Source: Brevundimonas sp. AAP58 (GTDB taxonomy: Bacteria; Pseudomonadota; Alphaproteobacteria; Caulobacterales; Caulobacteraceae). Taken from it: a stretch of 64,000 nt of DNA. Below, piece after piece: positions 1 to 64,000 of the stretch. Numbering within the stretch: position 1 is the stretch's first letter; every line of letters begins with the position of its first letter. The position numbers and the translations under genes are program-made. A model generated the notes under the pieces. It searched no databases, was not told the origin of the DNA, and worked only from the letters and a program-made list of their open reading frames with translations. Where the stretch lies: contig NZ_LJHU01000075.1 in the NCBI RefSeq assembly GCF_001295975.1, positions 1 through 64,000 of the forward strand. The letters run 5' to 3'.

Positions 1-345
1 GTCGCGTTCCCAGCCGAAGCGGGCCAGCAGTTCACCCGCCTGTTCGACGAAGAAGCCATAGTATTTGAAGAAGCCGAGGATCAGCAGATTGGCGGCGACG
101 CCGAGACCCACGAGCAACTTTCGTCGGCCCGCTTCATCCGAGCGCGCGATGAGGACCGCGATGCCCCAATTCAGCACGGCGGAGGCGATCAAGAGCGCGA
201 CGAAGCGCCAGTCCCATTGGGCGTAGAAGACCCAGCTGGCCAGCAACAGGAACAGTTTCCTGCGTCCGTTCTCCCGGTCCAGCGACCAGGCCGTGAAGTA
301 GACGAACAGGAAGAAGACGCCGAAGGCGAGCGTCGGGAACAGCAC
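1..345 (-). CDS. MBOAT family O-acyltransferase, N-terminal part (cut by window edge)
   Basis: This is the first 115 residues of a membrane-bound O-acyltransferase of the AlgI/DltB kind, which moves acyl groups onto exported polysaccharides. It starts at GTG 345, directly after the TAG stop of the SGNH gene. The translation shows N-terminal hydrophobic segments beginning VLFPTLAFGVFFLF, then SWVFYAQWDWRF and LILGFFKYYGFF, which are typical of the family's first membrane helices. The catalytic His lies beyond the edge. MBOAT genes are commonly paired with SGNH hydrolases as acetylation modules, and two SGNH genes lie immediately upstream here. The substrate is unknown. Confidence 0.85.
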   Translation of the reverse strand, partial: MLFPTLAFGVFFLFVYFTAWSLDRENGRRKLFLLLASWVFYAQWDWRFVALLIASAVLNWGIAVLIARSDEAGRRKLLVGLGVAANLLILGFFKYYGFFVEQAGELLARFGWERD

Positions 346-1143
346 CTAGCGGCCTCCCCGCCGGTCATGGGCCGCCATCAGGTCATCGAAAAGCAGGGAC
401 CCGATCCAGTCCCCGCCCGCGCTGGTGAAATGGACGTGGTCCCGACGCATCAGGGGCTCAGGTCCGAGCGTGAGCGTGTGCGCCGAACAGTTTCCTCCCA
501 TGCGGCCCTTCCAGTCCCAGAACGCGACGCCCATCTCAGCGGCGACCCGGTGCTGCACATCTCGCACCACGGCAAGCGTTGCGGGCTCGCGCCAGCGGCT
601 GTGGGGATCGTCCGGGCAGGTGCCGCCACCCTCGCCGCGCATCGCCTCGGGAGCTCCGAGCAAAAGGATCGAGGCCTCGGGTGCCTCCCGACGCACTCGC
701 CCGATCTGCTCCCTTAGCAGACGCTCGAAAGCGGCCGGGTCCAGCAGATCGTCGAAGCCGTCATTGGTTCCGTAGGCAAGGATCACCAGTTGCGGCACCG
801 CGCCATCGAACAGCGGGCGTCGGATCTCCAGCCCGCGCAGCGTCTCTCCGACGGTCCCGAAGGCGTCCAGCTGGATGTCCCGTCCCGGAAAGCGCGACTG
901 CAATCGCGACAAGAGCGCGGCGGTGATGTCTCCGCCCGCCGTGTGGCTGTCTCCCAACTGAAGAATGTGGACGACGCGAGAACCGCGAAGAGCCTCAAAG
1001 AAACTCGACAGGGCCTGCGCCTGGCACAAGCCGCCCGGGCAGGTGGCGCTGACCGGATCGGGCAAGGGGGTCCAGGGGCGTTCCTGGGCCGAGACCGCTC
1101 CGCCCCCTGCCAGAACGGTCATCAGCACCAGCGGCCGAATCAT
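346..1143 (-). CDS. Secreted SGNH/GDSL-type hydrolase
   Basis: A 265-residue SGNH-fold esterase or acyltransferase with an N-terminal signal peptide (MIRPLVLMTVLAGGGAVSAQ). Block I is LQLGDSHTAGG with the candidate nucleophile Ser66. Block III is YGTNDG near residues 124-129. The catalytic Asp-x-x-His is D235/H238 in RRDHVHFT. Its first four bases overlap the end of the neighbouring SGNH gene, and the MBOAT gene begins at the base after its stop, so the three are probably co-translated. The inferred role is periplasmic transfer or removal of acetyl groups on a surface polymer, working with the MBOAT protein. Confidence 0.85.
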   Translation of the reverse strand: MIRPLVLMTVLAGGGAVSAQERPWTPLPDPVSATCPGGLCQAQALSSFFEALRGSRVVHILQLGDSHTAGGDITAALLSRLQSRFPGRDIQLDAFGTVGETLRGLEIRRPLFDGAVPQLVILAYGTNDGFDDLLDPAAFERLLREQIGRVRREAPEASILLLGAPEAMRGEGGGTCPDDPHSRWREPATLAVVRDVQHRVAAEMGVAFWDWKGRMGGNCSAHTLTLGPEPLMRRDHVHFTSAGGDWIGSLLFDDLMAAHDRRGGR

Positions 1144-2084
1144 CCCCCGGTCGGCTCCGACGGCGGTGCCAGCCCCGCGTCGTGGCGGATACGCTCCGCC
1201 ACGGGCTCCGCGATACGCATATAGCCGGCCATGGTCATGTGGATTCCGTCGTTGGCGCGCATCAGGCGACGGCGCCCCGTACCGGTCTCGGCCAGATAGG
1301 CGTTATACTCGCCAGCCTCGTCGCGGGTCAGGGTCTCGGTCTCGATGAAGGGGACGCCCAGTGCCGCCATGCGGGCGGAGACGACCGCGTTGATCAGGTT
1401 CATCCTGGCGTCGAACCCGGCCCGCTTCATTTCCGGCAGGCCGATCCAGTAGACGGCGATCCCTTGCCCCCGGAGCAGCGCCACCAGGTCGTCGACGCGC
1501 CGGGCATAGGCGGCCTTCCAGCCGTCGCTGCCGAAGTCGTGGATGACGCCATTGATCTCGATCGCCTGGGCGTCATTGGTGCCGAACAGGATGACGGCGG
1601 CGTCGACAGGGTCATCGGCGATCTGGCGCGCAGTCTTGGCGTGGATGTCGACGTAGTCGTAACGGGACAGGCCCGTCGATACCTCGCTGAACTTCGTGAC
1701 CGTCACACCGGGCTGGTCGCGCAGGTCGCGATACAGCGCCGTCCAGACGCCGTCGGCCATGGAGTCGCCGAAGACCCCGATCCGTAGACGCCCCTGAGCG
1801 GCCTTGTCCCGCAGCGGGCTGGTGGCCCGGATCATCGGGGCTGTCGCGGTGCTGGCAAGCGCCGGCGCTTCGGCGGCGACCCGCGAAGGGGCCGAGGCGT
1901 TGGCAGCGGCTCCGAACATCAGTGTTGGTCGCGCCAACCAGGAGCGCCCGTCAGGCGTCAGGGCCAGGCCGATCCCGACGCCGACCACCAGGGCGGCGGT
2001 GACAGCATTCACTCCTGCGCGCACGCGAGGCCCCCAACGCAAACGACCCGGCCAGCATAGCCGGGTCGCAAGGCCTCCCGCCAT
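1140..2084 (-). CDS. Membrane-anchored SGNH hydrolase, DUF459-like
   Basis: About 314 residues: an N-terminal transmembrane segment (VTAALVVGVGIGLAL), a low-complexity Ala/Ser/Pro linker, then an SGNH domain. Visible motifs are FGDSMADGVW (Ser nucleophile), LFGTNDAQ, and DGIHMTMAGY with the catalytic Asp and His. The wording resembles the DUF459 branch of SGNH proteins. The start is uncertain. TTG 2108, ATG 2084 and GTG 2024 are all in frame, but a strong hairpin at 2044-2068 sits inside the first two versions, so GTG 2024 may be the real one. It overlaps the next SGNH gene by four bases and shares its likely role in polysaccharide acylation. Confidence 0.8.
   Translation of the reverse strand: MAGGLATRLCWPGRLRWGPRVRAGVNAVTAALVVGVGIGLALTPDGRSWLARPTLMFGAAANASAPSRVAAEAPALASTATAPMIRATSPLRDKAAQGRLRIGVFGDSMADGVWTALYRDLRDQPGVTVTKFSEVSTGLSRYDYVDIHAKTARQIADDPVDAAVILFGTNDAQAIEINGVIHDFGSDGWKAAYARRVDDLVALLRGQGIAVYWIGLPEMKRAGFDARMNLINAVVSARMAALGVPFIETETLTRDEAGEYNAYLAETGTGRRRLMRANDGIHMTMAGYMRIAEPVAERIRHDAGLAPPSEPTGG
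2044..2068 (-). terminator. GC-rich hairpin, possible rho-independent terminator
   Basis: A perfect 9-bp stem (CGACCCGGC / GCCGGGTCG) with a 7-base loop. On the minus strand it is followed by TTTGCGTT. It lies about 45 bases past the stop of the secreted two-repeat protein gene (2114), so it could end that transcript. It also falls within the longest reading of the SGNH gene, which makes the start of that gene doubtful. Confidence 0.45.
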
Positions 2085-2113
2085 GGCGCACGCGCCACGC
2101 ACGAGCAAAAAGG

Positions 2114-3022
2114 TTAATCCTCGCCAAGCTCGCTGATGTAGAGTTCCGCCTCGGCGGTGTCCTCACCGAAGGTTCCGACCCAGATGTCGTAGGTTCCGCT
2201 CTGAGGATTGTCAAAGCGGATCAACGGGTTCAACGCCGCGTCCGCGCCGTCGTCGTCACAGTACCAACGGCCGTCCGGGCCGTTGATGACCAGGGTGGTG
2301 TCCGCCTGGCTGTTGACCCCGAAGGTCAGGTCGTAGCTGGTCGGGCGATAGGTCAGCTCATAGTCGGGTGCCCCGGCGATCCGGCCGACGCAGCCGGACC
2401 CAAGCTGCGTGGCGTCCAGGTTACCGCCCGCGATCAGTCTGACGCGATGGGGATCGGGCGTGAAGCCGCCTCTCAGCGTGATCGATCCATAGGTCGCCGG
2501 CAGCGAGGTGTCGGGATATCCGTTGTCTGGTCCTGGTCCTTCGTCCAACTCGCTGATGTGAAGTTCGGCTGGTGCCGTGCCGCCGCCAAACGTACCCACC
2601 CAGATGTCGTAAACGCCCGACGGCGGGCTGCCCCAGCGCAGCTCGGCATTCTGATTGCCCCCCGAGTCGTCGTCGCAGTACCAGTTGCCGTCCGGCCCGT
2701 TGATCAGCAGCGTAGTATCCTCATCCGCGTCCGTGCGGATTATCAGAGGGTAGCTGCCCGCCCGGTAGGTCAACTGAGCGCTTGGCGCAAATGCGACCAT
2801 GCCGACGCATCCATTGCCGACGTCGGCGGCGTTCACATCTCCGCCTGCTGTCACGTAGATGATGTACGGATCGTCCGGGAAGCCAGCGTAAAGGCGATAC
2901 TCGCCGTAGGTCGCGCGTGCGGAAGGGTCCACCTGTTGCAGTGTTTTGTTCTGCGCCGTGGCCAAGGCTGGTGCCGCAGTGATGATCAGGGCCGAAAGGG
3001 CCGCCGACGTCGTTCTCAACAT
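2114..3022 (-). CDS. Secreted protein with two pre-peptidase-C-like repeats
   Basis: A 302-residue exported protein. The ATG at 3022 gives a clear signal peptide ending near ALATAQ, and GGGGGAG precedes it, so longer frames are rejected. Two internal repeats of about 125 residues follow. Each begins ATYGxxxLxxGFxPDP, contains GCVGxxAxAPxxxLTYR and INGPDGxWYCDDD, and closes with SGxYDIWVGTF and AELxISEL. This pattern suits bacterial pre-peptidase C-terminal beta-sandwich domains found in secreted proteins. There is no enzyme domain, so the partner or ligand is unknown. The neighbouring acylation genes suggest a cell-surface role. Confidence 0.75.
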   Translation of the reverse strand: MLRTTSAALSALIITAAPALATAQNKTLQQVDPSARATYGEYRLYAGFPDDPYIIYVTAGGDVNAADVGNGCVGMVAFAPSAQLTYRAGSYPLIIRTDADEDTTLLINGPDGNWYCDDDSGGNQNAELRWGSPPSGVYDIWVGTFGGGTAPAELHISELDEGPGPDNGYPDTSLPATYGSITLRGGFTPDPHRVRLIAGGNLDATQLGSGCVGRIAGAPDYELTYRPTSYDLTFGVNSQADTTLVINGPDGRWYCDDDGADAALNPLIRFDNPQSGTYDIWVGTFGEDTAEAELYISELGED

Positions 3023-3027
3023 GAAAA

Positions 3028-3053
3028 CTCCCCCAGGAAATCGTTCTGGGGAG
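3028..3053 (-). promoter_or_regulatory. Hairpin sequestering a ribosome-binding site
   Basis: On the minus strand CTCCCCAG pairs with CTGGGGGAG across a 9-base loop (one bulged G). The second arm contains the GGGGGAG Shine-Dalgarno of the secreted two-repeat gene, five bases before its ATG. If folded, the leader would mask ribosome entry. A further short palindrome (CATTGG/CCAATG) lies just upstream at 3063-3078. Confidence 0.4.
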
Positions 3054-3099
3054 ATGAGATAGCATTGGCTGGCCAATGACAATCGGCGGTCGGAAATCG

Positions 3100-3513
3100 T
3101 CAGGCCGGACGACCCGAAGCGAACGCCGCCGCGAAATAGCCGGCCGTCGCCGCGAGCAGCGTCAGAGTCGTGCCCCAGGCGATATCGATGATCGTCAGCC
3201 GCACCGACCACGTCGCCAGCGTCGCCTGGTTGGTCAGGTCGTAGGTCGCATAGGCGACGAACCCCAGAACAGCGCCGTTCAGCGCCGCCCGCGTCCAGGC
3301 CCCCTCCTTCAGTGCGGGCGCGATGGCCAGGAACACGATCCCGCCGATGTAGATCACATAGAAGGCCACCGCTGCGACCATGTCGGGCTTGGCCGCCAGG
3401 ATCGGGCCTATCACGGGCTTGTACAGCCGATCCGTCATGTTCGTCAGCCAGACGAAGTCGATGGCGGCGAAGGCCACGGCCGTGCCCACATAAGCGGCGA
3501 TCCATTTCAGCAT
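3100..3513 (-). CDS. DUF2177 family membrane protein
   Basis: 137 residues starting at ATG 3513 (MLKWIAAYVGTA), with about four transmembrane helices and the family-typical stretches IDFVWLTNM and YATYDLTNQATL. DUF2177 proteins are small inner-membrane proteins of unknown biochemistry. They are often found beside cyclopropane-synthase-like methyltransferases, FAD amine-oxidase-like proteins and DUF1365 proteins, and all of these are present here. It follows the methyltransferase gene by only 11 bases and is probably its operon partner. A longer frame reaching 3630 adds no family-like sequence and was not used. Confidence 0.85.
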   Translation of the reverse strand: MLKWIAAYVGTAVAFAAIDFVWLTNMTDRLYKPVIGPILAAKPDMVAAVAFYVIYIGGIVFLAIAPALKEGAWTRAALNGAVLGFVAYATYDLTNQATLATWSVRLTIIDIAWGTTLTLLAATAGYFAAAFASGRPA

Positions 3514-3524
3514 GTTTGGGTCCT

Positions 3525-4559
3525 TCAGGCAGGCTTGAGGCGATAGTGGCTGACAGCCCAGGTGCGGCCACCATCGTTTCCGAACAGACCCGCTGTCGCC
3601 AGGTAGAAGCGACGCCAGCGTCGGGTCCACAGCTTCGCGTTCGCCGGGCCATAGGTCTCGCTCATCAACTCGAAGACCCTATCCTTGTTCAGATCCATGT
3701 TCGCCAGCCAGTCCTCGGCTGTCCGCGCATAGTTGACACCGTTCCACGTCCATTCCTGCTCGACCTGAAACAGATCGGGGAACTGACGGATCAGGTCGTG
3801 GCTGGGCATGACGCCGCCGGTGAAGAAGTGCTGGGCGATGAAGTCCCCGCTGTCGGTATGATCGAACCGGTAGGGCGCGTTCCGATGCGTGAACACATGG
3901 ATGAACATCCGTCCGTCCGACTTCAGCCAGCCTCGCGCCCGGGTCAGGAGCGCGCGCCAGTTCGCCATGTGCTCGAACATCTCCACCGAGACGATGCGGT
4001 CGTAGGCGCCGGGCGACGGCGGCTCGAACACGTTCATGTCCTGGGTGATGACCGTCAGGTTGGTCAGGCCGCGCGCCCTGGCCTCGGCCTCGATGTGGCC
4101 GCGCTGGCCGTGACTGTTGGACACTGCCGTGATCCGGCTGTTTGGATAGTGCTCGGCCATCCACAGCGATAGCGAGCCCCAGCCGCAGCCCATCTCCAGC
4201 ACTGTCTGGCCGTCCTTCAGCTCGGCGTGGGCGCAAGTCTCGGCCAGCGCCGCCTCTTCCGCCTCGTCCAGCGTCTCGGCGCCGGTCGGGTAAAGACAGC
4301 AGGAGTATTTCAGCCGCTTGCCGAGGCACAGGCGGAAGAACTCCGGCGGCAGCTCGTAATGCTGGTCATTCGCCGCCTCGGTGTGCTCGGCGATGGCCCG
4401 CGCGGCCATCTCGCGGGCGAAGGCGCCGGCGTCGTGCGGGCCCTCGCGGTCCAGCTTCTTTCTGGCCTCGGTCACCAAGCTCCGGATGGCGGGGCGAGTG
4501 ACGAAATCCGGGAAAGGGGCGTCCTGGAGCTGGCGAATGGCGACGTTGGCGAGATTCAT
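3525..4559 (-). CDS. Cyclopropane-fatty-acid-synthase-like SAM methyltransferase
   Basis: 344 residues from ATG 4559. The SAM-binding motif VLEMGCGWGS lies at about residues 120-129. Family motifs around it are YSCCLYP, ITAVSNSHGQR and SVEMFEHM, and the C-terminus contains the usual WAVSHYRL-like end. The protein belongs to the COG2230 CFA-synthase superfamily, which transfers methyl from SAM onto unsaturated acyl chains of phospholipids. The group with DUF2177, an FAD oxidoreductase and DUF1365 matches a set known in alphaproteobacteria from singlet-oxygen and lipid-modification regulons. Whether the product is a cyclopropane or another methylated lipid cannot be read from sequence. It is transcribed divergently from the FAD oxidoreductase. 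Confidence 0.85.
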   Translation of the reverse strand: MNLANVAIRQLQDAPFPDFVTRPAIRSLVTEARKKLDREGPHDAGAFAREMAARAIAEHTEAANDQHYELPPEFFRLCLGKRLKYSCCLYPTGAETLDEAEEAALAETCAHAELKDGQTVLEMGCGWGSLSLWMAEHYPNSRITAVSNSHGQRGHIEAEARARGLTNLTVITQDMNVFEPPSPGAYDRIVSVEMFEHMANWRALLTRARGWLKSDGRMFIHVFTHRNAPYRFDHTDSGDFIAQHFFTGGVMPSHDLIRQFPDLFQVEQEWTWNGVNYARTAEDWLANMDLNKDRVFELMSETYGPANAKLWTRRWRRFYLATAGLFGNDGGRTWAVSHYRLKPA

Positions 4560-4734
4560 GCGACGATCCTGACATTGCAGCGCGCCTGTGCGAAGCCTAA
4601 CCGTTGACGCACGCAACGGCCGCGCTCGGGGGCGACCCGGCAGTTACGCACGACCCTCCTGGCCGGATGAGGCTCATCCATTGCCAGAGACGGCCCGTAG
4701 TTCACCGGTCAGCCCTCGACGCCCTGGAGACCGC

Positions 4735-6099
4735 ATGAGCCCGCACCTCGCCACCTCGAACCCGACGCCCGGCAAGCGCCAGAGGATCGCCGTGGTCGGC
4801 TCGGGCATATCGGGTCTTTCGGCAGCCTGGCTGCTGGGACAGCGTCACGACGTGACCCTGTTCGAGGCCAAAGACCGGATCGGCGGCCATTCCAACACAG
4901 TGGAGGCCCCCAGCCCCTCGGCCCCGGTCGCCGTCGACACCGGCTTCATCGTCTACAACGCCGACAACTATCCGAACCTGGTGGCGATGTTCGAGCACCT
5001 GTCGGTGCCGACCAAGCCGGCCCACATGTCCTTCGCCGTGTCGATAGATGACGGGGCGTTCGAATACTCCAGCCACGGCATCCCGGCCCTGTTCGCCCAG
5101 AAGCGGAACTGGGTCAGCCCCAAGTTCTGGCGCATGATCTCGGACCTGCTGCGCTTCCAGAAGCAGGCCCCGAAAGATCTGGCCGAGATGGAACGGTCGG
5201 GCGAGACGCTGGACGCCTATCTGAACCGCAACGGCTACGGCGACCTTTTCAAGGAGGCGCATCTGCTGCCCCAGGCGGCGGCGATCTGGTCGTGCTCCAT
5301 GGGCCAGATGTCGGCCTATCCGGCGGCGTCGTTCGTGCGGTTCTACATGAACCACAACCTTCTGACCTATGACCTCAAGCCGACCTGGCGCACGGTCGAC
5401 GGCGGGAGCCGAGAGTATGTCAGCCGCCTGCACACCGCCTTCGAGGGCCGCACGGTCTTGAATGCCGGCGTCGTCGGCGTGGCGCGCGACGGTGCCGGCG
5501 CGACGCTACGGTTCGACGACGGCCGGACCGAGCGGTTCGACGCTGTCCTGCTGGCCACGCACTCGGATCAGGCGCTGCGTCTGCTGGATCAGCCGACGGC
5601 CGACGAGCGACGCCTGCTGGGAGCCATCGCCTATCGACCCAACCGCGCCATCCTGCACCGAGACGTCTCGGCCATGCCCAAGCGCCGCAAGGCCTGGGCC
5701 GCGTGGACGCACAAGGGCTATTCAGACCGCTCGGGCGAGGGCGGTGTGACCTACTGGATGAACGAGCTCCAGTCCCTGCCCGGCCCGCCGCTGTTCGTCA
5801 GCCTGAACCCGGCCAAGGAGCCGGACCCGGCCCTGGTCATCGGCGAATGGGACTATGAGCACCCGGTCTTCGATCAGGCGGCCGTGGCCGCGCAAAGCGA
5901 GCTTTGGTCGCTCCAGGGTCAGGGCGGCGTGTGGTTCGCCGGTGCCTGGTTTGGCTCGGGCTTCCACGAGGATGGCTTGCAGGCCGGTCTGGCCGCGGCC
6001 GAGCAACTGGGCGGCGTGCGTCGGCCATGGACCGTGGCGAACGAGAGCGGGCGGATCGTGCTGGGCGGCGCGCCGACGCCCGTGGCCGAGGCGGCGTGA
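4735..6099 (+). CDS. FAD-dependent oxidoreductase, amine-oxidase/desaturase-like
   Basis: 454 residues from ATG 4735 (preceded by CTGGAGAC). The N-terminal Rossmann motif VVGSGISGLSAAWLL has its glycines at 22, 24 and 27, and GGHSNTVE follows as in FAD-binding amine-oxidase-fold proteins. GSGFHEDGLQAGLAAAE near the C-terminus completes the FAD site. Family members in this cluster act on lipids or remain uncharacterised, and real amine oxidation is unlikely. Its stop overlaps the GTG of the DUF1365 gene by two bases, so the pair should be translated together. The 175-base gap to the divergent methyltransferase must hold both promoters. I saw no convincing ECF-type promoter in it. Confidence 0.85.
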   Translation: MSPHLATSNPTPGKRQRIAVVGSGISGLSAAWLLGQRHDVTLFEAKDRIGGHSNTVEAPSPSAPVAVDTGFIVYNADNYPNLVAMFEHLSVPTKPAHMSFAVSIDDGAFEYSSHGIPALFAQKRNWVSPKFWRMISDLLRFQKQAPKDLAEMERSGETLDAYLNRNGYGDLFKEAHLLPQAAAIWSCSMGQMSAYPAASFVRFYMNHNLLTYDLKPTWRTVDGGSREYVSRLHTAFEGRTVLNAGVVGVARDGAGATLRFDDGRTERFDAVLLATHSDQALRLLDQPTADERRLLGAIAYRPNRAILHRDVSAMPKRRKAWAAWTHKGYSDRSGEGGVTYWMNELQSLPGPPLFVSLNPAKEPDPALVIGEWDYEHPVFDQAAVAAQSELWSLQGQGGVWFAGAWFGSGFHEDGLQAGLAAAEQLGGVRRPWTVANESGRIVLGGAPTPVAEAA

Positions 6100-7001
6100 C
6101 GTCGACACTCCAGCAGTCCTCTCCCGCTCGACGGGCGAGGGCGACCGCCCGGAGGGTGGTGGAGGGGGCAGACGCGCACACCTTGTCTGGAGCCGCCCCC
6201 TCCACCGCTTCGCGGTCCCCCTCCCCCGTTCGCTACGCTCCGGGGGAGGATTTGGACGCCCTCTACGTCGGCGAGGTGGTCCATCACCGGACGGCCAACT
6301 TCGAGCACCGCCTGCGCTATCGCCTCTACATGGTCCTGTTGGACATCGACGCGGACGAGGCGAGCCGCCCTCGCCTGCTCCGTTCCGGCTTGATGCGTTT
6401 TCGCGCTCGCGACCACGGCGATCGCTCCACAACTCCGCTCCGCGCCCAGATCGAGACCCATCTGTCGGCCGCCGGAATCGACCTGAGGGGCGGCCCGATC
6501 CGCCTGCTCACCATGCCGCGCATCCTCGGCTACGGCTTCAATCCGATCAGCGTTTACTTCTGCCATCGCTCGGATGGGACGCTCGCCGCCCTGGTTTATG
6601 AGGTCACCAATACCTTCCACGAGCGTCACAGCTACCTGGTCGCGGTTCCTGAATCACCGCCTCCGGGCCCGATCCGCCAGACCACCGAGAAGCGCTTCTT
6701 CGTCTCGCCCTACATGGACCAGGCCCTGACCTATGACTTCACCGTCCGGCCGCCCGGCGAGGCGGTGTCCGTGGTCGTCGCCGTGCGCCGGGGCGACACG
6801 CCGATCCTGACCGCCTCCTTCGCCGGTCACCGCCGGTCCCTGACCGACGGTCAGCTCTTGCGCGCCTTCATCACCCACCCGCTCCTGACGTGGAAGGTCA
6901 CCGCCGGCATCCACTGGGAGGCGCTGAAGATGATGCTGAAGGGCGCGCGTTATCGGCATCGTGGCTCTCCGCCTACGCCCCCGATCACGATCGGGCACTA
7001 G
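6096..7001 (+). CDS. DUF1365 domain protein with repeat-derived N-terminus
   Basis: The DUF1365 domain runs from about residue 55 (LYVGEVVHHR) to the end and contains the family motifs TMPRILGYGFNPISVYFC, EVTNTFHERHSYL, KRFFVSPYM and THPLLTWKVTAGIHWEAL. The domain is full length. Its function is unknown, but it travels with the upstream FAD protein and CFA-like methyltransferases. The start is odd. GTG 6096 overlaps the previous stop, but then residues 8-52 are encoded by a composite palindromic repeat (6118-6250) and look like junk. TTG 6252 would remove it but has its Shine-Dalgarno only two bases away. I keep GTG 6096 as the coupled start, with low certainty about the first 52 residues. 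Confidence 0.8.
   Translation: MTSTLQQSSPARRARATARRVVEGADAHTLSGAAPSTASRSPSPVRYAPGEDLDALYVGEVVHHRTANFEHRLRYRLYMVLLDIDADEASRPRLLRSGLMRFRARDHGDRSTTPLRAQIETHLSAAGIDLRGGPIRLLTMPRILGYGFNPISVYFCHRSDGTLAALVYEVTNTFHERHSYLVAVPESPPPGPIRQTTEKRFFVSPYMDQALTYDFTVRPPGEAVSVVVAVRRGDTPILTASFAGHRRSLTDGQLLRAFITHPLLTWKVTAGIHWEALKMMLKGARYRHRGSPPTPPITIGH
6118..6250. repeat. Composite palindromic repeat, copy 1 (inside coding frame)
   Basis: A ~130-base imperfect palindrome. The central arms are GGTGGAGGGGGC (6158-6169) and GCCCCCTCCACC (6195-6206). A small hairpin lies on each side, built from C-rich/G-rich arms (CTCCCG...CGGGCGAG at the left, CTCCCCCG...CGGGGGAG at the right). The same architecture recurs at 51691-51837 and 54880-55020. 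Unlike those two intergenic copies, this one is translated as the N-terminus of the DUF1365 protein. Confidence 0.75.
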
Positions 7002-7060
7002 CGTCTTGTCGGCCCGGGATCGGCTCCCCAGATGGCGGGACGGGGAGAGAGCGAACCGGA

Positions 7061-7106
7061 TTTCAGACGTTTCAGACGTTTCAGACTCCGTTTCTCGAGT
7101 CTGAAA
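7061..7106. repeat. Tandem TTTCAGACG repeats running into a perfect hairpin
   Basis: TTTCAGACG occurs twice back to back (7061-7069, 7070-7078). A third unit, TTTCAGACTC (7079-7088), forms the left arm of a perfect 10-bp hairpin with GAGTCTGAAA (7097-7106) over an 8-base loop. It sits in the 191-base gap between the DUF1365 stop and scoA. It could be a multi-site operator for scoA or a transcript end for the DUF1365 operon; there is no U-tract after the stem. Nothing else was seen in the gap apart from GGGGAGAG before scoA. Confidence 0.6.
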
Positions 7107-7192
7107 TGCACGGTGGTTGCGGCGATCCGGCGATGGCCCTATCCACGGGGGAGCGGCACATATTCATCGTGCCGTGAAAAACGGGGAGAGCG

Positions 7193-7897
7193 ATGCGCAA
7201 GATCTACGCTGACGCCAGGTCCGCGCTGGAGGGGCTGACGTTCGATGGCATGACCGTCATGTCCGGCGGCTTTGGCTTGTGCGGCATCCCCGAGAACCTG
7301 ATCGCCGCCCTGCGCGACAGCGGGGTCAAAGGCCTGACCGTCATCTCCAACAACGCGGGCGTCGACGGCTTCGGCCTGGGCCAGCTTCTGGAGACGCGCC
7401 AGATCGCCAAGATGATCTCGTCCTACGTCGGCGAGAACAAGGAGTTCGAACGGCAATACCTGGCCGGTGAGCTCCAGCTGGAGTTCAACCCTCAGGGCAC
7501 GCTCGCCGAACGCATCCGCGCGGGTGGGGCCGGCATCCCCGCCTTCTTCACCGCCACCGGCGTCGGCACCCTGGTCGCCGAGGGCAAGGAGGTGCGCGAG
7601 TTTGACGGCCGACAGTACGTCATGGAGACTGGCCTCGTCGCCGACCTGTCGATCGTCAAGGCCTGGAAGGCCGACGAGCGCGGCAACCTCGTCTTCCGCA
7701 AGACGGCTCGGAACTTCAACCCGATGATGGCCACGGCTGGCAAGGTGACCGTCGTCGAGGTCGAGGAGATCGTGCCTGTGGGTTCGCTCAATCCCGACCA
7801 CATCCATACGCCGGGCGTTTATGTCGATCGCCTGATCCAGGGCACATTCGAGAAGCGCATCGAACAGCGCACCGTCCGCCAGAGGGAGGCCGCGTGA
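7193..7897 (+). CDS. scoA: 3-oxoacid CoA-transferase subunit A
   Basis: 234 residues of the SCOT-type family I CoA-transferase alpha subunit. It contains [15 protein letters not shown] (the glycine-rich CoA-binding loop), [13 protein letters not shown] and [15 protein letters not shown]. With subunit B it moves CoA from succinyl-CoA to acetoacetate or another 3-oxoacid, for use of ketone bodies or polyhydroxybutyrate breakdown products. GGGGAGAG lies six bases before ATG. A small membrane-protein gene is inserted between it and scoB, overlapping its stop. The substrate could instead be 3-oxoadipate, but no other protocatechuate-pathway genes are nearby. Confidence 0.93.
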
Positions 7898-8139
7898 TGT
7901 CCGCCCCCATCGACCGCGACGACCTGCTGAAGAAGATCAACTCCAAGCTCGGTTGGATCATCTTCTTTCTGGTCCTGATCACCCTTAACACCTGCTCGCT
8001 AGACGACACCGTGGGCGACGCACTCCGCGAAATCCGCAACAGCGATTCAGCTGATGCCGACGCGGCGGCGGCTGCAAACGCCGCAGACGCCGGACGCGCC
8101 GCTGAATCAGCCGCTGGCACCGCCGAGGAGTCCAACTGA
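7897..8139 (+). CDS. Small single-span membrane protein between scoA and scoB
   Basis: 80 residues. ATG 7897 overlaps the scoA TGA and its own TGA overlaps the scoB ATG, so all three should be translated as a unit. The first ~18 residues are charged ([13 protein letters not shown]), residues ~20-34 form one hydrophobic segment ([15 protein letters not shown]), and the rest is an Ala/Asp/Glu-rich tail ending AGTAEESN. There is no recognised domain. The cysteine after LNT is not a clear lipobox because charged residues and a long N-terminus precede it. It might tether or modulate the CoA-transferase at the membrane, but that is inference from position only. Confidence 0.7.
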
Positions 8140-8798
8140 TGCCCCGCACCCGCGAACAGCTCGCCGAACGCGCCGCCAAGGAACTGCAGGACGGCTTCTA
8201 TGTGAATCTCGGCATCGGCATCCCGACGCTGGTGGCCAACTACATCCCCGCCGGGATGGAGGTCACGCTGCAGTCCGAGAACGGCATGCTCGGCATGGGG
8301 CCCTTCCCCCATGACGACGAGGTCGATCCGGACCTGATCAACGCCGGAAAGCAGACGATCACCGAGATCCCGGAGAGCAGCTATTTCAGCTCTGCGGACA
8401 GCTTCGCCATGATCCGGGGCGGCCACATCAACCTGTCGATCCTGGGCGCGATGGAAGTGGCCGAGAACGGCGACATTGCCAACTGGATGATCCCGGGCAA
8501 GCTGGTGAAGGGCATGGGCGGGGCCATGGACCTGGTCGCCGGCGTCAAGCGCGTAGTCGTCGTCATGGAACACGCCAACAAGCACGGCCAGTCCAAGGTG
8601 CTGAAGGCCTGCACCCTGCCGCTGACCGGCACCGGCGTGGTCAGCCGCATCATCACCGACCTGTGCGTCTTCGACGTCAAGCCAGGCGATGCAGGGCTGG
8701 ATCTGATCGAACTGGCCGAGGGCGTGACGCTGGACGAGGTCGCGGCTAAGACCGAGGCCACCTTCACGGTTTCCCAAAGCCTCAAGGCTGCGGCATAG
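8139..8798 (+). CDS. scoB: 3-oxoacid CoA-transferase subunit B
   Basis: 219 residues, the beta subunit partner of scoA. The catalytic glutamate lies in the [12 protein letters not shown] stretch, the conserved family I motif in which Glu forms the thioester with CoA. Other family motifs are [27 protein letters not shown] and [16 protein letters not shown]. Length is normal for the family. It starts one base inside the preceding small gene's stop. After it come 48 bases holding a short hairpin (CGGCCC...GGGCCG, about 8812-8830) before the next gene. Confidence 0.93.
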
Positions 8799-8846
8799 TT
8801 AACTCCGACAGCGGCCCCGTCAGAGGGCCGGACGATGGAGGGTGAC

Positions 8847-9956
8847 ATGACCGACGGCTCGCCGCCGACCGCCTCGGATCGCATCGCCGCGATCCGCGCC
8901 GCCATGACCGACGACGCCGAGGCCGGCGCGACCTTCGCCGAGCCCGTCCGCGCCTCCGTCGAAGCGGCTCTTGAGCGCCTCAACGCCATTGGCGCATCCG
9001 GGCCCCATGCCGAAGCCGCCACCCTGCTGGCGCATCTGCGCGACCGCGTCTCCGGCCTCGACCCCGCCCGGCTGGAGCCCCGGCGAGGCCTGGGCGGTCT
9101 GTTCGACAGCCGGGGCAAGCGGCTGAAGGCCTTCCGCTCCGCCTACCTTTCGGCGGCTGATGCGTCAGCCTCGGGCGCGGCGGATCTGGCCGATCGCAGC
9201 GGTGCGATCGCGCGACGAGGCGACGATCTGGAGGCGCTATGGAGCCAACTTCGCACGGGCGTCACGGACCTCGATGACCACATCGGTGCGGGCCGCGCCT
9301 GGCTCGCCGACCGCGCCGCCCCGGCTCCCAACCCCGTCCCGCCGGAAGCCGCCGCCGCCTTCGAGGATGCGCCAGAGGCCGCCGCGGAAACGGCGCCGGG
9401 CGAGGAGGATCCCGGTCCTGTCGAGGCCCAAGCCGACGCCGAAGCGAGCGCCGAGGTCCTCGCCAGTGCGGCCGAGGATGACAGCGCGCCGGCTCTCCCG
9501 GACATCGAAACCGCTCCAGAGCCCTCGCCGGCACCGTCGGTGGACGAGACACAGACCGAGGCCGGATCGGTCGAGGAGCCGCCTGCCGCGATCACCACCC
9601 TGCCCCACCCTCTGGAAGCGCGGCTGGAAGCGCTTGCGGCCCTGCGATCCCGGACTGTCGCCGCACTGCCCCGCATTCGCGCGCTCCAGAACGCCGATCA
9701 CGCCGTCCCCGCCGCCGTCGCCTCGGCCCGCGAGGGCCTCGAGGCCTGGAGCGCGGACTGGCGCGACGCGCTTGGCCTGTCCGGCCGCAAGCCGAAGAAG
9801 GTCCGCCCAGACACCGCCCGTCTGGTCGAGAGCCGCGATACACTGGTCGCCCGCCTGTCCGCCGCCGAGCGCGCCCTGGCGTCCGCCCAGGCTCGTCTAG
9901 CCGAGCTGACGCCCCGCTCGCCACCGCCTGCTGCCGAGGATCGCGCCGCCGCCTGA
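8847..9956 (+). CDS. Hypothetical coiled-coil protein with acidic linker, distantly TelA-like
   Basis: 369 residues from ATG 8847, chosen over ATG 8835 because GGAGGGTGA sits just before it. It has three parts: a helical region (~1-150) with [20 protein letters not shown] and regularly spaced LxxL/ALW stretches, a low-complexity Pro/Glu/Ala linker (~155-240), and a second helical region (~240-350) rich in ALxxLxAA heptads. The N-terminal helices faintly recall the TelA/YaaN toxic-anion-resistance family, but I cannot confirm that by eye. No signal peptide or membrane segment is visible. The function is not known. Confidence 0.65.
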
Positions 9957-9993
9957 GGCCACGCGCCTCGAATTCGGTCGAAGGTGCCTCTAT

Positions 9994-11226
9994 ATGCGCG
10001 CCATGACCGTCGTTCTGGACGAACTGGCCGCGCCCGCGTGCCCCCTGCCCGACATCGCCGCCCCCGACATGGATGAGGCGGTCGAGGCCGCGCGCGCGGC
10101 CGTCGGCCTGCCGCTGGGCAGCCGCATCGTGGCGGCCATGTCCGGCGGGGTGGACTCCACCGTCGTGGCGGCCCTGCTGCACAAGGCGGGCTATGACGTC
10201 GTCGGCGTGACGCTGCAGCTCTATGACCACGGCGCGGCGCTGAAGAAGAAGGGGGCCTGCTGCGCGGGGCAGGACATCCACGACGCGCGTCTGGCCGCCG
10301 AGACCATCGGCATCCCCCACTACGTCCTGGATTACGAGAGCCGCTTCCGGGACTCGGTCATCGACCAGTTCGCCGACGACTATCTGGCAGGCCGCACGCC
10401 CGTGCCGTGCATCCGCTGCAACCAGACGGTCAAGTTCCGCGACCTGCTGGACGTGGCGCGCGACCTGGGGGCCGACGCCATGGCGACGGGCCACTACGTC
10501 GGCCGTGCCGTCGGCGCTGATGGTCGCACGCAGATGAGGAAGGCCATCGACCCGTCACGCGACCAGTCCTACTTCCTGTTCGCCACGACGCGCGACCAGC
10601 TGGACTATCTGCGGTTTCCCCTGGCCGGGCTGGAGAAGCCGGCCGTGCGGGGCGTGGCGGCGGAGCTGGGCCTGAGGATCGCCGCCAAGCCGGACAGCCA
10701 GGACATCTGCTTCGTGCCGTCGGGCGACTATCGCACCCTGATCGACCGGCTGCGTCCGCAGGGGCGTGAGGCCGGCGAGATCGTGCACATGGACGGCCGG
10801 GTGCTGGGCAGCCACGGCGGCATCACCGACTACACGATCGGTCAGAGGCGCGGGCTGAACGTGGCCGTCGGCGAGCCGCTGTTCGTGGTGAAGCTGGAGC
10901 CTGAGACGCGGCGCGTGGTCGTGGGTCCACGCGAGGCGCTGCTGACCGCGTCGCTGACACTGGACGAGACCAACTGGCTGGGTGACCAGGGGACCATCGA
11001 GGCAGCCGCTGATGCCGGCGCGCGGGTGCTGGCCCGGGTCCGCTCGACCCGCCCCCCCTCCCCCGCCCTGCTGGCGCTCGCCGACGGCGCGGTCTCGGTG
11101 GTTTTCGACGCGGGCGAGGAAGGCGTCGCCCCCGGCCAGGCCTGCGCCCTCTACGATCCCGCCGACCCCGACCGACTGCTGGGCGGCGGCTTCATCGCCT
11201 CGACCACGGCCGTCCTCATTGTCTGA
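9994..11226 (+). CDS. mnmA: tRNA-specific 2-thiouridylase MnmA
   Basis: 410 residues. The PP-loop SGGVDS for ATP binding is at about residues 50-55. Further motifs are [14 protein letters not shown] with the nucleophilic Cys, [21 protein letters not shown], and [13 protein letters not shown] with the second catalytic Cys. The enzyme adds sulfur to C2 of the wobble uridine in tRNA Lys, Glu and Gln. The N-terminus carries about 35 extra residues before the PP-loop domain compared with E. coli, so a later start such as an internal ATG is possible. Its last bases overlap the TTG start of the hemerythrin gene. Confidence 0.93.
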
Positions 11227-11782
11227 CGCGCTCGAGGTTCGTACTGGCCTGCCCGAGGCCCATCGCTGGCTGCTGGAGACCTATCCGCGCCTGCGCTGGC
11301 ACGACGCGGAACTGGGCGAGGTCGCGCGGTTCTGGCTGCAGATGCACGCGGGCTTTCGCCACAAGCAGGCGGAGATGGAGCGCCACGTCACGGTGTGGCG
11401 AACCGGGGGCGACCTGGTCGCCCTGCATCGTGGACTGATCCCGACGCTTCAGGCCTATCTTCAGCATCTGGACGGGCATCACCGGGTCGAGACCGGCCAC
11501 TATTTTCCGGTCATGCGCCGTGTGGAGCCCCGGATCACGACGGGGATTGACCTGCTGGACGCCGACCACGAGGCCATCCACGGCCATCTCGAGACGCTGT
11601 TCAAGGCGGGACTGGCGTTTCACCAGGCGCTGGCGGGCGGAGCCCTGGACGCCGCGGACCGGGCCGCGCGACTGGCCGAGGTGCTGGATCGCGTCACGCC
11701 CGCCGCCTGCCGCCACCTGGAGGACGAGGAGGACATCGTCATCCCCCTGATCCAGCGCCACGCGGACGCGTTCGCGCACTGA
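11219..11782 (+). CDS. Hemerythrin HHE domain protein
   Basis: About 187 residues if translation begins at TTG 11219, overlapping the mnmA stop; no ATG fits before the conserved domain. The protein is helical and rich in metal-ligand His/Glu: [32 protein letters not shown] and [18 protein letters not shown], matching the HHE cation-binding pattern used to bind a di-iron centre. Possible roles are oxygen, NO or redox handling. Its last ~54 bases were copied twice downstream (at 13714 and 15620), so this gene is the anchor from which the cassette array was duplicated. Confidence 0.8.
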
Positions 11783-12020
11783 GGCGGACATCGGCCGATC
11801 ACATCTGCGCGACCTGCTCGTGGACGCATTAACTCCAGATTGTCAGCCGACGGTCATTTCGCAGTACGGGACCAACCTGATCCGACAGCAAATTCTCATC
11901 TGCGATACCGTCCTGTCGCCGGTCGCGCAGGGTGAACGCCCGACGCACAGCTCCATTGACAGCCCCCCCCCCGTTTCGAGCGAGGGTTGCGTGCGGGCTT
12001 TTCCGCCAGGAGGATAGGAT
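11729..12020 (+). repeat. Cassette leader repeat R1 (first copy)
   Basis: A ~290-base block that recurs at 13714-14004 and 15620-15904. Here its first ~54 bases are the functional 3' end of the hemerythrin gene. The rest (11783-12020) is non-coding and ends at the ATG of the first Cys-rich peptide. Conserved landmarks are GATCACAT, TTAACTCCAGATTGTCAG, GGTCATTTCGCAGT, TTGACA (11956-11961), a run of ten C (11963-11972), CGAGCGAGGGTTG and a GGAGGAT ribosome-binding site. TTGACA is a plausible -35 box; no clear -10 is visible. Confidence 0.85.
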
Positions 12021-12227
12021 ATGCCGAAGACCAAGCTTATCGCCGCATCCGTCGCGTCCCTGACCATTTTCGCGCTTACCCCGCTTCAGGCGTTTGCGGG
12101 TTCGCCGACCTGTCGTGCGTGCTTCTTGGGATGCCTCGAGTCCTACAGTGGCGACGAGTATCTGCTGTCACAGTGCACGGCCAACTGCTTGGACTCTGAC
12201 GGTACTTTCTGCCAAGCCGATCTCTGA
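12021..12227 (+). CDS. Cassette 1 secreted six-cysteine peptide
   Basis: 68 residues: a signal peptide (MPKTKLIAAS... ending near QAFAG) and a ~42-residue mature part. The cysteines follow C-X2-C-X3-C-X13-C-X3-C-X7-C, the same spacing as in the cassette 3 peptide. The core C-X3-C-X13-C-X3-C resembles twin-CX3C helical hairpins such as small TIMs and plant alpha-hairpinins, so a disulfide-pinned two-helix hairpin is likely (inference). Shared residues outside the Cys include CLxxYxxDxYLxxQC and CxDxxGxxCQ. GGAGGAT precedes the ATG. I know no named family for it. Confidence 0.75.
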   Translation: MPKTKLIAASVASLTIFALTPLQAFAGSPTCRACFLGCLESYSGDEYLLSQCTANCLDSDGTFCQADL

Positions 12228-12338
12228 TCTGAATGAAAATAGGGTTTGGCGCAGCTGCAGATGCAGCCAAACACATCTTTTCGGGCACATCAACCCGCGC
12301 CGTCGTCCACACATGTATCGCAGTTGGGTTAGACAATA

Positions 12339-12944
12339 ATGCAGCTACGCCTAGATGCTCTTCTTGCAGTCTTTGGCCTGCTTTTGCCGATACAAGACAC
12401 AGTTGGTCGATTTACGGCTAGAGAGCTCGTCGAAATAGCAGACCGATATTGCATTTCGCCCGACGGCGACCATTCGTGGACTCTCGATTTAGCGATACAC
12501 AACGGATATCAGCCACTCACGCCAGACCTTTTCGAGAATTTGCGCCTGCCCGGCGCAAGGCAACTTCGAGGTGTCAGCAGAATCATTGACGGATCTGAGG
12601 TGCGCATTCTTACCGCCAAGAACCGCATTCGGTACGGCGGCGTCACAACATACTTCCATGTTTGCTGGGTCGCAGCCGATCCCGCATCCCGGCGCGACGT
12701 CGATAGTGAAGTCCGCCGCTTTCTGGACATCGAACGGTTCAGACAGGAAGGCGCGTTTGTCTATGCATGGCTACCCCAACCGGATGGCACAAGACGAACC
12801 GTACGTCGCAAGGCATTTGAGCTCCAGGGCTTCGCTTTGTCTCGTGACCAGGGCATGCGTCTGGTTTTAACCAATCAGTATCTCGACCAAGTGTCGATCA
12901 CCTATATGCGCCCGGTGGAGAGCTGCGAAGACTGGTGCTATTGA
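12339..12944 (+). CDS. Cassette 1 secreted protein, subfamily A
   Basis: 201 residues with a signal peptide (MQLRLDALLAVFGLLLPIQ). Shared family motifs are ADRYCISPDGDH, LRLPGARQLRG, VRILTAKNR, HVCWVAA, VYAWLPQPDG and SRDQGMRL. The C-terminus ESCEDWCY marks subfamily A, matched by EDCEGWCY in the cassette 3 gene at 16784. It has four cysteines: two family-wide (YC, CW) and two in the tail. The gene and its flanks are visibly richer in A and T than the surroundings. Its ribosome-binding site is weak. I do not recognise the family and assign no function. Confidence 0.75.
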   Translation: MQLRLDALLAVFGLLLPIQDTVGRFTARELVEIADRYCISPDGDHSWTLDLAIHNGYQPLTPDLFENLRLPGARQLRGVSRIIDGSEVRILTAKNRIRYGGVTTYFHVCWVAADPASRRDVDSEVRRFLDIERFRQEGAFVYAWLPQPDGTRRTVRRKAFELQGFALSRDQGMRLVLTNQYLDQVSITYMRPVESCEDWCY

Positions 12945-13059
12945 TCATCAGCATGTTCCGGATGGTCTATTTTTTGAAATGATAACTGGCGTCGAAACCT
13001 ACATTTGATCATATCGTTATCAGGGTAGATCAAGAGTTTTTCTTGGAATAGTTCTGATA

Positions 13060-13668
13060 TTGTCTACCTTGCTCGCCGGGTCTCAGGCCTCCTCTACCGC
13101 CGATGCAGAGGCGACAGAGCTGCTCGAACGATACTGCCTGGCGTGGGGCGGCGATCACCGGGTAACGTGGCAGCGACTCGAGGAAGATGGTTTCGAGCAG
13201 AGGGAGCGAGATCGACCCGAGGAGAGCCTCCTAGGCGTGGTGGACGCATCACTTCGTCTTTATGCCGGAGGTGACGACGGGCACGGTGCGAAGGTGATGA
13301 CTGGCGCGACTTGGATAACTGTACCGGATCAGGGTCGCACCCACTATCGCATGTGCTGGGTCTCTGCCCCGGGCGACCCAGAGGTCGCCGATCGGCGGCT
13401 CCGCGATACCTTGAGCATCGACAGTTTCCGTGTGGTTCGAGGCATCCGCCTCTTCGCATGGATACCCCGGCCGGGAGACGTCAATGAACCGGTGTCCCGA
13501 CGCGAATACTTCCGCTCCGGGCAGCGTCTCGCACGGGATCAGGGACTTCGCATGGTGACGATCCGGGACCATGAGGGCCAAGTGTTCCTTGGCTATGCCA
13601 GCCCACGGGACGAAGCCACCTATCTTGGCTTCGACTGGTCCGGGCCGGAGCCGGTGCCCCGCCCGTGA
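13060..13668 (+). CDS. Cassette 1 secreted protein, subfamily B, with damaged start
   Basis: Very similar to the intact 16155 gene over most of its length (ERYCLAW.GDHR.TWQRLEEDGFE, HYRMCWVSAPGD, RLFAWIPRPGDVNEPVSRRE, GFDWSGPEPVPRP). Where that gene has GGA-ATG-CTG, this copy has AGA-GTT-TTT, so the ATG is lost. The frame upstream still encodes a hydrophobic signal-like stretch (VFLGIVLILSTLLAGSQA) from 13036. The only later start is TTG 13060, which would leave a shortened signal peptide. It may be poorly translated, or on the way to a pseudogene. The preceding 115 bases are strongly AT-rich and hold no gene. Confidence 0.6.
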   Translation: MSTLLAGSQASSTADAEATELLERYCLAWGGDHRVTWQRLEEDGFEQRERDRPEESLLGVVDASLRLYAGGDDGHGAKVMTGATWITVPDQGRTHYRMCWVSAPGDPEVADRRLRDTLSIDSFRVVRGIRLFAWIPRPGDVNEPVSRREYFRSGQRLARDQGLRMVTIRDHEGQVFLGYASPRDEATYLGFDWSGPEPVPRP

Positions 13669-13713
13669 GGGAAACTGAAGTTGCGAACGGCTTTGCTTCA
13701 TCTCAAGGTGCGG

Positions 13714-14004
13714 GAGGACATCGTCATCCCCCTGATCCAGCGCCACGCCGATGCCTTCGCGTCCTGAGGCGGCACCCGGGCGATCACATATGCGCGACCA
13801 GCGCGTCGGAGCGTTAACTCCAGATTGTCAGCGGGCGGTCATTTCGCAGTACGGGACCGCCCTGATCTAAAAGCGAATTCCCGACCGTAATGCTGTCTTG
13901 TCACCTGTCCCGCAGGGTGAACGCCCGACACGCCGCTCTATTGACATGCCCCCCCCATTGCGAGCGAGGGTTGTGGGCGGGCTTTTCCGCGAGGAGGGTT
14001 GGAC
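13714..14004 (+). repeat. Cassette leader repeat R2 (second copy)
   Basis: Second ~290-base leader. It opens with a copy of the hemerythrin gene's 3' end (GAGGACATCGTCATCCCC through TTCGCG and a TGA), now detached from any hemerythrin frame. It keeps TTAACTCCAGATTGTCAG, GGTCATTTCGCAGTACGGGAC, TTGACA at 13941-13946, a run of eight C (13949-13956) and GAGGAGGG before the peptide ATG. The 336-base gene-free stretch 13669-14004 consists of this block plus 45 bases with no visible feature. Confidence 0.85.
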
Positions 14005-14217
14005 ATGAAATGGCTAAAGGTGACGGCTGCGGCGATGATGTCTCTGGGCCTCGTTTCGATGGCACCCCAGGCGTCCTGCGCAGCGAACGGTGCTTGCCAA
14101 GGCTGCTACAATTGATGTCTGCAGACTTACGGCGACGACCTGTATCTCTTTACGCAATGCTTGGACCATTGCGTGGATGAGAATGGTATTCCCTGCCAAA
14201 GCGATGCTGGGGGCTGA
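14005..14217 (+). pseudogene. Cassette 2 six-cysteine peptide, interrupted by in-frame TGA
   Basis: Begins at ATG 14005 with a signal sequence (MKWLKVTAAAMMSLGL...) almost base-identical to the cassette 3 peptide, two differences being visible in the first ~77 bases. Codon 37 is TGA (14113-14115) where cassette 3 has AGT (Ser). After it the frame stays open to TGA 14215-14217 and retains CLQTYGDDLYLFTQC, CVDENGIPC and the six-Cys spacing. Termination at codon 37 would leave only two of the six pattern cysteines. It looks like a recently inactivated copy. Selenocysteine is unlikely because the homologous residue is Ser or Gly. Confidence 0.75.
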
Positions 14218-14244
14218 TCGGGCTATTCGGACCGATATCACCAC

Positions 14245-14877
14245 ATGATCAGTGACTTACTCATCGCTACACTGCTGGGCACTGGCACGCTACAGCCAAG
14301 GGAATCTGAGCCTCCCTTGGCTGTCTTGGCCGACCGCTACTGCATCGGCCCTGACGGCGATCATCGCGCGACGTGGCAGTACGCCACCGAGGACGGATTT
14401 TCTCCCCTCAATCCTGACGAGTTCGTCGGCCTGCGCCTTCCCGGTTTCACCTCCCGATTGCGCGCTTTCAGGAAGCTTGAAGCGGACAGGGAGCTGAGAG
14501 TCCTGACTTCGGCCGGCTATATCGGCGGGGCCGGTCAAGGCAGAACATACTACCGGTACTGCTGGGTTTCTTCGACCCAGGAGGACGTTCAAAATGTCGA
14601 TCGTGACCTCGAAGCGTTGACTGGCACCGCGAGCTTCAGGGTCGAGGGTCGAACACGCCTCTTCGCGTGGATTCCCAGACCGGGAGGCGAAGTCGAGCGG
14701 GTGTCCAGACGCCTCTACATGCTGTCGGGATGGGTTCTCGCTCGGGAACAAGGACTGAGACAGGTCACGATCCGTCCCTACGACGCGGGTGTCTTTGTTG
14801 GGTATGCAAGTCCACGCACCGAGGAAACATATGAGGGCGCAGACTGGTCCGGGCCCGAGCCGGTGCCGCGACCGTGA
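14245..14877 (+). CDS. Cassette 2 secreted protein, subfamily B (first)
   Basis: 210 residues with a short hydrophobic leader (MISDLLIATLLGTG). Family motifs are ADRYCIGPDGDHRATWQY, LRLPGF, ELRVLTSAG, YRYCWVSS, RLFAWIPRPGG, LAREQGLRQVTI, VFVGYASPRTEETYE and the subfamily B ending DWSGPEPVPRP. It has two conserved cysteines (YC and CW). Its closest relative is the next gene, 14874. Its stop overlaps that gene's GTG by four bases (GTGA), so the two are translated together. The family is not recognised and the function is unknown. Confidence 0.8.
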   Translation: MISDLLIATLLGTGTLQPRESEPPLAVLADRYCIGPDGDHRATWQYATEDGFSPLNPDEFVGLRLPGFTSRLRAFRKLEADRELRVLTSAGYIGGAGQGRTYYRYCWVSSTQEDVQNVDRDLEALTGTASFRVEGRTRLFAWIPRPGGEVERVSRRLYMLSGWVLAREQGLRQVTIRPYDAGVFVGYASPRTEETYEGADWSGPEPVPRP

Positions 14878-15551
14878 ACCTCGGCGCACAGGGCTTTGTC
14901 GTCGCATTGTTATGCTGCCTCTGTCTGTTGGCGACGACCCCAACACCGGCGCTCCCGCAGACTTCTGGCTCTTTCAACGGCAGCGATCTGGTCGGACTGG
15001 CCGACCGTTACTGCATCGGCCCCGACGGCGACCATCGCGCGACGTGGCAGTACATCGCCGAGGACGGCTTCACTCCGCTGACGGCCGAGGACTTTCCGAA
15101 CCTGCATCTGCCCGGGTCGTTCGAGCGACACATCCGGGCCTTTCGCAAGTTCGAAGGCTCACGCGAGTTGCGCGTGATCACGGCGGCCAACCGGATGCGC
15201 GCGCCCGGTCAGGGGATTACCTATTTGCGATGGTGCTGGGTCTCGTCATCGGTCGACGACGTTCGTCGGGTCGACGGCGACATGCGGGAGCTGGTGGGCG
15301 TCAGAAGTTTCCGGGTGGAGGGTCCCACGCGCCTGTTCGCGTGGATTCCGCGTCCGGACGGATCGAACGAAGCCATCTCGCGGCGCGTCTTCATGAGAGA
15401 GGGCTGGACCCTCGCGCGTGAACAAGGCTTGCGCCAGCTGACGCTGACATCTCATGAGGGCGGCGTCTTTGTCGGCTACGCCAGCCCGCGCACCGAGGAG
15501 ACCTGGGAGGGCTTCGACTGGTCCGGCCCCGAGCCCGTGCCGAGGCCGTGA
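14874..15551 (+). CDS. Cassette 2 secreted protein, subfamily B (second)
   Basis: 225 residues starting at GTG 14874 within the previous stop. The signal peptide is strong (VVALLCCLCLLATT... to about residue 29). Motifs are LADRYCIGPDGDHRATWQY, LHLPGSFERHIRAFRKFEG, ELRVITAANRM, LRWCWVSSS, RLFAWIPRPDGSNE, LAREQGLRQLTL, VFVGYASPRTEETWEGF and DWSGPEPVPRP. The stretch AANRM at the central site is closer to subfamily A (LTAKNR, LTANNR), so it may be near the ancestral form. Inferred to be exported across the inner membrane and disulfide-bonded. Function unknown. Confidence 0.8.
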   Translation: MNLGAQGFVVALLCCLCLLATTPTPALPQTSGSFNGSDLVGLADRYCIGPDGDHRATWQYIAEDGFTPLTAEDFPNLHLPGSFERHIRAFRKFEGSRELRVITAANRMRAPGQGITYLRWCWVSSSVDDVRRVDGDMRELVGVRSFRVEGPTRLFAWIPRPDGSNEAISRRVFMREGWTLAREQGLRQLTLTSHEGGVFVGYASPRTEETWEGFDWSGPEPVPRP

Positions 15552-15619
15552 CCGGGGGGAGAACCGGCAGCGCAGACGAGCGCGGCGATTCATCGCCACA
15601 GCGATGGGCTCGCCCCCGG

Positions 15620-15904
15620 TCGTCATCCCCCTGATCCAGCGCCATGCCGACGCTTTCGCGCGCTGAGGCGGACATCGGGCGATCACATCTGCGCGACCTG
15701 CTCGTGGACGCATTAACTCCAGATTGTCAGCCGGCGGTCATTTCGCAGTGCGGGACCGATCTGATCCGACAGCGATTTCCCGACCACAATGCCGGTCTGT
15801 CCCTGGTCTCGCCGGGTGAATGCCCGTCGCGCCGCTCCATTGACAAGCCCCCCCCCCTTTCGAGCGAGGGTTGCGCGCGGGCTTTTCCGCAAGGAGGATT
15901 GGAC
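15620..15904 (+). repeat. Cassette leader repeat R3 (third copy)
   Basis: Third leader, starting within the copied hemerythrin 3' end at TCGTCATCCCCCTGATCCAG and ending at the peptide ATG 15905. Most positions match R1 by eye, including GCGCGACCTGCTCGTGGACG and TTAACTCCAGATTGTCAG. TTGACA is at 15840-15845, a run of nine C at 15848-15856, and AAGGAGGATT is the ribosome-binding site. The 353-base gap 15552-15904 is this block preceded by 68 bases with no gene or clear site. Confidence 0.85.
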
Positions 15905-16114
15905 ATGAAATGGCTGAAGGTGACGGCTGCGGCGATGATGTCTCTGGGCCTCGTTTCGATGGCACCCCAAGCGTCCTGCGCTTCGAGTGGCGCTTGTCAA
16001 GTATGTTACAACAGTTGTCTGCAAAACTACGGTGACGACTTGTATCTCTTTACACAATGCTACAGCCATTGCGTCGATGAATACGGAACTCCCTGTCAGG
16101 ATGATACGCCTTAA
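15905..16114 (+). CDS. Cassette 3 secreted six-cysteine peptide
   Basis: 69 residues, the intact reference copy. The signal peptide ends around residue 24-26 (APQASCAS). The mature part carries CQVCYNSC, LQNYGDDLYLFTQ, CYSHC and VDEYGTPCQ, giving C-X2-C-X3-C-X13-C-X3-C-X7-C. It is acidic overall, unlike most membrane-lytic antimicrobial peptides. AAGGAGGATT precedes ATG 15905. A longer frame upstream to 15644 runs through the leader repeat and is not used. A helical hairpin held by CX3C pairs is inferred. No processing or export gene is adjacent, so Sec export is assumed from the signal peptide. Confidence 0.78.
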   Translation: MKWLKVTAAAMMSLGLVSMAPQASCASSGACQVCYNSCLQNYGDDLYLFTQCYSHCVDEYGTPCQDDTP

Positions 16115-16154
16115 CTGAGCTAAGTGTATCTATTGGGAGCAGGGCGGATCAGGA

Positions 16155-16787
16155 ATGCTGCTTCGAATCGCTTTAGTCTGGTCCGCCTTGTTCGTTGGGG
16201 TTCAGGAGGCTCCAACCGCCGGTGATGAAGCAACCGAGCTTCTCGAACGATACTGCCTCGCGTGGGATGGTGATCACCGGGCGACGTGGCAGCGCCTTGA
16301 GGAAGACGGCTTCGAGCGGATTGAGCGGGATCGACCCGGCGAGTCGCTGTTCGGCGTGCTGGACGCGACACTTCGCATCTATGCCCCCAATGGCGCGGAC
16401 CACGACACCAGGGTGATGACGGGCGCGACCTGGATCACCTCACCGGATCAGGGACGGGCTCACTATCGCATGTGCTGGGTCTCCGCCCCCGGCGACGCTG
16501 AGGCTGCGGATCGGCGACTCCGCAATACCTTGAACATCGCCAGTTTCCGTGTGGTCCGAGGCACCCGCCTCTTCGCATGGATACCCCGGCCCGGAGACGT
16601 CAATGAACCGGTGTCCCGACGCGAATACTTCCGCTCCGGGCAGCGTCTCGCACGGGAACAGGGACTTCGCATGGTGACGATCCGGGACCACGAGGGCCAG
16701 GTGTTCCTCGGCTATGCCAGCCCACGGGACGAAGCGACCTATCTCGGCTTCGACTGGTCCGGGCCGGAGCCGATGCCGAGACCATGA
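16155..16787 (+). CDS. Cassette 3 secreted protein, subfamily B
   Basis: 210 residues with an intact ATG and signal peptide (MLLRIALVWSALFVGVQ). It is the near twin of the cassette 1 gene at 13060, from LLERYCLAW.GDHR through SFRVVRG.RLFAWIPRPGDV to the ending GFDWSGPEP.PRP. This B1/B4 branch lacks the PDGDH form (AWDGDH instead) and has TGATWIT in place of TAKNR. It has two conserved cysteines in the mature part. Its stop overlaps the ATG of the next gene by four bases. Function unknown. Confidence 0.8.
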   Translation: MLLRIALVWSALFVGVQEAPTAGDEATELLERYCLAWDGDHRATWQRLEEDGFERIERDRPGESLFGVLDATLRIYAPNGADHDTRVMTGATWITSPDQGRAHYRMCWVSAPGDAEAADRRLRNTLNIASFRVVRGTRLFAWIPRPGDVNEPVSRREYFRSGQRLAREQGLRMVTIRDHEGQVFLGYASPRDEATYLGFDWSGPEPMPRP

Positions 16788-17434
16788 CCAACGAAGCCGG
16801 TCAGAAGCAAACAAGACGGCGGCCCGTCACGGCAGCAGCTATCGGTTCGACACTCATCGCCTTGTCTGCCGTTTCAGCTGCAGCCGCGCGCTCGGAAATA
16901 GGCGCGGGCGACTTCTACGCCATGGCCGACCGCTACTGCATCCGACCCGATGGCGATCATCCGCTGACCTGGGCATTGGCCGAAAGCGATGGCTGGGTCG
17001 TGCTTGATCCATCGCAGTTCGAGGGATTAAGCCTGCCCGGCGCGCGCCAGCTCCGAGGTTATGAGACGGTGCGAGATGGGGTTCGGCTTCGCATCTTGAC
17101 CGCAAACAACCGTTTCCGCGGTTGGAACGCTGGGATCACCTATTTCAATCTGTGCTGGGTGAGCGCGGAGCCCTTCGACCGGCAGGAACTGGACGAGGAG
17201 ATACGATCCCAACTCGCCATCCCGGGATTCCGACAGGAAGGCGCGCGGGTCTACGCTTGGGTGCCTCTGCCAAACGGCGGTCGCCGTATTGTTGGGTCGA
17301 GAGAGTTTCAACGTCGCTTCCATGCAATCGCAAGGGAAGACGGCATGCGAATGCTCCTGTCCAATGATCGCCAGGGCATGGTCGCCGCAACCTACATGAA
17401 GGCCACGGAGGACTGTGAAGGGTGGTGCTACTGA
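16784..17434 (+). CDS. Cassette 3 secreted protein, subfamily A
   Basis: 216 residues with an Arg-rich n-region (QTRRRP) and signal peptide to about ALSAVSAAAARS. Shared motifs are ADRYCIRPDGDH, LSLPGARQLRG, LRILTANNRFR, NLCWVSA, GFRQEGARVYAWVPLPNG and REDGMRMLL, with the subfamily A ending EDCEGWCY. Its partner in cassette 1 is the 12339 gene. In cassette 1 the order is A then B; here it is B then A. The stop lies 3 bases from the convergent HxlR-type regulator, so there is no room for a separate terminator. Confidence 0.8.
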   Translation: MTNEAGQKQTRRRPVTAAAIGSTLIALSAVSAAAARSEIGAGDFYAMADRYCIRPDGDHPLTWALAESDGWVVLDPSQFEGLSLPGARQLRGYETVRDGVRLRILTANNRFRGWNAGITYFNLCWVSAEPFDRQELDEEIRSQLAIPGFRQEGARVYAWVPLPNGGRRIVGSREFQRRFHAIAREDGMRMLLSNDRQGMVAATYMKATEDCEGWCY

Positions 17435-17437
17435 CCC

Positions 17438-17941
17438 TCAGGCGGCCTCTTCGGACACGGGTTCCTTGGGCAGGACCTCGCCGACGGTCGGGCGGTTGGC
17501 GTGGAAATGGATCTCGGTGTCGCGCCGCTTCACGATCTCGCCGCAGCAAGAGCAGGCGACGCGGGGCTTGAGCTCGTGGCCGCAGGTGGTGTGGGTGAAG
17601 GTCACGCCGGAATCGACCTCGCCGTACAGGTGCTGGGAGCCCCAGCCGTGCATGACGATCAGGACGTCGGACAAGGCCCGGCCCTTGGCGGTCAGGACGT
17701 ACTCGTTCCGTGGCGGCCGCTCGGAATAGAGCTGCGGTTCCAGGATGCCGTGCTGGACCAGGGATTTCAGCCGGGCGGCGAGAACGTTGCGGGCCACGCC
17801 CAGACGTTCCTGCCATTGCTCGAAGCGCTTCACGCCCTGAAAGGCGTCGCGGATGACCAGCAGGGTCCAGGGGTCGCCAATCACTTCCAGCGTGGCGGCG
17901 ATCGAGCAGCTCTGGCGAGAATAGTCGGCGGTGCGTCCCAT
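17438..17941 (-). CDS. HxlR-family transcriptional regulator
   Basis: 167 residues. The winged helix (HxlR/MarR-like) covers residues ~10-100: CSIAATLEVIGDPWTLLVIRD, FEQWQERLGVARNVLAARL, and the wing RPPRNEYVLTAKG. The C-terminal part has a Cys/His cluster (TCGHELKPRVACSCCGEIV) that could bind zinc, as seen in part of the family. A large inverted repeat sits two bases before the ATG, as expected for autorepression. It converges on the cassette array. Whether it controls the cassettes is open: its inverted repeat is not obviously present in the leader repeats. Confidence 0.85.
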   Translation of the reverse strand: MGRTADYSRQSCSIAATLEVIGDPWTLLVIRDAFQGVKRFEQWQERLGVARNVLAARLKSLVQHGILEPQLYSERPPRNEYVLTAKGRALSDVLIVMHGWGSQHLYGEVDSGVTFTHTTCGHELKPRVACSCCGEIVKRRDTEIHFHANRPTVGEVLPKEPVSEEAA

Positions 17942-17942
17942 C

Positions 17943-17991
17943 AGGCGTAATCCGGAAAAGTGTGGGGCGGTTTTCCGTTGAGATTACGCCT
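17943..17991 (-). promoter_or_regulatory. Nested inverted repeat at the HxlR gene start (operator candidate)
   Basis: Outer arms AGGCGTAATC (17943-17952) and GATTACGCCT (17982-17991) are a perfect 10-bp inverted repeat. Inside lies a second pair, CGGAAAA and TTTTCCG. The element abuts the HxlR-type ATG (17941). Two-fold symmetric sites of this size are typical of winged-helix dimers, so autoregulation is the simplest reading. It could also fold in the mRNA leader. Confidence 0.55.
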
Positions 17992-18025
17992 CACTAGGAA
18001 GGCGAAGGTGACCCTGCGTCAGCGG

Positions 18026-18090
18026 TTTGGCAAGAGGGTTGCCAAAAACGACGCGGTGAGTCAGTCTTTATTGGCAACGAACACCGCGTC
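18026..18090. other. Structured intergenic segment with two hairpins
   Basis: First hairpin: TTTGGCAA (18026-18033) with TTGCCAAA (18039-18046), loop GAGGG. Second: GACGCGGTG (18050-18058) with CACCGCGTC (18082-18090), and its loop contains another TTGGCAAC that could compete with the first stem. The segment lies in the 287-base gap between the HxlR-type gene and sciP. It could be a small RNA or a leader of an unknown transcript; the frame across it (17960-18232) has no protein-like character. Confidence 0.35.
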
Positions 18091-18178
18091 CTGCTTGCGG
18101 CGTTTCCTGCATTCCCTCGACTGGCGGGCGGAGACAGAGGTCTTCGCCCGTCTTTTTGCGGGACGCCAGAAACGGAAA

Positions 18179-18206
18179 CGGCCGCCACCGTCACCGGGAG
18201 CGGCCG
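18179..18206 (-). terminator. Likely rho-independent terminator of sciP
   Basis: CGGCCGC (18179-18185) pairs with GCGGCCG (18200-18206). On the minus strand the stem is followed by TTTCCGTTTC. It lies 23 bases beyond the sciP stop codon and is well placed to end the fliK-flgD-flgE-sciP transcript. Confidence 0.5.
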
Positions 18207-18228
18207 CCTGTTTCGTTCGGGGGAAACC

Positions 18229-18528
18229 TTAGCTGCGGTAGTTTTGGATCCGCGTGGTGCGCAGGCCCTGCATGCCCCATTTGTCGATCGCCTTCTGCCA
18301 GGCCAGGAACTCTTCGGCCGTCAGGCGATAGCGGGTCAGGGCCTCGTCCAGGGTGATCAGGCCGCCGCGCACGGCGGCGACCACCTCGGCCTTGCGCCGA
18401 ATGACCCAGCGGTCCGTGTTGGGCGGCGGCAGATCGCGCATGGTCAGGGGCGTGCCCGTCGGACCGACCACGTACTGTTCGCCGTCCTTGTTGACGCGAC
18501 GCTCTTGCAACATGGGCTTATGCCTCAT
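18229..18528 (-). CDS. sciP: CtrA inhibitor SciP (DUF1153)
   Basis: 99 residues, or 94 from the second ATG at 18513. It shows the DUF1153 signature: YVVGPTGTPLTMRDLPPP, RWVIRRKAEVVAAVRGGLITLDEAL and RYRLTAEEFLAWQ, with a C-terminal end around TTRIQNY. In Caulobacter, SciP is a small helix-turn-helix protein that binds CtrA and blocks transcription of CtrA-dependent genes in swarmer cells. The gene follows flgE as in Caulobacter, which supports the assignment. An inverted repeat at 18564-18585 separates it from flgE. Confidence 0.9.
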   Translation of the reverse strand: MRHKPMLQERRVNKDGEQYVVGPTGTPLTMRDLPPPNTDRWVIRRKAEVVAAVRGGLITLDEALTRYRLTAEEFLAWQKAIDKWGMQGLRTTRIQNYRS

Positions 18529-18563
18529 TCACCACCACCAATGAGCGTGAATGTAGCCCGTGC

Positions 18564-18585
18564 CCGCTAAGGCCGAGTTTAGCGG
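18564..18585. promoter_or_regulatory. Inverted repeat between flgE and sciP
   Basis: CCGCTAA (18564-18570) and TTAGCGG (18579-18585) form a 7-bp stem with an 8-base loop. It may be a weak terminator after flgE or an operator upstream of sciP. The 157-base gap shows no complete TTAA-N7-TTAA CtrA box. Confidence 0.35.
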
Positions 18586-18685
18586 CGTGGTGAACCAAGG
18601 GATAACAACCCCGGCGGGCTCCAACGTCCGTTTCACTGATCTTTGAGTAAGGGTTCATTCAGTCTAACGAGCCGTTACCTGAAGA

Positions 18686-20125
18686 TCAGCGTTTGATGCT
18701 GATCAGTTCGGCCAGCATTTCATCGGCCGTGGTGATGATCTTGGACGAGGCGGAATAGGCCCGCTGGGTGGTGATCAGGCCCGTGAACTCGGCCGACAGG
18801 TCGACGGTCGAGGCCTCCAGCTGGCTGGCCCCGATCAGGCCCGCGCCGCCAGTGCCGGGGGCTTTCAGGTTATAGGTGCCGGACCCCTGGCTGACACGGT
18901 AGGCGTTGCCGTTGGCGGTCGTCAGGCTGTCGGCGCTGGTGAAGGTGGCCAGGGCCACCTGGGCGATGCGGCGCGTCACGCCGTTGTCGAAGATGGCGGT
19001 GACATAGCCCTCGTCGTCGATCTCGATGTTCGACAGATTGCCGAAAGCGGTGCCGTTGGTGACTACAGCCTGGACGATGGAGTCGGAATCGTACTGCGTC
19101 AGGCCCCCGGCCGAGGCGGTCAGGTCGAAGCTGACGGTCTGGTCGTCGATGCCGAGCGCCGTGGTCCACTTGGGCGCGGTCGCGCTGGGCGCCACGGCCG
19201 AGTCCGAAGCGTTCAGGGTGACGACCGCCGTCGCGGGATCGGCGAACAGCATGGAGCCGGGTGTCGCGGTTTCGGCGGCTACCATTCCATCGACGTCCAG
19301 ACGACCATCCTGAGTGAAGAGGACCAGGCCCGACCTCAGGATGCCGTTGGCCGGGACGGAACCATTATCGATATCAGTCGCGGGAATGACGTGGACCTCG
19401 GCTCGCCATTCATTGGGGTTCGCGGTCTTGAGGAAGGAGTAGGCCAGGGTGCGCTGGCCACCCTTGGAATCCGACACCGGAACCGTGATCCGGAAGTCCG
19501 GCTTGAAGCCCGTGCCCGTCTCCGCGTCATAGGTCGCCATATTGTTCGTCGCGACGTTGTAGGTGGCGATGTCGGGCGAGACCGGCTGGCTGGATTGCAG
19601 GTTGGCGTTCAGCTGGGCGCGCGTGGTGGCCTGGGCCGTGCCGCCGACCGAGCCTACGTTGATGGAGCGCAGCCTGTTGAGGTCGGACGGATCCGTCTCG
19701 ATCAACCCCTCAGCGTCGACCGGCCACCCTTGCAGATACAGGCCGGCAGTGTTCTTCAGATAGCCGAAGCTGTCGACCCGGAAGGCCCCCGCGCGGGTGA
19801 ACAGGCGGGCGTCGCCAGCGTCCAGGTTCTCGGCCTTCTCAGTCACGACGAAGAAGCCCTGCCCCGCGATGCCGAGATCGGTCGAGGTGTTGGTGCGCTG
19901 CAGCTGGCCGCCCTGGCTGATGAAGTGGCGCTGGTTGGCCAGAACGCCGCCGGCGGAATAACCGGTCCCCGCGCTCTGGGAGTTGACCACGGTCGAGAAC
20001 TCGGCGGCGGTGCGCTTGTAGCCGACCGTGTTCACGTTGGCGATGTTCTGGGAGATGGCGGCCAGCGCGGCGGAGTTGGCCGTCAGGCCCGAGACGCCGG
20101 CGAGAAGGGCGGAGTTGATGCTCAT
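18686..20125 (-). CDS. flgE: Flagellar hook protein FlgE
   Basis: 479 residues. The N-terminal rod-like helix (MSINSALLAGVSGLTANSAA) and the FlgE/FlgF/FlgG signature NIANVNTVGYKR are clear. GFFVV, GAFRVDSFGYL and the C-terminal helix with TGLITTQRAYSASSKIITT match the axial protein family. It polymerises into the hook outside the cell after export by the flagellar type III system. It lies 13 bases after flgD, and the order fliK-flgD-flgE-sciP follows the Caulobacter arrangement. The central domain is the usual variable hook region. Confidence 0.93.
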   Translation of the reverse strand: MSINSALLAGVSGLTANSAALAAISQNIANVNTVGYKRTAAEFSTVVNSQSAGTGYSAGGVLANQRHFISQGGQLQRTNTSTDLGIAGQGFFVVTEKAENLDAGDARLFTRAGAFRVDSFGYLKNTAGLYLQGWPVDAEGLIETDPSDLNRLRSINVGSVGGTAQATTRAQLNANLQSSQPVSPDIATYNVATNNMATYDAETGTGFKPDFRITVPVSDSKGGQRTLAYSFLKTANPNEWRAEVHVIPATDIDNGSVPANGILRSGLVLFTQDGRLDVDGMVAAETATPGSMLFADPATAVVTLNASDSAVAPSATAPKWTTALGIDDQTVSFDLTASAGGLTQYDSDSIVQAVVTNGTAFGNLSNIEIDDEGYVTAIFDNGVTRRIAQVALATFTSADSLTTANGNAYRVSQGSGTYNLKAPGTGGAGLIGASQLEASTVDLSAEFTGLITTQRAYSASSKIITTADEMLAELISIKR

Positions 20126-20138
20126 GGCTTGGGGCTCC

Positions 20139-20888
20139 TTACGAAAGCAACTTCATGGGATTGAGGGCCGAGGCGATGGAGGCCATCAGGCCTTCGTCCT
20201 CGGAGGCGTCGGGTGTCGTCGCGGCGTTCGAGACCGCTTCCTCCACGCCGATCACGGCGTTGAGCGGCACGATCGACGCGCCAATCGTCAGGTAGGGTTG
20301 GCCGTCGTAGAGCTCGACGCCGGTGACGCGACCGCGGGTCAGGACCTGGGAGTCCACATCGGCCGTGCCGTTCTTGGCCACGACCTTCAAGGTGTAGACG
20401 CCGCCGTCCGACAGCTGTCCGCCGGCGGAGGTCTTGCCGTCCCAGACGAAGTCGTGGGTCCCTTCGGTGCGACCGGACGCCGGCCCGGTCCAGACAACCT
20501 TGCCCGTGGAATCCAGCACCTGAAGCTCGACCGACGAGGCCGAGGCGGCGAGTTCGTAGGACCAGTTCGCCTCTCCGTTCTCCAGTCGGGTCGCGGACCA
20601 GGCGGCCGTGGCGTCCTTGCCGATGTAGGAGGTCGCGCCTGACAGGCCGCCGCCCTGCTGGGCCGCGAGCAGACTGGTCAAGAGGTCATTGGTCAGCAGC
20701 TGCTGCTCGACCCCGGTCATCTGGGTCAGCTGGGCCGTGAACTCGTTGGAATCGAGGGGCGACAGGGGATCCTGATTCTTCAGCTGGGCGGTCAGCAGGC
20801 TGAGGAAGGTCTCGAAGTTGGAGACGAGGCTGGTGCGGCTGGCGTTTGTGCGACTGGCCGCTTCGGTTGTGGTGATCGCATCGACCAT
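20139..20888 (-). CDS. flgD: Flagellar hook-capping protein FlgD
   Basis: 249 residues. The N-terminal motif FLSLLTAQLKNQDPLSPLDSNEF is the hallmark of FlgD, followed by QLTQMTGVEQQL. The rest forms the FlgD Ig-like/tudor region (HDFVWDGKTSAGGQLSDGGVYTLKV). FlgD caps the growing hook and is needed for assembly of FlgE subunits. It starts four bases after fliK and is followed directly by flgE, so it belongs to one sigma-54-driven transcript. Confidence 0.93.
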   Translation of the reverse strand: MVDAITTTEAASRTNASRTSLVSNFETFLSLLTAQLKNQDPLSPLDSNEFTAQLTQMTGVEQQLLTNDLLTSLLAAQQGGGLSGATSYIGKDATAAWSATRLENGEANWSYELAASASSVELQVLDSTGKVVWTGPASGRTEGTHDFVWDGKTSAGGQLSDGGVYTLKVVAKNGTADVDSQVLTRGRVTGVELYDGQPYLTIGASIVPLNAVIGVEEAVSNAATTPDASEDEGLMASIASALNPMKLLS

Positions 20889-20892
20889 GAGG

Positions 20893-22431
20893 TCAGACCT
20901 TCACATCGACGCCGGCGGGCGTCAGGCTGAGGGAAACCCAGGCGGGCACCTGGAGCGAAAGATCGGCCTCGGCGTTCAAGCGCGAGGCGGCCCCGAAGGC
21001 ACGGGCGTTCCTGGGATCGCTCTCACGATCGAAAGCGCCACCCTGACCGGCCGAGGGGTCGCGCTCGGAGAAGGACAGGGCATCATCAGCAACGGTGAAG
21101 CCCGCCTCGATCAGCTGACGACGCAACTCGTCGGCCCGGGCGCGCAACTCGGTGGCGGCGACGGGGTTGTCGAAGGCGAGCGTGGCGTGCAGGGCCCCGC
21201 CAGCGTCGATGTCGAGGCTGACATCGACACGTCCGAGGTGGTCGGGCGTCAGGGCCATCTCGAAGCGGGTCGAGCGGCTTTCCAGCTTCCTGACGATCTG
21301 AGCGGCGATCTGGGCCGTCGTCTCGACGGCGGCGCGCGACAGGGTGGACAGGAGCGGAGTGGAGGCGGCATCCGTCGCGCGCGCCTCGGGGGCGGTCGGT
21401 GCGGCGGACAGGGGCGCGGCGAGCGCATCGTCGACCAAAGCGAGCGGCAGCACCGCCGCAGGGATCTCGATCGGCGACCTGGCGATGGATGATCCGGACC
21501 CACTGGGCGTGGTCGCCGTCGCCGACGCGGCGTCAGCCGAGACCTTGATTTCGGCGCGAGCACCCTCGGTTTCGGCGGAGCCAACGCTTTGCGCCGACGG
21601 CCGGGCCAGCGCGCGGTCGATGACGTCGCGGACGCGGGTCGTCCCAGGGGGCGTAGTCATTGCGGTGGCGGACGCAAGGGCTTCGCCCGCACCTTCGGCC
21701 TCAGTGCCGTCGGCGGCGGGGAGAGTTTCAGCGGTCGAGGCAGCGGTGGAAGGCTCGATGGGCTTGGCCGGACGCAGCGGCGTGATCACGGCGGAGCGGA
21801 TGTTGGCGACCTCTCGGGCGCGGTCCGAGGCGACCGGCGTCACGGGTTTCGTCTGTTCCGCAGCGGCGGGGTCGGGCTTGGGCAGAGCCTCGTCGGCCGG
21901 TCCAGCGTCGACGGCGGCCGAAGGGGTCTCGGCAGACTTTCCGCGCGGGGTGGTCTCGGTCGAGCGGGACGGCTGAGCCGCCTGAGCCAGTAACTGATCA
22001 GCCGCTTCGGTCGCGTCAGAGGGCGCGGGAGCAGGGTTCGCGTCGTCAAGCGGAGCCGGCTCGGCACCAAGGGGCGGCGAGACGGCGGGCACCACAGGAG
22101 AGGCGGCCGTTTCCGAGGCCACGCCGTTCTCTGGGAGGAACGTGATCGGGACGGCCGGCGGGGGAGGAAGGACCACTGCGAGAGCCGGGAGGGGCGTCGC
22201 GGTGTCGTTCGCTGGCAGGCCGGGTTTGGACGCAGACGTCGGCTCTCCGGCGGGCTGCGGGACGGTTTCCGCCTTTGCCTTTGGAGCGGGCTCGGGGGCG
22301 GTCTCGGCCGGAACAGCCTCGTCCAGGGCGGCGCCGAAGCCGTCGGCGTCGGCGGACGCGCGCGCATCGACCTTCGCGCCCTTCACGGGGGCGGACGGGG
22401 CGACGACGGACAGGAGGACGGCGGCGGACAT
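20893..22431 (-). CDS. fliK: Flagellar hook-length control protein FliK
   Basis: About 513 residues from ATG 22431. A long Ala/Pro/Thr/Glu-rich N-terminal region acts as the ruler. The C-terminal Flg_hook domain is visible as FEMALTPDHLGRVDVSLDIDAGG and LRARADELRRQLIEAGFTV. FliK measures the hook and switches export specificity in the flagellar type III apparatus. The frame extends to 22503, but the minus-strand sigma-54 promoter at 22500-22514 would start RNA near 22488, so a start at 22503 is excluded. ATG 22485 would be nearly leaderless, and ATG 22431 is favoured. Confidence 0.85.
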   Translation of the reverse strand: MSAAVLLSVVAPSAPVKGAKVDARASADADGFGAALDEAVPAETAPEPAPKAKAETVPQPAGEPTSASKPGLPANDTATPLPALAVVLPPPPAVPITFLPENGVASETAASPVVPAVSPPLGAEPAPLDDANPAPAPSDATEAADQLLAQAAQPSRSTETTPRGKSAETPSAAVDAGPADEALPKPDPAAAEQTKPVTPVASDRAREVANIRSAVITPLRPAKPIEPSTAASTAETLPAADGTEAEGAGEALASATAMTTPPGTTRVRDVIDRALARPSAQSVGSAETEGARAEIKVSADAASATATTPSGSGSSIARSPIEIPAAVLPLALVDDALAAPLSAAPTAPEARATDAASTPLLSTLSRAAVETTAQIAAQIVRKLESRSTRFEMALTPDHLGRVDVSLDIDAGGALHATLAFDNPVAATELRARADELRRQLIEAGFTVADDALSFSERDPSAGQGGAFDRESDPRNARAFGAASRLNAEADLSLQVPAWVSLSLTPAGVDVKV

Positions 22432-22499
22432 GAAGCGCAGGCGGCTTTGGTCTGGAGGAGCGTGGCGCCTGCTGCGCCGGAACATTCGGTTCGCCCGTC

Positions 22500-22514
22500 G
22501 CAAAGGGCGGGCCA
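22500..22514 (-). promoter_or_regulatory. Sigma-54 promoter of fliK-flgD-flgE-sciP
   Basis: On the minus strand TGGCCCGCCCTTTGC gives GG-N10-GC with the -24 TGGCCCG and -12 TTTGC elements of the Caulobacter flagellar sigma-54 consensus. RNA would start about 12 bases further, near 22488, leaving a ~57-base leader to ATG 22431. It forms one side of the gene-free region 22432-22802. Confidence 0.75.
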
Positions 22515-22650
22515 GACTGCGAAGCCTCGCTCATCCCGCGGGAATATAACAACTTTTCTGATCCTATGATCGCGTAGGTCTAGACCTGCCGCCGACCATT
22601 CTTGCCGTGCGGCCGACGCTTTTTGCCCGGCTTGGCCAACGGTCCAAACC

Positions 22651-22666
22651 TTGGCCCGCGGCTTGC
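22651..22666 (+). promoter_or_regulatory. Sigma-54 promoter of flgK-flgL
   Basis: TTGGCCCGCGGCTTGC carries GG-N10-GC and fits TTGGCCCG-N5-TTGC almost perfectly. It lies ~137 bases before the flgK ATG. The stretch between the two opposed sigma-54 promoters (22515-22650) is the likely place for shared FlbD enhancer sites; I could not define one with confidence. Confidence 0.75.
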
Positions 22667-22802
22667 GCGCCTTGACAGGCATGAAACGATCGTCGGTTCA
22701 TTTCCTGAATGAAATCAGCGGTGTCGTATCCGGCCCCTCGTGCGCGGCTGGGCAAACTTCGCAAGGCTGCGGGCAGGGCTTGCCGGGTGGAGGGTTAATC
22801 CG

Positions 22803-24926
22803 ATGAGCCTGAGCACCATCCTGAACATCGCCAACTCGGGCCTGCAAACCGCCCAGACCCAGCTGCGGGTGGTCTCGGACAACGTCTCCAACGTCAACAC
22901 GCCCGGGTACGTCCGCAAGATCGCCGACCAGCAGTCGCTGTCGACCCAGGGCGTCGGCACGGGCGTCGAGATCGCGCGCATCCGCCTGGCGACCGACCGC
23001 TTCCTGCAGGCCGCCAGCCTGTCGGCCGGGGCCGAGGCCAGCCGCCAGGGCGTGCGCTATGAGCTCTATGACCGCATCCAGTCGCTGTTCGGCGATCCGG
23101 GTGGAGATACAGGTTTCTTCTCCCAGATCGACGACATCTTCTCAGCCTTCGCCGTCGCGGCCGAGGATCCTACGTCGGCACCGCGTCGACAGGATGCCCT
23201 TTTCAAGGCCCAGAGCGTCTTCGACGAGGCGACCCGTATCTCCGGCCAGATCCAGGCCGTGCGCGAGGACGCCGATGGCCGCATCCAGAGCGCAATCGAA
23301 AAAGCCAACAGTCTGCTGCAGCAGATCGAGACCCTGAACCTCGACATCGCCCGGGCTGTGGTGCTGGACGGCGACGCCTCGGGTGCACAGACCCAGCAGG
23401 CGCGACTGGTCAGCGAGCTGTCCTCCATCCTCGATGTCCAGGTGACACAGCGATCGGTCGGCGGGGTCTCGATCCGCACCAGCGCGGGCGTGCTACTGGC
23501 CGGAAACGGCGCGGCGACGCTGGAATACAACCGCGCGGGCACCGTCAACGCCGAGACCGCCTTCAACGAAATCTGGGTCACCGAGCCCGGCGCGACCAAG
23601 CGGCCGCTGGCCGAGGGGCTGAAATCCGGCGAGATCAAGGGCTTGCTGGAGTTGCGCGACGTCGACGCGCCACAAACGGCGGAGCGGCTGGCCGAACTAG
23701 TCACCCGCATCGCCGACGAGCTGAACCGCGCGCACAACGCCAACTCCTCGGTGCCCGCACCGACGACCCTGACCGGCAAGAATGTGGGCCAAGCGCTGGA
23801 GACGGCGCTGACGGGCTTCACCGGCGGAACGACCATCGCCGTGGTCAACCCGACGACGGGGGCGATCACGACGCGGGCGGACATCGTCTTCTCGGGCGGA
23901 ACGCTCACGATCAATGGCGCGGCCTCCACGCCCGCCAACTTCCTGACCGACCTGAACGCGGCGCTGGGGGGAGCGGCGACGGCGAGCTTCACCGGCGGGC
24001 GGCTGTCGATCACGGCGGCGGGCGGCAACGGCGTGGCGGTGGCGGATGACCCGGCCAACCCGAGCGCCAAGGCCGGGCGCGGCTTCTCGCACTATTTCGG
24101 CCTGAACGACCTGATCTCCAGCGACCGCCCGGCGCTCTATGACATGGGCCTGACGGCGGCATCGGCGCACGGCTTCACGGCGGGCGAGACCCTGACGTTC
24201 CGCTTCACCGACGCCGACGGCGCGCGGCTGCGCGACATCCAGGTGGCGATCCCGGCAGGGGGTACCGTCGGGGACCTGGTCACGGCCCTGAACAGCCCCA
24301 CGACCGGGGTTGGCCGCTACGGCGCCTATGCCCTCGATGCGACGACCGGCGAGCTGAAGTTCACGGGTATTGGCGATCCGGCACCCCGTCTGACCGTGCT
24401 GGCGGACACGACCACGCAGGTTCCCTCGGGTGTTTCGGCGACCGAGCTGTTCGGCCTCGGCGGCGGCGTTCGCGCGTCGCGCGCCGACGGCTTCAAGGTG
24501 CGGACCGACATCCAGCAGAGCCCGTCCAGGCTGGCGCTGGCCCAGCTGAACCTGTCGGCGGCTCCAGGCACGACGTCGCTGTCGACTGGCGACGGTCGAG
24601 GTGCGCTGATCCTGGCGGATGCCGGTCAGGTGACGGCCAGGTTCTCGGCCGCCGGCGATAGCCCGGGCGGCAATCTGTCGGTGTCGCGCTATGCGTCCGA
24701 GTTGTCCGGCGAGATCGGCGGAAGGGCCCAGTCGGCGAAGACCCGTCGCGACAGCGCCGTCGCCCTGTCCACCGAGGCCAACGCCCGCCAGTCGAACTAC
24801 GAGGGTGTCAATCTGGATGAGGAATTGGTGCTGATGACCACCTATCAGCAGGCCTTCAACGCATCGGCCCGGCTGATCCAGGCGGCCAGCGAAATGTACG
24901 ACACGCTTCTGGGGATGGTCCGATGA
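22803..24926 (+). CDS. flgK: Flagellar hook-associated protein 1 FlgK
   Basis: 707 residues from ATG 22803 with GGAGGG upstream. The N-terminus MSLSTILNIANSGLQTAQ and the signature DNVSNVNTPGYVRK identify an axial protein of FlgK type. The C-terminus ends with GVNLDEELVLMTTYQQAFNASARLIQ, the matching helix. The middle has repeated beta-rich domains rich in Thr/Ala/Gly. FlgK is the first hook-filament junction protein, exported and assembled at the hook tip. It overlaps flgL by four bases. Confidence 0.93.
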   Translation: MSLSTILNIANSGLQTAQTQLRVVSDNVSNVNTPGYVRKIADQQSLSTQGVGTGVEIARIRLATDRFLQAASLSAGAEASRQGVRYELYDRIQSLFGDPGGDTGFFSQIDDIFSAFAVAAEDPTSAPRRQDALFKAQSVFDEATRISGQIQAVREDADGRIQSAIEKANSLLQQIETLNLDIARAVVLDGDASGAQTQQARLVSELSSILDVQVTQRSVGGVSIRTSAGVLLAGNGAATLEYNRAGTVNAETAFNEIWVTEPGATKRPLAEGLKSGEIKGLLELRDVDAPQTAERLAELVTRIADELNRAHNANSSVPAPTTLTGKNVGQALETALTGFTGGTTIAVVNPTTGAITTRADIVFSGGTLTINGAASTPANFLTDLNAALGGAATASFTGGRLSITAAGGNGVAVADDPANPSAKAGRGFSHYFGLNDLISSDRPALYDMGLTAASAHGFTAGETLTFRFTDADGARLRDIQVAIPAGGTVGDLVTALNSPTTGVGRYGAYALDATTGELKFTGIGDPAPRLTVLADTTTQVPSGVSATELFGLGGGVRASRADGFKVRTDIQQSPSRLALAQLNLSAAPGTTSLSTGDGRGALILADAGQVTARFSAAGDSPGGNLSVSRYASELSGEIGGRAQSAKTRRDSAVALSTEANARQSNYEGVNLDEELVLMTTYQQAFNASARLIQAASEMYDTLLGMVR

Positions 24927-25852
24927 GCCGCGTTTCGACCACGGGAAACTATCAGTCGGCCCTGCTGGACCTAATGGCCTCGCAACAGCGTCAGGCCGAG
25001 GCGTCTCAGCGCGTATCGACCCAGAAGGTCGCCACCGACATGACGGGCTTCGGCCGCGGTGCCGAGACCCTGACGGCGCTCAAGAGTGCGGTCAGCCGGG
25101 TGCAGGGCTTTCTCGACACAGGCGAGGTCGTGGCCGCTCGACTGGGTGCTCAGGATCTGGCGCTCAACCAGATGATCGACGGTATCGGCGGGGCCCGCGA
25201 GGCGGTGGGCAACGTCCTGTCGTCGGACTCAGCCGGAACCCTGATGCTGGAGCTGGAAGGCTACTTCATGTCGGTGTCGAATGGGCTGAACGCCCGGCAC
25301 CAGGGTGGATACCTGTTCGCCGGCGCCGACACGGCCAATCCGCCGGTGTCTGTAGGAACTTTGAGCGATCTGGCGGCCGCCGCCAGCGTCGCCTCGGTAT
25401 TCGGCAACGACACCATCAAGCCAGTGTCGCGCGTGGCGGAGAATACGTCGGTCGAGACCGGCTATCTGGCCAATGAGCTGGGCACGGACATTTTCCAGGT
25501 TTTCCGCGACATCAAGGAGTACCACGACAACCCGGCGACCGGCCCCCTGACGGGCAAGCCGACCGAGGCGCAGAAGACCTTCCTGACCGCGCAGCTGTCG
25601 CGGCTGGACGCGGCAAGGAACGCGACCGTCGACGTCGCGTCAAGGAACGGCTCGCTGCAGAAGCGCATCGACCAGATGGCGGTCAGCCATACCGCCCAGA
25701 TCACTTCGCTGAACGAACTTGTGTCGGATCGGACCGATGCGGACCTGGCGCAAGCCGTGACGGACCTGCAGCTGGCTCAGGTGGCGGTCCAGGCCTCGGC
25801 CCAGGTGGTCAGCCAGCTGAGGGACGTGACGCTGCTGAACTATCTGCGCTAA
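24923..25852 (+). CDS. flgL: Flagellar hook-associated protein 3 FlgL
   Basis: 309 residues starting in the flgK stop (ATGA). The flagellin-like N-terminal coil MSRVSTTGNYQSALLDL... and the C-terminal coil DLAQAVTDLQLAQVAVQASAQ.. flank a small middle domain with LFAGADT, typical of FlgL. It forms the second junction ring between hook and filament. The operon with flgK probably ends here; the 57-base gap to the next gene contains ACGAGAACATAATGG-like AT-rich sequence but no clear terminator. Confidence 0.92.
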   Translation: MSRVSTTGNYQSALLDLMASQQRQAEASQRVSTQKVATDMTGFGRGAETLTALKSAVSRVQGFLDTGEVVAARLGAQDLALNQMIDGIGGAREAVGNVLSSDSAGTLMLELEGYFMSVSNGLNARHQGGYLFAGADTANPPVSVGTLSDLAAAASVASVFGNDTIKPVSRVAENTSVETGYLANELGTDIFQVFRDIKEYHDNPATGPLTGKPTEAQKTFLTAQLSRLDAARNATVDVASRNGSLQKRIDQMAVSHTAQITSLNELVSDRTDADLAQAVTDLQLAQVAVQASAQVVSQLRDVTLLNYLR

Positions 25853-25909
25853 TCGCTGCGACACGCCGCCCCTAGCCACGGTTCTTAAACGAGAACATAA
25901 TGGCAACAA

Positions 25910-27151
25910 ATGGCTCAGCTAGACCTCAGACGAAAACTCGCCGTGCTGGCGGATGCGGCGAAGTATGACGCCTCATGCGCCTCGTCGGGCACGTCCAAGC
26001 GTGACAGCCGGGGCGGCAAGGGGATCGGCTCGACCGAGGGCATGGGCATCTGTCACGCCTATACGCCCGACGGGCGTTGCGTCAGCCTGCTCAAGATCCT
26101 GCTGACCAACTTCTGCATCTACGACTGCGTCTACTGCATCAACCGCGTGTCCTCGAACGTGCAGCGGGCGCGGTTCACGGTCGACGAGGTCGTCGAGCTG
26201 ACGCTGAACTTCTACAAGCGGAACTATATCGAGGGCCTGTTTCTGTCGTCGGGCATCATCCGGAACGGCGACTACACGATGGAGCAGCTGGTGCTCGTGG
26301 CCAAGAAGCTGCGGGAGGAGCATCACTTCCGGGGCTATATCCACCTCAAGCTGATCCCAGAGGCCGATCCGAAGCTGGTGGAGGAAGCGGGACTTTACGC
26401 CGACCGCCTGTCGGCCAACATCGAGCTGCCGCGCGACGAGGCGATGGGACGGCTGGCCCCGCAGAAGGACGTCGGCGTCATCAAGAAGGCCATGGCCGAC
26501 GTGCGGCTGAAGGTGCAGGCGGCCAAGCCTGACAGGAAGGCCAAGACCCGGCCGCCGAAGTTCGCCCCGGCCGGCCAGTCGACCCAATTGATCGTTGGCG
26601 CGGACGGCGCGCCGGATACAGAGATCCTAGACCGGTCGGCGTCGCTGTATGGCGGGTACGGATTGCGGCGTGTCTACTACTCCGCCTTTAGCCCGATCCC
26701 GGACGCGAGTTCGGCCCTGCCAGTGACGAAGCCGCCGCTGATGCGCGAGCATCGGCTGTATCAAGCCGACTGGCTGATGCGGTTCTACGGCTTTTCGTCG
26801 CCGGAAATCGGAGAGGCGACGACGGGCGGGATGCTGGACCTGGCCATCGATCCCAAGCTGGCCTGGGCGCTCAATCGCCGCGAAGAGTTTCCGGTGGACG
26901 TCAACACCGCCCCGCGCGAGCGGCTGCTGCGCGTGCCGGGGCTGGGCGTGAAGTCGGTGGATCGCATGATCTCGGTCCGGCGCTACCGCACCCTCCGGCT
27001 CGAGGATGTGGCGCGCCTGTGCCGGGGCATCGACAAGGTGCGGCCGTTCATCACCGCGCTGGACTGGACGCCGGGCAGCCTGACCGACGCGGTCGATCTG
27101 CGCGCGCGCATCGCGCCGGAACCGCGACCGGAACAGCTGACGCTGTTGTGA
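25910..27151 (+). CDS. Putative DNA modification/repair radical SAM protein
   Basis: 413 residues. The radical SAM cluster motif is C69-X3-C73-X2-C76 in NFCIYDCVYC, preceded by GICHAYTPDGRCVSLLK. A C-terminal helix-hairpin-helix (VNTAPRERLLRVPGLGVKSVDRM) points to DNA binding. The family (COG4277/TIGR03916 type) is regularly encoded beside a DUF4130/UdgX protein, as here with a one-base gap. The reaction is unknown; generation of a radical on damaged or modified DNA is inferred from the two domains. The start ATG 25910 lies in a fairly AT-rich gap after flgL. Confidence 0.88.
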   Translation: MAQLDLRRKLAVLADAAKYDASCASSGTSKRDSRGGKGIGSTEGMGICHAYTPDGRCVSLLKILLTNFCIYDCVYCINRVSSNVQRARFTVDEVVELTLNFYKRNYIEGLFLSSGIIRNGDYTMEQLVLVAKKLREEHHFRGYIHLKLIPEADPKLVEEAGLYADRLSANIELPRDEAMGRLAPQKDVGVIKKAMADVRLKVQAAKPDRKAKTRPPKFAPAGQSTQLIVGADGAPDTEILDRSASLYGGYGLRRVYYSAFSPIPDASSALPVTKPPLMREHRLYQADWLMRFYGFSSPEIGEATTGGMLDLAIDPKLAWALNRREEFPVDVNTAPRERLLRVPGLGVKSVDRMISVRRYRTLRLEDVARLCRGIDKVRPFITALDWTPGSLTDAVDLRARIAPEPRPEQLTLL

Positions 27152-27152
27152 G

Positions 27153-28598
27153 ATGGCGACCGCCGTCCTGGACCACGAGACTGACTTCGACGGCTGGCGC
27201 GCGGCGGCGCGGCGATTCCGGCTGGCAGGGGTGGAGCCGGCGCAGGCGCGGTTCGTGGTGCGGGGTTCTGAAGCGTCGGGCGACCTGTTTTCGACCGAAG
27301 CCTTCGAAGAGACCGCACCCCGCCGGGAGACGGCGTTCACCGTCCCCAAGGCCTTCGTCGAGGTTGCCCAAGAGGTGATCCTCCATCGCTCGGCGGACCG
27401 CTTCGACCTGCTCTACCGCCTGCTGTGGCGGCTGCGGGACCAGCCGGACCTGATGAAGGTCGTGTCCGACCGCGATGTGGCCGACGCCCTGGAGCGCGCC
27501 AGGAACGTCAGCCGCGCCTCGCACAAGATGAAGGCCTTCGTCCGCTTCCGCCTGATTGGCGACGAGGACGGAGAACTCTACGTCGCCTGGTTCGAGCCGG
27601 CCCACCGGGTTCTGGAGAAGACGTCCGGCTTCTTCGTGCGGCGCTTCACGACCATGCGCTGGTCGATCCTGACGCCGGACGGGTCGTGCTTCTGGGACGG
27701 TGAGGCCCTGACGTTCGGACCGGGTGCCCGACTGGAGGACGCCCCGCAGGACGACGAGGTCGAGGAGTTCTGGAAGACCTACTACGCCTCCACCTTCAAC
27801 CCGGCCCGGCTGAAGACCAGAACCATGCAGGGCGAAATGCCCAAGCGGTACTGGAAGAACCTGCCCGAGGCCCAGTTGATCCCGGAACTGGTGGCCGCCT
27901 CGCGCGCTCGCACCGAGACCATGATCCAGGCCACCCCGACGGAACCCAACGCACGTCTGTCCAAGGCGATCGCCAGGTCGGCGCGCGACGGATCGTTCGA
28001 GGAAGGCTTCGTCGCCTCGACCCTGGACGAACTTAAGCATGCCGTTCAGGCCTGCCGCCGCTGTCCGCTGTGGCGCGACGCGACACAGGGCGTCTGCGGA
28101 GAAGGTCCGAGGCAGGCCAAACTGATGATCGTGGGCGAGCAACCCGGCGATCAGGAGGATCTGGCCGGCAGGCCCTTCGTAGGACCGGCGGGGCAGGTGC
28201 TGGACGCGGCGCTGGCGGAAGCAGGCATCGACCGCGGCGACGTCTTCATCACCAACGCCGTCAAGCACTTCAAGCACGAGCCGCGCGGTAAGCGACGCCT
28301 GCACAAGACGCCGGTCGGAAGTGAGATCAGCGCCTGCCGCTGGTGGCTTGATCAGGAGCGTCGGCTGGTGAAGCCCGTTCTGACGCTGGCGCTGGGCGCG
28401 ACGGCGTCGCTGGCCGTCCTCGGCCGTACGGTCGCCGTAACGCAAGAACGCGGCCAGCCCCTGACCCAACCGGACGGGTCGCTCGTCACGATCACGGTTC
28501 ACCCGTCTTATTTGCTGCGCCTGCCGGACGAAGCGACGAAAGCGCGAGAGAGGGAGCGGTTCGTCGCCGACCTGAAGCGCGTCCGGGCCAGCCTCTGA
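27153..28598 (+). CDS. DUF4130-UdgX fusion, uracil-DNA glycosylase superfamily
   Basis: 481 residues made of two parts. Residues ~1-260 resemble the DUF4130 (TIGR03915) protein that pairs with the radical SAM enzyme. Residues ~290-480 are a UdgX-type uracil-DNA glycosylase with CRRCPLW (Fe-S ligands), GEQPGDQED at about 328, the R-loop KRRLHKTP at about 380 and HPSYLLRLP near 449. In characterised UdgX the His of the KRRIH loop forms a covalent bond to the abasic sugar after uracil release, and this His is present. The fusion and the one-base spacing to the radical SAM gene mark a DNA-repair module. Confidence 0.9.
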   Translation: MATAVLDHETDFDGWRAAARRFRLAGVEPAQARFVVRGSEASGDLFSTEAFEETAPRRETAFTVPKAFVEVAQEVILHRSADRFDLLYRLLWRLRDQPDLMKVVSDRDVADALERARNVSRASHKMKAFVRFRLIGDEDGELYVAWFEPAHRVLEKTSGFFVRRFTTMRWSILTPDGSCFWDGEALTFGPGARLEDAPQDDEVEEFWKTYYASTFNPARLKTRTMQGEMPKRYWKNLPEAQLIPELVAASRARTETMIQATPTEPNARLSKAIARSARDGSFEEGFVASTLDELKHAVQACRRCPLWRDATQGVCGEGPRQAKLMIVGEQPGDQEDLAGRPFVGPAGQVLDAALAEAGIDRGDVFITNAVKHFKHEPRGKRRLHKTPVGSEISACRWWLDQERRLVKPVLTLALGATASLAVLGRTVAVTQERGQPLTQPDGSLVTITVHPSYLLRLPDEATKARERERFVADLKRVRASL

Positions 28599-28609
28599 CC
28601 CGTAAGTCA

Positions 28610-28626
28610 TCACCTGTTGCAGGTGA
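28610..28626. promoter_or_regulatory. 17-base palindrome upstream of the Mla operon
   Basis: TCACCTG-TTG-CAGGTGA is a perfect 7-bp inverted repeat with a 3-base centre, 12 bases after the UdgX stop and 79 bases before mlaE. The short loop and lack of a T-run argue against a terminator. It is shaped like a dimeric-repressor operator, but no regulator is encoded nearby. Confidence 0.4.
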
Positions 28627-28704
28627 ACGACGCGCCCGCTTTCATGCGAGACGAGCGCGACCTGCGGCGTTCGCGATTCGCATTCGCTCGGCTAAGGGTG
28701 GCTG

Positions 28705-29823
28705 ATGAGAACGGCGGAATTCCAGATCGAGGAGGCGAGCGGCGGCGAAACCGTGCTGCGGCTATCCGGTGACTGGACCACCATGACCCTGGGCAAGGCC
28801 GCCGTCCGTCTGGGCGACGGGCTGGAGGGCCGCACCGTCGATCGGCTCGATGTCAGCGATCTCGGAAGATTCGACACTGCGGGTGCCCTTGCCCTGGTTC
28901 AGGCCTCGGGTTGCGCCATCCCGAAGGACGCATTCGCCGCCCGACCGGAAGCCGGGCGCATCTACGCCATGGTCGAGACCCTGGAGCGTCAGGCCGGCGC
29001 TCCTCCCCCGGCCAAGCAGTCCCTGACCCGCTTCTTCGCCAAGATCGGCCATGGCGTTCATGACGCGGCGGCCGAGTTCCTGCTGTCGATGGCTTTCCTC
29101 GGCCGGCTGATGGCCGCATCGGGCCATGCCTTGCGTCGGCCGGGCGAGATCCGCTGGCCGGCCTGGGTCAGCCAGGCAGACCGTGCGGGTCTGGACGCCC
29201 TGCCGATCATCGCCGTGACCAACTTCTTCATCGGAGCGGTGATCGCCTTCCTGGGTGCCAACCTCCTGACGCAGTTCGGGGCCGGCGTCTTCACAGTTCA
29301 GTTGGTGGCCGTGGCGGTGCTGCGCGAACTTGCGGTCTTGATCACCGCCATCCTGCTGGCGGGCCGCTCGGCCTCCTCTTTCGCCGCCGAAATCGGGTCG
29401 ATGCGGATGAACCAGGAGGTCGACGCCATGCAGGTCATGGGCGTCAATCCATTTCAGGCACTGGTAATCCCGCGGCTGGCGGCGTTGCTCGTCATGATGC
29501 CGCTGCTGACCTTCGTTGGCATGCTGGCGGGGTTCCTGGGCGGCGCGCTGGTGACCTGGAGCCAACTGGACTACGGCCCGGCCTTTTTCATCCAGCGAGT
29601 CAGCGAGGACCCGCTGATGGGCCAGCACCTGATGGTCGGCATGATCAAAGCCCCGGTGTTCGCCATCGTCATCGCCGCCATCGGATGCCGCCAGGGCATG
29701 GCGGTCGCCGGCGATGTCGAAAGCCTGGGCCAGCGTGTCACCGCCGCCGTGGTTCAGGCCATCTTCGCCATCATCGCCCTGGACGCCGTCTTCGCCCTGA
29801 TCTTCCTGGAGTTGGACCTGTGA
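28705..29823 (+). CDS. mlaE: MlaE-family ABC permease with N-terminal STAS domain
   Basis: 372 residues. Residues ~1-95 form a STAS-like domain (VLRLSGDWTTMTLG, LDVSDLGRFDTAGALALVQ) fused to an MlaE/YrbE permease with about five transmembrane helices. Permease motifs are FFIGAVIAFLGANLLTQFGA, VLRELAVLITAILLAGRSASSFAAEIGSM-type sequence and QVMGVNPFQALVIPR. In E. coli the STAS protein MlaB is separate, so this is the fused version. The complex moves phospholipids between inner and outer membranes to keep the outer leaflet asymmetric. First gene of a four-gene operon. Confidence 0.9.
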   Translation: MRTAEFQIEEASGGETVLRLSGDWTTMTLGKAAVRLGDGLEGRTVDRLDVSDLGRFDTAGALALVQASGCAIPKDAFAARPEAGRIYAMVETLERQAGAPPPAKQSLTRFFAKIGHGVHDAAAEFLLSMAFLGRLMAASGHALRRPGEIRWPAWVSQADRAGLDALPIIAVTNFFIGAVIAFLGANLLTQFGAGVFTVQLVAVAVLRELAVLITAILLAGRSASSFAAEIGSMRMNQEVDAMQVMGVNPFQALVIPRLAALLVMMPLLTFVGMLAGFLGGALVTWSQLDYGPAFFIQRVSEDPLMGQHLMVGMIKAPVFAIVIAAIGCRQGMAVAGDVESLGQRVTAAVVQAIFAIIALDAVFALIFLELDL

Positions 29824-30626
29824 GTACGCCGCGCGTCCCGGCGACCGCCGCGAATGACGTCGCTCTGGAAAACCTGATCGAGGTTCGCGGCCTGCTGAGC
29901 CAGTTTGGCGAACACGTCATCCACCGGGACCTGGATCTTGACGTCAAGCGCGGTGAGATTCTGGGCGTTGTCGGCGGCTCAGGCACCGGCAAGACCGTCT
30001 TGCTCAACTCGATCATCGGCCTGAAGGAGCCCGAAGGCGGGACGGTGCGCATCTTCGGTCATGACCGGGGCGACCTGACCGAAGCCCAGGCCGCCGACAT
30101 TGAGCGCCGCACCGGCGTGTTGTTCCAGCAAGGTGCCCTGTTCAGTTCACTAACCGTGCTGGAGAACGTTTCCGCACCGATGGTCGAGCACACCAGGCTT
30201 CCGTCTGACACCATCCGCGAACTGGCGGAAATGAAGATCGCCATGGTCGGCCTGAAGCCCGAGAGCCACCACCAGAAGCCGGCCGAACTGTCCGGCGGGA
30301 TGAAGAAGCGTGTCGGGCTGGCCCGCGCTCTGTCGCTGGATCCGGAACTGATCTTCCTCGACGAGCCGACGGCGGGTCTCGACCCCATCGGCGCGGCGGC
30401 GTTCGACGAGCTGATCCGTAAGCTGTCGGACGATCTGGGCCTGACCGTCTTCATGATCACCCACGACCTCGATAGCCTGTATGCCATCTGCGACAAGGTC
30501 GCGGTGCTGGCCGACAAGCGAGTGATCGAGAAGGCCACGGTGCAGGAGCTGGAGACATCCGACCACCCGTGGATCAAGGAATACTTCCTGGGGCCGCGCG
30601 GTCGCGCCGCCACCAAGGCCGCATAA
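29820..30626 (+). CDS. mlaF: MlaF-family ABC transporter ATP-binding protein
   Basis: 268 residues from GTG 29820, which overlaps the mlaE stop. It contains Walker A GGSGTGKTV, the signature AELSGGMKKRVGLARALS, Walker B ELIFLDEPTAGLDP and the switch His in FMITHDL. FQQGALFSSLTVLENVSAP is characteristic of the MlaF/Mkl branch. It powers the lipid transporter formed with the permease and the MCE protein. Length and motifs are complete. Confidence 0.92.
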   Translation: MSTPRVPATAANDVALENLIEVRGLLSQFGEHVIHRDLDLDVKRGEILGVVGGSGTGKTVLLNSIIGLKEPEGGTVRIFGHDRGDLTEAQAADIERRTGVLFQQGALFSSLTVLENVSAPMVEHTRLPSDTIRELAEMKIAMVGLKPESHHQKPAELSGGMKKRVGLARALSLDPELIFLDEPTAGLDPIGAAAFDELIRKLSDDLGLTVFMITHDLDSLYAICDKVAVLADKRVIEKATVQELETSDHPWIKEYFLGPRGRAATKAA

Positions 30627-30636
30627 GGGGAGCGCC

Positions 30637-31575
30637 GTGGAACGAGATGCACATTACGCCGCCGTCGGCATCGCCACCGTCGCCCTTCTGGCGGCGCTCG
30701 CGGTGTTCACCATCTGGCTGGCCCGGCTGCAGTTCAATGACGAGTACGACCTCTACGACATCGTCTTCTACGGCCCGGTTCGTGGCCTGTCGGAGGGCGG
30801 GGAGGTCCACTTCAACGGTATCCGCGTGGGCGAAGTGACTGATCTGAACCTCGATCCTGAACAGGGCGACCAGGTCATCGCGCGGGTGCGGCTGGACTCG
30901 ACCACGCCGGTGCGCGTCACCAGCCGGGCCCAGCTGGAGCCGCAGGGCATCACCGGTCTGAACTACATCCAGATCACCGCGGGCACCGACAGTTCAGCGC
31001 TGCTGAAGAGCCAGTATGCTGAAAACGTTGTGCCGGTTATCCAGTCCCAGCCATCGCCGATCGCCGAGCTGCTGAGCGGCTCCGGGACGGTGCTGGCCCA
31101 GACGGTGGATGCGCTGAACCGCATCAACCGTGTGCTGTCGGACGATAACGTCCGCAGCTTCTCGACCAGCCTGAGAAACATCGAGGCCCTGACCACCGAG
31201 CTGGAAGCGCGCAAGGGCATGCTCGAGGATCTGGAGAAGGCGCTGGAGTCGGCCAACGCCGCCATCGCCGAGTATCAGGCCCTTGGGGCCGACGCGCGTC
31301 GGCTGATCAATGAGGATGGCGCGGAAGCCATCACCAACATCAACGCCGCGACCGCCGACGCCCGCGCTGCAATGGCCTCGATCAATCGCACCGCCAATGC
31401 GCTGGAGGGTCCGGTTGGCGAAGTTGCCACTACGGGCGTTCCTCAGCTTCTAGAGGCTATCCAGGGGCTCGAGGAGGCGACGCAGTCACTGCGCGGTCTG
31501 GTCGACGACGTCCGGGCCAGCCCCAGAGACTTCATCAGCCGCCCGGCGTCCCAGGAACTGGAGGTCCAGCCGTGA
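30637..31575 (+). CDS. mlaD: MCE-domain lipid-binding protein (MlaD family)
   Basis: 312 residues, probable GTG start at 30637 with GGGGAGCG before it. One N-terminal transmembrane helix (ATVALLAALAVFTIWLA) is followed by an MCE domain at ~40-120 (FYGPVRGLSEGGEVHFNGIRVGEV, VTSRAQLEPQGITGLNYIQI). A long helical/coiled-coil C-terminal part follows (residues ~150-300), longer than in E. coli MlaD and closer to tail-bearing MCE proteins. It sits in the periplasm, as a hexamer in known homologues, and carries lipid to the permease. It overlaps the lipoprotein gene by four bases. Confidence 0.9.
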   Translation: MERDAHYAAVGIATVALLAALAVFTIWLARLQFNDEYDLYDIVFYGPVRGLSEGGEVHFNGIRVGEVTDLNLDPEQGDQVIARVRLDSTTPVRVTSRAQLEPQGITGLNYIQITAGTDSSALLKSQYAENVVPVIQSQPSPIAELLSGSGTVLAQTVDALNRINRVLSDDNVRSFSTSLRNIEALTTELEARKGMLEDLEKALESANAAIAEYQALGADARRLINEDGAEAITNINAATADARAAMASINRTANALEGPVGEVATTGVPQLLEAIQGLEEATQSLRGLVDDVRASPRDFISRPASQELEVQP

Positions 31576-32180
31576 TCCGTTCGCTCGTTCTCGCGGCAAC
31601 AGCCCTCGGCCTCTCGGGTTGCGCCCTGCTGTCCAGCCCCGATCCGGTCCAGCTGTATCGCTTCGGCGAGAGTGGCGGCTCGACGGCCTCGGCGGTCACT
31701 GTCGCCAACCCGGTGCAGGTGCGCCTCAGGAACGTCGAGTTCCCCTCGGCTTCGCGTGGCGACCGCATTCTGGGCGTCACGGGACTGGAAGCCGCCTATA
31801 TCGCACGAGCTCGGTGGGTCTCGCCGGCCCAGCAACTGATGTCCCAGAGCATCGAGAGCGCCTTTGGCGACCAGGCCCGCGCGGTGCGCCTGATCGGCCA
31901 GCGCGAACTGACGCCCGCCACCCGGGTGCTGGACATCGACGTCCGCACCTTCGAGGCGCGCTACGACTACGAAGGTGCCGTGCCCGTGGTGACGATCAGC
32001 GCCCGCGCCCGCCTTCTGCGCTTCCCCGATCGGACGGTCGTAGCCGAGGAGGTGATCTCGGTCAGCGAGTCCGCCGGCGAGAACCGCGTCTCCGCCATCG
32101 CCCAGGCCTTCGACCTTGCGTCGCGCGAGTTCAACACCCGCCTGGTCACCTGGACCGAGGCCAACGCCGGAGGAGCGTAA
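31572..32180 (+). CDS. ABC-type transport auxiliary lipoprotein (PqiC/DUF330-like)
   Basis: 202 residues starting at GTG 31572 in the MCE gene's stop. The signal peptide has a lipobox LSGC (Cys at about 17). Motifs such as PVQLYRFGES, RARWVSPAQQLMSQSIESAFGD and LDIDVRTFEARYD fit the auxiliary lipoprotein family that accompanies MCE transporters. Its inferred site is the inner face of the outer membrane, docking the MCE tail. Last gene of the operon; 81 bases without visible sites separate it from radA. Confidence 0.85.
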   Translation: MIRSLVLAATALGLSGCALLSSPDPVQLYRFGESGGSTASAVTVANPVQVRLRNVEFPSASRGDRILGVTGLEAAYIARARWVSPAQQLMSQSIESAFGDQARAVRLIGQRELTPATRVLDIDVRTFEARYDYEGAVPVVTISARARLLRFPDRTVVAEEVISVSESAGENRVSAIAQAFDLASREFNTRLVTWTEANAGGA

Positions 32181-32261
32181 CGTCGAAGCCTACGTCAATC
32201 CCGGACGTAGGGCTCCACACGCCCTCTGCCCTCGCCCGCGCGACTGCGCTAAGCCCACGTC

Positions 32262-33626
32262 ATGGCTCGAGACGGCGCGATCTATGTCTGTCAGTCCTGC
32301 GGGGCAGTCCACGGCAAGTGGTCCGGCCAGTGCGGCGCATGCGGCCAGTGGAACACCATCGTCGAGGAGAGCCGGTCAGCCCCACCGGGTGCGCTGAAGC
32401 CTGCTGCTACGGCTCGCAGCCGGGGCCTAGCCTTCGAGTCGCTGCAATCAGAAACGCCGGAGCCACCACGGATCGTCACCGGCGTGACCGAGTTCGACCG
32501 CGTCTGCGGCGGCGGCGTGGTGCCGGGCTCGGCGATCCTGCTCAGCGGCGACCCCGGCGTGGGCAAGTCCACCCTGCTGCTCGACGTGGCCGGCCGCGCG
32601 GCGCTCGCGGGCAAGCGTGTCGCCTACATTTCCGGCGAGGAAGCGATCGAGCAGATCCGAAGCCGGGCCAAGCGTATGGGCCTGTCCTCCGCACCCGTTG
32701 AACTGGCTAGCGCTACGGCTCTGCGCGAAATCCTCGGCACACTGAAGCGCGAGACGTTCGACATCGTCATCATCGATTCCATCCAGACCCTGTGGTCCGA
32801 CGCGCACGAGGCCGGGCCGGGCTCGGTCACCCAGGTCCGCGCCTGCGCCGGAGAACTGGTGCGGCTGGCCAAGGCCGGCGGCCCCGCGCTGGTGCTGGTC
32901 GGCCATGTCACCAAGGACGGCCAGGTCGCCGGCCCCCGCGTGGTCGAGCACATGGTCGACGCCGTCCTCAGCTTTGAGGGCGAGCGCGGCTACCCCTTTC
33001 GCATCCTGCGCGCCGGCAAGAACCGCTTCGGCGCCACCGACGAGATCGGCGTCTTCGAGATGGGTGACGCAGGGCTCTCGGAGGTCTCCAACCCCTCGGC
33101 CCTGTTCCTGGGCGAATCCAAGGAGCGCGCGCCCGGCTCGGCCGTCTTCGCCGGCATCGAGGGCAGCCGCCCTGTGCTGGTCGAGGTCCAGGCCCTGGTC
33201 GCGCCCTCCGCCTACGGCACGCCCCGCCGCGCCGTCATCGGCTGGGACACCGGGCGCCTCGCCATGGTTCTGGCGGTGCTGGAGGCCCGCTGCGGCGTCG
33301 GCTTCGGCAATCAGGACGTCTATCTGAACGTCGCCGGTGGCTTGCGCATCAACGAGCCCGCCGCCGACCTCGCCGCCGCCGCCGCGCTGATATCCTCCGT
33401 CACGGACACCCCCCTGCCCCAGGGCTGCATCGTCTTCGGCGAGATCAGCTTGTCCGGAGAGGTCCGCGCCGTCGGCCGCGCCGAGGCCCGCCTGCGCGAG
33501 GCGCAGAAGCTCGGCTTCGACCGCGCCCTGTCGCCGCCCCTGACCGTCAAGGGCGGCGGTGTTTCGGTCACACCCGTCAGCCGTCTGACCGAGGCCGTCG
33601 AACGAATCTCGCAGAACAGGTATTAG
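32262..33626 (+). CDS. radA: DNA repair protein RadA
   Basis: 454 residues. The N-terminal C4 zinc finger is YVCQSCGAVHGKWSGQCGAC, followed by Walker A GDPGVGKSTLLLDVAG at about 95, the RadA motif KNRFG, and a C-terminal Lon-like domain (VGFGNQDVYLNVAGGLRINEPAADLA, FGEISLSGEVRAV). RadA is a RecA-like helicase that extends recombination intermediates by branch migration. Length is standard. The gene lies between the lipid operon and cvpA on the same strand. No LexA box was found before it. Confidence 0.95.
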   Translation: MARDGAIYVCQSCGAVHGKWSGQCGACGQWNTIVEESRSAPPGALKPAATARSRGLAFESLQSETPEPPRIVTGVTEFDRVCGGGVVPGSAILLSGDPGVGKSTLLLDVAGRAALAGKRVAYISGEEAIEQIRSRAKRMGLSSAPVELASATALREILGTLKRETFDIVIIDSIQTLWSDAHEAGPGSVTQVRACAGELVRLAKAGGPALVLVGHVTKDGQVAGPRVVEHMVDAVLSFEGERGYPFRILRAGKNRFGATDEIGVFEMGDAGLSEVSNPSALFLGESKERAPGSAVFAGIEGSRPVLVEVQALVAPSAYGTPRRAVIGWDTGRLAMVLAVLEARCGVGFGNQDVYLNVAGGLRINEPAADLAAAAALISSVTDTPLPQGCIVFGEISLSGEVRAVGRAEARLREAQKLGFDRALSPPLTVKGGGVSVTPVSRLTEAVERISQNRY

Positions 33627-33652
33627 GGCGGCATGGCCTTAGCCGCTGACGC

Positions 33653-34249
33653 ATGACCGGGTTCGACGCCTTCGCCTTGCTCGTGATCCTCGCCTCGGCC
33701 GCGGCCGGCTGGGTGCGCGGCGGCACGCGCGAGATCATCACCCTGCTCAGCTTCGTTCTGGCGGCCTTCATCGCCCTGGTCGCCCTGCCGCTGACCGCGC
33801 CGATCGGTAGAGCGATGATCGATCCCGACTGGGCTGGCTCCATCTTCGCGGCCATCGTGTCGTTCCTGCTGATCTACTTCGGCATCCGCCTCTTCGGCTC
33901 GGTCCTGTCCAAGAAGGCTCAGGCCCACCCTACACTGGGCGGCGTCGACCGGTTCCTCGGCATTCTGGTCGGCTCCGGTCGGGCCCTCGTGCTGCTGGGG
34001 GCCATCCATCTGGTCATCGTCGCCGCCTTGCCCGGCGAGCGCACGCCGCGCTGGCTGTCGGAAGCGGCCTTGCGGCCGATCAGCGCCGGGGCCGCCCGCG
34101 CCATCCAGATCATCCTCCCGGGCATCGGCCGGGGTGCCGACGCCATCAGCCCTGTGGTGGATTCGTCCGTTCGCAGAGGCTTTTCGGACGATCCCGCCTT
34201 GCCTGAACCGCAATCCGAGCCTACGTCGCCGCCTGCCGCCGCCCAATAG
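33653..34249 (+). CDS. cvpA: CvpA family membrane protein
   Basis: 198 residues with four hydrophobic helices: FDAFALLVILASAAAGWVRG, LLSFVLAAFIALVALPL, IFAAIVSFLLIYFGIRLF and a later one around GRALVLLGAIHLVIVAALP. The TREIITL stretch after the first helix is typical of CvpA. CvpA is needed for colicin V production in E. coli and often precedes purF, as here (28-base gap). The role in purine supply or envelope is not settled. The C-terminal tail is cytoplasmic and Pro-rich. Confidence 0.88.
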   Translation: MTGFDAFALLVILASAAAGWVRGGTREIITLLSFVLAAFIALVALPLTAPIGRAMIDPDWAGSIFAAIVSFLLIYFGIRLFGSVLSKKAQAHPTLGGVDRFLGILVGSGRALVLLGAIHLVIVAALPGERTPRWLSEAALRPISAGAARAIQIILPGIGRGADAISPVVDSSVRRGFSDDPALPEPQSEPTSPPAAAQ

Positions 34250-34277
34250 AGTTTCGCCTGTCATCGGAGCCCCCACG

Positions 34278-35792
34278 ATGATCAGCCTTGACCACGCCAT
34301 CGCCTCTCCCGTCGTGCACCGCGAGCACCATCGCGACGCCGACGACGACCGCCCGCGTCTGGAGTGCGGCGTCTGCGGCGTCTGGGGCGCGCCCAACGAC
34401 GAAGCCTCCTCCATCGTCGCTCTGGGCCTGCATGCGCTTCAGCACCGGGGGCAGGAAGCCTGCGGCATCGCCTCGGTCAAGGCGGCCCGCTTCCACACCG
34501 AACGCCACATGGGCCATGTGGGCGAAGCCTTCGGCGGCTCGGACCTGCCGACCCGCATGCCCGGACCAGCAGCCGTGGGCCACACCCGCTATTCGACTGC
34601 CGGCGGGTCGTTCCTACGCAACATCCAGCCGATGTTCGCAGATCTGGACCAGGGCGGCATTGCCATCGCTCACAATGGCAACCTGACCAACTTCCACTTT
34701 CTGCGGAACCAGCTGGTCGGCGAGGGCTCGATCTTCCAGTCGACATCGGACAGCGAGGTCATCCTCCACCTGATCGCCCGCAGCCGGAAGGCCAAGATCG
34801 TCGATCGCTTCATCGACGCCCTTGCCCGTATTGAGGGCGGATACGCCCTCGTCGCCCAGACCCGCACCAAGATGATCGGCGCGCGCGATCCGCTCGGCAT
34901 CCGGCCGCTCGTGCTGGGCCAGCTCGGCGACGCCTACATCTTCGCGTCCGAGACCTGCGCGCTCGACACCATTGGCGCCACCTTCGTGCGTGACGTCGAG
35001 CATGGTGAGGTCGTGGTGATCGACCATGAGGGCGTCCGCTCGCTCAAGCCCTTCCCAGCCCGCGCCGCCCGCCCCTGCCTGTTCGAATACGTCTACTTCT
35101 CGCGTCCCGACAGCGTCGTGAACGGCAAGTCCGTCTATGGGGTGCGCAAACGCATGGGCCAGGGCCTGGCCCAGGAACACGCGGTCGACGCCGACGTCGT
35201 GGTGCCGGTGCCCGACTCCGGCGTACCCGCCGCGCTGGGTTATGCGCAGGAGAGCGGGATCCCCTATGAGATGGGCATCATCCGCAGCCATTACCTGGGG
35301 CGCACCTTCATCCAGCCCAGCCAGGGTGCCCGCCAGAAGGGCGTGGCCATGAAGCACAGCCCCAATCGCTCGGTCATCGAAGGCAAGCGCGTCGTGCTGA
35401 TCGACGACTCCATCGTACGCGGCACCACCTCGGTGAAACTGGTCCGCGCCGTTCGCGCGACGGGGGCCAAGGAAGTCCATCTCCGCTCGGCCAGCCCGCC
35501 GATCCTCTGGCCCGACTTCTATGGCATCGACATGCCCGAGCGCGAGCAACTAATCGCTGCCAACAAGTCCATGGAGGAGATGCGCGAGTATCTCGAGGTC
35601 GACAGCCTCGGCTTCCTCTCGGTGGAGGGCCTATATCGCGCGATGGGCGAGGAGCGCCGCGATCCCGCCAGCCCTCAGTTCACCGATCACTACTTCACCG
35701 GCGATTACCCCACCCGCCTGCTCGACCGCGAGATCGAGGAAGGCGGCCGCGACCTGACCAGCAAGCAACTATCCCTGCTGGTCAGCGCTTAA
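34278..35792 (+). CDS. purF: Amidophosphoribosyltransferase PurF
   Basis: 504 residues. Catalytic Cys30 in LECGVCGVWG becomes the N-terminus once the ~29-residue propeptide is removed. The glutaminase domain shows HALQHRGQEACGIAS and GHTRYSTAG. The phosphoribosyltransferase domain carries the PRPP loop RVVLIDDSIVRGTTS, and YFSRPDSVVNGKSVY lies between. The enzyme makes 5-phosphoribosylamine from PRPP and glutamine, the first committed step of purine synthesis. A longer upstream frame would overlap cvpA and is not used. Confidence 0.95.
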   Translation: MISLDHAIASPVVHREHHRDADDDRPRLECGVCGVWGAPNDEASSIVALGLHALQHRGQEACGIASVKAARFHTERHMGHVGEAFGGSDLPTRMPGPAAVGHTRYSTAGGSFLRNIQPMFADLDQGGIAIAHNGNLTNFHFLRNQLVGEGSIFQSTSDSEVILHLIARSRKAKIVDRFIDALARIEGGYALVAQTRTKMIGARDPLGIRPLVLGQLGDAYIFASETCALDTIGATFVRDVEHGEVVVIDHEGVRSLKPFPARAARPCLFEYVYFSRPDSVVNGKSVYGVRKRMGQGLAQEHAVDADVVVPVPDSGVPAALGYAQESGIPYEMGIIRSHYLGRTFIQPSQGARQKGVAMKHSPNRSVIEGKRVVLIDDSIVRGTTSVKLVRAVRATGAKEVHLRSASPPILWPDFYGIDMPEREQLIAANKSMEEMREYLEVDSLGFLSVEGLYRAMGEERRDPASPQFTDHYFTGDYPTRLLDREIEEGGRDLTSKQLSLLVSA

Positions 35793-35853
35793 GGCCGCGA
35801 GCCCGAGAAGTGGTCGCCGGTTTTCGGGCAAGCTCGCGGCCCACAGGAACCTG

Positions 35854-36204
35854 ATGCAGACCCAACTCGGCTACTTCAGCCTCGAAACCCTCGACGTCGC
35901 CAAGGCAAAGGCCTTCTATGGTGCGCTGTTCCGCTGGACCTTCGACGCCGAGGCCTCCACGGCGACCTACGCCCACGTCGCCGGCTCCAGCCCCGCCTTC
36001 GGTTTCACCAAGGTCGAGCGAACCCACGGCCACGCCAACCTCTATTTCCAGGTCAACGACATCGACGCCGCCTGCGCTCGGGTGACCGAACTCGGCGGTC
36101 GCAGCGCCGTGCCGTCCGACAGCCCGTCGGGCCGCTCCGCCACCGTCCAGGATGACCAGGGCCTGGCGTTCAGCCTGTGGCAGCCCGCGCCGAGTTACGT
36201 CTGA
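35854..36204 (+). CDS. VOC family protein (glyoxalase/bleomycin resistance fold)
   Basis: 116 residues, a single vicinal-oxygen-chelate unit. It begins TQLGYFSLETLDVAKAKAFYGALFRWTFD and ends with FQVNDIDAACARVTELGG and VQDDQGLAFSLWQP, matching the beta-alpha-beta-beta-beta repeats of the superfamily. The enzyme activity, metal and substrate cannot be told from sequence. It is followed by the SDR gene after 39 bases and could share its transcript. Confidence 0.8.
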   Translation: MQTQLGYFSLETLDVAKAKAFYGALFRWTFDAEASTATYAHVAGSSPAFGFTKVERTHGHANLYFQVNDIDAACARVTELGGRSAVPSDSPSGRSATVQDDQGLAFSLWQPAPSYV

Positions 36205-36243
36205 CCGCATGGCGAAGCGGATCAGCACGCGCTATCAGGCGGA

Positions 36244-37002
36244 ATGACCGACGACGCCCTCCCCCTCGACGACCGCATCGCGCTTGTGACCGGTGCCTCG
36301 CGCGGTATCGGGTACCAGAGTGCGCTGGCGCTGGCGCTGGCCGGTGCACACGTCGTCGCTACGGGCCGCACGCAAGGCGCTCTGGAGGAACTGGACGACG
36401 CCGTCTATGCCGCCACCGGCCGGCACGCGACGCTGGTGCCCTTTGATCTGGTCGACGGCGGCAGCATCGACCGGCTGGGCGGCGCGATCTTCGGCCGCTT
36501 CGGCAAGCTCGACATCTGGGTCCACGCGGCCGCGACCCTGGGCGCACAGGGCCTGACCCCTGTCAGCCACATCGACCCACGCGGCTTTGCCAAGATCGAA
36601 AAGACCAACTTCACGGCCACCTATCGCCTGATCCGCTCGCTTGAGCCTCTGCTGCGCCAGTCCGACGCCGCCCGCGTCATCCACCTGACCACCAGCCTCG
36701 CGCGCGAGCCCAAGGCCTTCTGGGGCCTTTATGCCGCGACCAAGGCGGGGGCCGAGGCCATGATGCTGTCCTGGGCCGACGAGATCGAGACCACCAACAT
36801 CCGCATCTCAGTCCTGGACCCAGGGCGGATGCGCACCCAGATGCGCGCCCAGGCCTTCCCGGGCGAAGACCCCGAAACCCTGACCCATCCGTCCGAGATC
36901 GGCCCGCTGATCGTCGAGCTGGCGCGCGGCGACCGCACGCCGCCGCAGCGCGTCTCGTTCAAGGAATGGAAGGCCGCGCTGCCGCCGGAAGCGCTTATCT
37001 GA
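36244..37002 (+). CDS. SDR family NAD(P)-dependent oxidoreductase
   Basis: 252 residues. The cofactor motif TGASRGIG is at about residues 16-23, and the catalytic Tyr-x-x-x-Lys is in LYAATKAG near residue 160. The proline-containing VLDPGRMRTQMRAQAFPG after it fits classical SDRs. Family members of this type are often annotated as oxoacyl-carrier reductases or as YciK-like short-chain dehydrogenases; the substrate is unknown. It converges on dksA with a 3-base gap. Confidence 0.85.
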   Translation: MTDDALPLDDRIALVTGASRGIGYQSALALALAGAHVVATGRTQGALEELDDAVYAATGRHATLVPFDLVDGGSIDRLGGAIFGRFGKLDIWVHAAATLGAQGLTPVSHIDPRGFAKIEKTNFTATYRLIRSLEPLLRQSDAARVIHLTTSLAREPKAFWGLYAATKAGAEAMMLSWADEIETTNIRISVLDPGRMRTQMRAQAFPGEDPETLTHPSEIGPLIVELARGDRTPPQRVSFKEWKAALPPEALI

Positions 37003-37005
37003 CGA

Positions 37006-37440
37006 TCAGTCGTCGCGGTGGACACGCTCGCGGCGTTCATGCCGCTCCTGGGCCTCGACCGACAGGGTCGCGGTCGGGCGGGCCTCCAGACGGCCCAGGC
37101 CAATCGGCTCACCGGTGTCCTCACAGTAACCGTACGATCCGTCCTCGATGCGGCGAAGCGCGTCGTCGATCTTGGAGATCAGCTTGCGCTGCCGGTCGCG
37201 CGTGCGCAGCTCAAGCGCTCGATCCGATTCGGATGAGGCCCGGTCCACCAGGTCCGGATGGTTCTCGGTCTCAGCCTTCAGATTGACGACAGTGCCTTTG
37301 GACTCACGAAGGATCTCGTCCTTCCACGCCAGCAGCTTGGACTTGAAGTAGGCCAGCTGCCGTTCGTTCATGAACGGCTCGTCCTCGGTGGGCCGATAAC
37401 CGGCCGGTTCGTCCGATGGGACCGAAGCTAAAGCGGTCAT
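37006..37440 (-). CDS. dksA: RNA polymerase-binding transcription factor DksA
   Basis: 144 residues from ATG 37440. The coiled-coil region (NERQLAYFKSKLLAWKDEIL) and the DxxDxA tip (DLVDRASSESDRALELRTRD) are conserved, followed by IDDALRRIEDGSYGYCEDTG and IGLGRLEARPTA. The classical four-Cys zinc site is reduced to a single Cys in YGYCEDTGEPI. Forms with fewer cysteines are known for DksA-like proteins. It binds the polymerase secondary channel and with ppGpp tunes rRNA and amino-acid promoters. A frame extending to 37560 adds no family-like sequence. Confidence 0.92.
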   Translation of the reverse strand: MTALASVPSDEPAGYRPTEDEPFMNERQLAYFKSKLLAWKDEILRESKGTVVNLKAETENHPDLVDRASSESDRALELRTRDRQRKLISKIDDALRRIEDGSYGYCEDTGEPIGLGRLEARPTATLSVEAQERHERRERVHRDD

Positions 37441-37619
37441 CGCACTCACACTCAGAACAACGCCCCCCGTGGCGTTGTTCGGCGTATAGGCAGGTCCGAG
37501 ATTCCCGGCAACACGGTTCTCGATTCCGTGATCGCGGCGATGCCTGGGTTGCGCGATCACCGTGACATTTCTTCATCACCCGGTTCGTCGATCCGGGATA
37601 ATTCCGGGAATACTGGCGC

Positions 37620-38048
37620 TTATGCTGCGCTGCGGCGAACCTCGGCCTTGGCCAGCTCGACAGCGGCGCGCAGGTCGATCTGATCCAGCAGGCCGGTCAG
37701 GGCCGGATCGGGATCTTCCGGGCGTTCCTCCCGCAGCGACCGCGACAGCCGCTCCAGCGACGCCTCCCCGCTCTCCCCAGCCAGAAGCGCCAGCTTGAGC
37801 TCATCCAGCCGGTCCAGTAGGCCGCCGCCGCGGCGCACCGCCCGCCGACGCCGCTCGGTCGCGCTCTCGACGCCCTGGAGCGCCATCAGGGCGGAGACGT
37901 TGGACACGCCTGACGCCGTGGCCGCAGACTGAGCCGGAGCTGTTGATCCGGTGCCCGTCCCTTGGGAGACGGCGAACCCGCCCGTCGCCGCTCGCGCCGG
38001 GCGGCCGGGGGCCGTCGGGCCGGGACCATAGGGGCCGGTGATCTTCAT
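37620..38048 (-). CDS. fliX: Flagellar assembly regulator FliX
   Basis: 142 residues. MKITGPYGPG opens a low-complexity N-terminal region; the C-terminal helical part has ALMALQGVESATERRRRAVRRGGGLLDRLDELKLALLAGE-type sequence that defines FliX in Caulobacterales. FliX couples assembly of the early flagellar basal body to FlbD, the activator of the sigma-54 promoters such as those at 22.5 kb. It is divergent from flgI, as in Caulobacter. The shared 182-base gap contains GGTTAAC at 38102-38108, at most a CtrA half site. Confidence 0.88.
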   Translation of the reverse strand: MKITGPYGPGPTAPGRPARAATGGFAVSQGTGTGSTAPAQSAATASGVSNVSALMALQGVESATERRRRAVRRGGGLLDRLDELKLALLAGESGEASLERLSRSLREERPEDPDPALTGLLDQIDLRAAVELAKAEVRRSAA

Positions 38049-38230
38049 CGCGGAGCGCTCCGAGCCATGACCTCACCTTCGGCGAGCGACCGTCACCGTT
38101 TGGTTAACGCCCCGGCAGGATTTGCCCACACGCGAAGGCGCGCATATCTCAAGGCATTGTCCTTGCTCCACATTTCATCCGGCATGCCTTCTGCATCGCG
38201 CCTTGCGAACGCGTTGTCGAAAGACCGTCC

Positions 38231-39337
38231 ATGCAGAAGTTGCTCACCGTCCTCTTTGCCCCGCTCGCCGCATCGCTGGCGCTCGCTGGCCCGGTGATGG
38301 CCCAGTCGCGCATCAAGGACATCGCCTCGATCGAGGGCGTACGCTCCAACCAGCTGGTTGGCTACGGCCTTGTCGTTGGCCTGAACGGTACGGGGGACAG
38401 CCTTCGCAACTGTCCCTTCACCCGCCAGTCGCTGGAAGGCATGACCGAGCGCCTGGGCGTCAACATCCGCGGCGCCAACGCCAATTCCAAGAACCTGGCC
38501 GCCATCATGGTGACGGCCGAGTTGCCACCCTTCGCCACGCCGGGTGCCCGCATCGATGTCTCGGTCTCCAGCCTTTGCGACGCCCGAAGCCTGCTTGGCG
38601 GCACCCTCCTGGTCACCAGCCTGCAGGGCGCGGACGGCGAGGTGTATGCGGTGGCGCAAGGCTCGATCCAGACGGGTTCAGTATCGGGTTCGGGCGCATC
38701 CGGCTCCTCGGTCACGCGCGGCGTCCCGACCGCCGGGCGCATCGCCTCGGGAGCCACGGTCGAGCGCGAGACGGGTTTCAACCTCGACAGCATGCCCGAG
38801 GTCCGGTTGACCCTGCGCAATCCGGACTTCACCACGGCCCAGCGCATCGCCGCCGCCATCAACGCGACCTACCCCTCGACGGCCTTGGCGGAGAACGGCT
38901 CCGTGGTAGCCCTGCGCCCGCCCCCCGCGCTCGGAATGGCCGCCTTCATCAGCCGGGTGGAGAACATGCCCGTCGCCGTCGACACCCCCGCCCGCGTCAT
39001 CATCGACGAGGTCAACGGCGTCATCGTGATGGGCGAAAACGTACGCATCTCCACCGTCGCCATCGCCCAGGGCAACCTGACCATCTCGGTCCAGGAGAGC
39101 CCCCAGGTCAGCCAGCCCGCCCCCTTCAGCCAGGGCCAGACTGCCGTGGTTCCCCAGTCCGACGTGACGGTGGAAGAGGAACTCGGCCGCGAGATCCGTC
39201 TGGTGAACGGCTCGACCTCGCTGTCCACCTTGGTGGAGGGTCTGAATGCGCTGGGCGTCTCGCCCCGCGACATGATCTCCATTCTCCAGGCCATCAAGGC
39301 GGCAGGTGCGCTGCAGGCCGACATCGAGGTGATCTGA
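38231..39337 (+). CDS. flgI: Flagellar P-ring protein FlgI
   Basis: 368 residues. A signal peptide (MQKLLTVLFAPLAASLALAGPVMAQ) is followed by SRIKDIASIEGVRSNQLVGYGLVVGLNGTGD, the universal start of mature FlgI. Further motifs are NSKNLAAIMVTAELPPFA, INATYPSTALAENG and the C-terminal STLVEGLNALGVSPRDMISILQAIKAAGALQADIEVI-type end (partial strings quoted). FlgI forms the periplasmic P-ring bushing around the rod. Its TGA overlaps the ATG of the rod-binding gene by one base. Confidence 0.94.
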   Translation: MQKLLTVLFAPLAASLALAGPVMAQSRIKDIASIEGVRSNQLVGYGLVVGLNGTGDSLRNCPFTRQSLEGMTERLGVNIRGANANSKNLAAIMVTAELPPFATPGARIDVSVSSLCDARSLLGGTLLVTSLQGADGEVYAVAQGSIQTGSVSGSGASGSSVTRGVPTAGRIASGATVERETGFNLDSMPEVRLTLRNPDFTTAQRIAAAINATYPSTALAENGSVVALRPPPALGMAAFISRVENMPVAVDTPARVIIDEVNGVIVMGENVRISTVAIAQGNLTISVQESPQVSQPAPFSQGQTAVVPQSDVTVEEELGREIRLVNGSTSLSTLVEGLNALGVSPRDMISILQAIKAAGALQADIEVI

Positions 39338-39654
39338 TGAGCGACCTCGCCGTCTCCCCCGCCCTGCTCCAGGCCACTCCGGCAGCGCCGAACGGCGCCG
39401 ACGCCCGTCGCATGCGCGAGACTGCCGAGCAGTTCGAGGCTTCCTTCCTGTCCCAGATGCTCAAGCCCATGTTCGAGGGCCTCGACACCAACGGCCTGTT
39501 CGGCGGCGGCGAGGCCGAGGCGACCTGGCGCAGCTTTCTGATCGACGCCATGGCCCAGCAGACAGTACGTGCCGGCGGCATCGGCCTGGCCGATACCGTC
39601 ATGGCCGAGATGATCCGCATGCAGTCTGAACAGACCGCCGGAGCCACCGCATGA
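39337..39654 (+). CDS. flgJ: Rod-binding protein, FlgJ N-terminal domain type (CheL-like)
   Basis: 105 residues. It matches only the rod-binding half of FlgJ: RRMRETAEQFEASFLSQML, PMFEGLDTNGLFGGGEAEATWRSFLIDAMA and GGIGLADTVMAEMIRMQ. The peptidoglycan hydrolase domain of enteric FlgJ is absent, as is usual in alphaproteobacteria, where the gene has also been called cheL. It probably acts as a rod cap in the periplasm. It sits between flgI and the FlgN/FlbY-like gene with overlaps at both ends. Confidence 0.85.
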   Translation: MSDLAVSPALLQATPAAPNGADARRMRETAEQFEASFLSQMLKPMFEGLDTNGLFGGGEAEATWRSFLIDAMAQQTVRAGGIGLADTVMAEMIRMQSEQTAGATA

Positions 39655-40091
39655 CCGCCGACCCGACCACCGCGACCGCCTATCTGCGACGCCTGACGGA
39701 TCTGACCGACCGCCTGACCGCCCGGCTGGAAAAGGAAACCGACGCCTTCGCCTCGCGCCGCCCCCAGGAGGTCGCCGCCGGTCTCGCCGAGACCCAGGAA
39801 CTGGCCAACGCCTACCGCCGCGAGACCGCCCAGGTGAAGGCTAACCCCGGCCTCATCGCCTGTGCCCCCGCGACCGAGCGCACCGCCCTGATCCGCGCCA
39901 CCGAGGCCTTCGAGGCCGCGCTGGCCATCCACGCCCGGACGGTCGAAGCCGCCCGCAGCGTCTCCGAGGGCCTGGTTCGCGCCATCGCCCAGGAGGTCGC
40001 AAGCGCCCGCGCGCTCGGCACTGGCTATGGTGCCACCGGCCAGGCCCATTCCGGCGACAGCCGCGCGGTCACGCTCAACCGCACTGCCTGA
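39651..40091 (+). CDS. FlgN/FlbY-like flagellar protein
   Basis: 146 residues, almost entirely helical, starting at ATG 39651 inside the preceding stop. Heptad-like stretches run from YLRRLTDLTDRLTARLEKET to ETQELANAYRRETAQVKAN, and a second helix covers ATEAFEAALAIHARTVEAAR. This layout and the position after flgI and flgJ fit the FlbY protein of Caulobacter and FlgN-type export chaperones of FlgK/FlgL. By-eye identity is limited, so the name is provisional. Confidence 0.65.
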   Translation: MTADPTTATAYLRRLTDLTDRLTARLEKETDAFASRRPQEVAAGLAETQELANAYRRETAQVKANPGLIACAPATERTALIRATEAFEAALAIHARTVEAARSVSEGLVRAIAQEVASARALGTGYGATGQAHSGDSRAVTLNRTA

Positions 40092-40152
40092 CAGCCTGCG
40101 TTAACCGCGCCTCTGCGGTGAAGTTTAAGGGTTCGATGGCAAGGTTCAGCCC

Positions 40153-41748
40153 ATGCCAATGCGTACCCGTCTGCTCGGCCTCGCCTTCGCCTCGGCCGAC
40201 CTCCTGATCGAACTGAACGCCCAGGGCGGCGTCGTCTTCGCCCTCGGCTCGGGTCCGCACGCGGATCTTCCAAGCGAGCGACTGATCGGCCTGAGCCTGC
40301 CGGGCATCTTGACCGATGCATCTGCCGAGGCCCTGCGCGCCGCCCTCGCCGATCTTTCGCCCGGCCGCCGGACCACGCCCCTCGAGATTCACCTTGTTTG
40401 CGGCGAGCACCGCGTACGCCGGGCGACCGCGCGCCTGTTCCAGTTGCCGGACCTCGCGCCGAACATCTCTTGCGCCATCCAGTACGAGGGCGCGCCCTAT
40501 CGCGTTTCGAACGTCGACTCGTCGCCGGTTCTGACACCGGTGGCCCTGCTGGAACGCGCGCGTCAGGTCCTGACCGACCCCGCTGACGCCCGGCCCCTTG
40601 CCGTCGCCTTCGTGGACGTGGAGGGTCTGGAAGCTGCGGCCGCGTCCGGCGAGGCCGGAGAGCGCTTGGTCGCCCGCGTCGAGGCCGCCATCCAGTCCGC
40701 GTCACTGGACGGGGCCAGCGCCGGCCGGCTTGGCGCCGAACGTTTCGCCATGCTGAAAGACCGCGTCGATCAGACCGACCTCGTCGGCGAGGTCCGCGAA
40801 CTGGGCCGCAGTGAGGGCATAGAGCTGTCGCCCCGCGCGTCGGAGGCCGCCATCGAGCACGGGGGCGAGCCATTGAACGCTCTCCGCGCCCTGCGCTTCG
40901 CCGTCGAGGGCTGCCTCGCCGACGGCGGCCTGGAAAAGCCCGAGATGAGCTTTCAGGCCTCGCTTACCCGCACACTGCGAGAAGCCGACGCCTTCCGCGC
41001 CGTCGTCCGCACCCGCGACTTCGAGCTCCATTATCAGCCGATCGTCACCCTGAGCACTGGCGCGGTTCACCACTTCGAGGCGCTCGCCCGCTTCAAGGCG
41101 ACCTCTGGCCCCGCCAACACCATCCGCATGGCCGAGGAACTGGCCCTCATCGACGGCTTCGACCTGGCCGTGGCGGAGAAGGCCCTGGGCCGCCTGCGCC
41201 GCCCCGGCGCGGGCCTGATGAAGTTCGCCGTGAACGTCTCGGGCGCCTCTCTCGCCGACGATCGTTACGTCGAGGCCCTGTTGCGCATGACCGCCTCGCG
41301 CCCCGAGGACCGCAAGCGCCTGATGGTCGAGGTGACCGAGTCCGCCGCGCTGGCCGAGCTCGACGCCGCCAACCGCCGCATCAGCGCGCTTCGCGCCGCC
41401 GGGATCAAGGTCTGCATAGACGACTTCGGCGCCGGCGCGGCCTCCTACGACTATCTGCGCGCGCTGTCGGTGGACGCGGTCAAGATCGACGGCCGCTTCG
41501 TCCAGAACCTGGACGACAATCCCCGCAGTCAGACGATGATCGCCCACCTCGTCGGTATGTGCGCCGACCTCAAGGTCGAGACCATCGCCGAGATGATCGA
41601 GACCCAGACCGTCGCCGACATCCTGCTGAACCTCGGCGTCGACCACGGTCAGGGCTGGTTGTTCGGCAAGGCCGAGGCCGAACCGCGCACCACCCTACCC
41701 TCCGCCGAGCCCACGCGGCGCCTTGGCGAGGTTGTCGGCTGGGCCTGA
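40153..41748 (+). CDS. EAL-domain cyclic-di-GMP phosphodiesterase with degenerate GGDEF
   Basis: 531 residues. An N-terminal ~120-residue sensor-like region has no clear family. Then comes a degenerate GGDEF domain (~125-260), where the signature site reads RLGAERFAML. The EAL domain follows: HHFEALARF, KFAVNVSGASL, LMVEVTESAAL, CIDDFGAGAASYDYL, VDAVKIDGRF and ETIAEMIE, then GQGWLFG. The metal- and substrate-binding acidic residues appear present, with AEMIE replacing the common AEGVE. It probably breaks down c-di-GMP. It follows the flagellar genes, which suits control of motility (inference). Confidence 0.85.
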   Translation: MPMRTRLLGLAFASADLLIELNAQGGVVFALGSGPHADLPSERLIGLSLPGILTDASAEALRAALADLSPGRRTTPLEIHLVCGEHRVRRATARLFQLPDLAPNISCAIQYEGAPYRVSNVDSSPVLTPVALLERARQVLTDPADARPLAVAFVDVEGLEAAAASGEAGERLVARVEAAIQSASLDGASAGRLGAERFAMLKDRVDQTDLVGEVRELGRSEGIELSPRASEAAIEHGGEPLNALRALRFAVEGCLADGGLEKPEMSFQASLTRTLREADAFRAVVRTRDFELHYQPIVTLSTGAVHHFEALARFKATSGPANTIRMAEELALIDGFDLAVAEKALGRLRRPGAGLMKFAVNVSGASLADDRYVEALLRMTASRPEDRKRLMVEVTESAALAELDAANRRISALRAAGIKVCIDDFGAGAASYDYLRALSVDAVKIDGRFVQNLDDNPRSQTMIAHLVGMCADLKVETIAEMIETQTVADILLNLGVDHGQGWLFGKAEAEPRTTLPSAEPTRRLGEVVGWA

Positions 41749-41798
41749 CGGGCAGCCCATTTCGTGACAGGCTGCGCACGCAGGGCCGGAGTCATCCC

Positions 41799-42236
41799 AT
41801 GATCCGCAACATCAGCGTTCCGCTTGTCGTCCTCAGCGCGCTGTCGGCCTGCGCCACAGGCCCCGACGCACCCGCCGGGCTGCGCGACTACTCGGCGATC
41901 GCGACCCTGCCGCCCTCACCGCGCGCCCGACTCTACGCCGACTGCGTCGCGGCCTCCGTAGCCGCCGGGACCTATGCCCACGCCCAGAACCACGACACCG
42001 ACATGGTCGTCTTCACCTGCGATGGTCGCCCCGCCCGCGCCTTCTACGAGGGTCTGGCAGAGCGCAGCGCCGCTGTAGGCTCCCAGTTCGTCCACGACGG
42101 GCGCACCTGGCGCTCTACCAATCGCGTCGAGCGTGACCTGTTCGGCGTCGACGTCTGCTCCACCGACGGCACGGCCGATTTCCGTTGCTCCATCAGCCTG
42201 AACGCGGGCCCGTTCCTGCGAGAGTCCGCAGACTGA
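41799..42236 (+). CDS. Hypothetical lipoprotein
   Basis: 145 residues from ATG 41799. The signal peptide ends in a lipobox LSAC (Cys at about 18), followed by ATGPDAP. The mature part has four cysteines ([37 protein letters not shown]) that could form two disulfides. There is no known domain. It lies upstream of the LexA-controlled uvrA gene but has its own stop before the box. The longer frame to 41559 overlaps the EAL gene and is not used. Confidence 0.75.
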
Positions 42237-42251
42237 CAGCAGCGTCTCAAT

Positions 42252-42266
42252 GTTCCCACATTGTTC
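42252..42266. promoter_or_regulatory. LexA (SOS) box upstream of uvrA
   Basis: GTTC-CCACATT-GTTC exactly fits the alphaproteobacterial LexA operator GTTC-N7-GTTC. It lies 83 bases before the uvrA ATG, so uvrA should be induced by DNA damage. This is the only such box I noticed in the window. Confidence 0.85.
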
Positions 42267-42348
42267 TTGCTGAATCGCCGGTCTTGATCCCCATATAGCG
42301 TTGTCGCGCCGGGCCCCTCGCCCGGCTCTCCCGCGTTCTCCGGACAGC

Positions 42349-45282
<2,934 letters not shown>

Positions 45283-45296
45283 TCCTCACCCCACGG

Positions 45297-45331
45297 CCGT
45301 CATCCTCTCCGACGTCATCCGAGGATGACGG
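45297..45331. terminator. Hairpin between convergent uvrA and membrane-protein genes
   Basis: CCGTCATCCTC (45297-45307) and GAGGATGACGG (45321-45331) form a perfect 11-bp stem, enclosed by CCTCACCCC and GGGGTGCGAGG. Its place between two gene ends suggests a bidirectional terminator, although no T-run follows. The sequence could also be a short dispersed palindrome. Confidence 0.5.
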
Positions 45332-45345
45332 AGGGGTGCGAGGAC

Positions 45346-46239
45346 TCACCCCTCCTGCGGCAACCCCTTGATGTCCCGATAGGCCGCCGAGAACGGCGCA
45401 TACAGCACCGCCAGCTGCAGCGCCGACACCACCGCATTCACCACGCCCCAGGCCAGCAGCCCCGGCCCCGCGGCCTGGACGATCTGCGCCGTCGACATCC
45501 CGTCCATCGTCGCCAGCTGCTCCAGCCCGCCGCCCGTCATCATCATGATCGGCAAGGAGATGATCGTCCCCAGCAGGCTGACCAGGATCGACATGATGAA
45601 GGCGATGATCGCCATGCCCAGGATCGGGAGGACCTTGCCCTTGGTCACGGCGAACGAGGCGAACGGCGCGATCCGCTTCTCCGCCACCGTGATCGGCACG
45701 GCCAGGCTCAGACGGATCGCCAGCCAGCACAGCAGGACCAGCGCGCCGAGCCCCAGGAGCACCCCGGTCAGGACGCCCGCCCCCTGATCGCCCTGCGCCA
45801 CTACGCCGGCCGCAAAGGCCACCACCATGAAGACCACGAAGGAGCCCACTCCCATGACGATGCCGAGGATGATGTTCACCGCCATCACCCGCAGCTCGTC
45901 GCCGCCCAGCCGCAGGTATCCGAACGCCTTCTGCGACGGGAACAGTACGCCCCGCGCGACGCCTGCGCTCAGCACCGCGCCTACGATCAGCCCCATAGGC
46001 ACAGCGAAACCGAGCAGGGTCGCATAGCTCATGCCCAGTGCCTGCAGATCGGCGATATCGGGGTCGCCGCCCTGCATGGTCTCGGCCTGGGCGATGATCG
46101 TGGCCAGCTGCCCGCCCACCAGGGCGAAGAAGGCGACGAAGAAGATCACATAGGCCAGACCCCAGAACAGGATCGCCAGCGGGTTCCGCCGCACGATGCG
46201 AAAGCCCTCGAACGCGGCCTCGGTGGCTGAAAAGCTCAT
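45346..46239 (-). CDS. Polytopic membrane protein, tandem paralogue 3
   Basis: 297 residues with about six hydrophobic helices (for example AILFWGLAYVIFFVAFFALV, LLGFAVPMGLIVGAVLSAG, VMGVGSFVVFMVVAFAAGVV). The central WLAIRLSLAVPITVAEKR is shared in outline with the two upstream genes (WGRLSLIAPAAVITKT; VRLSLFAHATL). The conserved layout of an N-terminal region, a helix pair and this RLSL motif suggests paralogues from tandem duplication. No known family was recognised; a glycerophosphodiester-phosphodiesterase-like membrane domain is possible. Function unknown. Confidence 0.75.
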   Translation of the reverse strand: MSFSATEAAFEGFRIVRRNPLAILFWGLAYVIFFVAFFALVGGQLATIIAQAETMQGGDPDIADLQALGMSYATLLGFAVPMGLIVGAVLSAGVARGVLFPSQKAFGYLRLGGDELRVMAVNIILGIVMGVGSFVVFMVVAFAAGVVAQGDQGAGVLTGVLLGLGALVLLCWLAIRLSLAVPITVAEKRIAPFASFAVTKGKVLPILGMAIIAFIMSILVSLLGTIISLPIMMMTGGGLEQLATMDGMSTAQIVQAAGPGLLAWGVVNAVVSALQLAVLYAPFSAAYRDIKGLPQEG

Positions 46240-46268
46240 GGCGAATCCTCTCCCTGCTGTCGGCGACC

Positions 46269-47243
46269 CTAGGGGTTCGCCGTCTCGACGTCAGCCCCGG
46301 CGAGCTCGGGTCGCGGAACCAGGCCTTGCGCGGCCACTGCGAACGGCGCGGTCCACAGCGCCTGCGAAAACCCGCTGATCCAGGCCAGCACCGGCAGCAT
46401 CAGCGCCCCAACCCCCAGCATCGGCCAGGGGTTCTCCATCTGCGCCAGAACCCAGGCATTGATCGCCTCGTCGTCCCAGGCGCTCGGATCGTCGAACTGC
46501 GCCATGCCCGCCCCCAGCGCCACGGCCGCGATCAGGATCAGAACGAACACGACCATCCCGATCAGGATGGTCACCGCGAACAGCGTCAGCATGAGCAGGA
46601 ACAGCTTGGCGGTCTGACCGCGCCCTGCCCTCCATCCCTCATCGAAGGCCAGGGTCTTCGTAATCACCGCAGCAGGCGCGATCAGCGACAGACGGCCCCA
46701 GAGGACCAGGGTGGCGAACAGGCCGATCAGACCGATCGCCACCGCCGTCAACGCCGACCACGTCATCTCGCCGCCGGAGACCCCCCCTGCGATACCGAAA
46801 CCCGCGATCAGAACCCCCAGCACGATCCAGACGATCACCGTCCCGACGACGATGGCGATGCCGATCACGGCCACATGAAACTCGTCCCGGCTGAACCTAA
46901 GAAACGCCGCCCCGTCGCCCCGCCGGCCGGCCATCGCCGCCCGGATCACAGCCGTGGTGACCAGCAGCGTCGCCAGCAGCCCCAGGATGTTGGACAGTCC
47001 GCTCCAGGCCTGGAAAGCCATGAACTGGCTGAAGCTCTCGAAGTCTTCCAGATCGCCTTCGGAGGCCAAGACGGCCGCGTCGCCCGTCTGCATGGCCTCG
47101 GCGAACAGGGGCGCAACCGCCGCGATCGCCACGACCGACGGGATCAGCAGCACCAGTCCCCAGGCGATCGTCGACAACGGTTTGCCGAACGCCAGCCGGA
47201 ACGGCGCAGCGACCGCATCCCCGATGGAAAATCCGCGTCTCAT
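46269..47243 (-). CDS. Polytopic membrane protein, tandem paralogue 2
   Basis: 324 residues. It starts MRRGFSIGDAVAAPFRLAFGKPLSTIAWGLVLL, a cytoplasmic amphipathic lead into the first helix. It has about six transmembrane helices, with WGRLSLIAPAAVITKTLAFDEGW in the centre and AFDEGWRAGRGQTAKLFLLML after it. A periplasmic acidic loop (FDDPSAWDDEAINAWVLAQ) lies before the last helix. It overlaps the third paralogue (47240) by four bases. Function unknown. Confidence 0.75.
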   Translation of the reverse strand: MRRGFSIGDAVAAPFRLAFGKPLSTIAWGLVLLIPSVVAIAAVAPLFAEAMQTGDAAVLASEGDLEDFESFSQFMAFQAWSGLSNILGLLATLLVTTAVIRAAMAGRRGDGAAFLRFSRDEFHVAVIGIAIVVGTVIVWIVLGVLIAGFGIAGGVSGGEMTWSALTAVAIGLIGLFATLVLWGRLSLIAPAAVITKTLAFDEGWRAGRGQTAKLFLLMLTLFAVTILIGMVVFVLILIAAVALGAGMAQFDDPSAWDDEAINAWVLAQMENPWPMLGVGALMLPVLAWISGFSQALWTAPFAVAAQGLVPRPELAGADVETANP

Positions 47244-48052
47244 GCCGATCTCTCCTCCGGCGTCCAGTATTCAAGCTGTCGATAGGCCGCGCCCAGGAAC
47301 GCCATGGTCAGCGGCAGCTGCACGCCCACCAGCCCTACGACCCAAGCGACCGTCGCCGCCGTCCCGGTCAGCGCCCCGCCCCCGATCAGGGCGATCAGCG
47401 CGATTTTCGGCGCACTCGTGACGATCAACCCCGCCAGCAGCTGCCAGAAGCTGCCGTAGGCGATGCCCATGCTGTTCAGCGAGACCATCTGCCGCCGCCC
47501 CAGCGTCGCATGGGCGAACAGCGACAGCCGCACCGCTAGCACCAGCGGAATGATCAGCGCCCCCGCCACCACGGTGCCCACGACCGCCAGCCGCCACGGC
47601 GGCCCGACCGCCGCCCAGTCCTGCGCCCGGATCGCCTCGACGTTCAGCTCCGCCCCGCCCGCGATGGCCAGGACGATCACGCCCAGTACCGAGACGATCA
47701 TCGCCAGGAAGATCAGGCACAGCAGCGCCGCCCCGACCAGCCGAAGCTCCGGCCACTTGAACTGGAGTCCCCCAGGCTCGAGCCCCAGATCACGCGCCGC
47801 CTTCAGGTCCCGCGTGATCGACAGACGAGCCAACGCACCGACCGCCACGACACCCAGAACCACCGCCGCACCCGCCGCCGCCGCGACCGCGCCGCTCAAA
47901 GCCTCCACGAACAGCGGGGCCAGACAGACCGCCGCCAGCAGGATCAGCGATCCAGCCGCCCCAAGGCACAGACGCGGAAACGCCGCCACCGCGTCGCCCA
48001 ACGCGCGCGTCAGCTTCAGCCTTCGGCTTCCGACATCCCGATGGCTCATCAA
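47240..48052 (-). CDS. Polytopic membrane protein, tandem paralogue 1
   Basis: 270 residues, first gene of the three-gene operon. LTRALGDAVAAFPRLCLGAAGSLILLAAV corresponds to the FSIGDAVAAPFRLAFG opening of the next gene, and VRLSLFAHATLGRRQMVSLN to its RLSL motif. It has about six hydrophobic segments. The upstream 95 bases contain a 7-bp hairpin (48066-48089) shared with the divergent trmFO. No enzymatic motif. Function unknown. Confidence 0.75.
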   Translation of the reverse strand: MMSHRDVGSRRLKLTRALGDAVAAFPRLCLGAAGSLILLAAVCLAPLFVEALSGAVAAAAGAAVVLGVVAVGALARLSITRDLKAARDLGLEPGGLQFKWPELRLVGAALLCLIFLAMIVSVLGVIVLAIAGGAELNVEAIRAQDWAAVGPPWRLAVVGTVVAGALIIPLVLAVRLSLFAHATLGRRQMVSLNSMGIAYGSFWQLLAGLIVTSAPKIALIALIGGGALTGTAATVAWVVGLVGVQLPLTMAFLGAAYRQLEYWTPEERSA

Positions 48053-48065
48053 GCCCCCTCTTTGA

Positions 48066-48089
48066 GCACGGCCGCCCTTATAGCCGTGC
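48066..48089. promoter_or_regulatory. Inverted repeat in the trmFO / membrane-protein divergent promoter region
   Basis: GCACGGC (48066-48072) pairs with GCCGTGC (48083-48089) over a 10-base loop containing CTTATA. It sits in the 95-base divergent promoter gap and might be an operator covering a -10 region. Confidence 0.3.
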
Positions 48090-48147
48090 GACGCCTTCGC
48101 CGACAGACGGCGGCTGACGAACCGGCCGCGCGTGGCTAGAAAGCCGC

Positions 48148-49533
48148 ATGTCCACCTCCCCCTCTCCCATCCACGTCGTCGGCGGCGGCCTCGCCGGCTC
48201 CGAGGCCGCCTGGCAGATCGCCCAGGCCGGCGTCCCCGTCATCCTGCACGAGATGCGCCGCCCCGGCGTCACGACTGACGCCCACCATACGGATGGTCTC
48301 GCCGAGCTCGTCTGCTCCAACTCCTTCCGCTCGGACGACTGGGAGTACAACGCCGTCGGCCTGCTGCATGCCGAGATGCGGGCGCTGGACTCGATCATCA
48401 TGGCCTGCGGCGACGCTCATCAGGTGCCCGCGGGCGGTGCCCTCGCCGTCGACCGCGAAGGCTTCTCCAAAGCCGTCACCGAGCGCCTGCACGCCCACCC
48501 CCTCGTCACCGTCGTGCGCGAGGAGATCGCGGGCCTGCCGCCAGAGGACTGGGACAGCGTCATCGTCGCCACCGGCCCCCTGACCTCGCCCGCCCTGGCC
48601 GACGCCATCCTGGCCCTGACCGGCGAGGAATCCTTGAGCTTCTTCGACGCCATCGCCCCCATCGTCCATGCCGACTCCATCGACTTCGACATCGCCTGGC
48701 GCCAGTCGCGCTACGACAAGGAAGGCCCGGGCGGCGACGCCGCCGCCTACGTCAACTGCCCGATGGACAAGCCCACCTACGACGCCTTCATCGACGCCCT
48801 GCTCAGCGGCCCCAAGGCCGAGTTCAAGGAGTGGGAGAACGTCCCCTATTTCGACGGCTGCCTGCCCATCGAGGTCATGGCCGAACGCGGCCGCGAGACC
48901 CTGCGCCACGGCCCCATGAAGCCCGTCGGCCTGACCAACCCGCGCGACCCGACGGTCAAGCCCCACGCCATCGTCCAGCTGCGTCAGGACAATGCGCTCG
49001 GTACCCTGTTCAACATGGTCGGCTTCCAGACCAAGCTGAAGCACGGCGCCCAGGCCGAGGTCTTCCGCATGATCCCGGGCCTCCAGAACGCACAGTTCGC
49101 CCGCCTGGGCGGCCTGCACCGCAACACATACCTCAACAGTCCCAAACTGTTGGACCGCCAACTTCGCCTGAAACCTCAACCGCGCCTGCGCTTCGCCGGC
49201 CAGGTCACCGGCGTCGAGGGCTACGTCGAAAGCGCCGCAACTGGCCTCCTCGCCGGCCGTCTCGCCGCCGCCGAACGCCTGGGCAAGCCGCTGGACGCCC
49301 CGCCCGCGCACACCGCCATCGGCGCCCTGGTGGAACACATCACCGGCGGCCACCTCGAGGGCGCGAAGTTTTCCCCAATGAACATCAACTATGGACTCCT
49401 GCCTCCTCTGGAGGCCCCACGCGTCGATGCCGAGGGCAAACGCATCCCACCCAAGGACCGCGGCCGAGCGAAGAAACGTCTGATGAGCATCCGCGCGCTG
49501 GACGGCCTGAACGCCTGGCGGGGCGCCGCCTGA
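48148..49533 (+). CDS. trmFO: Methylenetetrahydrofolate-tRNA-(uracil-54-C5)-methyltransferase TrmFO
   Basis: 461 residues. The FAD motif [19 protein letters not shown] is at the N-terminus, then [28 protein letters not shown], and FEAxxPIExMAERG-type [20 protein letters not shown], with [19 protein letters not shown] after it. It makes ribothymidine at position 54 of tRNA using methylene-THF and NADPH, the folate route used instead of SAM-dependent TrmA in many bacteria. It ends close before the MpaB-family gene. Confidence 0.95.
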
Positions 49534-49538
49534 TCGCC

Positions 49539-50423
49539 ATGCGACCATCCGAGTTCGTCAAGGCTCGCATCCGCCGCCGCATCAACGAACTGTTCAACGA
49601 TGTCGAACGGGGCGAGCGCCCGGCCTTGCGACGCGCCGACGCCCTGTTCCCGCCGGACTCGGTCGCCTGGCGGGTCAACGGCGACATCGTCACCATGATG
49701 ATCGGCGGCGTCTCGGGTCTGCTTCTGCAGATGCTGCATCCCGCGGTGCTGGCCGGCGTCTGGGACCACTCCGACTTCCGCGCCGACATGCACGGCCGCC
49801 TGCGCCGTACCGCCAAGTTCATCGCCGTCACCACCTACGACCATGCCCATAATGGCCAGGCCGCCATCGATCGCGTGCGTCGCATCCATCACAGGCTGGG
49901 CGGGACCCTGCCCGACGGCACGCCCTACCGCGTCAGCGACCCGCGCCTGCTCGCCTGGGTCCATGTGACAGAGATCACGAGCTTCCTCGACGCCTGGGTC
50001 CGCTACGGCGATCCAGCCATGAGCCGCGCCGACCAGGACGCCTACATCGCCGAGATGTCCCGCATCGGCCGCGCCCTGGGTGCCGATCCCGTCCCGACCG
50101 ATCGGCTCTCCGCGGACGCCCTCATCCATGCCATGCGCGGCGAACTGCGCGCCGACGCCCGTACGCGGGAGGTCGCCGACCTCGTCATGCGACAGAGGAT
50201 CGGCGGACAGGCCGAACGTGCCTCCGCCGCCCTCGTCATGGCCGCCGGCGCCGACCTCCTGCCCCGCTGGGCACGCGAGATGCACGGTCTCCCCGCCGCC
50301 TCGCCCGCGACCCACGCCGGCGCCCGCGCGCTCGCCCGCGGCCTCGCCTGGGTCTACGACGGCTCGCCCAATCGCCGCGTCTGGCCGGCCGAGGTCACCG
50401 TCTGGCCGGAGACCCGACGCTAG
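49539..50423 (+). CDS. Oxygenase MpaB family (DUF2236) protein
   Basis: 294 residues from ATG 49539. Family motifs are WRVNGDIVTMMIGGVSGLLLQMLHPAVLAGVWDHSDF, RLRRTAKFIAVTTY and the later LLAWVHVTEITSFLDAW (quoted here in parts only). The His in MLHP and HVTE are likely haem ligands, as in the rubber-oxygenase-like/MpaB superfamily. The substrate is unknown. It converges on the phytoene-synthase-like gene, the two overlapping by four bases at their ends. Confidence 0.85.
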   Translation: MRPSEFVKARIRRRINELFNDVERGERPALRRADALFPPDSVAWRVNGDIVTMMIGGVSGLLLQMLHPAVLAGVWDHSDFRADMHGRLRRTAKFIAVTTYDHAHNGQAAIDRVRRIHHRLGGTLPDGTPYRVSDPRLLAWVHVTEITSFLDAWVRYGDPAMSRADQDAYIAEMSRIGRALGADPVPTDRLSADALIHAMRGELRADARTREVADLVMRQRIGGQAERASAALVMAAGADLLPRWAREMHGLPAASPATHAGARALARGLAWVYDGSPNRRVWPAEVTVWPETRR

Positions 50424-51043
50424 ACCCGGCCCCGCGCCACCGCCCACGTCAGCCGCATCGCGCGCGTCGGATCCGTCGGCGAGACCGCGATCAACGCCCC
50501 ATGCGCCACCGCCGGAAACGCCACGGCCGGAAGCGCCTTCAGCGCCCGGTTCGCCTCGGCCCGCATCGCCTGCGCCTCCTCAAGCCGCCCCGTCTGCGCC
50601 AGCCCCCACATCCGCCCAGCCTCGACGACGGCCGCCTCGTGCCCCGGCCCCGCCAGAACCCGCACGCCGGCCTGCATCGGCCCGACGTAGAAGGCGTCCA
50701 GATCGTGCGGCTCGCCGTGAACCCGTCCGATGTGCGCCTCGATCAAGGCATCGAACGGCCCCCGATTCAACCCGCGTCGCCCGACCGCCGTCGTTAGGGC
50801 CTCCAGCACGGGATGCCCCTTCCTCGGTTCGCCCGCGAACACCCCGTCCATCTGCTCGCGCCACCAGGCGTAGCGCATCTCGGCCAACAGCGGTTGGGTC
50901 ACCCGCGTCGGAATGGCCAGGAGCTCGGACTCGAAGGCGTAGAGCGCGAGCAGGTCCGCCCGCGCCTCGGCGTCGCCGACGAACCGGCTGGACAGCCAGC
51001 GGTCCGGATCGGCCGCGCGGACCTGGTCGTCCAGATCAGCCAA
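50420..51043 (-). CDS. Squalene/phytoene synthase family protein (NDUFAF6-like)
   Basis: 207 residues. YAFESELLAIPTRVTQPLLAEMRYAWWREQMDG matches the shorter, non-carotenoid branch of the superfamily that includes the complex I assembly factor NDUFAF6. The Asp-rich prenyl-diphosphate motifs of true phytoene synthases are absent, so it is unlikely to make phytoene. Its ATG end overlaps the PuuD-like gene by eight bases, indicating co-translation with it. Confidence 0.78.
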   Translation of the reverse strand: MADLDDQVRAADPDRWLSSRFVGDAEARADLLALYAFESELLAIPTRVTQPLLAEMRYAWWREQMDGVFAGEPRKGHPVLEALTTAVGRRGLNRGPFDALIEAHIGRVHGEPHDLDAFYVGPMQAGVRVLAGPGHEAAVVEAGRMWGLAQTGRLEEAQAMRAEANRALKALPAVAFPAVAHGALIAVSPTDPTRAMRLTWAVARGRV

Positions 51044-51656
51044 ACAGGGTCTGGTACATGGCCATGCTGGTCAGCATAGGAAAGCTGAGTAGCAGATTGG
51101 TCCGGCTACCAAGCATCGCCACGCGCGCCGCCTTGGCCTTCCTGTCGTCGTCGACCACGACGATGCCCAGCGCCCGCTTCTGGTTCGGCCAGATGATGCC
51201 CCAGACGTTCAGGAACATGACGATGGCCAGCCACACCCCGACGCCCAGCAGCATGTATCCCTGATCCCCCTGCACCACGCCTCCGGCCAGGCCGAAGCTC
51301 ATCACTTCCATCGCATAGCCATGCCCGCGCAGCGCCAGGATCGCCAGGCCCGCCAGCACGGTGAACAGCGACGACCAGCGGAACCAGAACAGGGCCTCTG
51401 GCGCAATGTACTTCGACACCGCCGGCTTGAGCTCGCCAGGGATGCTCGGCATGACCCGGATCTGCACGAAGTTGAAGTAGTAGAGCAGCCCGATCCACAG
51501 GATGCCGAAGCCGACATGGCTCCAGCGTGCCACCGCCTGCCAGAAGCTGAGGTCGAAGCCGCCTGGCGACACGCGCCCGAAGGCGAAGATCATCACCCCC
51601 GCCAGCAGCAGGCTGAGGATCAGGGTGTTCCTGAAGTTCGAAAGCAGTCCGGCCAT
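51036..51656 (-). CDS. Urate hydroxylase PuuD-like membrane protein
   Basis: 206 residues from ATG 51656. About five to six helices, with SHVGFGILWIGLLYYFNFVQ, RWSSLFTVLAGLAILALRGHG and FLNVWGIIWPNQKRALG, match the membrane domain of PuuD (DUF989, urate oxidase N-terminal family). The C-terminal cytochrome c domain found in urate oxidases of this family is missing, and there are no purine-degradation genes nearby, so urate oxidation is doubtful. It could be a haem-binding membrane protein. A composite palindromic repeat lies just upstream. Confidence 0.75.
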   Translation of the reverse strand: MAGLLSNFRNTLILSLLLAGVMIFAFGRVSPGGFDLSFWQAVARWSHVGFGILWIGLLYYFNFVQIRVMPSIPGELKPAVSKYIAPEALFWFRWSSLFTVLAGLAILALRGHGYAMEVMSFGLAGGVVQGDQGYMLLGVGVWLAIVMFLNVWGIIWPNQKRALGIVVVDDDRKAKAARVAMLGSRTNLLLSFPMLTSMAMYQTLFG

Positions 51657-51690
51657 GTGGGTCCCCCGTGAGTCGCGGCGCACTCTACAT

Positions 51691-51837
51691 CTCCCTCCCC
51701 GGAACGGGGAGGGCAGGCGCGCAGCGCCGGGTGGGGGCGGCCGCGCGACACACAGGCGATATCGGAGTCCGGTTGATCAGGCCGCCCCCACCCGGTCTCC
51801 GCTTCGCTCCGACCACCCTCCCCTGAAGGGGAGGGAG
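51691..51837. repeat. Composite palindromic repeat, copy 2
   Basis: The left hairpin is CCCTCCCC-ggaac-GGGGAGGG. The central inverted repeat is GGGTGGGGGCGGCC / GGCCGCCCCCACCC, and the right hairpin is CCCTCCCC-tgaa-GGGGAGGG. It fills the gap between the PuuD-like gene and secF and may help end or stabilise their transcripts. Same architecture as the copies at 6118 and 54880. Confidence 0.85.
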
Positions 51838-51853
51838 AAACCGCGTCCACCCC

Positions 51854-52816
51854 CTACGGCCGGCTCGCCATCCCCAACTTGATCGCCTTGGCTTCTTCCG
51901 CGAACTCCCCGCGCTTCACACCCCAAAGCAGGATGATCGGCGCGGCGACATAGACCGAGGAATAGGTGCCGATGATGATGCCGGCCATCAGGGCGATCGA
52001 GAAACCGAACAGGGCCACCCCGCCGAACACCGCCAGCGCCGCCAGTACCATGATCGCCGTTACCCCGGTGATGATGGTCCGGCTCAGGGTCTCGTTGATC
52101 GACAGGTCGATCACGTCCCGAAGCGGCATGGTCTTGTACTTGCGCAGGTTCTCGCGAAGGCGGTCGAACACCACGACGGTGTCGTTCATCGAATAGCCGA
52201 TAACTGTCAGGATGGCGGCCACCATGTTCAGGTTGAACTCCAGCCGGAACAGCACGATCAGCCCGAACACCAGCACGACGTCGTGCACCAGACCCGCCAC
52301 GGCCCCGAAGCCGAACTGCGGCTCGAAGCGGAACCAGATGTAGGCGAACATCAAGGCGACCGCCGCGCCCAGCGCCAGCAGGCCCGAGGTGAACAGCTCG
52401 CTGGAGACCTTGGAGCCCACCACGCTGACGCCGGAATAGGTCACGTCGCCAACCTCGGCGGTCACTGCGGTCTGCACCCGCTCGACCACCGCCGCCTGGA
52501 CCTGACCGTCCGGAATCTGGAACCGCAGGATGGCGCTGGAGTCGTCGTCGATCCCCTGCACGCCCACGTCGCCCATGCCCAGACCATCGACGGCCGAGCG
52601 CACCTGCTCGAGATCCAGCGTCCGGCCATCCGAGGTGGTCAGCTCCATCGCCGCCCCGCCACGGAAGTCGATGCCCATGTTCATGCCGGGGTAGAAGACA
52701 CTGACCACCGAGGCGATGCAGAGCACGGCCGACAGGGCACCGAAGAACTTGGCGAACTTGACGAACTTCAGGCTCGTCTTGATCGGAACGATCTTGATGA
52801 GGGGCCACCAGGTCAT
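51854..52816 (-). CDS. secF: Protein translocase subunit SecF
   Basis: 320 residues from ATG 52816. It has the N-terminal helix, the periplasmic domain opening with GMNMGIDFRGGAAMEL, and the five-helix RND-type core with GYSMNDTVVVFDRLRENLR and DLSINETLSRTIITG. With SecD it uses the proton gradient to pull exported proteins through SecYEG. It starts within the secD stop (ATGA), so the pair is co-translated. Confidence 0.95.
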   Translation of the reverse strand: MTWWPLIKIVPIKTSLKFVKFAKFFGALSAVLCIASVVSVFYPGMNMGIDFRGGAAMELTTSDGRTLDLEQVRSAVDGLGMGDVGVQGIDDDSSAILRFQIPDGQVQAAVVERVQTAVTAEVGDVTYSGVSVVGSKVSSELFTSGLLALGAAVALMFAYIWFRFEPQFGFGAVAGLVHDVVLVFGLIVLFRLEFNLNMVAAILTVIGYSMNDTVVVFDRLRENLRKYKTMPLRDVIDLSINETLSRTIITGVTAIMVLAALAVFGGVALFGFSIALMAGIIIGTYSSVYVAAPIILLWGVKRGEFAEEAKAIKLGMASRP

Positions 52817-54414
52817 CGCACGCTCTCCGCGATCGGCAGGGTCTTGGGTCGGCGCGTCTTCAGCCACCAGGCCAGGAGCACCTGCGCCACCAGGACGGCC
52901 GAGAACACCGAGGTGAACACCCCAATGGTCAGGGTCCATGCGAAGCCGCGCACGGGGCCGGCCCCGAACACGAACATGATCAGGGCGGCGACCAGGGTCG
53001 TGATGTTGGCGTCCAGGATGGTGCCCCAGGCCTTGTTGAAGCCCGCGTCCATCGAGGCGATGACGGACCGACCGGCCCGGGCCTCGTCCCTCATCCGCTC
53101 ATAGATCAGCACGTTGGCGTCGACCGCCACGGCGAAGGTCAGGATCAGACCGGCGATGCCCGGCAAGGTGAGGGTCGCCTGGGTCATCGACATGGCCGCG
53201 ATGATCAGCAGGCCGTTCAGCAACAGGCCCAGGACCGACACGCCCCCAAACAGGAAGCCATAGGCGAGGAACATAAAGACGATAATGATCACAAACGCGA
53301 TCGCCGTCGAAAGCGCGCCCGCCGCCACGGCGTCGGCTCCGAGCTCGGCGGTCACCGTGCGCCGCTCCTCGACCGTCAGGGGGGCGGGCAGCGCCCCGCC
53401 GTTGAGCAGATTGACCAGCTCGGCCGCGCTCTCGATCGTGAAGCTGCCCGTGATCTGGCCGGTCCCTCCGGTGATGGGGCTGATGATGGTCGGCGCCGAG
53501 ATGACCCGTCCATCCAGGATGATGGCGAACGGTCGTCCGATGTTCTGCGCCGTCGCCTCGCCGAAGCGCCGCGCGCCCTGGCCGTCGAAGCGGAAGTCGA
53601 TGGCGGGCCGGCCACTCTCGTCGGCGCCGACGTTGGCGCGGGTGAGGTTCTCGCCCGACACCAGGATACGGCGCTTCACCAAATAGGGTGTACCCAACTC
53701 ATCCTGCAGCAGCTCCGCATCCGGCGGGATCAGGCCGGTCTGGATCGCCTGGGTCTGGTTCTCGACATCGACCATCTGGAAGGTCAGCTGGGCGGTCTGG
53801 CCGATGACCCGTTCCAGCGCGGCCGGATCGCTCTCGCCCGGAGCCTGGACCACGATGCGCTCGGCACCCTGACGGGTGATCGAGGGCTCGCGCGTGCCGA
53901 GCGAGTCGATCCGTCGGCGAACGACCTCGATGGACTGGTCCACCGCCTGCGACGCCATGCTGTTCCAGACCGCGTCGGTAAAGGCGAACCGCAGCCGGTC
54001 TGACCCCACGCGCTGCACCGTCCGCTCGGGCTGGCCGTTCGCCCCCGGCGCGCCGGCCGCCTGTTGCAGGGCCTCAAAGGCCGCGTCCTGCTGGGCGGCG
54101 TTCGCGAGGGTGACCAGGGCGCCGCGCTCTTCGCGCGCGATCGCCGTCGTGGCGATGCGCTCCTCGCGCAGGGTGACGCGCACGTCCTCCACGAGGTTCG
54201 AGACGCGCTTGGTCCGCATCTCGGCCGTGTCGACCTCCAGCAGCAGATACGAGCCGCCGCGCAGATCCAGACCCAGGTTCAGTGTCCCCTTGGGCAGGAA
54301 GCCGGGCAGGGCCTCGCGCTGCGCGGGCGTGAGCATGTTCGGCAGGGCGAACAGCACCCCGAACACGACCGACAGGACGACGATGATGACCTTCCAGCGC
54401 GACAGCTGAACCAT
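52813..54414 (-). CDS. secD: Protein translocase subunit SecD
   Basis: 533 residues. LNLGLDLRGGSYLLLEVD near the N-terminus is the SecD hallmark. The periplasmic P1 region contains VRRRIDSLGTREPSITRQGAERIVVQAPG, and the C-terminal helices end with ALPAPLTVEERRTVTAELG and MRDEARAGRSVIASMDAGF. It works with SecF and YajC. The gene order yajC-secD-secF on the minus strand is standard. Confidence 0.95.
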   Translation of the reverse strand: MVQLSRWKVIIVVLSVVFGVLFALPNMLTPAQREALPGFLPKGTLNLGLDLRGGSYLLLEVDTAEMRTKRVSNLVEDVRVTLREERIATTAIAREERGALVTLANAAQQDAAFEALQQAAGAPGANGQPERTVQRVGSDRLRFAFTDAVWNSMASQAVDQSIEVVRRRIDSLGTREPSITRQGAERIVVQAPGESDPAALERVIGQTAQLTFQMVDVENQTQAIQTGLIPPDAELLQDELGTPYLVKRRILVSGENLTRANVGADESGRPAIDFRFDGQGARRFGEATAQNIGRPFAIILDGRVISAPTIISPITGGTGQITGSFTIESAAELVNLLNGGALPAPLTVEERRTVTAELGADAVAAGALSTAIAFVIIIVFMFLAYGFLFGGVSVLGLLLNGLLIIAAMSMTQATLTLPGIAGLILTFAVAVDANVLIYERMRDEARAGRSVIASMDAGFNKAWGTILDANITTLVAALIMFVFGAGPVRGFAWTLTIGVFTSVFSAVLVAQVLLAWWLKTRRPKTLPIAESVR

Positions 54415-54444
54415 GGACGGCGCTTTCGTTTCAGCGTGCGGCGA

Positions 54445-54771
54445 TCAACCCTTGGCGGGCTTGGAGTCGTTGGCGGCGATAGCGGTGCGGTTCCTGACCT
54501 CGGCGATCATGGCCTTGACCACCCGCACATTGACCGAGGGCGCGATCTCGACATTGACCTCGGCGTCCTCGACGCGGGTCACCTTGCCGATGAGGCCCGA
54601 CGACAGGACGATGGTGTCGCCGCGCTTCACCGCCGCGATCAGCGCCGCGTGCTCCTTGGCCCGCTTCTGCTGCGGACGGATCAGCAGGAAGTAGAACAGC
54701 ACGAAAATGGCGATGAACGGCAGGAACTGCACGATCAGCGCGAGAACGCCGCCATCAGCGGGTGTGGTCAT
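54445..54771 (-). CDS. yajC: Preprotein translocase subunit YajC
   Basis: 108 residues from ATG 54771. One transmembrane helix (FLPFIAIFVLFYFLLIRPQ) is followed by the conserved QQKRAKEHAALIAAVKRGDTIVLSSGLIGKV stretch. The C-terminal half (VNVEIAPSVNVRVVKAMIAEV) is the short YajC domain. It associates with SecDF. A composite palindromic repeat lies ~110 bases upstream of its ATG. Confidence 0.93.
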   Translation of the reverse strand: MTTPADGGVLALIVQFLPFIAIFVLFYFLLIRPQQKRAKEHAALIAAVKRGDTIVLSSGLIGKVTRVEDAEVNVEIAPSVNVRVVKAMIAEVRNRTAIAANDSKPAKG

Positions 54772-54879
54772 GGTGTCTTCCCCGACAGTCGGGCCAGCCT
54801 CACAGTCGGGCGCCCTCACGAAAACAAGGCGCGTTACCTAGGGCCGGGCGCGGGAAGATGCAACGCGCGCGTCACTCTT

Positions 54880-55020
54880 CCTCCCCTGCACGGGGAGGGT
54901 GGCGCGCAGCGCCAGGTGGAGGCGGCAAGGCTGAACACGCGCAATGTCGGCGATTGGCTCGCCGGGCCGCCCCCACCCGCTCTCCACTCCGCTTCGACCA
55001 CTCTCCCCCGAGCGGGAGGG
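54880..55020. repeat. Composite palindromic repeat, copy 3
   Basis: The left hairpin CCTCCCC-tgcac-GGGGAGG, the central AGGTGGAGGCGGC / GGGCCGCCCCCACCC arms (imperfect) and the right hairpin CTCTCCCC-cgagc-GGGAGGG repeat the plan of copies 1 and 2. It lies between yajC and the LysM/LytM lipoprotein gene. Confidence 0.85.
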
Positions 55021-55031
55021 AAACGCCGCGA

Positions 55032-56087
55032 TCACCTCGGCAACACCGTCAGCGGATCAATCGCCACGGGCTCGTCGCCCTGCATGCGCCGGGTCTCGAA
55101 GTGGATCGAAGGGCGTCCATCCCCTGCCGTGAGCCCGACCGTGCCGATCTGCTGGCCCGCCCGGACGGTCTGGTTGTCCTCCACCGTGGCCGAGCCAAGA
55201 TGGCCATAGACCGTCCGCCAGCCGCCACGATGAGTGATCAGGACCGTCAGGCCCTGACCGGGCAGGTCGTCCCCGACATACCCCACCACGCCGTCCGCCG
55301 CCGCGACGACGGCGGCCCCTGCCGGCGCGCCGATATTGATGCCATTGTTGCGCTCGCCCAGACCCACCGGCCCGAAACGCCTCACGATGTCGCCGCGCAC
55401 CGGCCATTGCAGGGCGACTGAGCCCGCCGCAGCCACGCCGGTCTGTCCGCTCGTCGCAGGCTGGCGTGGGGGCGGCGGGGTGGCCGGATTGCCCGACGGA
55501 GGCGGTGGCGGCGGCGGCGCGATCCCGTTCTCGGGCACCAGCACGCCCCTTGGCGTCGGCCCGGTGGCGTAGGGGTCGGTCCCTGTATCGACCGCGCTGT
55601 CGGGCAGGATGATCGACTGCCCCACCGTGATCGCGCCCCTTGGCCCCAGGCCGTTCAAGTCGATCAGGATCTGCACAGGCGTCTGGAACCGGCGCCCCAC
55701 GCCCGAGATCGTGTCGCCCGGTTGAATCACATAGGCCGCCCCGGCGCTCACCGTCGTCGGCGCGGTGGTCGCCGGGGGCGGGACATAGGTGGCTCCTGGT
55801 GGACTGGAGGCAGTCGGTGGCTGCGCATCGGCCGATACGCCCGAGGACGGGGGCGGCAAGGCCCCGCCCTCTATCGGCTCGACAGGCGCAATGGCGGGCG
55901 GTGGGGCCTCATAGACCGGCGGTGTGGGCTGGCTTGGCGCGGTGTAGGGCGGCGGCGGTACATTCGTCGCATACCCCGTCATGGGCCGAGTCGGATACCG
56001 CGGCGCCTCCGGATAACTGGCGCAGGCCGTCGCGATCATCCCCAGGAGCGTGATCGCCCCAATCCTGACCCACTGTCCGAGCGCCAT
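55032..56087 (-). CDS. LysM/LytM (M23-like) lipoprotein, NlpD-type, catalytically degenerate
   Basis: 351 residues from ATG 56087 (AGCGGAGGGG upstream). The lipobox is IATAC (Cys at ~22). A long Pro-rich linker follows, then a LysM domain (~130-190: YVIQPGDTISGVGRRFQTPVQILIDLN), a second Pro/Gly-rich stretch and a C-terminal LytM/M23 domain from ~250. The catalytic residues are replaced: NNGINIGAP stands where HxGxDI is needed, and SIHFETR where HxHFE is needed. Such degenerate LytM proteins activate amidases (NlpD/EnvC principle). This suggests a role in cell separation or outer-membrane anchoring (inference). Confidence 0.85.
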   Translation of the reverse strand: MALGQWVRIGAITLLGMIATACASYPEAPRYPTRPMTGYATNVPPPPYTAPSQPTPPVYEAPPPAIAPVEPIEGGALPPPSSGVSADAQPPTASSPPGATYVPPPATTAPTTVSAGAAYVIQPGDTISGVGRRFQTPVQILIDLNGLGPRGAITVGQSIILPDSAVDTGTDPYATGPTPRGVLVPENGIAPPPPPPPSGNPATPPPPRQPATSGQTGVAAAGSVALQWPVRGDIVRRFGPVGLGERNNGINIGAPAGAAVVAAADGVVGYVGDDLPGQGLTVLITHRGGWRTVYGHLGSATVEDNQTVRAGQQIGTVGLTAGDGRPSIHFETRRMQGDEPVAIDPLTVLPR

Positions 56088-56162
56088 CCGCCCCTCCGCT
56101 TGATCGCCCCGAGTCGATGTTGCAGCCATACCGTGAAACCGCGCGAAAGTGGGGCGGAAAGG

Positions 56163-56930
56163 TTAATGGGGCACCCCGGCTCGACGATAGACGCGGACCT
56201 GAACCCTGCGGTTCAGCGGCTCCGACACGTCGTCCGCCGTAGGGCGTGACAGCGCCGTTTCGCCGCTCGCTTGCAATTCGATGTCGGACCAGAGCACGCC
56301 GAGTCTCGCGAATGCGCGGGCGACGCTTTCGGCACGCGCCATCGACAGTCGGTGATTGTCCTCGACCGAGCCAACCGTGTCGGCGAACCCCTGGATCACC
56401 ACGCGGCTTTCCCCTGGTTGATAGCCAAACATCGCCAGCCGCAATCCGATCTCCTGCTCTGCCGGCACGACGGCGCTTCCACTTTGGAAGATCACGAACG
56501 GCATTTCGTAGTGGCTCAGTCTCGGAGGCGGCGGCGGCTCTCCGGGCGGCGGCTCATCAAACAGTATGACCACACGACGATTGACCTCATGAGACAGGCC
56601 GCCCGGCCTTGCCGGGCGTCGCGCTCCGTGGACTTCGATATCGACGGCCGCTGGGTTCACACCCTGCGTGACCAGCTCCAGCATCATAGTGCGGGCCCGC
56701 AGCCCATCCAGCCCAGGGATGCCCTCCTCCGCGACATCCAGGTGTCCTTCCACGGTCAACCGACGGCGCATGGGCTCACGCATCCAGTAGAGCGCAGCCT
56801 CGCGCGCGACCTGATAGCCTCGGGGAGACAGTTCCGCCCGGCCGTGCTCAAACCAGCCGACGTATTCGTGGGCAGCCGCCCGGCTCGCCAAAAGCGCGCC
56901 GATGAAGCCGAGCAGAACCGCGGCCCGCAT
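56163..56930 (-). CDS. OmpA-family protein with two OmpA-like modules
   Basis: 255 residues. A signal peptide (MRAAVLLGFIGALLASRAAA) is followed by two OmpA/MotB-like units. The first spans ~25-125 (GRAELSPRGYQVA, VEGHLD, RARTMMLELVTQGV, NRRVVI). The second spans ~140-250 (FQSGSAVVPAEQEI, VVIQGFADTVGSVEDNHRLSMARAESVARAF, NRRVQVRVY; quoted in parts only). The second keeps the peptidoglycan-binding Asp and Arg; the first is more divergent. There is no beta-barrel. It overlaps pcm by one base. Confidence 0.8.
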   Translation of the reverse strand: MRAAVLLGFIGALLASRAAAHEYVGWFEHGRAELSPRGYQVAREAALYWMREPMRRRLTVEGHLDVAEEGIPGLDGLRARTMMLELVTQGVNPAAVDIEVHGARRPARPGGLSHEVNRRVVILFDEPPPGEPPPPPRLSHYEMPFVIFQSGSAVVPAEQEIGLRLAMFGYQPGESRVVIQGFADTVGSVEDNHRLSMARAESVARAFARLGVLWSDIELQASGETALSRPTADDVSEPLNRRVQVRVYRRAGVPH

Positions 56931-57574
56931 CACCCCTCCTTCGCCGTGCCCTCGACCAAGGGCACGAATCGAACCTCGCACAGGCTCTCGCGCCGGAAAC
57001 TCCCGTCCGCCTGCCCAACGTAGCGATGCAGCATCTGCACCGACGTCCGCCCCACCGGCGCGACCAGCACCCCGCCGGGCTTCAGCTGCTTCAACAGTTC
57101 CGTCGGCTCGGTGGGCGCCGCCGCCGTCACCATGATCCGGTCGAACGGCGCCTGCTCGGGCCAGCCGAGGCCGCCGTCGGAATGGCGCGTGATGACGTTG
57201 TCGATTCCCAGCGTCCGCAGCTTCGCCTCGGCCTCGACCAGCAGGCTCCGATACCGCTCCACCGAATAGACATAGCGCGCCAGGCGGCTCAGGACCGCGC
57301 ACTGGTATCCGCTGCCTGTGCCGATCTCGAGCACCCGGTGGCGCGGCTCGACCATCAGGGCCTGGGTCATCAGGCCGACGATGTAGGGCTGGCTGATCGT
57401 CTGGGCGCAGTCGATCGGCAGGGCCTGGTCCTCCCACGCCTGATCGAGAAACTTCTCGTGCACGAACACGGCGCGGTCGATGGATTCCATCGCCCCCAGC
57501 ACCCGCGCGTCGGTCACCCCCTGTTGCCGCAGCGACAGGATCAGGCGACCCGCACGATCGTTCGACAGATTCAT
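56930..57574 (-). CDS. pcm: Protein-L-isoaspartate O-methyltransferase
   Basis: 214 residues. The SAM motif VLEIGTGSGYQCAVLSRLA and the family motifs ALPIDCAQTISQPYIVGLMTQAL and DRIMVTAAAP are clear. It methylates L-isoaspartyl residues so that damaged proteins can revert. It lies next to surE (overlap of four bases), a pairing widespread in proteobacteria. Length is usual. The ATG at 57574 is in the surE stop region. Confidence 0.94.
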   Translation of the reverse strand: MNLSNDRAGRLILSLRQQGVTDARVLGAMESIDRAVFVHEKFLDQAWEDQALPIDCAQTISQPYIVGLMTQALMVEPRHRVLEIGTGSGYQCAVLSRLARYVYSVERYRSLLVEAEAKLRTLGIDNVITRHSDGGLGWPEQAPFDRIMVTAAAPTEPTELLKQLKPGGVLVAPVGRTSVQMLHRYVGQADGSFRRESLCEVRFVPLVEGTAKEG

Positions 57575-58347
57575 CTGGGCGGCACCCCGCCCAGCACGCC
57601 TTTCAGCTCATGCACGCTCTCGCGGTGCGTCAGGTCGATGTGAAGCGGCGTGACCGAGATCTTGCCGTCGTCCATGGCCCGCAGATCCGTGCCCGGCGCA
57701 TGGTCCTGCTTCGTCCCGCGAAAGCTCATCCAGAAATAGTCGCGTCCGCGCAGGTCGGTGCGTTTCACGGCGTGCATCTCGCCCTCGTTGCGGAACCCCT
57801 GCCGCGTCACTTCCACCTCGGTCACGCCTTCCGGTGCCCGGGCGGGGAAGTTCAGGTTCATCACCACGCCCTCGGCCCATTTCTGCGCCAGCAGCCGGCG
57901 GATGATGGCTGGGGCATAGGTCTCCGCGGTCTCCCAGTGGGCCGTCACCTCGTCGTGGAACCGCTCCAGGCTCTGGCTGAGCGCGATGGAGCGGATGCCG
58001 AACGCCATCCCCTGCAACGCCCCCGCGACCGTCCCGGAATAGGAGCAGTCCTCCCCCACATTGTGCCCCCGGTTGACGCCGGAGAGGACCAGATCGGGCC
58101 GCTCCGGCATCAGGTCGTTGACCGCCAGCACCACGCAGTCCGTCGGCGTCCCCGTCACCGCGAACCGCCGCTCCCCCAGCCGGTTGACGCGCAGGGGCTC
58201 GGTCAGGGTGATCCCCCGCCCCTTGCCCGACTGCTCCTCCTGCGGCGCCACGGTCCAGACGTCGTCGGACAGGGTCCGCGCGATGCGTTCCAGGCAAGCC
58301 AGCCCCTCGGCTTCGACGCCGTCGTCGTTGGTCAGCAGGATGCGCAA
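57571..58347 (-). CDS. surE: 5'/3'-nucleotidase SurE
   Basis: 258 residues. MRILLTNDDGVEAEGLACLERIA is the SurE start, with the metal-binding DD and an Asn. SGVNRGHNVGEDCSYSGTVAGALQG forms the rest of the active site. It dephosphorylates nucleoside monophosphates and short polyphosphates in stationary phase. The pcm gene follows with a four-base overlap. Confidence 0.95.
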   Translation of the reverse strand: MRILLTNDDGVEAEGLACLERIARTLSDDVWTVAPQEEQSGKGRGITLTEPLRVNRLGERRFAVTGTPTDCVVLAVNDLMPERPDLVLSGVNRGHNVGEDCSYSGTVAGALQGMAFGIRSIALSQSLERFHDEVTAHWETAETYAPAIIRRLLAQKWAEGVVMNLNFPARAPEGVTEVEVTRQGFRNEGEMHAVKRTDLRGRDYFWMSFRGTKQDHAPGTDLRAMDDGKISVTPLHIDLTHRESVHELKGVLGGVPPR

Positions 58348-58356
58348 TCGGGTCCC

Positions 58357-58737
58357 TTAGCGAATGGCTTCGATGGTTTGGGCCAGGATCACGAACGAGG
58401 CCCCGCATTCGTTGCGGACGATGGATCCCTCATGCACGTAGCGGTCGCCCGGAAGGTCGTCGGACCAGGCCAGGGTTGTTCCGGTGATCCGCACCATCTG
58501 CCCGCCGATGTCGCCTGACCGGCGGCGCTCGTCGCGCGGCAGGGCACCCGAGACGCAAGGCCGCTGCAGCCCGGCGCGATAGCGGTTCTCGCTGTCCATC
58601 AGCAGGAACTCCTCGCCCGAGAACCAGACGAAGCCTTCGAAGGTGGTCTGTCCCTGCGCATAGGCCGTGCGCTCCGGGCTCACCGAGGCGCAGCCGGCGA
58701 CGAGGGCGGCGAGGGTCAGGATCGGCAGGATCTTCAT
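58357..58737 (-). CDS. Hypothetical small lipoprotein
   Basis: 126 residues with a signal peptide and lipobox (LAALVAGCASVSPE; Cys at about 16). The mature part has three cysteines (CVSG, NECGA and the lipid one), with FEGFVWFSGEEFLLMDSENRYR and MVRITGTTLAWSDDLPGDRYVHEGS-type beta strands. No named family was recognised. It is between serS (3-base gap) and surE (9-base gap) on the same strand, so it belongs to one operon. Confidence 0.7.
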   Translation of the reverse strand: MKILPILTLAALVAGCASVSPERTAYAQGQTTFEGFVWFSGEEFLLMDSENRYRAGLQRPCVSGALPRDERRRSGDIGGQMVRITGTTLAWSDDLPGDRYVHEGSIVRNECGASFVILAQTIEAIR

Positions 58738-58740
58738 GGT

Positions 58741-60117
<1,377 letters not shown>

Positions 60118-60223
60118 TCAGGAGGAAGCGGTTGCTCTAGCGGGCGTCGCGGGCGTCCGCAAAACCTTCCTTCTCCCCATGCGGGTCGAGGCCGTCGCGT
60201 GCGGCTCGCGAGCGGGCGAGGGA

Positions 60224-60643
60224 CTATCGCTTGAGCAGCCGATCCTTGGCCGCATTCAGCTTGGCCGCGAGCCCCTCCGTGCCACCCTGGTCGGGATGCG
60301 CCCGCGCCATGAGCCGTCGCCAGGCGGCCGTGATGTCCTGGGCCGTCGCGTCGGCGGTCACGCCCAGAATGGAGCGCGCCTCGGCGTCGGACAGGCCTTC
60401 GGCGCGCGGCGGGACCGAGCGGATACGCGACGCCAGCGTCAGCCAGAGGGCTGCCCCGCACAGGCCCGCGCCCGTGATCCAGGCACCCCGCGACAGGGCC
60501 AGCGCCCCTCCTCCCAGCAAGGCGGCGGCGATCAGGGTGGCGGTCACCCGCCACTGGCCCCGACGCGGCCCCTCGGTCTGGCGGCCGAGGCGAACCAGGG
60601 CCCAGACGACGATGCCCGCCAGCACGAGCCAGATCAGGCTCAT
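60224..60643 (-). CDS. Membrane-anchored J-domain protein
   Basis: 139 residues. Two N-terminal hydrophobic segments (SLIWLVLAGIVVWALVRL and GAWITGAGLCGAALWLTLA, with a third possible in between) precede a C-terminal J domain (~85-139) with SILGVTADATAQDITAAWRRLMARAHPDQGG. The HPD motif needed to stimulate DnaK is intact. The layout resembles TIM14/Pam18 and alphaproteobacterial DnaJ-like membrane proteins. Partner and role unknown. It follows mipZ by 12 bases. Confidence 0.85.
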   Translation of the reverse strand: MSLIWLVLAGIVVWALVRLGRQTEGPRRGQWRVTATLIAAALLGGGALALSRGAWITGAGLCGAALWLTLASRIRSVPPRAEGLSDAEARSILGVTADATAQDITAAWRRLMARAHPDQGGTEGLAAKLNAAKDRLLKR

Positions 60644-60655
60644 CCGTTCATCCGG

Positions 60656-61495
60656 TCACGCGGCGGCGTCGAGGGCGGGCAGGCTGACGTCTTCCAGCCC
60701 CAGGGCCTGCATGAGGTTTCTCATCTCCTGACGCGCGGCGACGTGGGCCAGAGACACGGCGACCGGCCGCACCTCATTAGACAGGTCCGCCACGGTCAGG
60801 CCGAAGGGGAACAGCTCGCGATAGATGACGCGGTCGCGCAAACCCGGCCCGACGCGAAAACCCACGCGCTTGGCCAGTTTCAGCATGCGCTCTTCCAGAC
60901 GCTTGCGGTTCCGGGCCTCGGCGACGGCGAGGCGGTTGGTGACGACCACCCAATCGATGGCGGCGTGGCGGCCTTCCTTGATGGCGCGGTGCTTGCGCGC
61001 CTCCCAGACGCTTTCGGAATAGGTGGAGGGCTTGAGCAGCTCAAGCGTCACCGGATCGACCGAGCCCAGCATGTCGAAGTCGACGAAGCTGTCGTTCATC
61101 GGCGTGACGATCTGGTCGGCGCGAGCGTGGGCGGCGCGAGACAGCGGCGTGTCACCGCCGGGCGTGTCGATCAGGATGACCTCGGCACCGGAAGCGGCGG
61201 CTTCGGCGAAGGCGGCGTCGAAGCGGGCGATCTGCTCGGCCTCGTCGGCGCGGGCCAGCGCCTTGCCATCGCCAAGGTCCGGTTCGGACGGCATGGGCAG
61301 GACCACGCCGTTGGCCGCCGTCCAGGCGGCGCGGTGGGTGAAGAAATGGCTCATCGACCGCTGGCGCAGGTCGAGGTCCAGGATGGCCACGCGATGACCC
61401 GCGTGCAGCAGGCCGCAGACGATGTGGATAGCGAGCGTGGACTTGCCCGCCCCGCCCTTTTCATTGCCGACGACGATGACCCGAGGCTGCGTCAT
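60656..61495 (-). CDS. mipZ: Division-plane positioning ATPase MipZ
   Basis: 279 residues from ATG 61495; longer frames lack family sequence. The deviant Walker A is VVGNEKGGAGKST, and the MipZ-specific stretches are LDLRQRSMSHFF and PMNDSFVDFDMLG. AILDLDLR and LIDTPGGDTPLSR complete the nucleotide site. In Caulobacter MipZ forms gradients from the poles by binding ParB and DNA and inhibits FtsZ, placing division at midcell. Its presence strongly supports an alphaproteobacterial, Caulobacter-like host. Confidence 0.93.
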   Translation of the reverse strand: MTQPRVIVVGNEKGGAGKSTLAIHIVCGLLHAGHRVAILDLDLRQRSMSHFFTHRAAWTAANGVVLPMPSEPDLGDGKALARADEAEQIARFDAAFAEAAASGAEVILIDTPGGDTPLSRAAHARADQIVTPMNDSFVDFDMLGSVDPVTLELLKPSTYSESVWEARKHRAIKEGRHAAIDWVVVTNRLAVAEARNRKRLEERMLKLAKRVGFRVGPGLRDRVIYRELFPFGLTVADLSNEVRPVAVSLAHVAARQEMRNLMQALGLEDVSLPALDAAA

Positions 61496-61597
61496 GACTG
61501 GTCCCAAAGCGGCCGACTCACTTTGCCGACCCAAGGCCCGCAGACTCGCCAGCGGCGAAGCGAACGTCAACGAAAGGTTAAATGAAGGCTGTGGGTT

Positions 61598-62230
61598 TCA
61601 GCCCCGACGCAGGCAACCCAGATCGGCGGCGTCGGCGGCGCGGCAGACAGCGCGGGCGGCATCGGCCGGAGCGGCGACCTTGAGCCGGGTCAGGGTGCGG
61701 CCATCGACTTCCACGGATTCGAAGGCCGGGGTCAGGGCTGAAACCGTCTCACCGGCGGCGGCGATGCGGGTCCAGGCCTCGCGCGCGGCGGCGGGGCTGG
61801 AGAAGGCACCGAGCTGAAGCGTCTGAAGCACGACCTGCGGGCGGAGTTCGTCGGTGGCGCGCGTCACTTCCTGGACGATGGCTCGGGTGACGGCAGGAGC
61901 AGCAGCCTCCACAGCGGCGGGAGCGGCACGCTCGACAGCGCCGCGCAGTCCGGCGTCGCGGGCGTCCCACAGGGCGTGGGGGTCGAGGACCTCGACGCGC
62001 AGGGCTCCGGGTTCGGCCACCTGTTCGGCGGTGACGAAGGCGGGGCGCAAGCCGGCCTCGGCGGCCGTCGCGGGCGCGTCACCGTCCAGCGGGATCTCGG
62101 CGATGGAACGGGCGAGATTTTCGAAGCGGTGTGGATCGCTCTCGACGAAACCGCAGGAGGCGGTCGACAGGCCGAGAAGGCCGATCACGACTGGACGAAG
62201 CATTCTGCCGGGCGTCATAAGCGCTGTCAT
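61598..62230 (-). CDS. SPOR-domain lipoprotein
   Basis: 210 residues from ATG 62230 (ATG 62218 also possible). The lipobox is STASC (Cys at ~26) after LRPVVIGLLGLS. A helical Ala/Arg-rich middle leads to a C-terminal SPOR-like domain (~135-205): VVLQTLQLGAFSSPAAAREAWTRI and a final RAADAADLGC. SPOR domains bind denuded peptidoglycan at division sites, which suits its position beside mipZ. It is divergent from panC. Confidence 0.75.
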   Translation of the reverse strand: MTALMTPGRMLRPVVIGLLGLSTASCGFVESDPHRFENLARSIAEIPLDGDAPATAAEAGLRPAFVTAEQVAEPGALRVEVLDPHALWDARDAGLRGAVERAAPAAVEAAAPAVTRAIVQEVTRATDELRPQVVLQTLQLGAFSSPAAAREAWTRIAAAGETVSALTPAFESVEVDGRTLTRLKVAAPADAARAVCRAADAADLGCLRRG

Positions 62231-62294
62231 AGCCGACGACCTCTCAAGGCTCGGCGAACGAACACGCTTAAATGGCAAGGTTAATCCGGTAAGC

Positions 62295-63158
62295 ATGAGC
62301 GAACACCCTCCCCTGCCTATCGCGCGAACCGTCGCCGGGTTGCGCGAAGCCGTGCGTGAATGGCGGCGGCAGGGGATGACCGTGGCTTTCGTGCCAACGA
62401 TGGGGGCGCTGCACGAGGGGCACCTGACGCTGGTGCGCGAGGCGGGGCGGCGGGCGGATCGGGTGGTCGCCAGCGTCTTCGTCAACCCGACCCAGTTCGC
62501 CGCGCACGAAGATCTGGGAACTTATCCGAGGCGGGAAGCGCAGGACGCCGAACTGCTGGCGGGCGCAGGGTGTCACCTGCTGTTCGCGCCGACGGTCGAG
62601 GAGATGTATCCGGAAGGCTTCACGACGACGGTCGCTGTCGGCGGTCCGTCCCGGGGCCTGGAGACGGACTTTCGCCCGCACTTCTTCGGCGGGGTGGCGG
62701 TGGTGGTGGCCAAGCTGCTGAACCAGGTCCAGGCCGACGTCGCCGTGTTCGGGGAGAAGGATTATCAGCAGTTACTGGTCGTGCGGCGGATGGCCCGCGA
62801 CCTCGACATCCCGACTGAGATCGTGGGCGCTCCGACGGAGCGGGACGGGCATGGCTTGGCCCTGTCGTCACGAAACGCCTACCTGTCCGAGGCCGAGCTG
62901 GCGATCGCGCGGCGGCTGAACGGGGTGCTGGCCGAGACGGCGATCAAGGCGGCGGACAAGCGACCGCTGGCGGCGGTGGAGCGCGAGGCCTACGCCGAAC
63001 TGCTGAAGGCCGGGTTCGAGCGGGTCGATTACGTCGCCGTGCGTCGGGCCGAGGACCTCGCGGTGTTCGTGAACGGGGTCGTCGATGCGCCGGCGCGGAT
63101 CCTCGCCGCCGCCTGGCTGGGCAAGACCCGGCTGATCGACAATATGGCGGTCGGCTAG
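62295..63158 (+). CDS. panC: Pantothenate synthetase PanC
   Basis: 287 residues from ATG 62295. VAFVPTMGALHEGHLTLVRE contains the HxGH nucleotide motif, then VNPTQFAAHEDLGTYPR, FGEKDYQQLLVVRRM and GLALSSRNAYL. It joins pantoate and beta-alanine with ATP, a step to coenzyme A. It converges on the antiporter gene with a four-base overlap. Other pan genes are not in the window. Confidence 0.95.
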   Translation: MSEHPPLPIARTVAGLREAVREWRRQGMTVAFVPTMGALHEGHLTLVREAGRRADRVVASVFVNPTQFAAHEDLGTYPRREAQDAELLAGAGCHLLFAPTVEEMYPEGFTTTVAVGGPSRGLETDFRPHFFGGVAVVVAKLLNQVQADVAVFGEKDYQQLLVVRRMARDLDIPTEIVGAPTERDGHGLALSSRNAYLSEAELAIARRLNGVLAETAIKAADKRPLAAVEREAYAELLKAGFERVDYVAVRRAEDLAVFVNGVVDAPARILAAAWLGKTRLIDNMAVG

Positions 63159-64000
63159 GCCCCGCTCAGCCGCGCCAGCCTTGGCGTCACCATCGGAATG
63201 GTCAGCATCGTCGATCCGACGGCCATGAGCAGCAGGGCCGTGAAGGTCTCGTTGGTGATGATCGCCTTGTCGAGCAGGATGTTGGCGAAGATGATCATGA
63301 TCAGCGCCTTGGTCTGGAGCAGCCAGCCGATCACGGCCGCCTCCCCCTTTGGCCACTTCAGGATGCGGCCGGCGAGGTGAACCCCCGCCAACTTGCCGGC
63401 GACCGCCGCGACCAGCAGCAGGGCCGCCGCGCCGAAGACAGCCAGGCCCCCAACGTCCCACTGGGTGCGCAGGCCGGTCGACAGGAAGAAGACCGGCATG
63501 ATGGTCATCAGGACGATGTGGCGGAAGCTGTCCATCTGCTTCTCGTCGAACAGGTCCTTGTCCAGCACGACGCCCGCGAGGAAGGCCCCGACCATGTAGT
63601 GCAGCCCTGCCCAGTCGCCGACCAAGCCCATCGCCGCCAGCCAGATCAGGCCGACGTACCAGCGGTCCGTCTCGCGGATGCGGCGCATCAGGGCGCGTAT
63701 GGCGAGGGAGGCGACGGGGAAGCCGACCAGAAACGCCGCCTGACGGCCCAGCCGGTCCCAGTCCAGGATGATGAGCGCCAGCACACCCCAGATGGCGATG
63801 TCGTCCAGGCTGGCGTAGCGCAGGACGCGCTGGCCGAGGTCGCTTCTCAGCACGCCCAGCTTGTCGAGGAACAGGACGAGGATCGGAAGCGCCGTGACGG
63901 CGCAGGCCATGCCCATGCCCGCCAGCACCTGCCAGGTCTGGCCCCGCTCTCCGACCCAGCCGGGGAACTGGAGAAGCACGGCGGCGGCGGCGCAGCCGAA
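63155..64000 (-). CDS. Cation:proton antiporter, C-terminal part (cut by window edge)
   Basis: The frame is open from 64000 down to 63155 and enters without a start, so the N-terminal half is missing. At least eight hydrophobic segments are visible, with LDDIAIWGVLALIILDWDRLG, YMVGAFLAGVVLDKDLFDEKQM, MPVFFLSTGLRTQWDVGG and GWLLQTKALIMIIFANILLDKAIITNETFTALLLMAV-like sequence (partial). This fits the CPA2 (KefB/NhaS-like) family of Na+/H+ or K+/H+ exchangers. There is no C-terminal TrkA-N domain, which distinguishes it from KefB and KefC. Confidence 0.82.
   Translation of the reverse strand, partial: FGCAAAAVLLQFPGWVGERGQTWQVLAGMGMACAVTALPILVLFLDKLGVLRSDLGQRVLRYASLDDIAIWGVLALIILDWDRLGRQAAFLVGFPVASLAIRALMRRIRETDRWYVGLIWLAAMGLVGDWAGLHYMVGAFLAGVVLDKDLFDEKQMDSFRHIVLMTIMPVFFLSTGLRTQWDVGGLAVFGAAALLLVAAVAGKLAGVHLAGRILKWPKGEAAVIGWLLQTKALIMIIFANILLDKAIITNETFTALLLMAVGSTMLTIPMVTPRLARLSGA

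What the first reader, a model, noticed from the sequence alone, without database searches (positions are those of the whole stretch)
12021..16114. New-looking peptide family with C-X2-C-X3-C-X13-C-X3-C-X7-C
The peptides at 12021 and 15905 keep exactly the same six-Cys spacing although the other residues differ strongly; the broken copy at 14005 keeps it too. The core CX3C-X13-CX3C resembles the twin-CX3C helical hairpins of small TIM proteins and plant alpha-hairpinins, which is unusual in bacteria. The mature parts are acidic.
Basis: partly seen in the sequence, partly recalled or inferred. Interest (0 to 1): 0.75.

Follow-up and report, generated by a model that had tools for sequence, protein, structure and literature searches.

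The report
Orphan six-cysteine secreted peptides in Brevundimonas
A few Brevundimonas bacteria carry a previously undescribed family of tiny, probably exported, disulfide-rich peptides, always encoded next to a second, larger secreted protein, so the two probably work as a pair; what the pair does is not known.

Summary
Peptides at 12021-12227 and 15905-16114, and a copy at 14005-14217 with an in-frame TGA, share C-X2-C-X3-C-X13-C-X3-C-X7-C; shuffles expect none. They are real genes: each has a signal sequence and a ribosome site, and silent changes in the mature part are saturated while the protein is kept (dN/dS about 0.1 for the closest pair). Each peptide heads a unit with two copies of a ~210-residue exported protein, and the units are tandem duplications in a low-GC island between a hemerythrin gene and an HxlR-type regulator. 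Three of 131 Brevundimonas genomes have the peptide, always beside a partner gene, at two chromosomal sites. An exact-pattern scan of 84,980 species found no other credible case. One relative has X18 instead of X13 and one copy has lost a cysteine. AlphaFold predicts two helices (pLDDT about 85) consistent with a disulfide-stapled hairpin, but no link to small TIMs, alpha-hairpinins or bufferins was found. Best reading: an orphan two-gene secreted peptide/partner system, the peptide binding its partner in the periplasm; a peptide-toxin/immunity pair is the main rival. Binding and function are inferred.

The parts
12021..12227 (+). peptide 1: 68-aa precursor, predicted Sec signal (LQAFA^GSP), six Cys, mature net charge -5
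   Evidence: AGGAGG just upstream of ATG
14005..14217 (+). peptide 2: same reading frame with in-frame TGA at 14113-14115, spacing otherwise intact; probably a recently broken copy
15905..16114 (+). peptide 3: 69-aa precursor, six Cys in the motif plus one near the signal cleavage site, mature net charge -6
12339..12944 (+). partner A1 (201 aa, exported-type N-terminus, ends CEDWCY)
13060..13668 (+). partner B1 (frame open but the ATG of its paralogue is replaced; probably a decaying copy)
14245..14877 (+). partner A2 (210 aa, ends WSGPEPVPRP), overlaps B2 by 4 bases
14874..15551 (+). partner B2 (225 aa, signal sequence); modelled
16155..16787 (+). partner A3 (210 aa), overlaps B3 by 4 bases
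16784..17434 (+). partner B3 (216 aa, ends CEGWCY)
11736..12023 (+). first copy of the repeated leader: tail of the hemerythrin gene, TTGACA, run of 10 C, GCGGGCTTTTCCGC, ribosome site
13721..14008 (+). second copy of the leader (run of 8 C), carries a duplicated hemerythrin-gene tail
15620..15907 (+). third copy of the leader (run of 10 C), carries a duplicated hemerythrin-gene tail

Best explanation
This is an accessory two-gene secreted system of a few Brevundimonas species. The peptide is exported by Sec, loses its signal sequence and folds in the oxidising periplasm into a short helical hairpin held by nested disulfides (probably C3-C4, C2-C5, C1-C6). It acts as a small binding subunit of the co-encoded ~200-residue alpha/beta partner, itself exported and with two invariant cysteines. 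The unit has been multiplied by tandem duplication, with paralogous peptide/partner genes behind a nearly constant leader. Shown: the genes, their constraint, the pairing of the genes and the duplications. Inferred: export, disulfide pairing, physical binding, location. The biological task of the pair is not established.
For: All 6 peptide copies in 3 of 3 peptide-bearing genomes lie next to a partner gene: 27-111 bases upstream of it on the same strand in the window and in G166, divergent about 110 bases away in G123. G123 has the pair at a different chromosomal site from the other two. Partner genes in units 2 and 3 overlap by 4 bases, as in operons. Peptide and partner are both under purifying selection: peptide 3 vs 2 dN 0.09, dS 0.87; partner pairs dN/dS 0.11-0.36 where dS could be computed. 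Signal-like N-termini and conserved ribosome sites. Peptide model has helices 29-41 and 46-54 at pLDDT about 85; partner model pLDDT 79.5, pTM 0.74. Island GC 0.606 against 0.678 for the rest of the window; the same mnmA-hemerythrin-HxlR neighbourhood lacks the cassettes in other species.
Against: Only three genomes carry the peptide, so the pairing rests on few independent events. Distant partner relatives occur in other Brevundimonas without any detectable peptide, so the partner can act alone. No interaction was modelled. Signal peptides were judged by eye. Unit 2 keeps two open partner frames although its peptide is broken.
Confidence: 0.42

Rival explanations
1. Antagonism: the peptide is a secreted or surface-held toxin against close relatives and the partner is its periplasmic immunity protein.
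For: Patchy, low-GC, tandemly amplified cassettes with diverged members behind a constant leader. The pattern of decay fits: the peptide is broken in unit 2 while both partner frames stay open, every intact peptide keeps at least one intact partner, and partner-only genomes exist. The weak top Foldseek match of the partner is the immunity protein Tsi3 (E 0.039).
Against: No exporter or lysis gene beside it, no PADLOC or PHROG match; acidic peptide; no sign of positive selection; the Tsi3 match is not significant and many unrelated folds score alike.
Confidence: 0.25
2. Dedicated folding or stability factor: the hairpin peptide is a chaperone of the partner, working like the twin-Cys hairpin proteins Mdm35/TRIAP1 do for the START-like Ups1/PRELID1.
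For: Hairpin-like peptide model beside an alpha/beta partner; weak START-like neighbours (best Z 5.6, rmsd 4.0, 100 aligned) and Ups1/Mdm35 second in Foldseek (E 0.044).
Against: Z 5.6 is below the 7-8 typical of unmatched models; TM-scores under 0.3 for the Ups1 rows; PRELID1-TRIAP1 only Z 3.6. Partner relatives exist without a peptide.
Confidence: 0.08
3. Metal or redox buffer: the Cys-rich peptide binds a metal in the periplasm, as bufferins do.
For: Six Cys, Sec signal and small size resemble Buf2 bufferins as described in PMC12452194.
Against: The genome has no MNIO modifying enzyme (PF05114: none, with positive controls); no NCBIfam or Pfam match.
Confidence: 0.08

Closest known systems
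Small TIM proteins (Tim9/Tim10, zf-Tim10_DDP)
   Same: twin CX3C with X13 between, predicted two helices
   Different: no profile match, extra first and last Cys, much shorter, Sec signal, bacterial, no tentacle helices
Plant alpha-hairpinins (4C/6C motif, PMC11591084)
   Same: C-X3-C-X4-20-C-X3-C core, small exported precursor, possible helix-loop-helix
   Different: acidic rather than positively charged, outer Cys at X2 and X7 instead of the plant 6C X3/X3, bacterial, paired with another gene
Buf2 bufferins (PMC12452194)
   Same: Sec signal, six Cys; Caulobacter vibrioides has a bufferin
   Different: no MNIO enzyme in this genome and no family match
Scorpion kappa-KTx toxins
   Same: weak profile match to the CX3C hairpin (E 0.75)
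   Different: not significant; animal, shorter; pattern convergence only

Membership tests
Small TIM | twin CX3C with 11-16 residues between (range from general knowledge) | tested here: met
   X13 between the CX3C pairs in the window copies and G166a; X18 in G123 lies outside that range, and G166b has lost one Cys of the second pair
Small TIM | match to the Pfam profile | tested here: not met
   no Pfam family at E<=1
Small TIM | hexameric chaperone of the mitochondrial intermembrane space | not testable with these tools
   bacterial gene; no assembly data
Alpha-hairpinin | 4C motif C-X3-C-X4-20-C-X3-C | tested here: met
Alpha-hairpinin | positive surface charge typical of antimicrobial peptides | tested here: not met
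   net charge -1 to -6
Alpha-hairpinin | helix-loop-helix with two nested disulfides | tested here: inconclusive
   two helices predicted, pTM 0.49; disulfides not measured
Bufferin (Buf1/Buf2) | MNIO modifying enzyme in the genome | tested here: not met
   PF05114 absent, controls positive
Bufferin (Buf1/Buf2) | family profile match | tested here: not met
   no Pfam or NCBIfam match
START / PRELI-like (partner) | START-like fold | tested here: inconclusive
   best Z 5.6, rmsd 4.0 over 100 residues, within background
Tsi3-type immunity protein (partner) | shared fold | tested here: inconclusive
   Foldseek E 0.039 and Z 4.1-4.5

The most novel reading that the evidence does not exclude
A bacterial periplasmic pair in which a twin-CX3C disulfide hairpin peptide escorts or regulates a START-like ligand- or lipid-carrying partner, an independently evolved analogue of the mitochondrial Mdm35-Ups1 and TRIAP1-PRELID1 pairs.
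Probability: 0.05. Interest if true: 0.85.

Novelty: new variant of a known kind. Interest (0 to 1): 0.45.

Why it matters
Twin-CX3C hairpins are mostly known from mitochondria, plants and venoms. A Sec-exported bacterial family with that layout, tied to an undescribed partner family, would be a small and testable peptide/protein pair in an easily grown genus, and its tandem cassettes behind a constant leader show how such a pair can spread and diversify.

Tried and rejected
Pfam, NCBIfam, PHROGs and PADLOC on peptides and partners gave no credible family; weak chance hits were Kringle, DUF6223, phrog_22098 and an oMTase model. PDB sequence profile searches gave nothing significant. Plasmid and phage tblastn found nothing. 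The exact pattern in 84,980 species gave 42 hits, of which only the B. subvibrioides MAG is real; the rest have stops, low complexity or no signal. The viral scan gave 55 hits, none credible. Weak profile hits elsewhere that were translated and read (G041, G122, G170, G113, G070) lack the full pattern or a signal. The leader has no RNA fold stronger than shuffles, no sigma-70-like site and no Rfam family. Foldseek and VIA-align gave no significant neighbour for either model; no claim about a new or known fold is made from this.

Full report
Observation. The peptide genes at 12021-12227 and 15905-16114 encode 68- and 69-residue precursors with identical C-X2-C-X3-C-X13-C-X3-C-X7-C spacing. The copy at 14005-14217 keeps the spacing but has TGA at 14113-14115. 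The pattern, with Asp/Asn two residues and Gly five residues after the fifth Cys, is found three times in the window and never in 100 shuffles.

These are genes. Each has a ribosome site a few bases before ATG and a hydrophobic N-terminus ending in an Ala-X-Ala-like site (judged by eye). Between peptide 3 and the broken copy the mature parts differ at 19 of about 23 silent sites but only 12 of about 97 replacement sites; dN/dS over the whole gene is 0.10. So the broken copy was under constraint until recently. The mature parts are acidic.

Relatives. Among 131 genomes of the genus only G000, G166 and G123 have convincing matches, and a profile search of 390 genomes of the family added none that I find credible. 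G166 has two copies, one with Arg in place of the fifth Cys; G123 has one copy with X18 in place of X13. The exact pattern in 84,980 species gave only the G166 contig as a credible hit; records of the window's own genome may be left out of that scan, and it cannot see other spacings. Viral contigs, phages and plasmids gave none.

Context. Each window peptide is followed by two genes of one ~210-residue exported family. The three units follow repeats of 288 bases that begin with the tail of the upstream hemerythrin gene. In G166 there are two peptide-partner units between mnmA and the hemerythrin gene, and the second is preceded by a duplicated mnmA tail, so the duplications happened separately. 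In other species mnmA and the hemerythrin gene are adjacent, and in G123 HxlR follows hemerythrin by 29 bases, without cassettes. G123 carries its peptide elsewhere, beside a divergent partner. Unit 1 and unit 3 are mostly 88-93% identical upstream, with one 73% stretch, but about 57-62% from the peptide start onward; since the upstream copies are young, the coding parts were probably exchanged or brought in by recombination (inference). The island has GC 0.606 against 0.678 around it, lowest at unit 1.

The partner. Members share two invariant Cys and several fixed residues. More distant relatives exist in other Brevundimonas and a few other Caulobacterales, without a peptide of this kind nearby; none was found outside the genus in an even sample of 385 genomes of the class. 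No known family matched. One partner copy, at 13060, has lost the ATG used by its paralogue at 16155.

Structure. With four sequences AlphaFold gives the peptide mean pLDDT 69 and pTM 0.49, with helices 29-41 (holding the first three Cys) and 46-54 (holding the fourth) at about 85; the fifth Cys lies just past helix 2. The partner model is better (79.5, pTM 0.74), an alpha/beta fold whose neighbours (START-like, Tsi3, DcrB, PsbP) all score within background.

Interpretation. Linkage, order and shared amplification make a peptide-partner pair the simplest reading. Toxin/immunity fits the patchy distribution and the pattern of gene decay, but nothing shows toxicity. Bufferin-like metal binding is unlikely because the genome lacks the modifying enzyme. 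Resemblance to small TIMs and alpha-hairpinins is a shared short Cys pattern, best taken as convergence.

Noticed in passing
window 11963-11972, 13949-13956, 15848-15857: Runs of 10, 8 and 10 C shortly after TTGACA upstream of each peptide; a length-variable tract in a possible promoter spacer could vary expression. No sigma-70-like site was scored.
   Followed up: partly
window 11993-12006 and repeats; L097 upstream of both peptides: Leader GCGGGCTTTTCCGC plus ribosome site, present upstream of all three window copies and the first G166 copy (the second G166 copy differs by one base).
   Followed up: partly
window 13036-13060: Start codon of the partner at 13060 replaced relative to its paralogue at 16155; probably a decaying copy.
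   Followed up: yes
G041:C1:1498967-1499134 (L138): Weak profile hit (E 2.2e-5) in another genus with only part of the Cys pattern and no signal sequence; probably chance.
   Followed up: partly
L045:9381-10121: A 246-residue lipoprotein-like gene directly follows the G123 peptide; no counterpart was seen in the window.
   Followed up: no
L032-L041: Distant partner relatives found once each in several Brevundimonas genomes, of unknown function, apparently without the peptide.
   Followed up: partly

Follow-up and report, generated by a model that had tools for sequence, protein, structure and literature searches.

According to the accessible text of PMC9484751, the EsaG/TipC type VII immunity arrays consist of tandem non-identical paralogues with pseudogenised copies among them, and recombination takes place at shared sequence blocks, so that trees vary with the part of a gene from which they are built. 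In that text, these proteins are Firmicute antidotes whose genes adjoin those of a known toxin and of the system that secretes it. The locus described here, from Brevundimonas sp. AAP58, resembles these arrays (as far as described in PMC9484751) in being composed of tandem non-identical paralogues with mosaic ancestry and in containing decayed copies. It lies in a window of 64,000 nucleotides (contig NZ_LJHU01000075.1, positions 1 to 64,000), which is the whole stretch of DNA that was analysed. Judged from its sequence, it is probably a lineage-specific tandem array of secreted cysteine-containing proteins, each set of which is led by a small secreted Cys-rich peptide, and the pieces of this array were reshuffled by recombination and not copied as whole blocks. 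In the literature on Brevundimonas secreted or cysteine-rich proteins and bacteriocins, on the NMCC_0638 family, on small secreted peptides with immunity proteins and on Caulobacterales phase variation, we found no account of this array.

Layout of the array

Six related large genes spanning 12339-17434 are organised in three cassettes, each headed by one small Cys-rich leader with predicted secretion (Table 1). The cassette orders A-B, B-B and B-A agree with those given in a first-pass annotation of the sequence, and the six reading frames are located where it had placed them. In our alignment, the R-Y-C, G-D-H, C-W-V and A-W-x-P-x-P columns that it listed as shared are invariant in 6/6 proteins. 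The second Cys pair ascribed to genes 12339 and 16784 is present, with the ends CEDWCY and CEGWCY, as is the DWSGPEP(V/M)PRP end of genes 13060, 14245, 14874 and 16155. One gene start had to be revised. TTG at 13060, proposed for B1, would cut the signal peptide; where the sister gene B3 (16155) has its ATG, B1 (13036) reads GTT, and neither ATG, GTG nor TTG is found there. The start of B1 appears to be lost or non-canonical.

A repeat of about 290 nt precedes each leader (11736, 13721 and 15620); its first part derives from the 3' end of the upstream hemerythrin-domain (HHE) gene. The GC content of the array genes is 0.51-0.66, compared with 0.67 for the window. As the longest exact stretch common to the cassettes measures 65 nt, confusion of reads during assembly is an unlikely source of the gene order.

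Table 1 Features of the array and its flanks in the Brevundimonas sp. AAP58 window.
Feature	Position	Strand	Remarks
HHE (hemerythrin-domain) gene	11222..11782	+	Pfam PF01814, E 5.2e-11; its 3' end opens each upstream repeat
Upstream module 1	11736..12020	+	genuine HHE gene end, noncoding region, TTGACA, C10 run 11963-11972, conserved GCGGGCTTTTCCGC, ribosome-binding site
Leader 1 (L1)	12021..12227	+	68 aa; predicted signal peptide; mature part with 6 Cys
Large gene A1	12339..12944	+	CEDWCY end
Large gene B1	13036..13668	+	start apparently lost or non-canonical; first-pass start TTG 13060
Upstream module 2	13713..14004	+	HHE 3' end as copy; C8 run 13949-13956
Leader 2 (L2)	14005..14217	+	in-frame TGA at codon 37
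Large gene B2a	14245..14877	+	
Large gene B2b	14874..15551	+	4-nt overlap with B2a; structure model made
Upstream module 3	15614..15904	+	HHE 3' end as copy; C10 run 15848-15857
Leader 3 (L3)	15905..16114	+	69 aa, intact
Large gene B3	16155..16787	+	nearest paralogue B1
Large gene A3	16784..17434	+	CEGWCY end; structure model made
Regulator gene, which we take to be HxlR-like	17438..17941	-	right-hand boundary of array; 98.8% identical in B. bacteroides, adjoining HHE gene there

Ancestry of the large genes

Within the genome, the profile of the family picks out exactly these six genes, at E values from 5e-86 to 8e-107. A first scan of the genome_contigs set with the six-protein alignment gave no match. 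Of the two subfamilies that had been proposed, the B genes form a real clade by their sequences. The A genes are a different matter: the best tree, with weak support, groups A1 with a gene from another genome (G120_1) and A3 with G043, and an A clade constraint is compatible with the data (AU p 0.286), so that subfamily A is neither demonstrated nor rejected. The positional tree expected for whole-cassette duplication is rejected (delta lnL 318, AU p < 1e-5). Rejected, too, is a tree in which the genes of a cassette arose by duplication within it (delta lnL 248).

The closest pair is indeed 13060/16155 (B1/B3), as the annotation had it, with 83% nucleotide identity. The 3' halves of the two genes are nearly identical, with 85/306 differences to the left of a break vs 25/324 to its right (permutation p 5e-5). 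Four-fold sites differ at 18/37 positions on the left and 11/60 on the right (p 0.0027), the break for this test having been picked from the same data. Taken alone, the max-difference test is not specific: A1/A3 and B2a/B2b give a positive result as well, and in these pairs it is the signal-peptide end that has diverged. Four-fold differences amount to 28/48 for A1/A3 vs 29/97 for B1/B3 (p 0.001), and the two pairs therefore do not go back to one event.

Leaders and upstream modules differ in age

For the leaders, only the grouping of L2 with L3 is accepted (AU p 0.997 vs 0.003 for the alternatives), and the upstream noncoding region follows a third pattern, in which cassettes 1 and 3 are closest. 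When built separately, as the first-pass annotation had proposed, the leader and large-gene trees thus conflict with whole-cassette duplication. In the region upstream of the leaders, the cassettes differ by 13-19%. Between cassettes 1 and 3, 28/223 noncoding sites are different, compared with 8/10 four-fold sites in L1/L3 (Fisher 5.6e-6); saturation of L1 vs L3 begins at the start codon, and the change point just 5' of the leader start, between upstream noncoding region and leader, is significant (permutation p 5e-5). Cassettes 2 and 3 differ at 39/222 noncoding sites and at 7/26 four-fold sites of L2/L3, which remain close as far as the stop codon, while the large genes behind them are again saturated (31/53 four-fold sites for B2a/B3, p 8e-9 vs noncoding 2/3). 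HHE end plus promoter region, leader and large gene are three modules of different ages. The age changes at the start codon of the leader between cassettes 1 and 3 and at its stop codon between cassettes 2 and 3, and the B1/B3 pair has a younger 3' half.

No Rfam match at E <= 1 pointed to a structured 5' RNA in the upstream regions, and the predicted folding of the upstream RNAs does not clearly surpass that of shuffled sequences (z -0.8 to 2.1). Apart from chance-level matches, the upstream module is present in three copies in the genome. A mobile element is considered an unlikely carrier, given this copy number and the lack of a match in the plasmids, phages and viral contigs searched.

Distribution and family relationships

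Among named relatives, B. bacteroides DSM 4726 is the nearest; it lacks the array, and its HHE and HxlR-like genes are adjacent, separated by a gap of 13 nt. One other genome, the MAG B. subvibrioides 32-68-21, carries two cassettes on the opposite side of the same hemerythrin gene. Cassette number and position change among the relatives compared; the first reading had suggested such a comparison of loci for sister strains. Among 131 genus genomes, 18 carry matches to the A1 profile and three have true leaders; in 15 of the 18, members of the large family occur without leaders. The leader profile yielded seven matches in the 131 genomes, one of which (G076, E 0.006) was discarded as a fourth leader-bearing genome because its sequence reads as a longer glycine-rich protein. 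All of the remaining leader copies (6/6) adjoin a large gene, with the two in divergent orientation and 107 nt apart in G077. In G120, the 3' end of MnmA is copied, as is the HHE 3' end here, and leader-less arrays of distant family members exist in other genomes. L2 and L3 precede B-type genes and L1 and both G120 leaders precede A-type genes, a match over five pairs that would arise by chance in 1 of 10 cases.

The large proteins of the Brevundimonas family carry two or four cysteines. Against Pfam-A, no window protein of the array exceeded the gathering cut-off and 0/26 members of a wider alignment matched at E <= 0.1; NCBIfam contained no model above cut-off for the array proteins. A weak likeness to the NMCC_0638 family (lipo)protein (NF047650) comes from the profile matches of distant genus members alone: 7/26 match at E <= 0.1 (best 0.00037), the best scores 20.6 bits where the curated cut-off requires 28, and the six window proteins themselves give no match at E <= 1. 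PADLOC anti-phage profiles gave no match for four large proteins and leader 3, and only E 0.007 for leader 1 against a piece of a 912-position model. Foldseek searches with the structure models gave no match at E <= 0.001, and sequence searches of solved structures no convincing one. Tsi3 and START recur as weak structural matches; for START, PsbP and Tsi3-like folds, the best VIA Z values of 4.8 (rmsd 4.5, 103 aligned) and 5.6 (rmsd 5.0, 102 aligned) do not exceed background. Both protein families are undescribed in the searched libraries and almost confined to one genus, and nonetheless form tandem arrays at several sites, inserted beside housekeeping genes.

Poly-C runs upstream of the leaders

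Phase-variable promoters with homopolymer spacers are known for Neisseria porA and fetA. The Brevundimonas locus is similar in that a homopolymer run of 8-10 C, present in the upstream region of every leader, is located directly 3' of a TTGACA box (C10, C8 and C10 in modules 1, 2 and 3). Unlike the Neisseria cases, a scan of the upstream regions here gave no sigma-70-type promoter. Most poly-C runs of at least 9 in the genome are found at contig ends (C6, C50, C56, C69, C81, C84, C115, C124), where assembly may have produced them, and were left out for this reason; two of the five internal runs of this length reside in the array. It is conceivable, though quite improbable, that the locus is a polymorphic secreted peptide-partner system in which the exchange of promoter, leader and large gene, each alone, diversifies specificity and poly-C slippage in the promoter switches the expression of each cassette independently. 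If so, shuffling would be combined with a contingency locus in an alphaproteobacterium. We know of no contingency loci in this bacterial group, for which slipping poly-C runs would provide an example.

Origin and function of the array

The array did not arise through whole-cassette copying. Stepwise tandem duplication of whole cassettes with subsequent unequal divergence would account for the copied HHE ends that open the upstream repeats, the mark of a tandem duplication that had one of its ends within the HHE gene, and for the MnmA 3' end copied likewise in G120; however, the positional topology is rejected by a delta lnL of 318 and silent-site ages shift at both borders of the leader, its start codon and its stop codon. 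Trees and silent-site ages reject this explanation, which we consider very improbable. The first-pass annotation had called for recombination beyond tandem duplication, and the rejection of the whole-cassette tree bears this out, but differential loss could account for part of the history. A longer ancestral array of A and B genes, from which different members were lost in each cassette without any gene conversion, could have yielded the observed orders through deletions in A-B-A-B. Decaying copies (the leader 2 stop, the B1 start) and the leader-less arrays of distant members in other genomes fit this proposal. It leaves the age break within B1/B3 and the close L2/L3 in front of the ancient B2a/B3 unexplained, and independent rapid divergence plus differential loss could give the gene order, but not the age breaks; we regard it as unlikely. 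Somewhat less unlikely is that the cassettes were acquired separately, through horizontal transfer from Brevundimonas arrays elsewhere, and recombined at the shared upstream repeat, their diversity having arisen between strains and not within this array. The patchy distribution (18/131 and 3/131 genomes), the lower GC and the weakly supported grouping of A1 and A3 with genes of other genomes all point in this direction. Yet no donor array with B-type genes was detected in the 131 genus genomes, 27 named HHE loci, plasmids, phages and viral contigs, and neither junction repeats nor a recombinase were noticed at the array.

We prefer reshuffling within the array. Homologous recombination between paralogues (unequal crossing-over, gene conversion) in short similar stretches would have placed copies of promoter-leader modules before large genes that are diverged from one another, and would have homogenised parts of the large genes, while other copies, such as leader 2 with its stop and B1 with its altered start, would be decaying. 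With module boundaries at start and stop codons, it can be asked if selection matches the leader to its partner while recombination swaps the rest. As to function, we tentatively suggest that the products of the leader and the first large gene may cooperate outside the cytoplasm: the peptide would be a ligand or a toxin that the large protein binds or neutralises, and large genes in second position could provide extra specificities. About as tentative is the view that the large proteins belong to the envelope or have a structural role and that the leaders are merely co-secreted, the array providing dosage or antigenic variation and not a peptide-partner system. It is in line with the missing leaders in 15/18 A1-profile genomes, but no leader was found apart from a large gene (6/6 copies adjoin one).

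Comparison with known systems

No toxin, immunity or exporter families were recognised at the array. Similar to bacteriocin-immunity loci, a small peptide gene, whose product is secreted as judged from sequence, adjoins a large gene, its putative partner, in 6/6 copies. A further parallel is the Caulobacter two-protein bacteriocin, presumably Cdz. As far as its description in PMC5380434 extends, it shares with our array an origin in an alphaproteobacterial relative and secreted proteins, there used for competition; its proteins differ in being of the glycine-zipper type, and the likeness is one of description alone. Unlike EsaG/TipC, the Brevundimonas array encodes secreted cysteine-containing proteins behind a small secreted peptide, and no secretion machine was recognised. 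The resemblance to EsaG/TipC is one of array organisation, and orphan immunity gene arrays offer a model for second-position large genes as possible extra specificities.

Layout and decay of the array

The array comprises three tandem cassettes between a hemerythrin-domain (HHE) gene and an HxlR-like regulator gene. Named relatives of the HHE gene place the genome in Brevundimonas. Each cassette carries a leader gene and two large genes, in the orders leader 1 - A1 - B1, leader 2 - B2a - B2b and leader 3 - B3 - A3. The leaders (68-70 codons) read as a signal peptide followed by a six-cysteine mature part. The description of six large genes with shared motifs and two kinds of C-terminus, CExWCY (A-type) and DWSGPEPxPRP (B-type), proved correct: the proteins of about 200 residues all contain RYC, GDH, CWV and AWxPxP in the alignment (6/6), and a profile built from them matches only these six genes in the genome. 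Searches of Pfam, NCBIfam, PHROG and PADLOC gave no applicable family for the array's proteins. Models of two large proteins (mean pLDDT 78 and 80) predict two helices, an antiparallel sheet and one further helix, and structure comparison of these models gave no standout match. The array's proteins and the leader-partner layout are undescribed in the libraries searched.

Coordinates of the array and its boundaries
Feature	Position	Remark
Hemerythrin-domain gene	11222-11782	left boundary of three-cassette array
Poly-C run (C10)	11963-11972	upstream of leader 1
A1	12339-12944	A-type
B1	13036-13668	B-type
Poly-C run (C8)	13949-13956	upstream of leader 2
B2a	14245-14877	B-type
B2b	14874-15551	B-type
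Poly-C run (C10)	15848-15857	upstream of leader 3
B3	16155-16787	B-type
A3	16784-17434	A-type
Regulator gene	17438-17941	minus strand, convergent; right boundary

Two genes carry damage that the first-pass annotation did not mention: codon 37 of leader 2 is TGA, and B1 has GTT at the position of the ATG of its sister B3. Upstream of B1, in frame after a stop at 13006, there is no ATG, GTG or TTG; the first in-frame start codon, TTG at 13060, would cut the signal peptide. The array therefore shows both gain and decay.

Tree tests and module ages

The first-pass annotation had held that the permuted gene orders need recombination beyond simple tandem duplication. Separate trees for large genes and leaders both speak against copying of whole cassettes. 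When the six array genes were analyzed together with relatives from two other Brevundimonas genomes (two genes from G120, one from G043), a topology grouping first-position genes together and second-position genes together cost 318 lnL units, and a topology in which the genes duplicated within each cassette cost 248; both were rejected (AU p <= 5.4e-6). For the leaders, only the pairing of L2 with L3 was accepted (AU p 0.997; alternatives 0.003). Whole-cassette duplication thus fails. The proposed division into two subfamilies held for B, a supported clade (98.3/97 in one tree, 100 in another) that none of the other genomes searched contained. For A, no clade was demonstrated: the best tree pairs A1 with a G120 gene (G120_1) and A3 with the G043 gene, both with low support, and a tree forced to join A1 with A3 still passed the AU test (p 0.286). 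The better view is that A represents the older form of the large protein.

Module ages, for which silent and noncoding sites were used to separate selection from age, likewise support recombination. In the noncoding DNA upstream of the leaders, cassettes 1 and 3 share 27 sites, 2 and 3 share 16, and 1 and 2 share 17; in the leader genes the corresponding counts are 7, 73 and 14, with the best change point immediately ahead of the leader's start codon. Upstream noncoding divergence is 0.126 (1/3), 0.176 (2/3) and 0.189 (1/2), and that of the HHE ends copied into cassettes 2 and 3, presumably free of any coding role, is 0.085-0.106. L1 and L3 differ at 8/10 four-fold sites, significantly above the noncoding DNA immediately upstream (p 5.6e-6), so that cassettes 1 and 3 part at the start of the leader. 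L2 and L3 (7/26) are consistent with their upstream DNA (p 0.28), and B2a and B3, directly behind them, are far more diverged (31/53; p 8e-9 vs upstream DNA), so that cassettes 2 and 3 break at the leader end. A1/A3 (28/48) is much older than B1/B3 (29/97; p 0.001); cassettes 1 and 3 are therefore not one duplication with swapped order. Along B1/B3, differences drop from 85/306 to 25/324, in a scan that also fires for A1/A3 and B2a/B2b owing to their diverged signal peptides, and four-fold differences drop from 18/37 to 11/60, with the break position taken from the same data. This pattern is consistent with gene conversion in the 3' half.

Upstream modules and poly-C runs

In all three upstream modules, a pure C run (10, 8 and 10 long) starts no more than two bases after TTGACA. 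Nowhere else in the 64-kb window does a run of C or G reach 8, and TTGAC-N3-C8 has exact genome matches only in these modules. In G120, the corresponding copies read TTGACT and lack the C run, yet they retain the GAG...TTG...GCGNGCTTTTCCGC block downstream; the genome of the window has three instances of this block, all of them in the array. A sigma-70 scan found no promoter. As a lead rather than evidence, the runs may point to phase variation. Many contigs of this draft genome (C6, C50, C56, C69, C81, C84, C115, C124) terminate in long poly-C, with one polarity among them, possibly as a library or assembly artefact.

Distribution among relatives

A comparison of the locus with sister strains had been proposed; among the relatives, cassette number and position do differ. 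Brevundimonas bacteroides DSM 4726, the nearest named relative at the locus (identity 92% for HHE and 98.8% for the regulator), lacks the array, its HHE and regulator genes lying 13 nt apart between aligned ends. Among 27 named HHE loci scanned, only that of the MAG B. subvibrioides 32-68-21 has cassettes: a pair of leader-A cassettes on the opposite side of the HHE gene, between it and MnmA, with the MnmA 3' end copied before the second leader. In both lineages, then, the tandem copy carried the end of the upstream gene. In another MAG an unrelated gene of about 240 aa (L128 6116-7001) lies between MnmA and HHE; this junction has thus taken up inserts more than once.

The A1 profile matches 18 of 131 Brevundimonas genomes and a wider profile 47; outside the genus the latter gives weak matches in two of 385 genomes sampled from the class, and within the family the A1 profile finds one of 22 genera. 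True leaders occur in 3/131 genomes of the genus (a match in G076 left out). In other Brevundimonas genomes, leaderless arrays of more distant large-family members lie around sucC (L033 6983-11915) and between sucC and sucD (L044 5517-7415), and further members (L030 8001-8732, L029 7325-8014) lie beside a capsid-like gene within a phage-type or gene transfer agent head-like cluster, all neighbors being named from sequence reading.

Possible function and comparison with known arrays

Since each leader found adjoins a large gene (6/6), the two likely share a joint function, as judged from gene neighborhood. Just one leader pair departs from the tandem orientation: that of G077 (L031 7456-8369), which is divergent and lies behind a suf-like cluster. 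Leader type matches the type of the first large gene in 5/5 pairs from the genome of the window and G120, for which random chance is one in ten. We infer that the leader would be a peptide, the first large gene its binding partner and the second-position genes extra partners.

Taken together, these results confirm the array observation and support a need for recombination. In its mode of evolution the array resembles the recombining EsaG and TipC arrays (PMC9484751).
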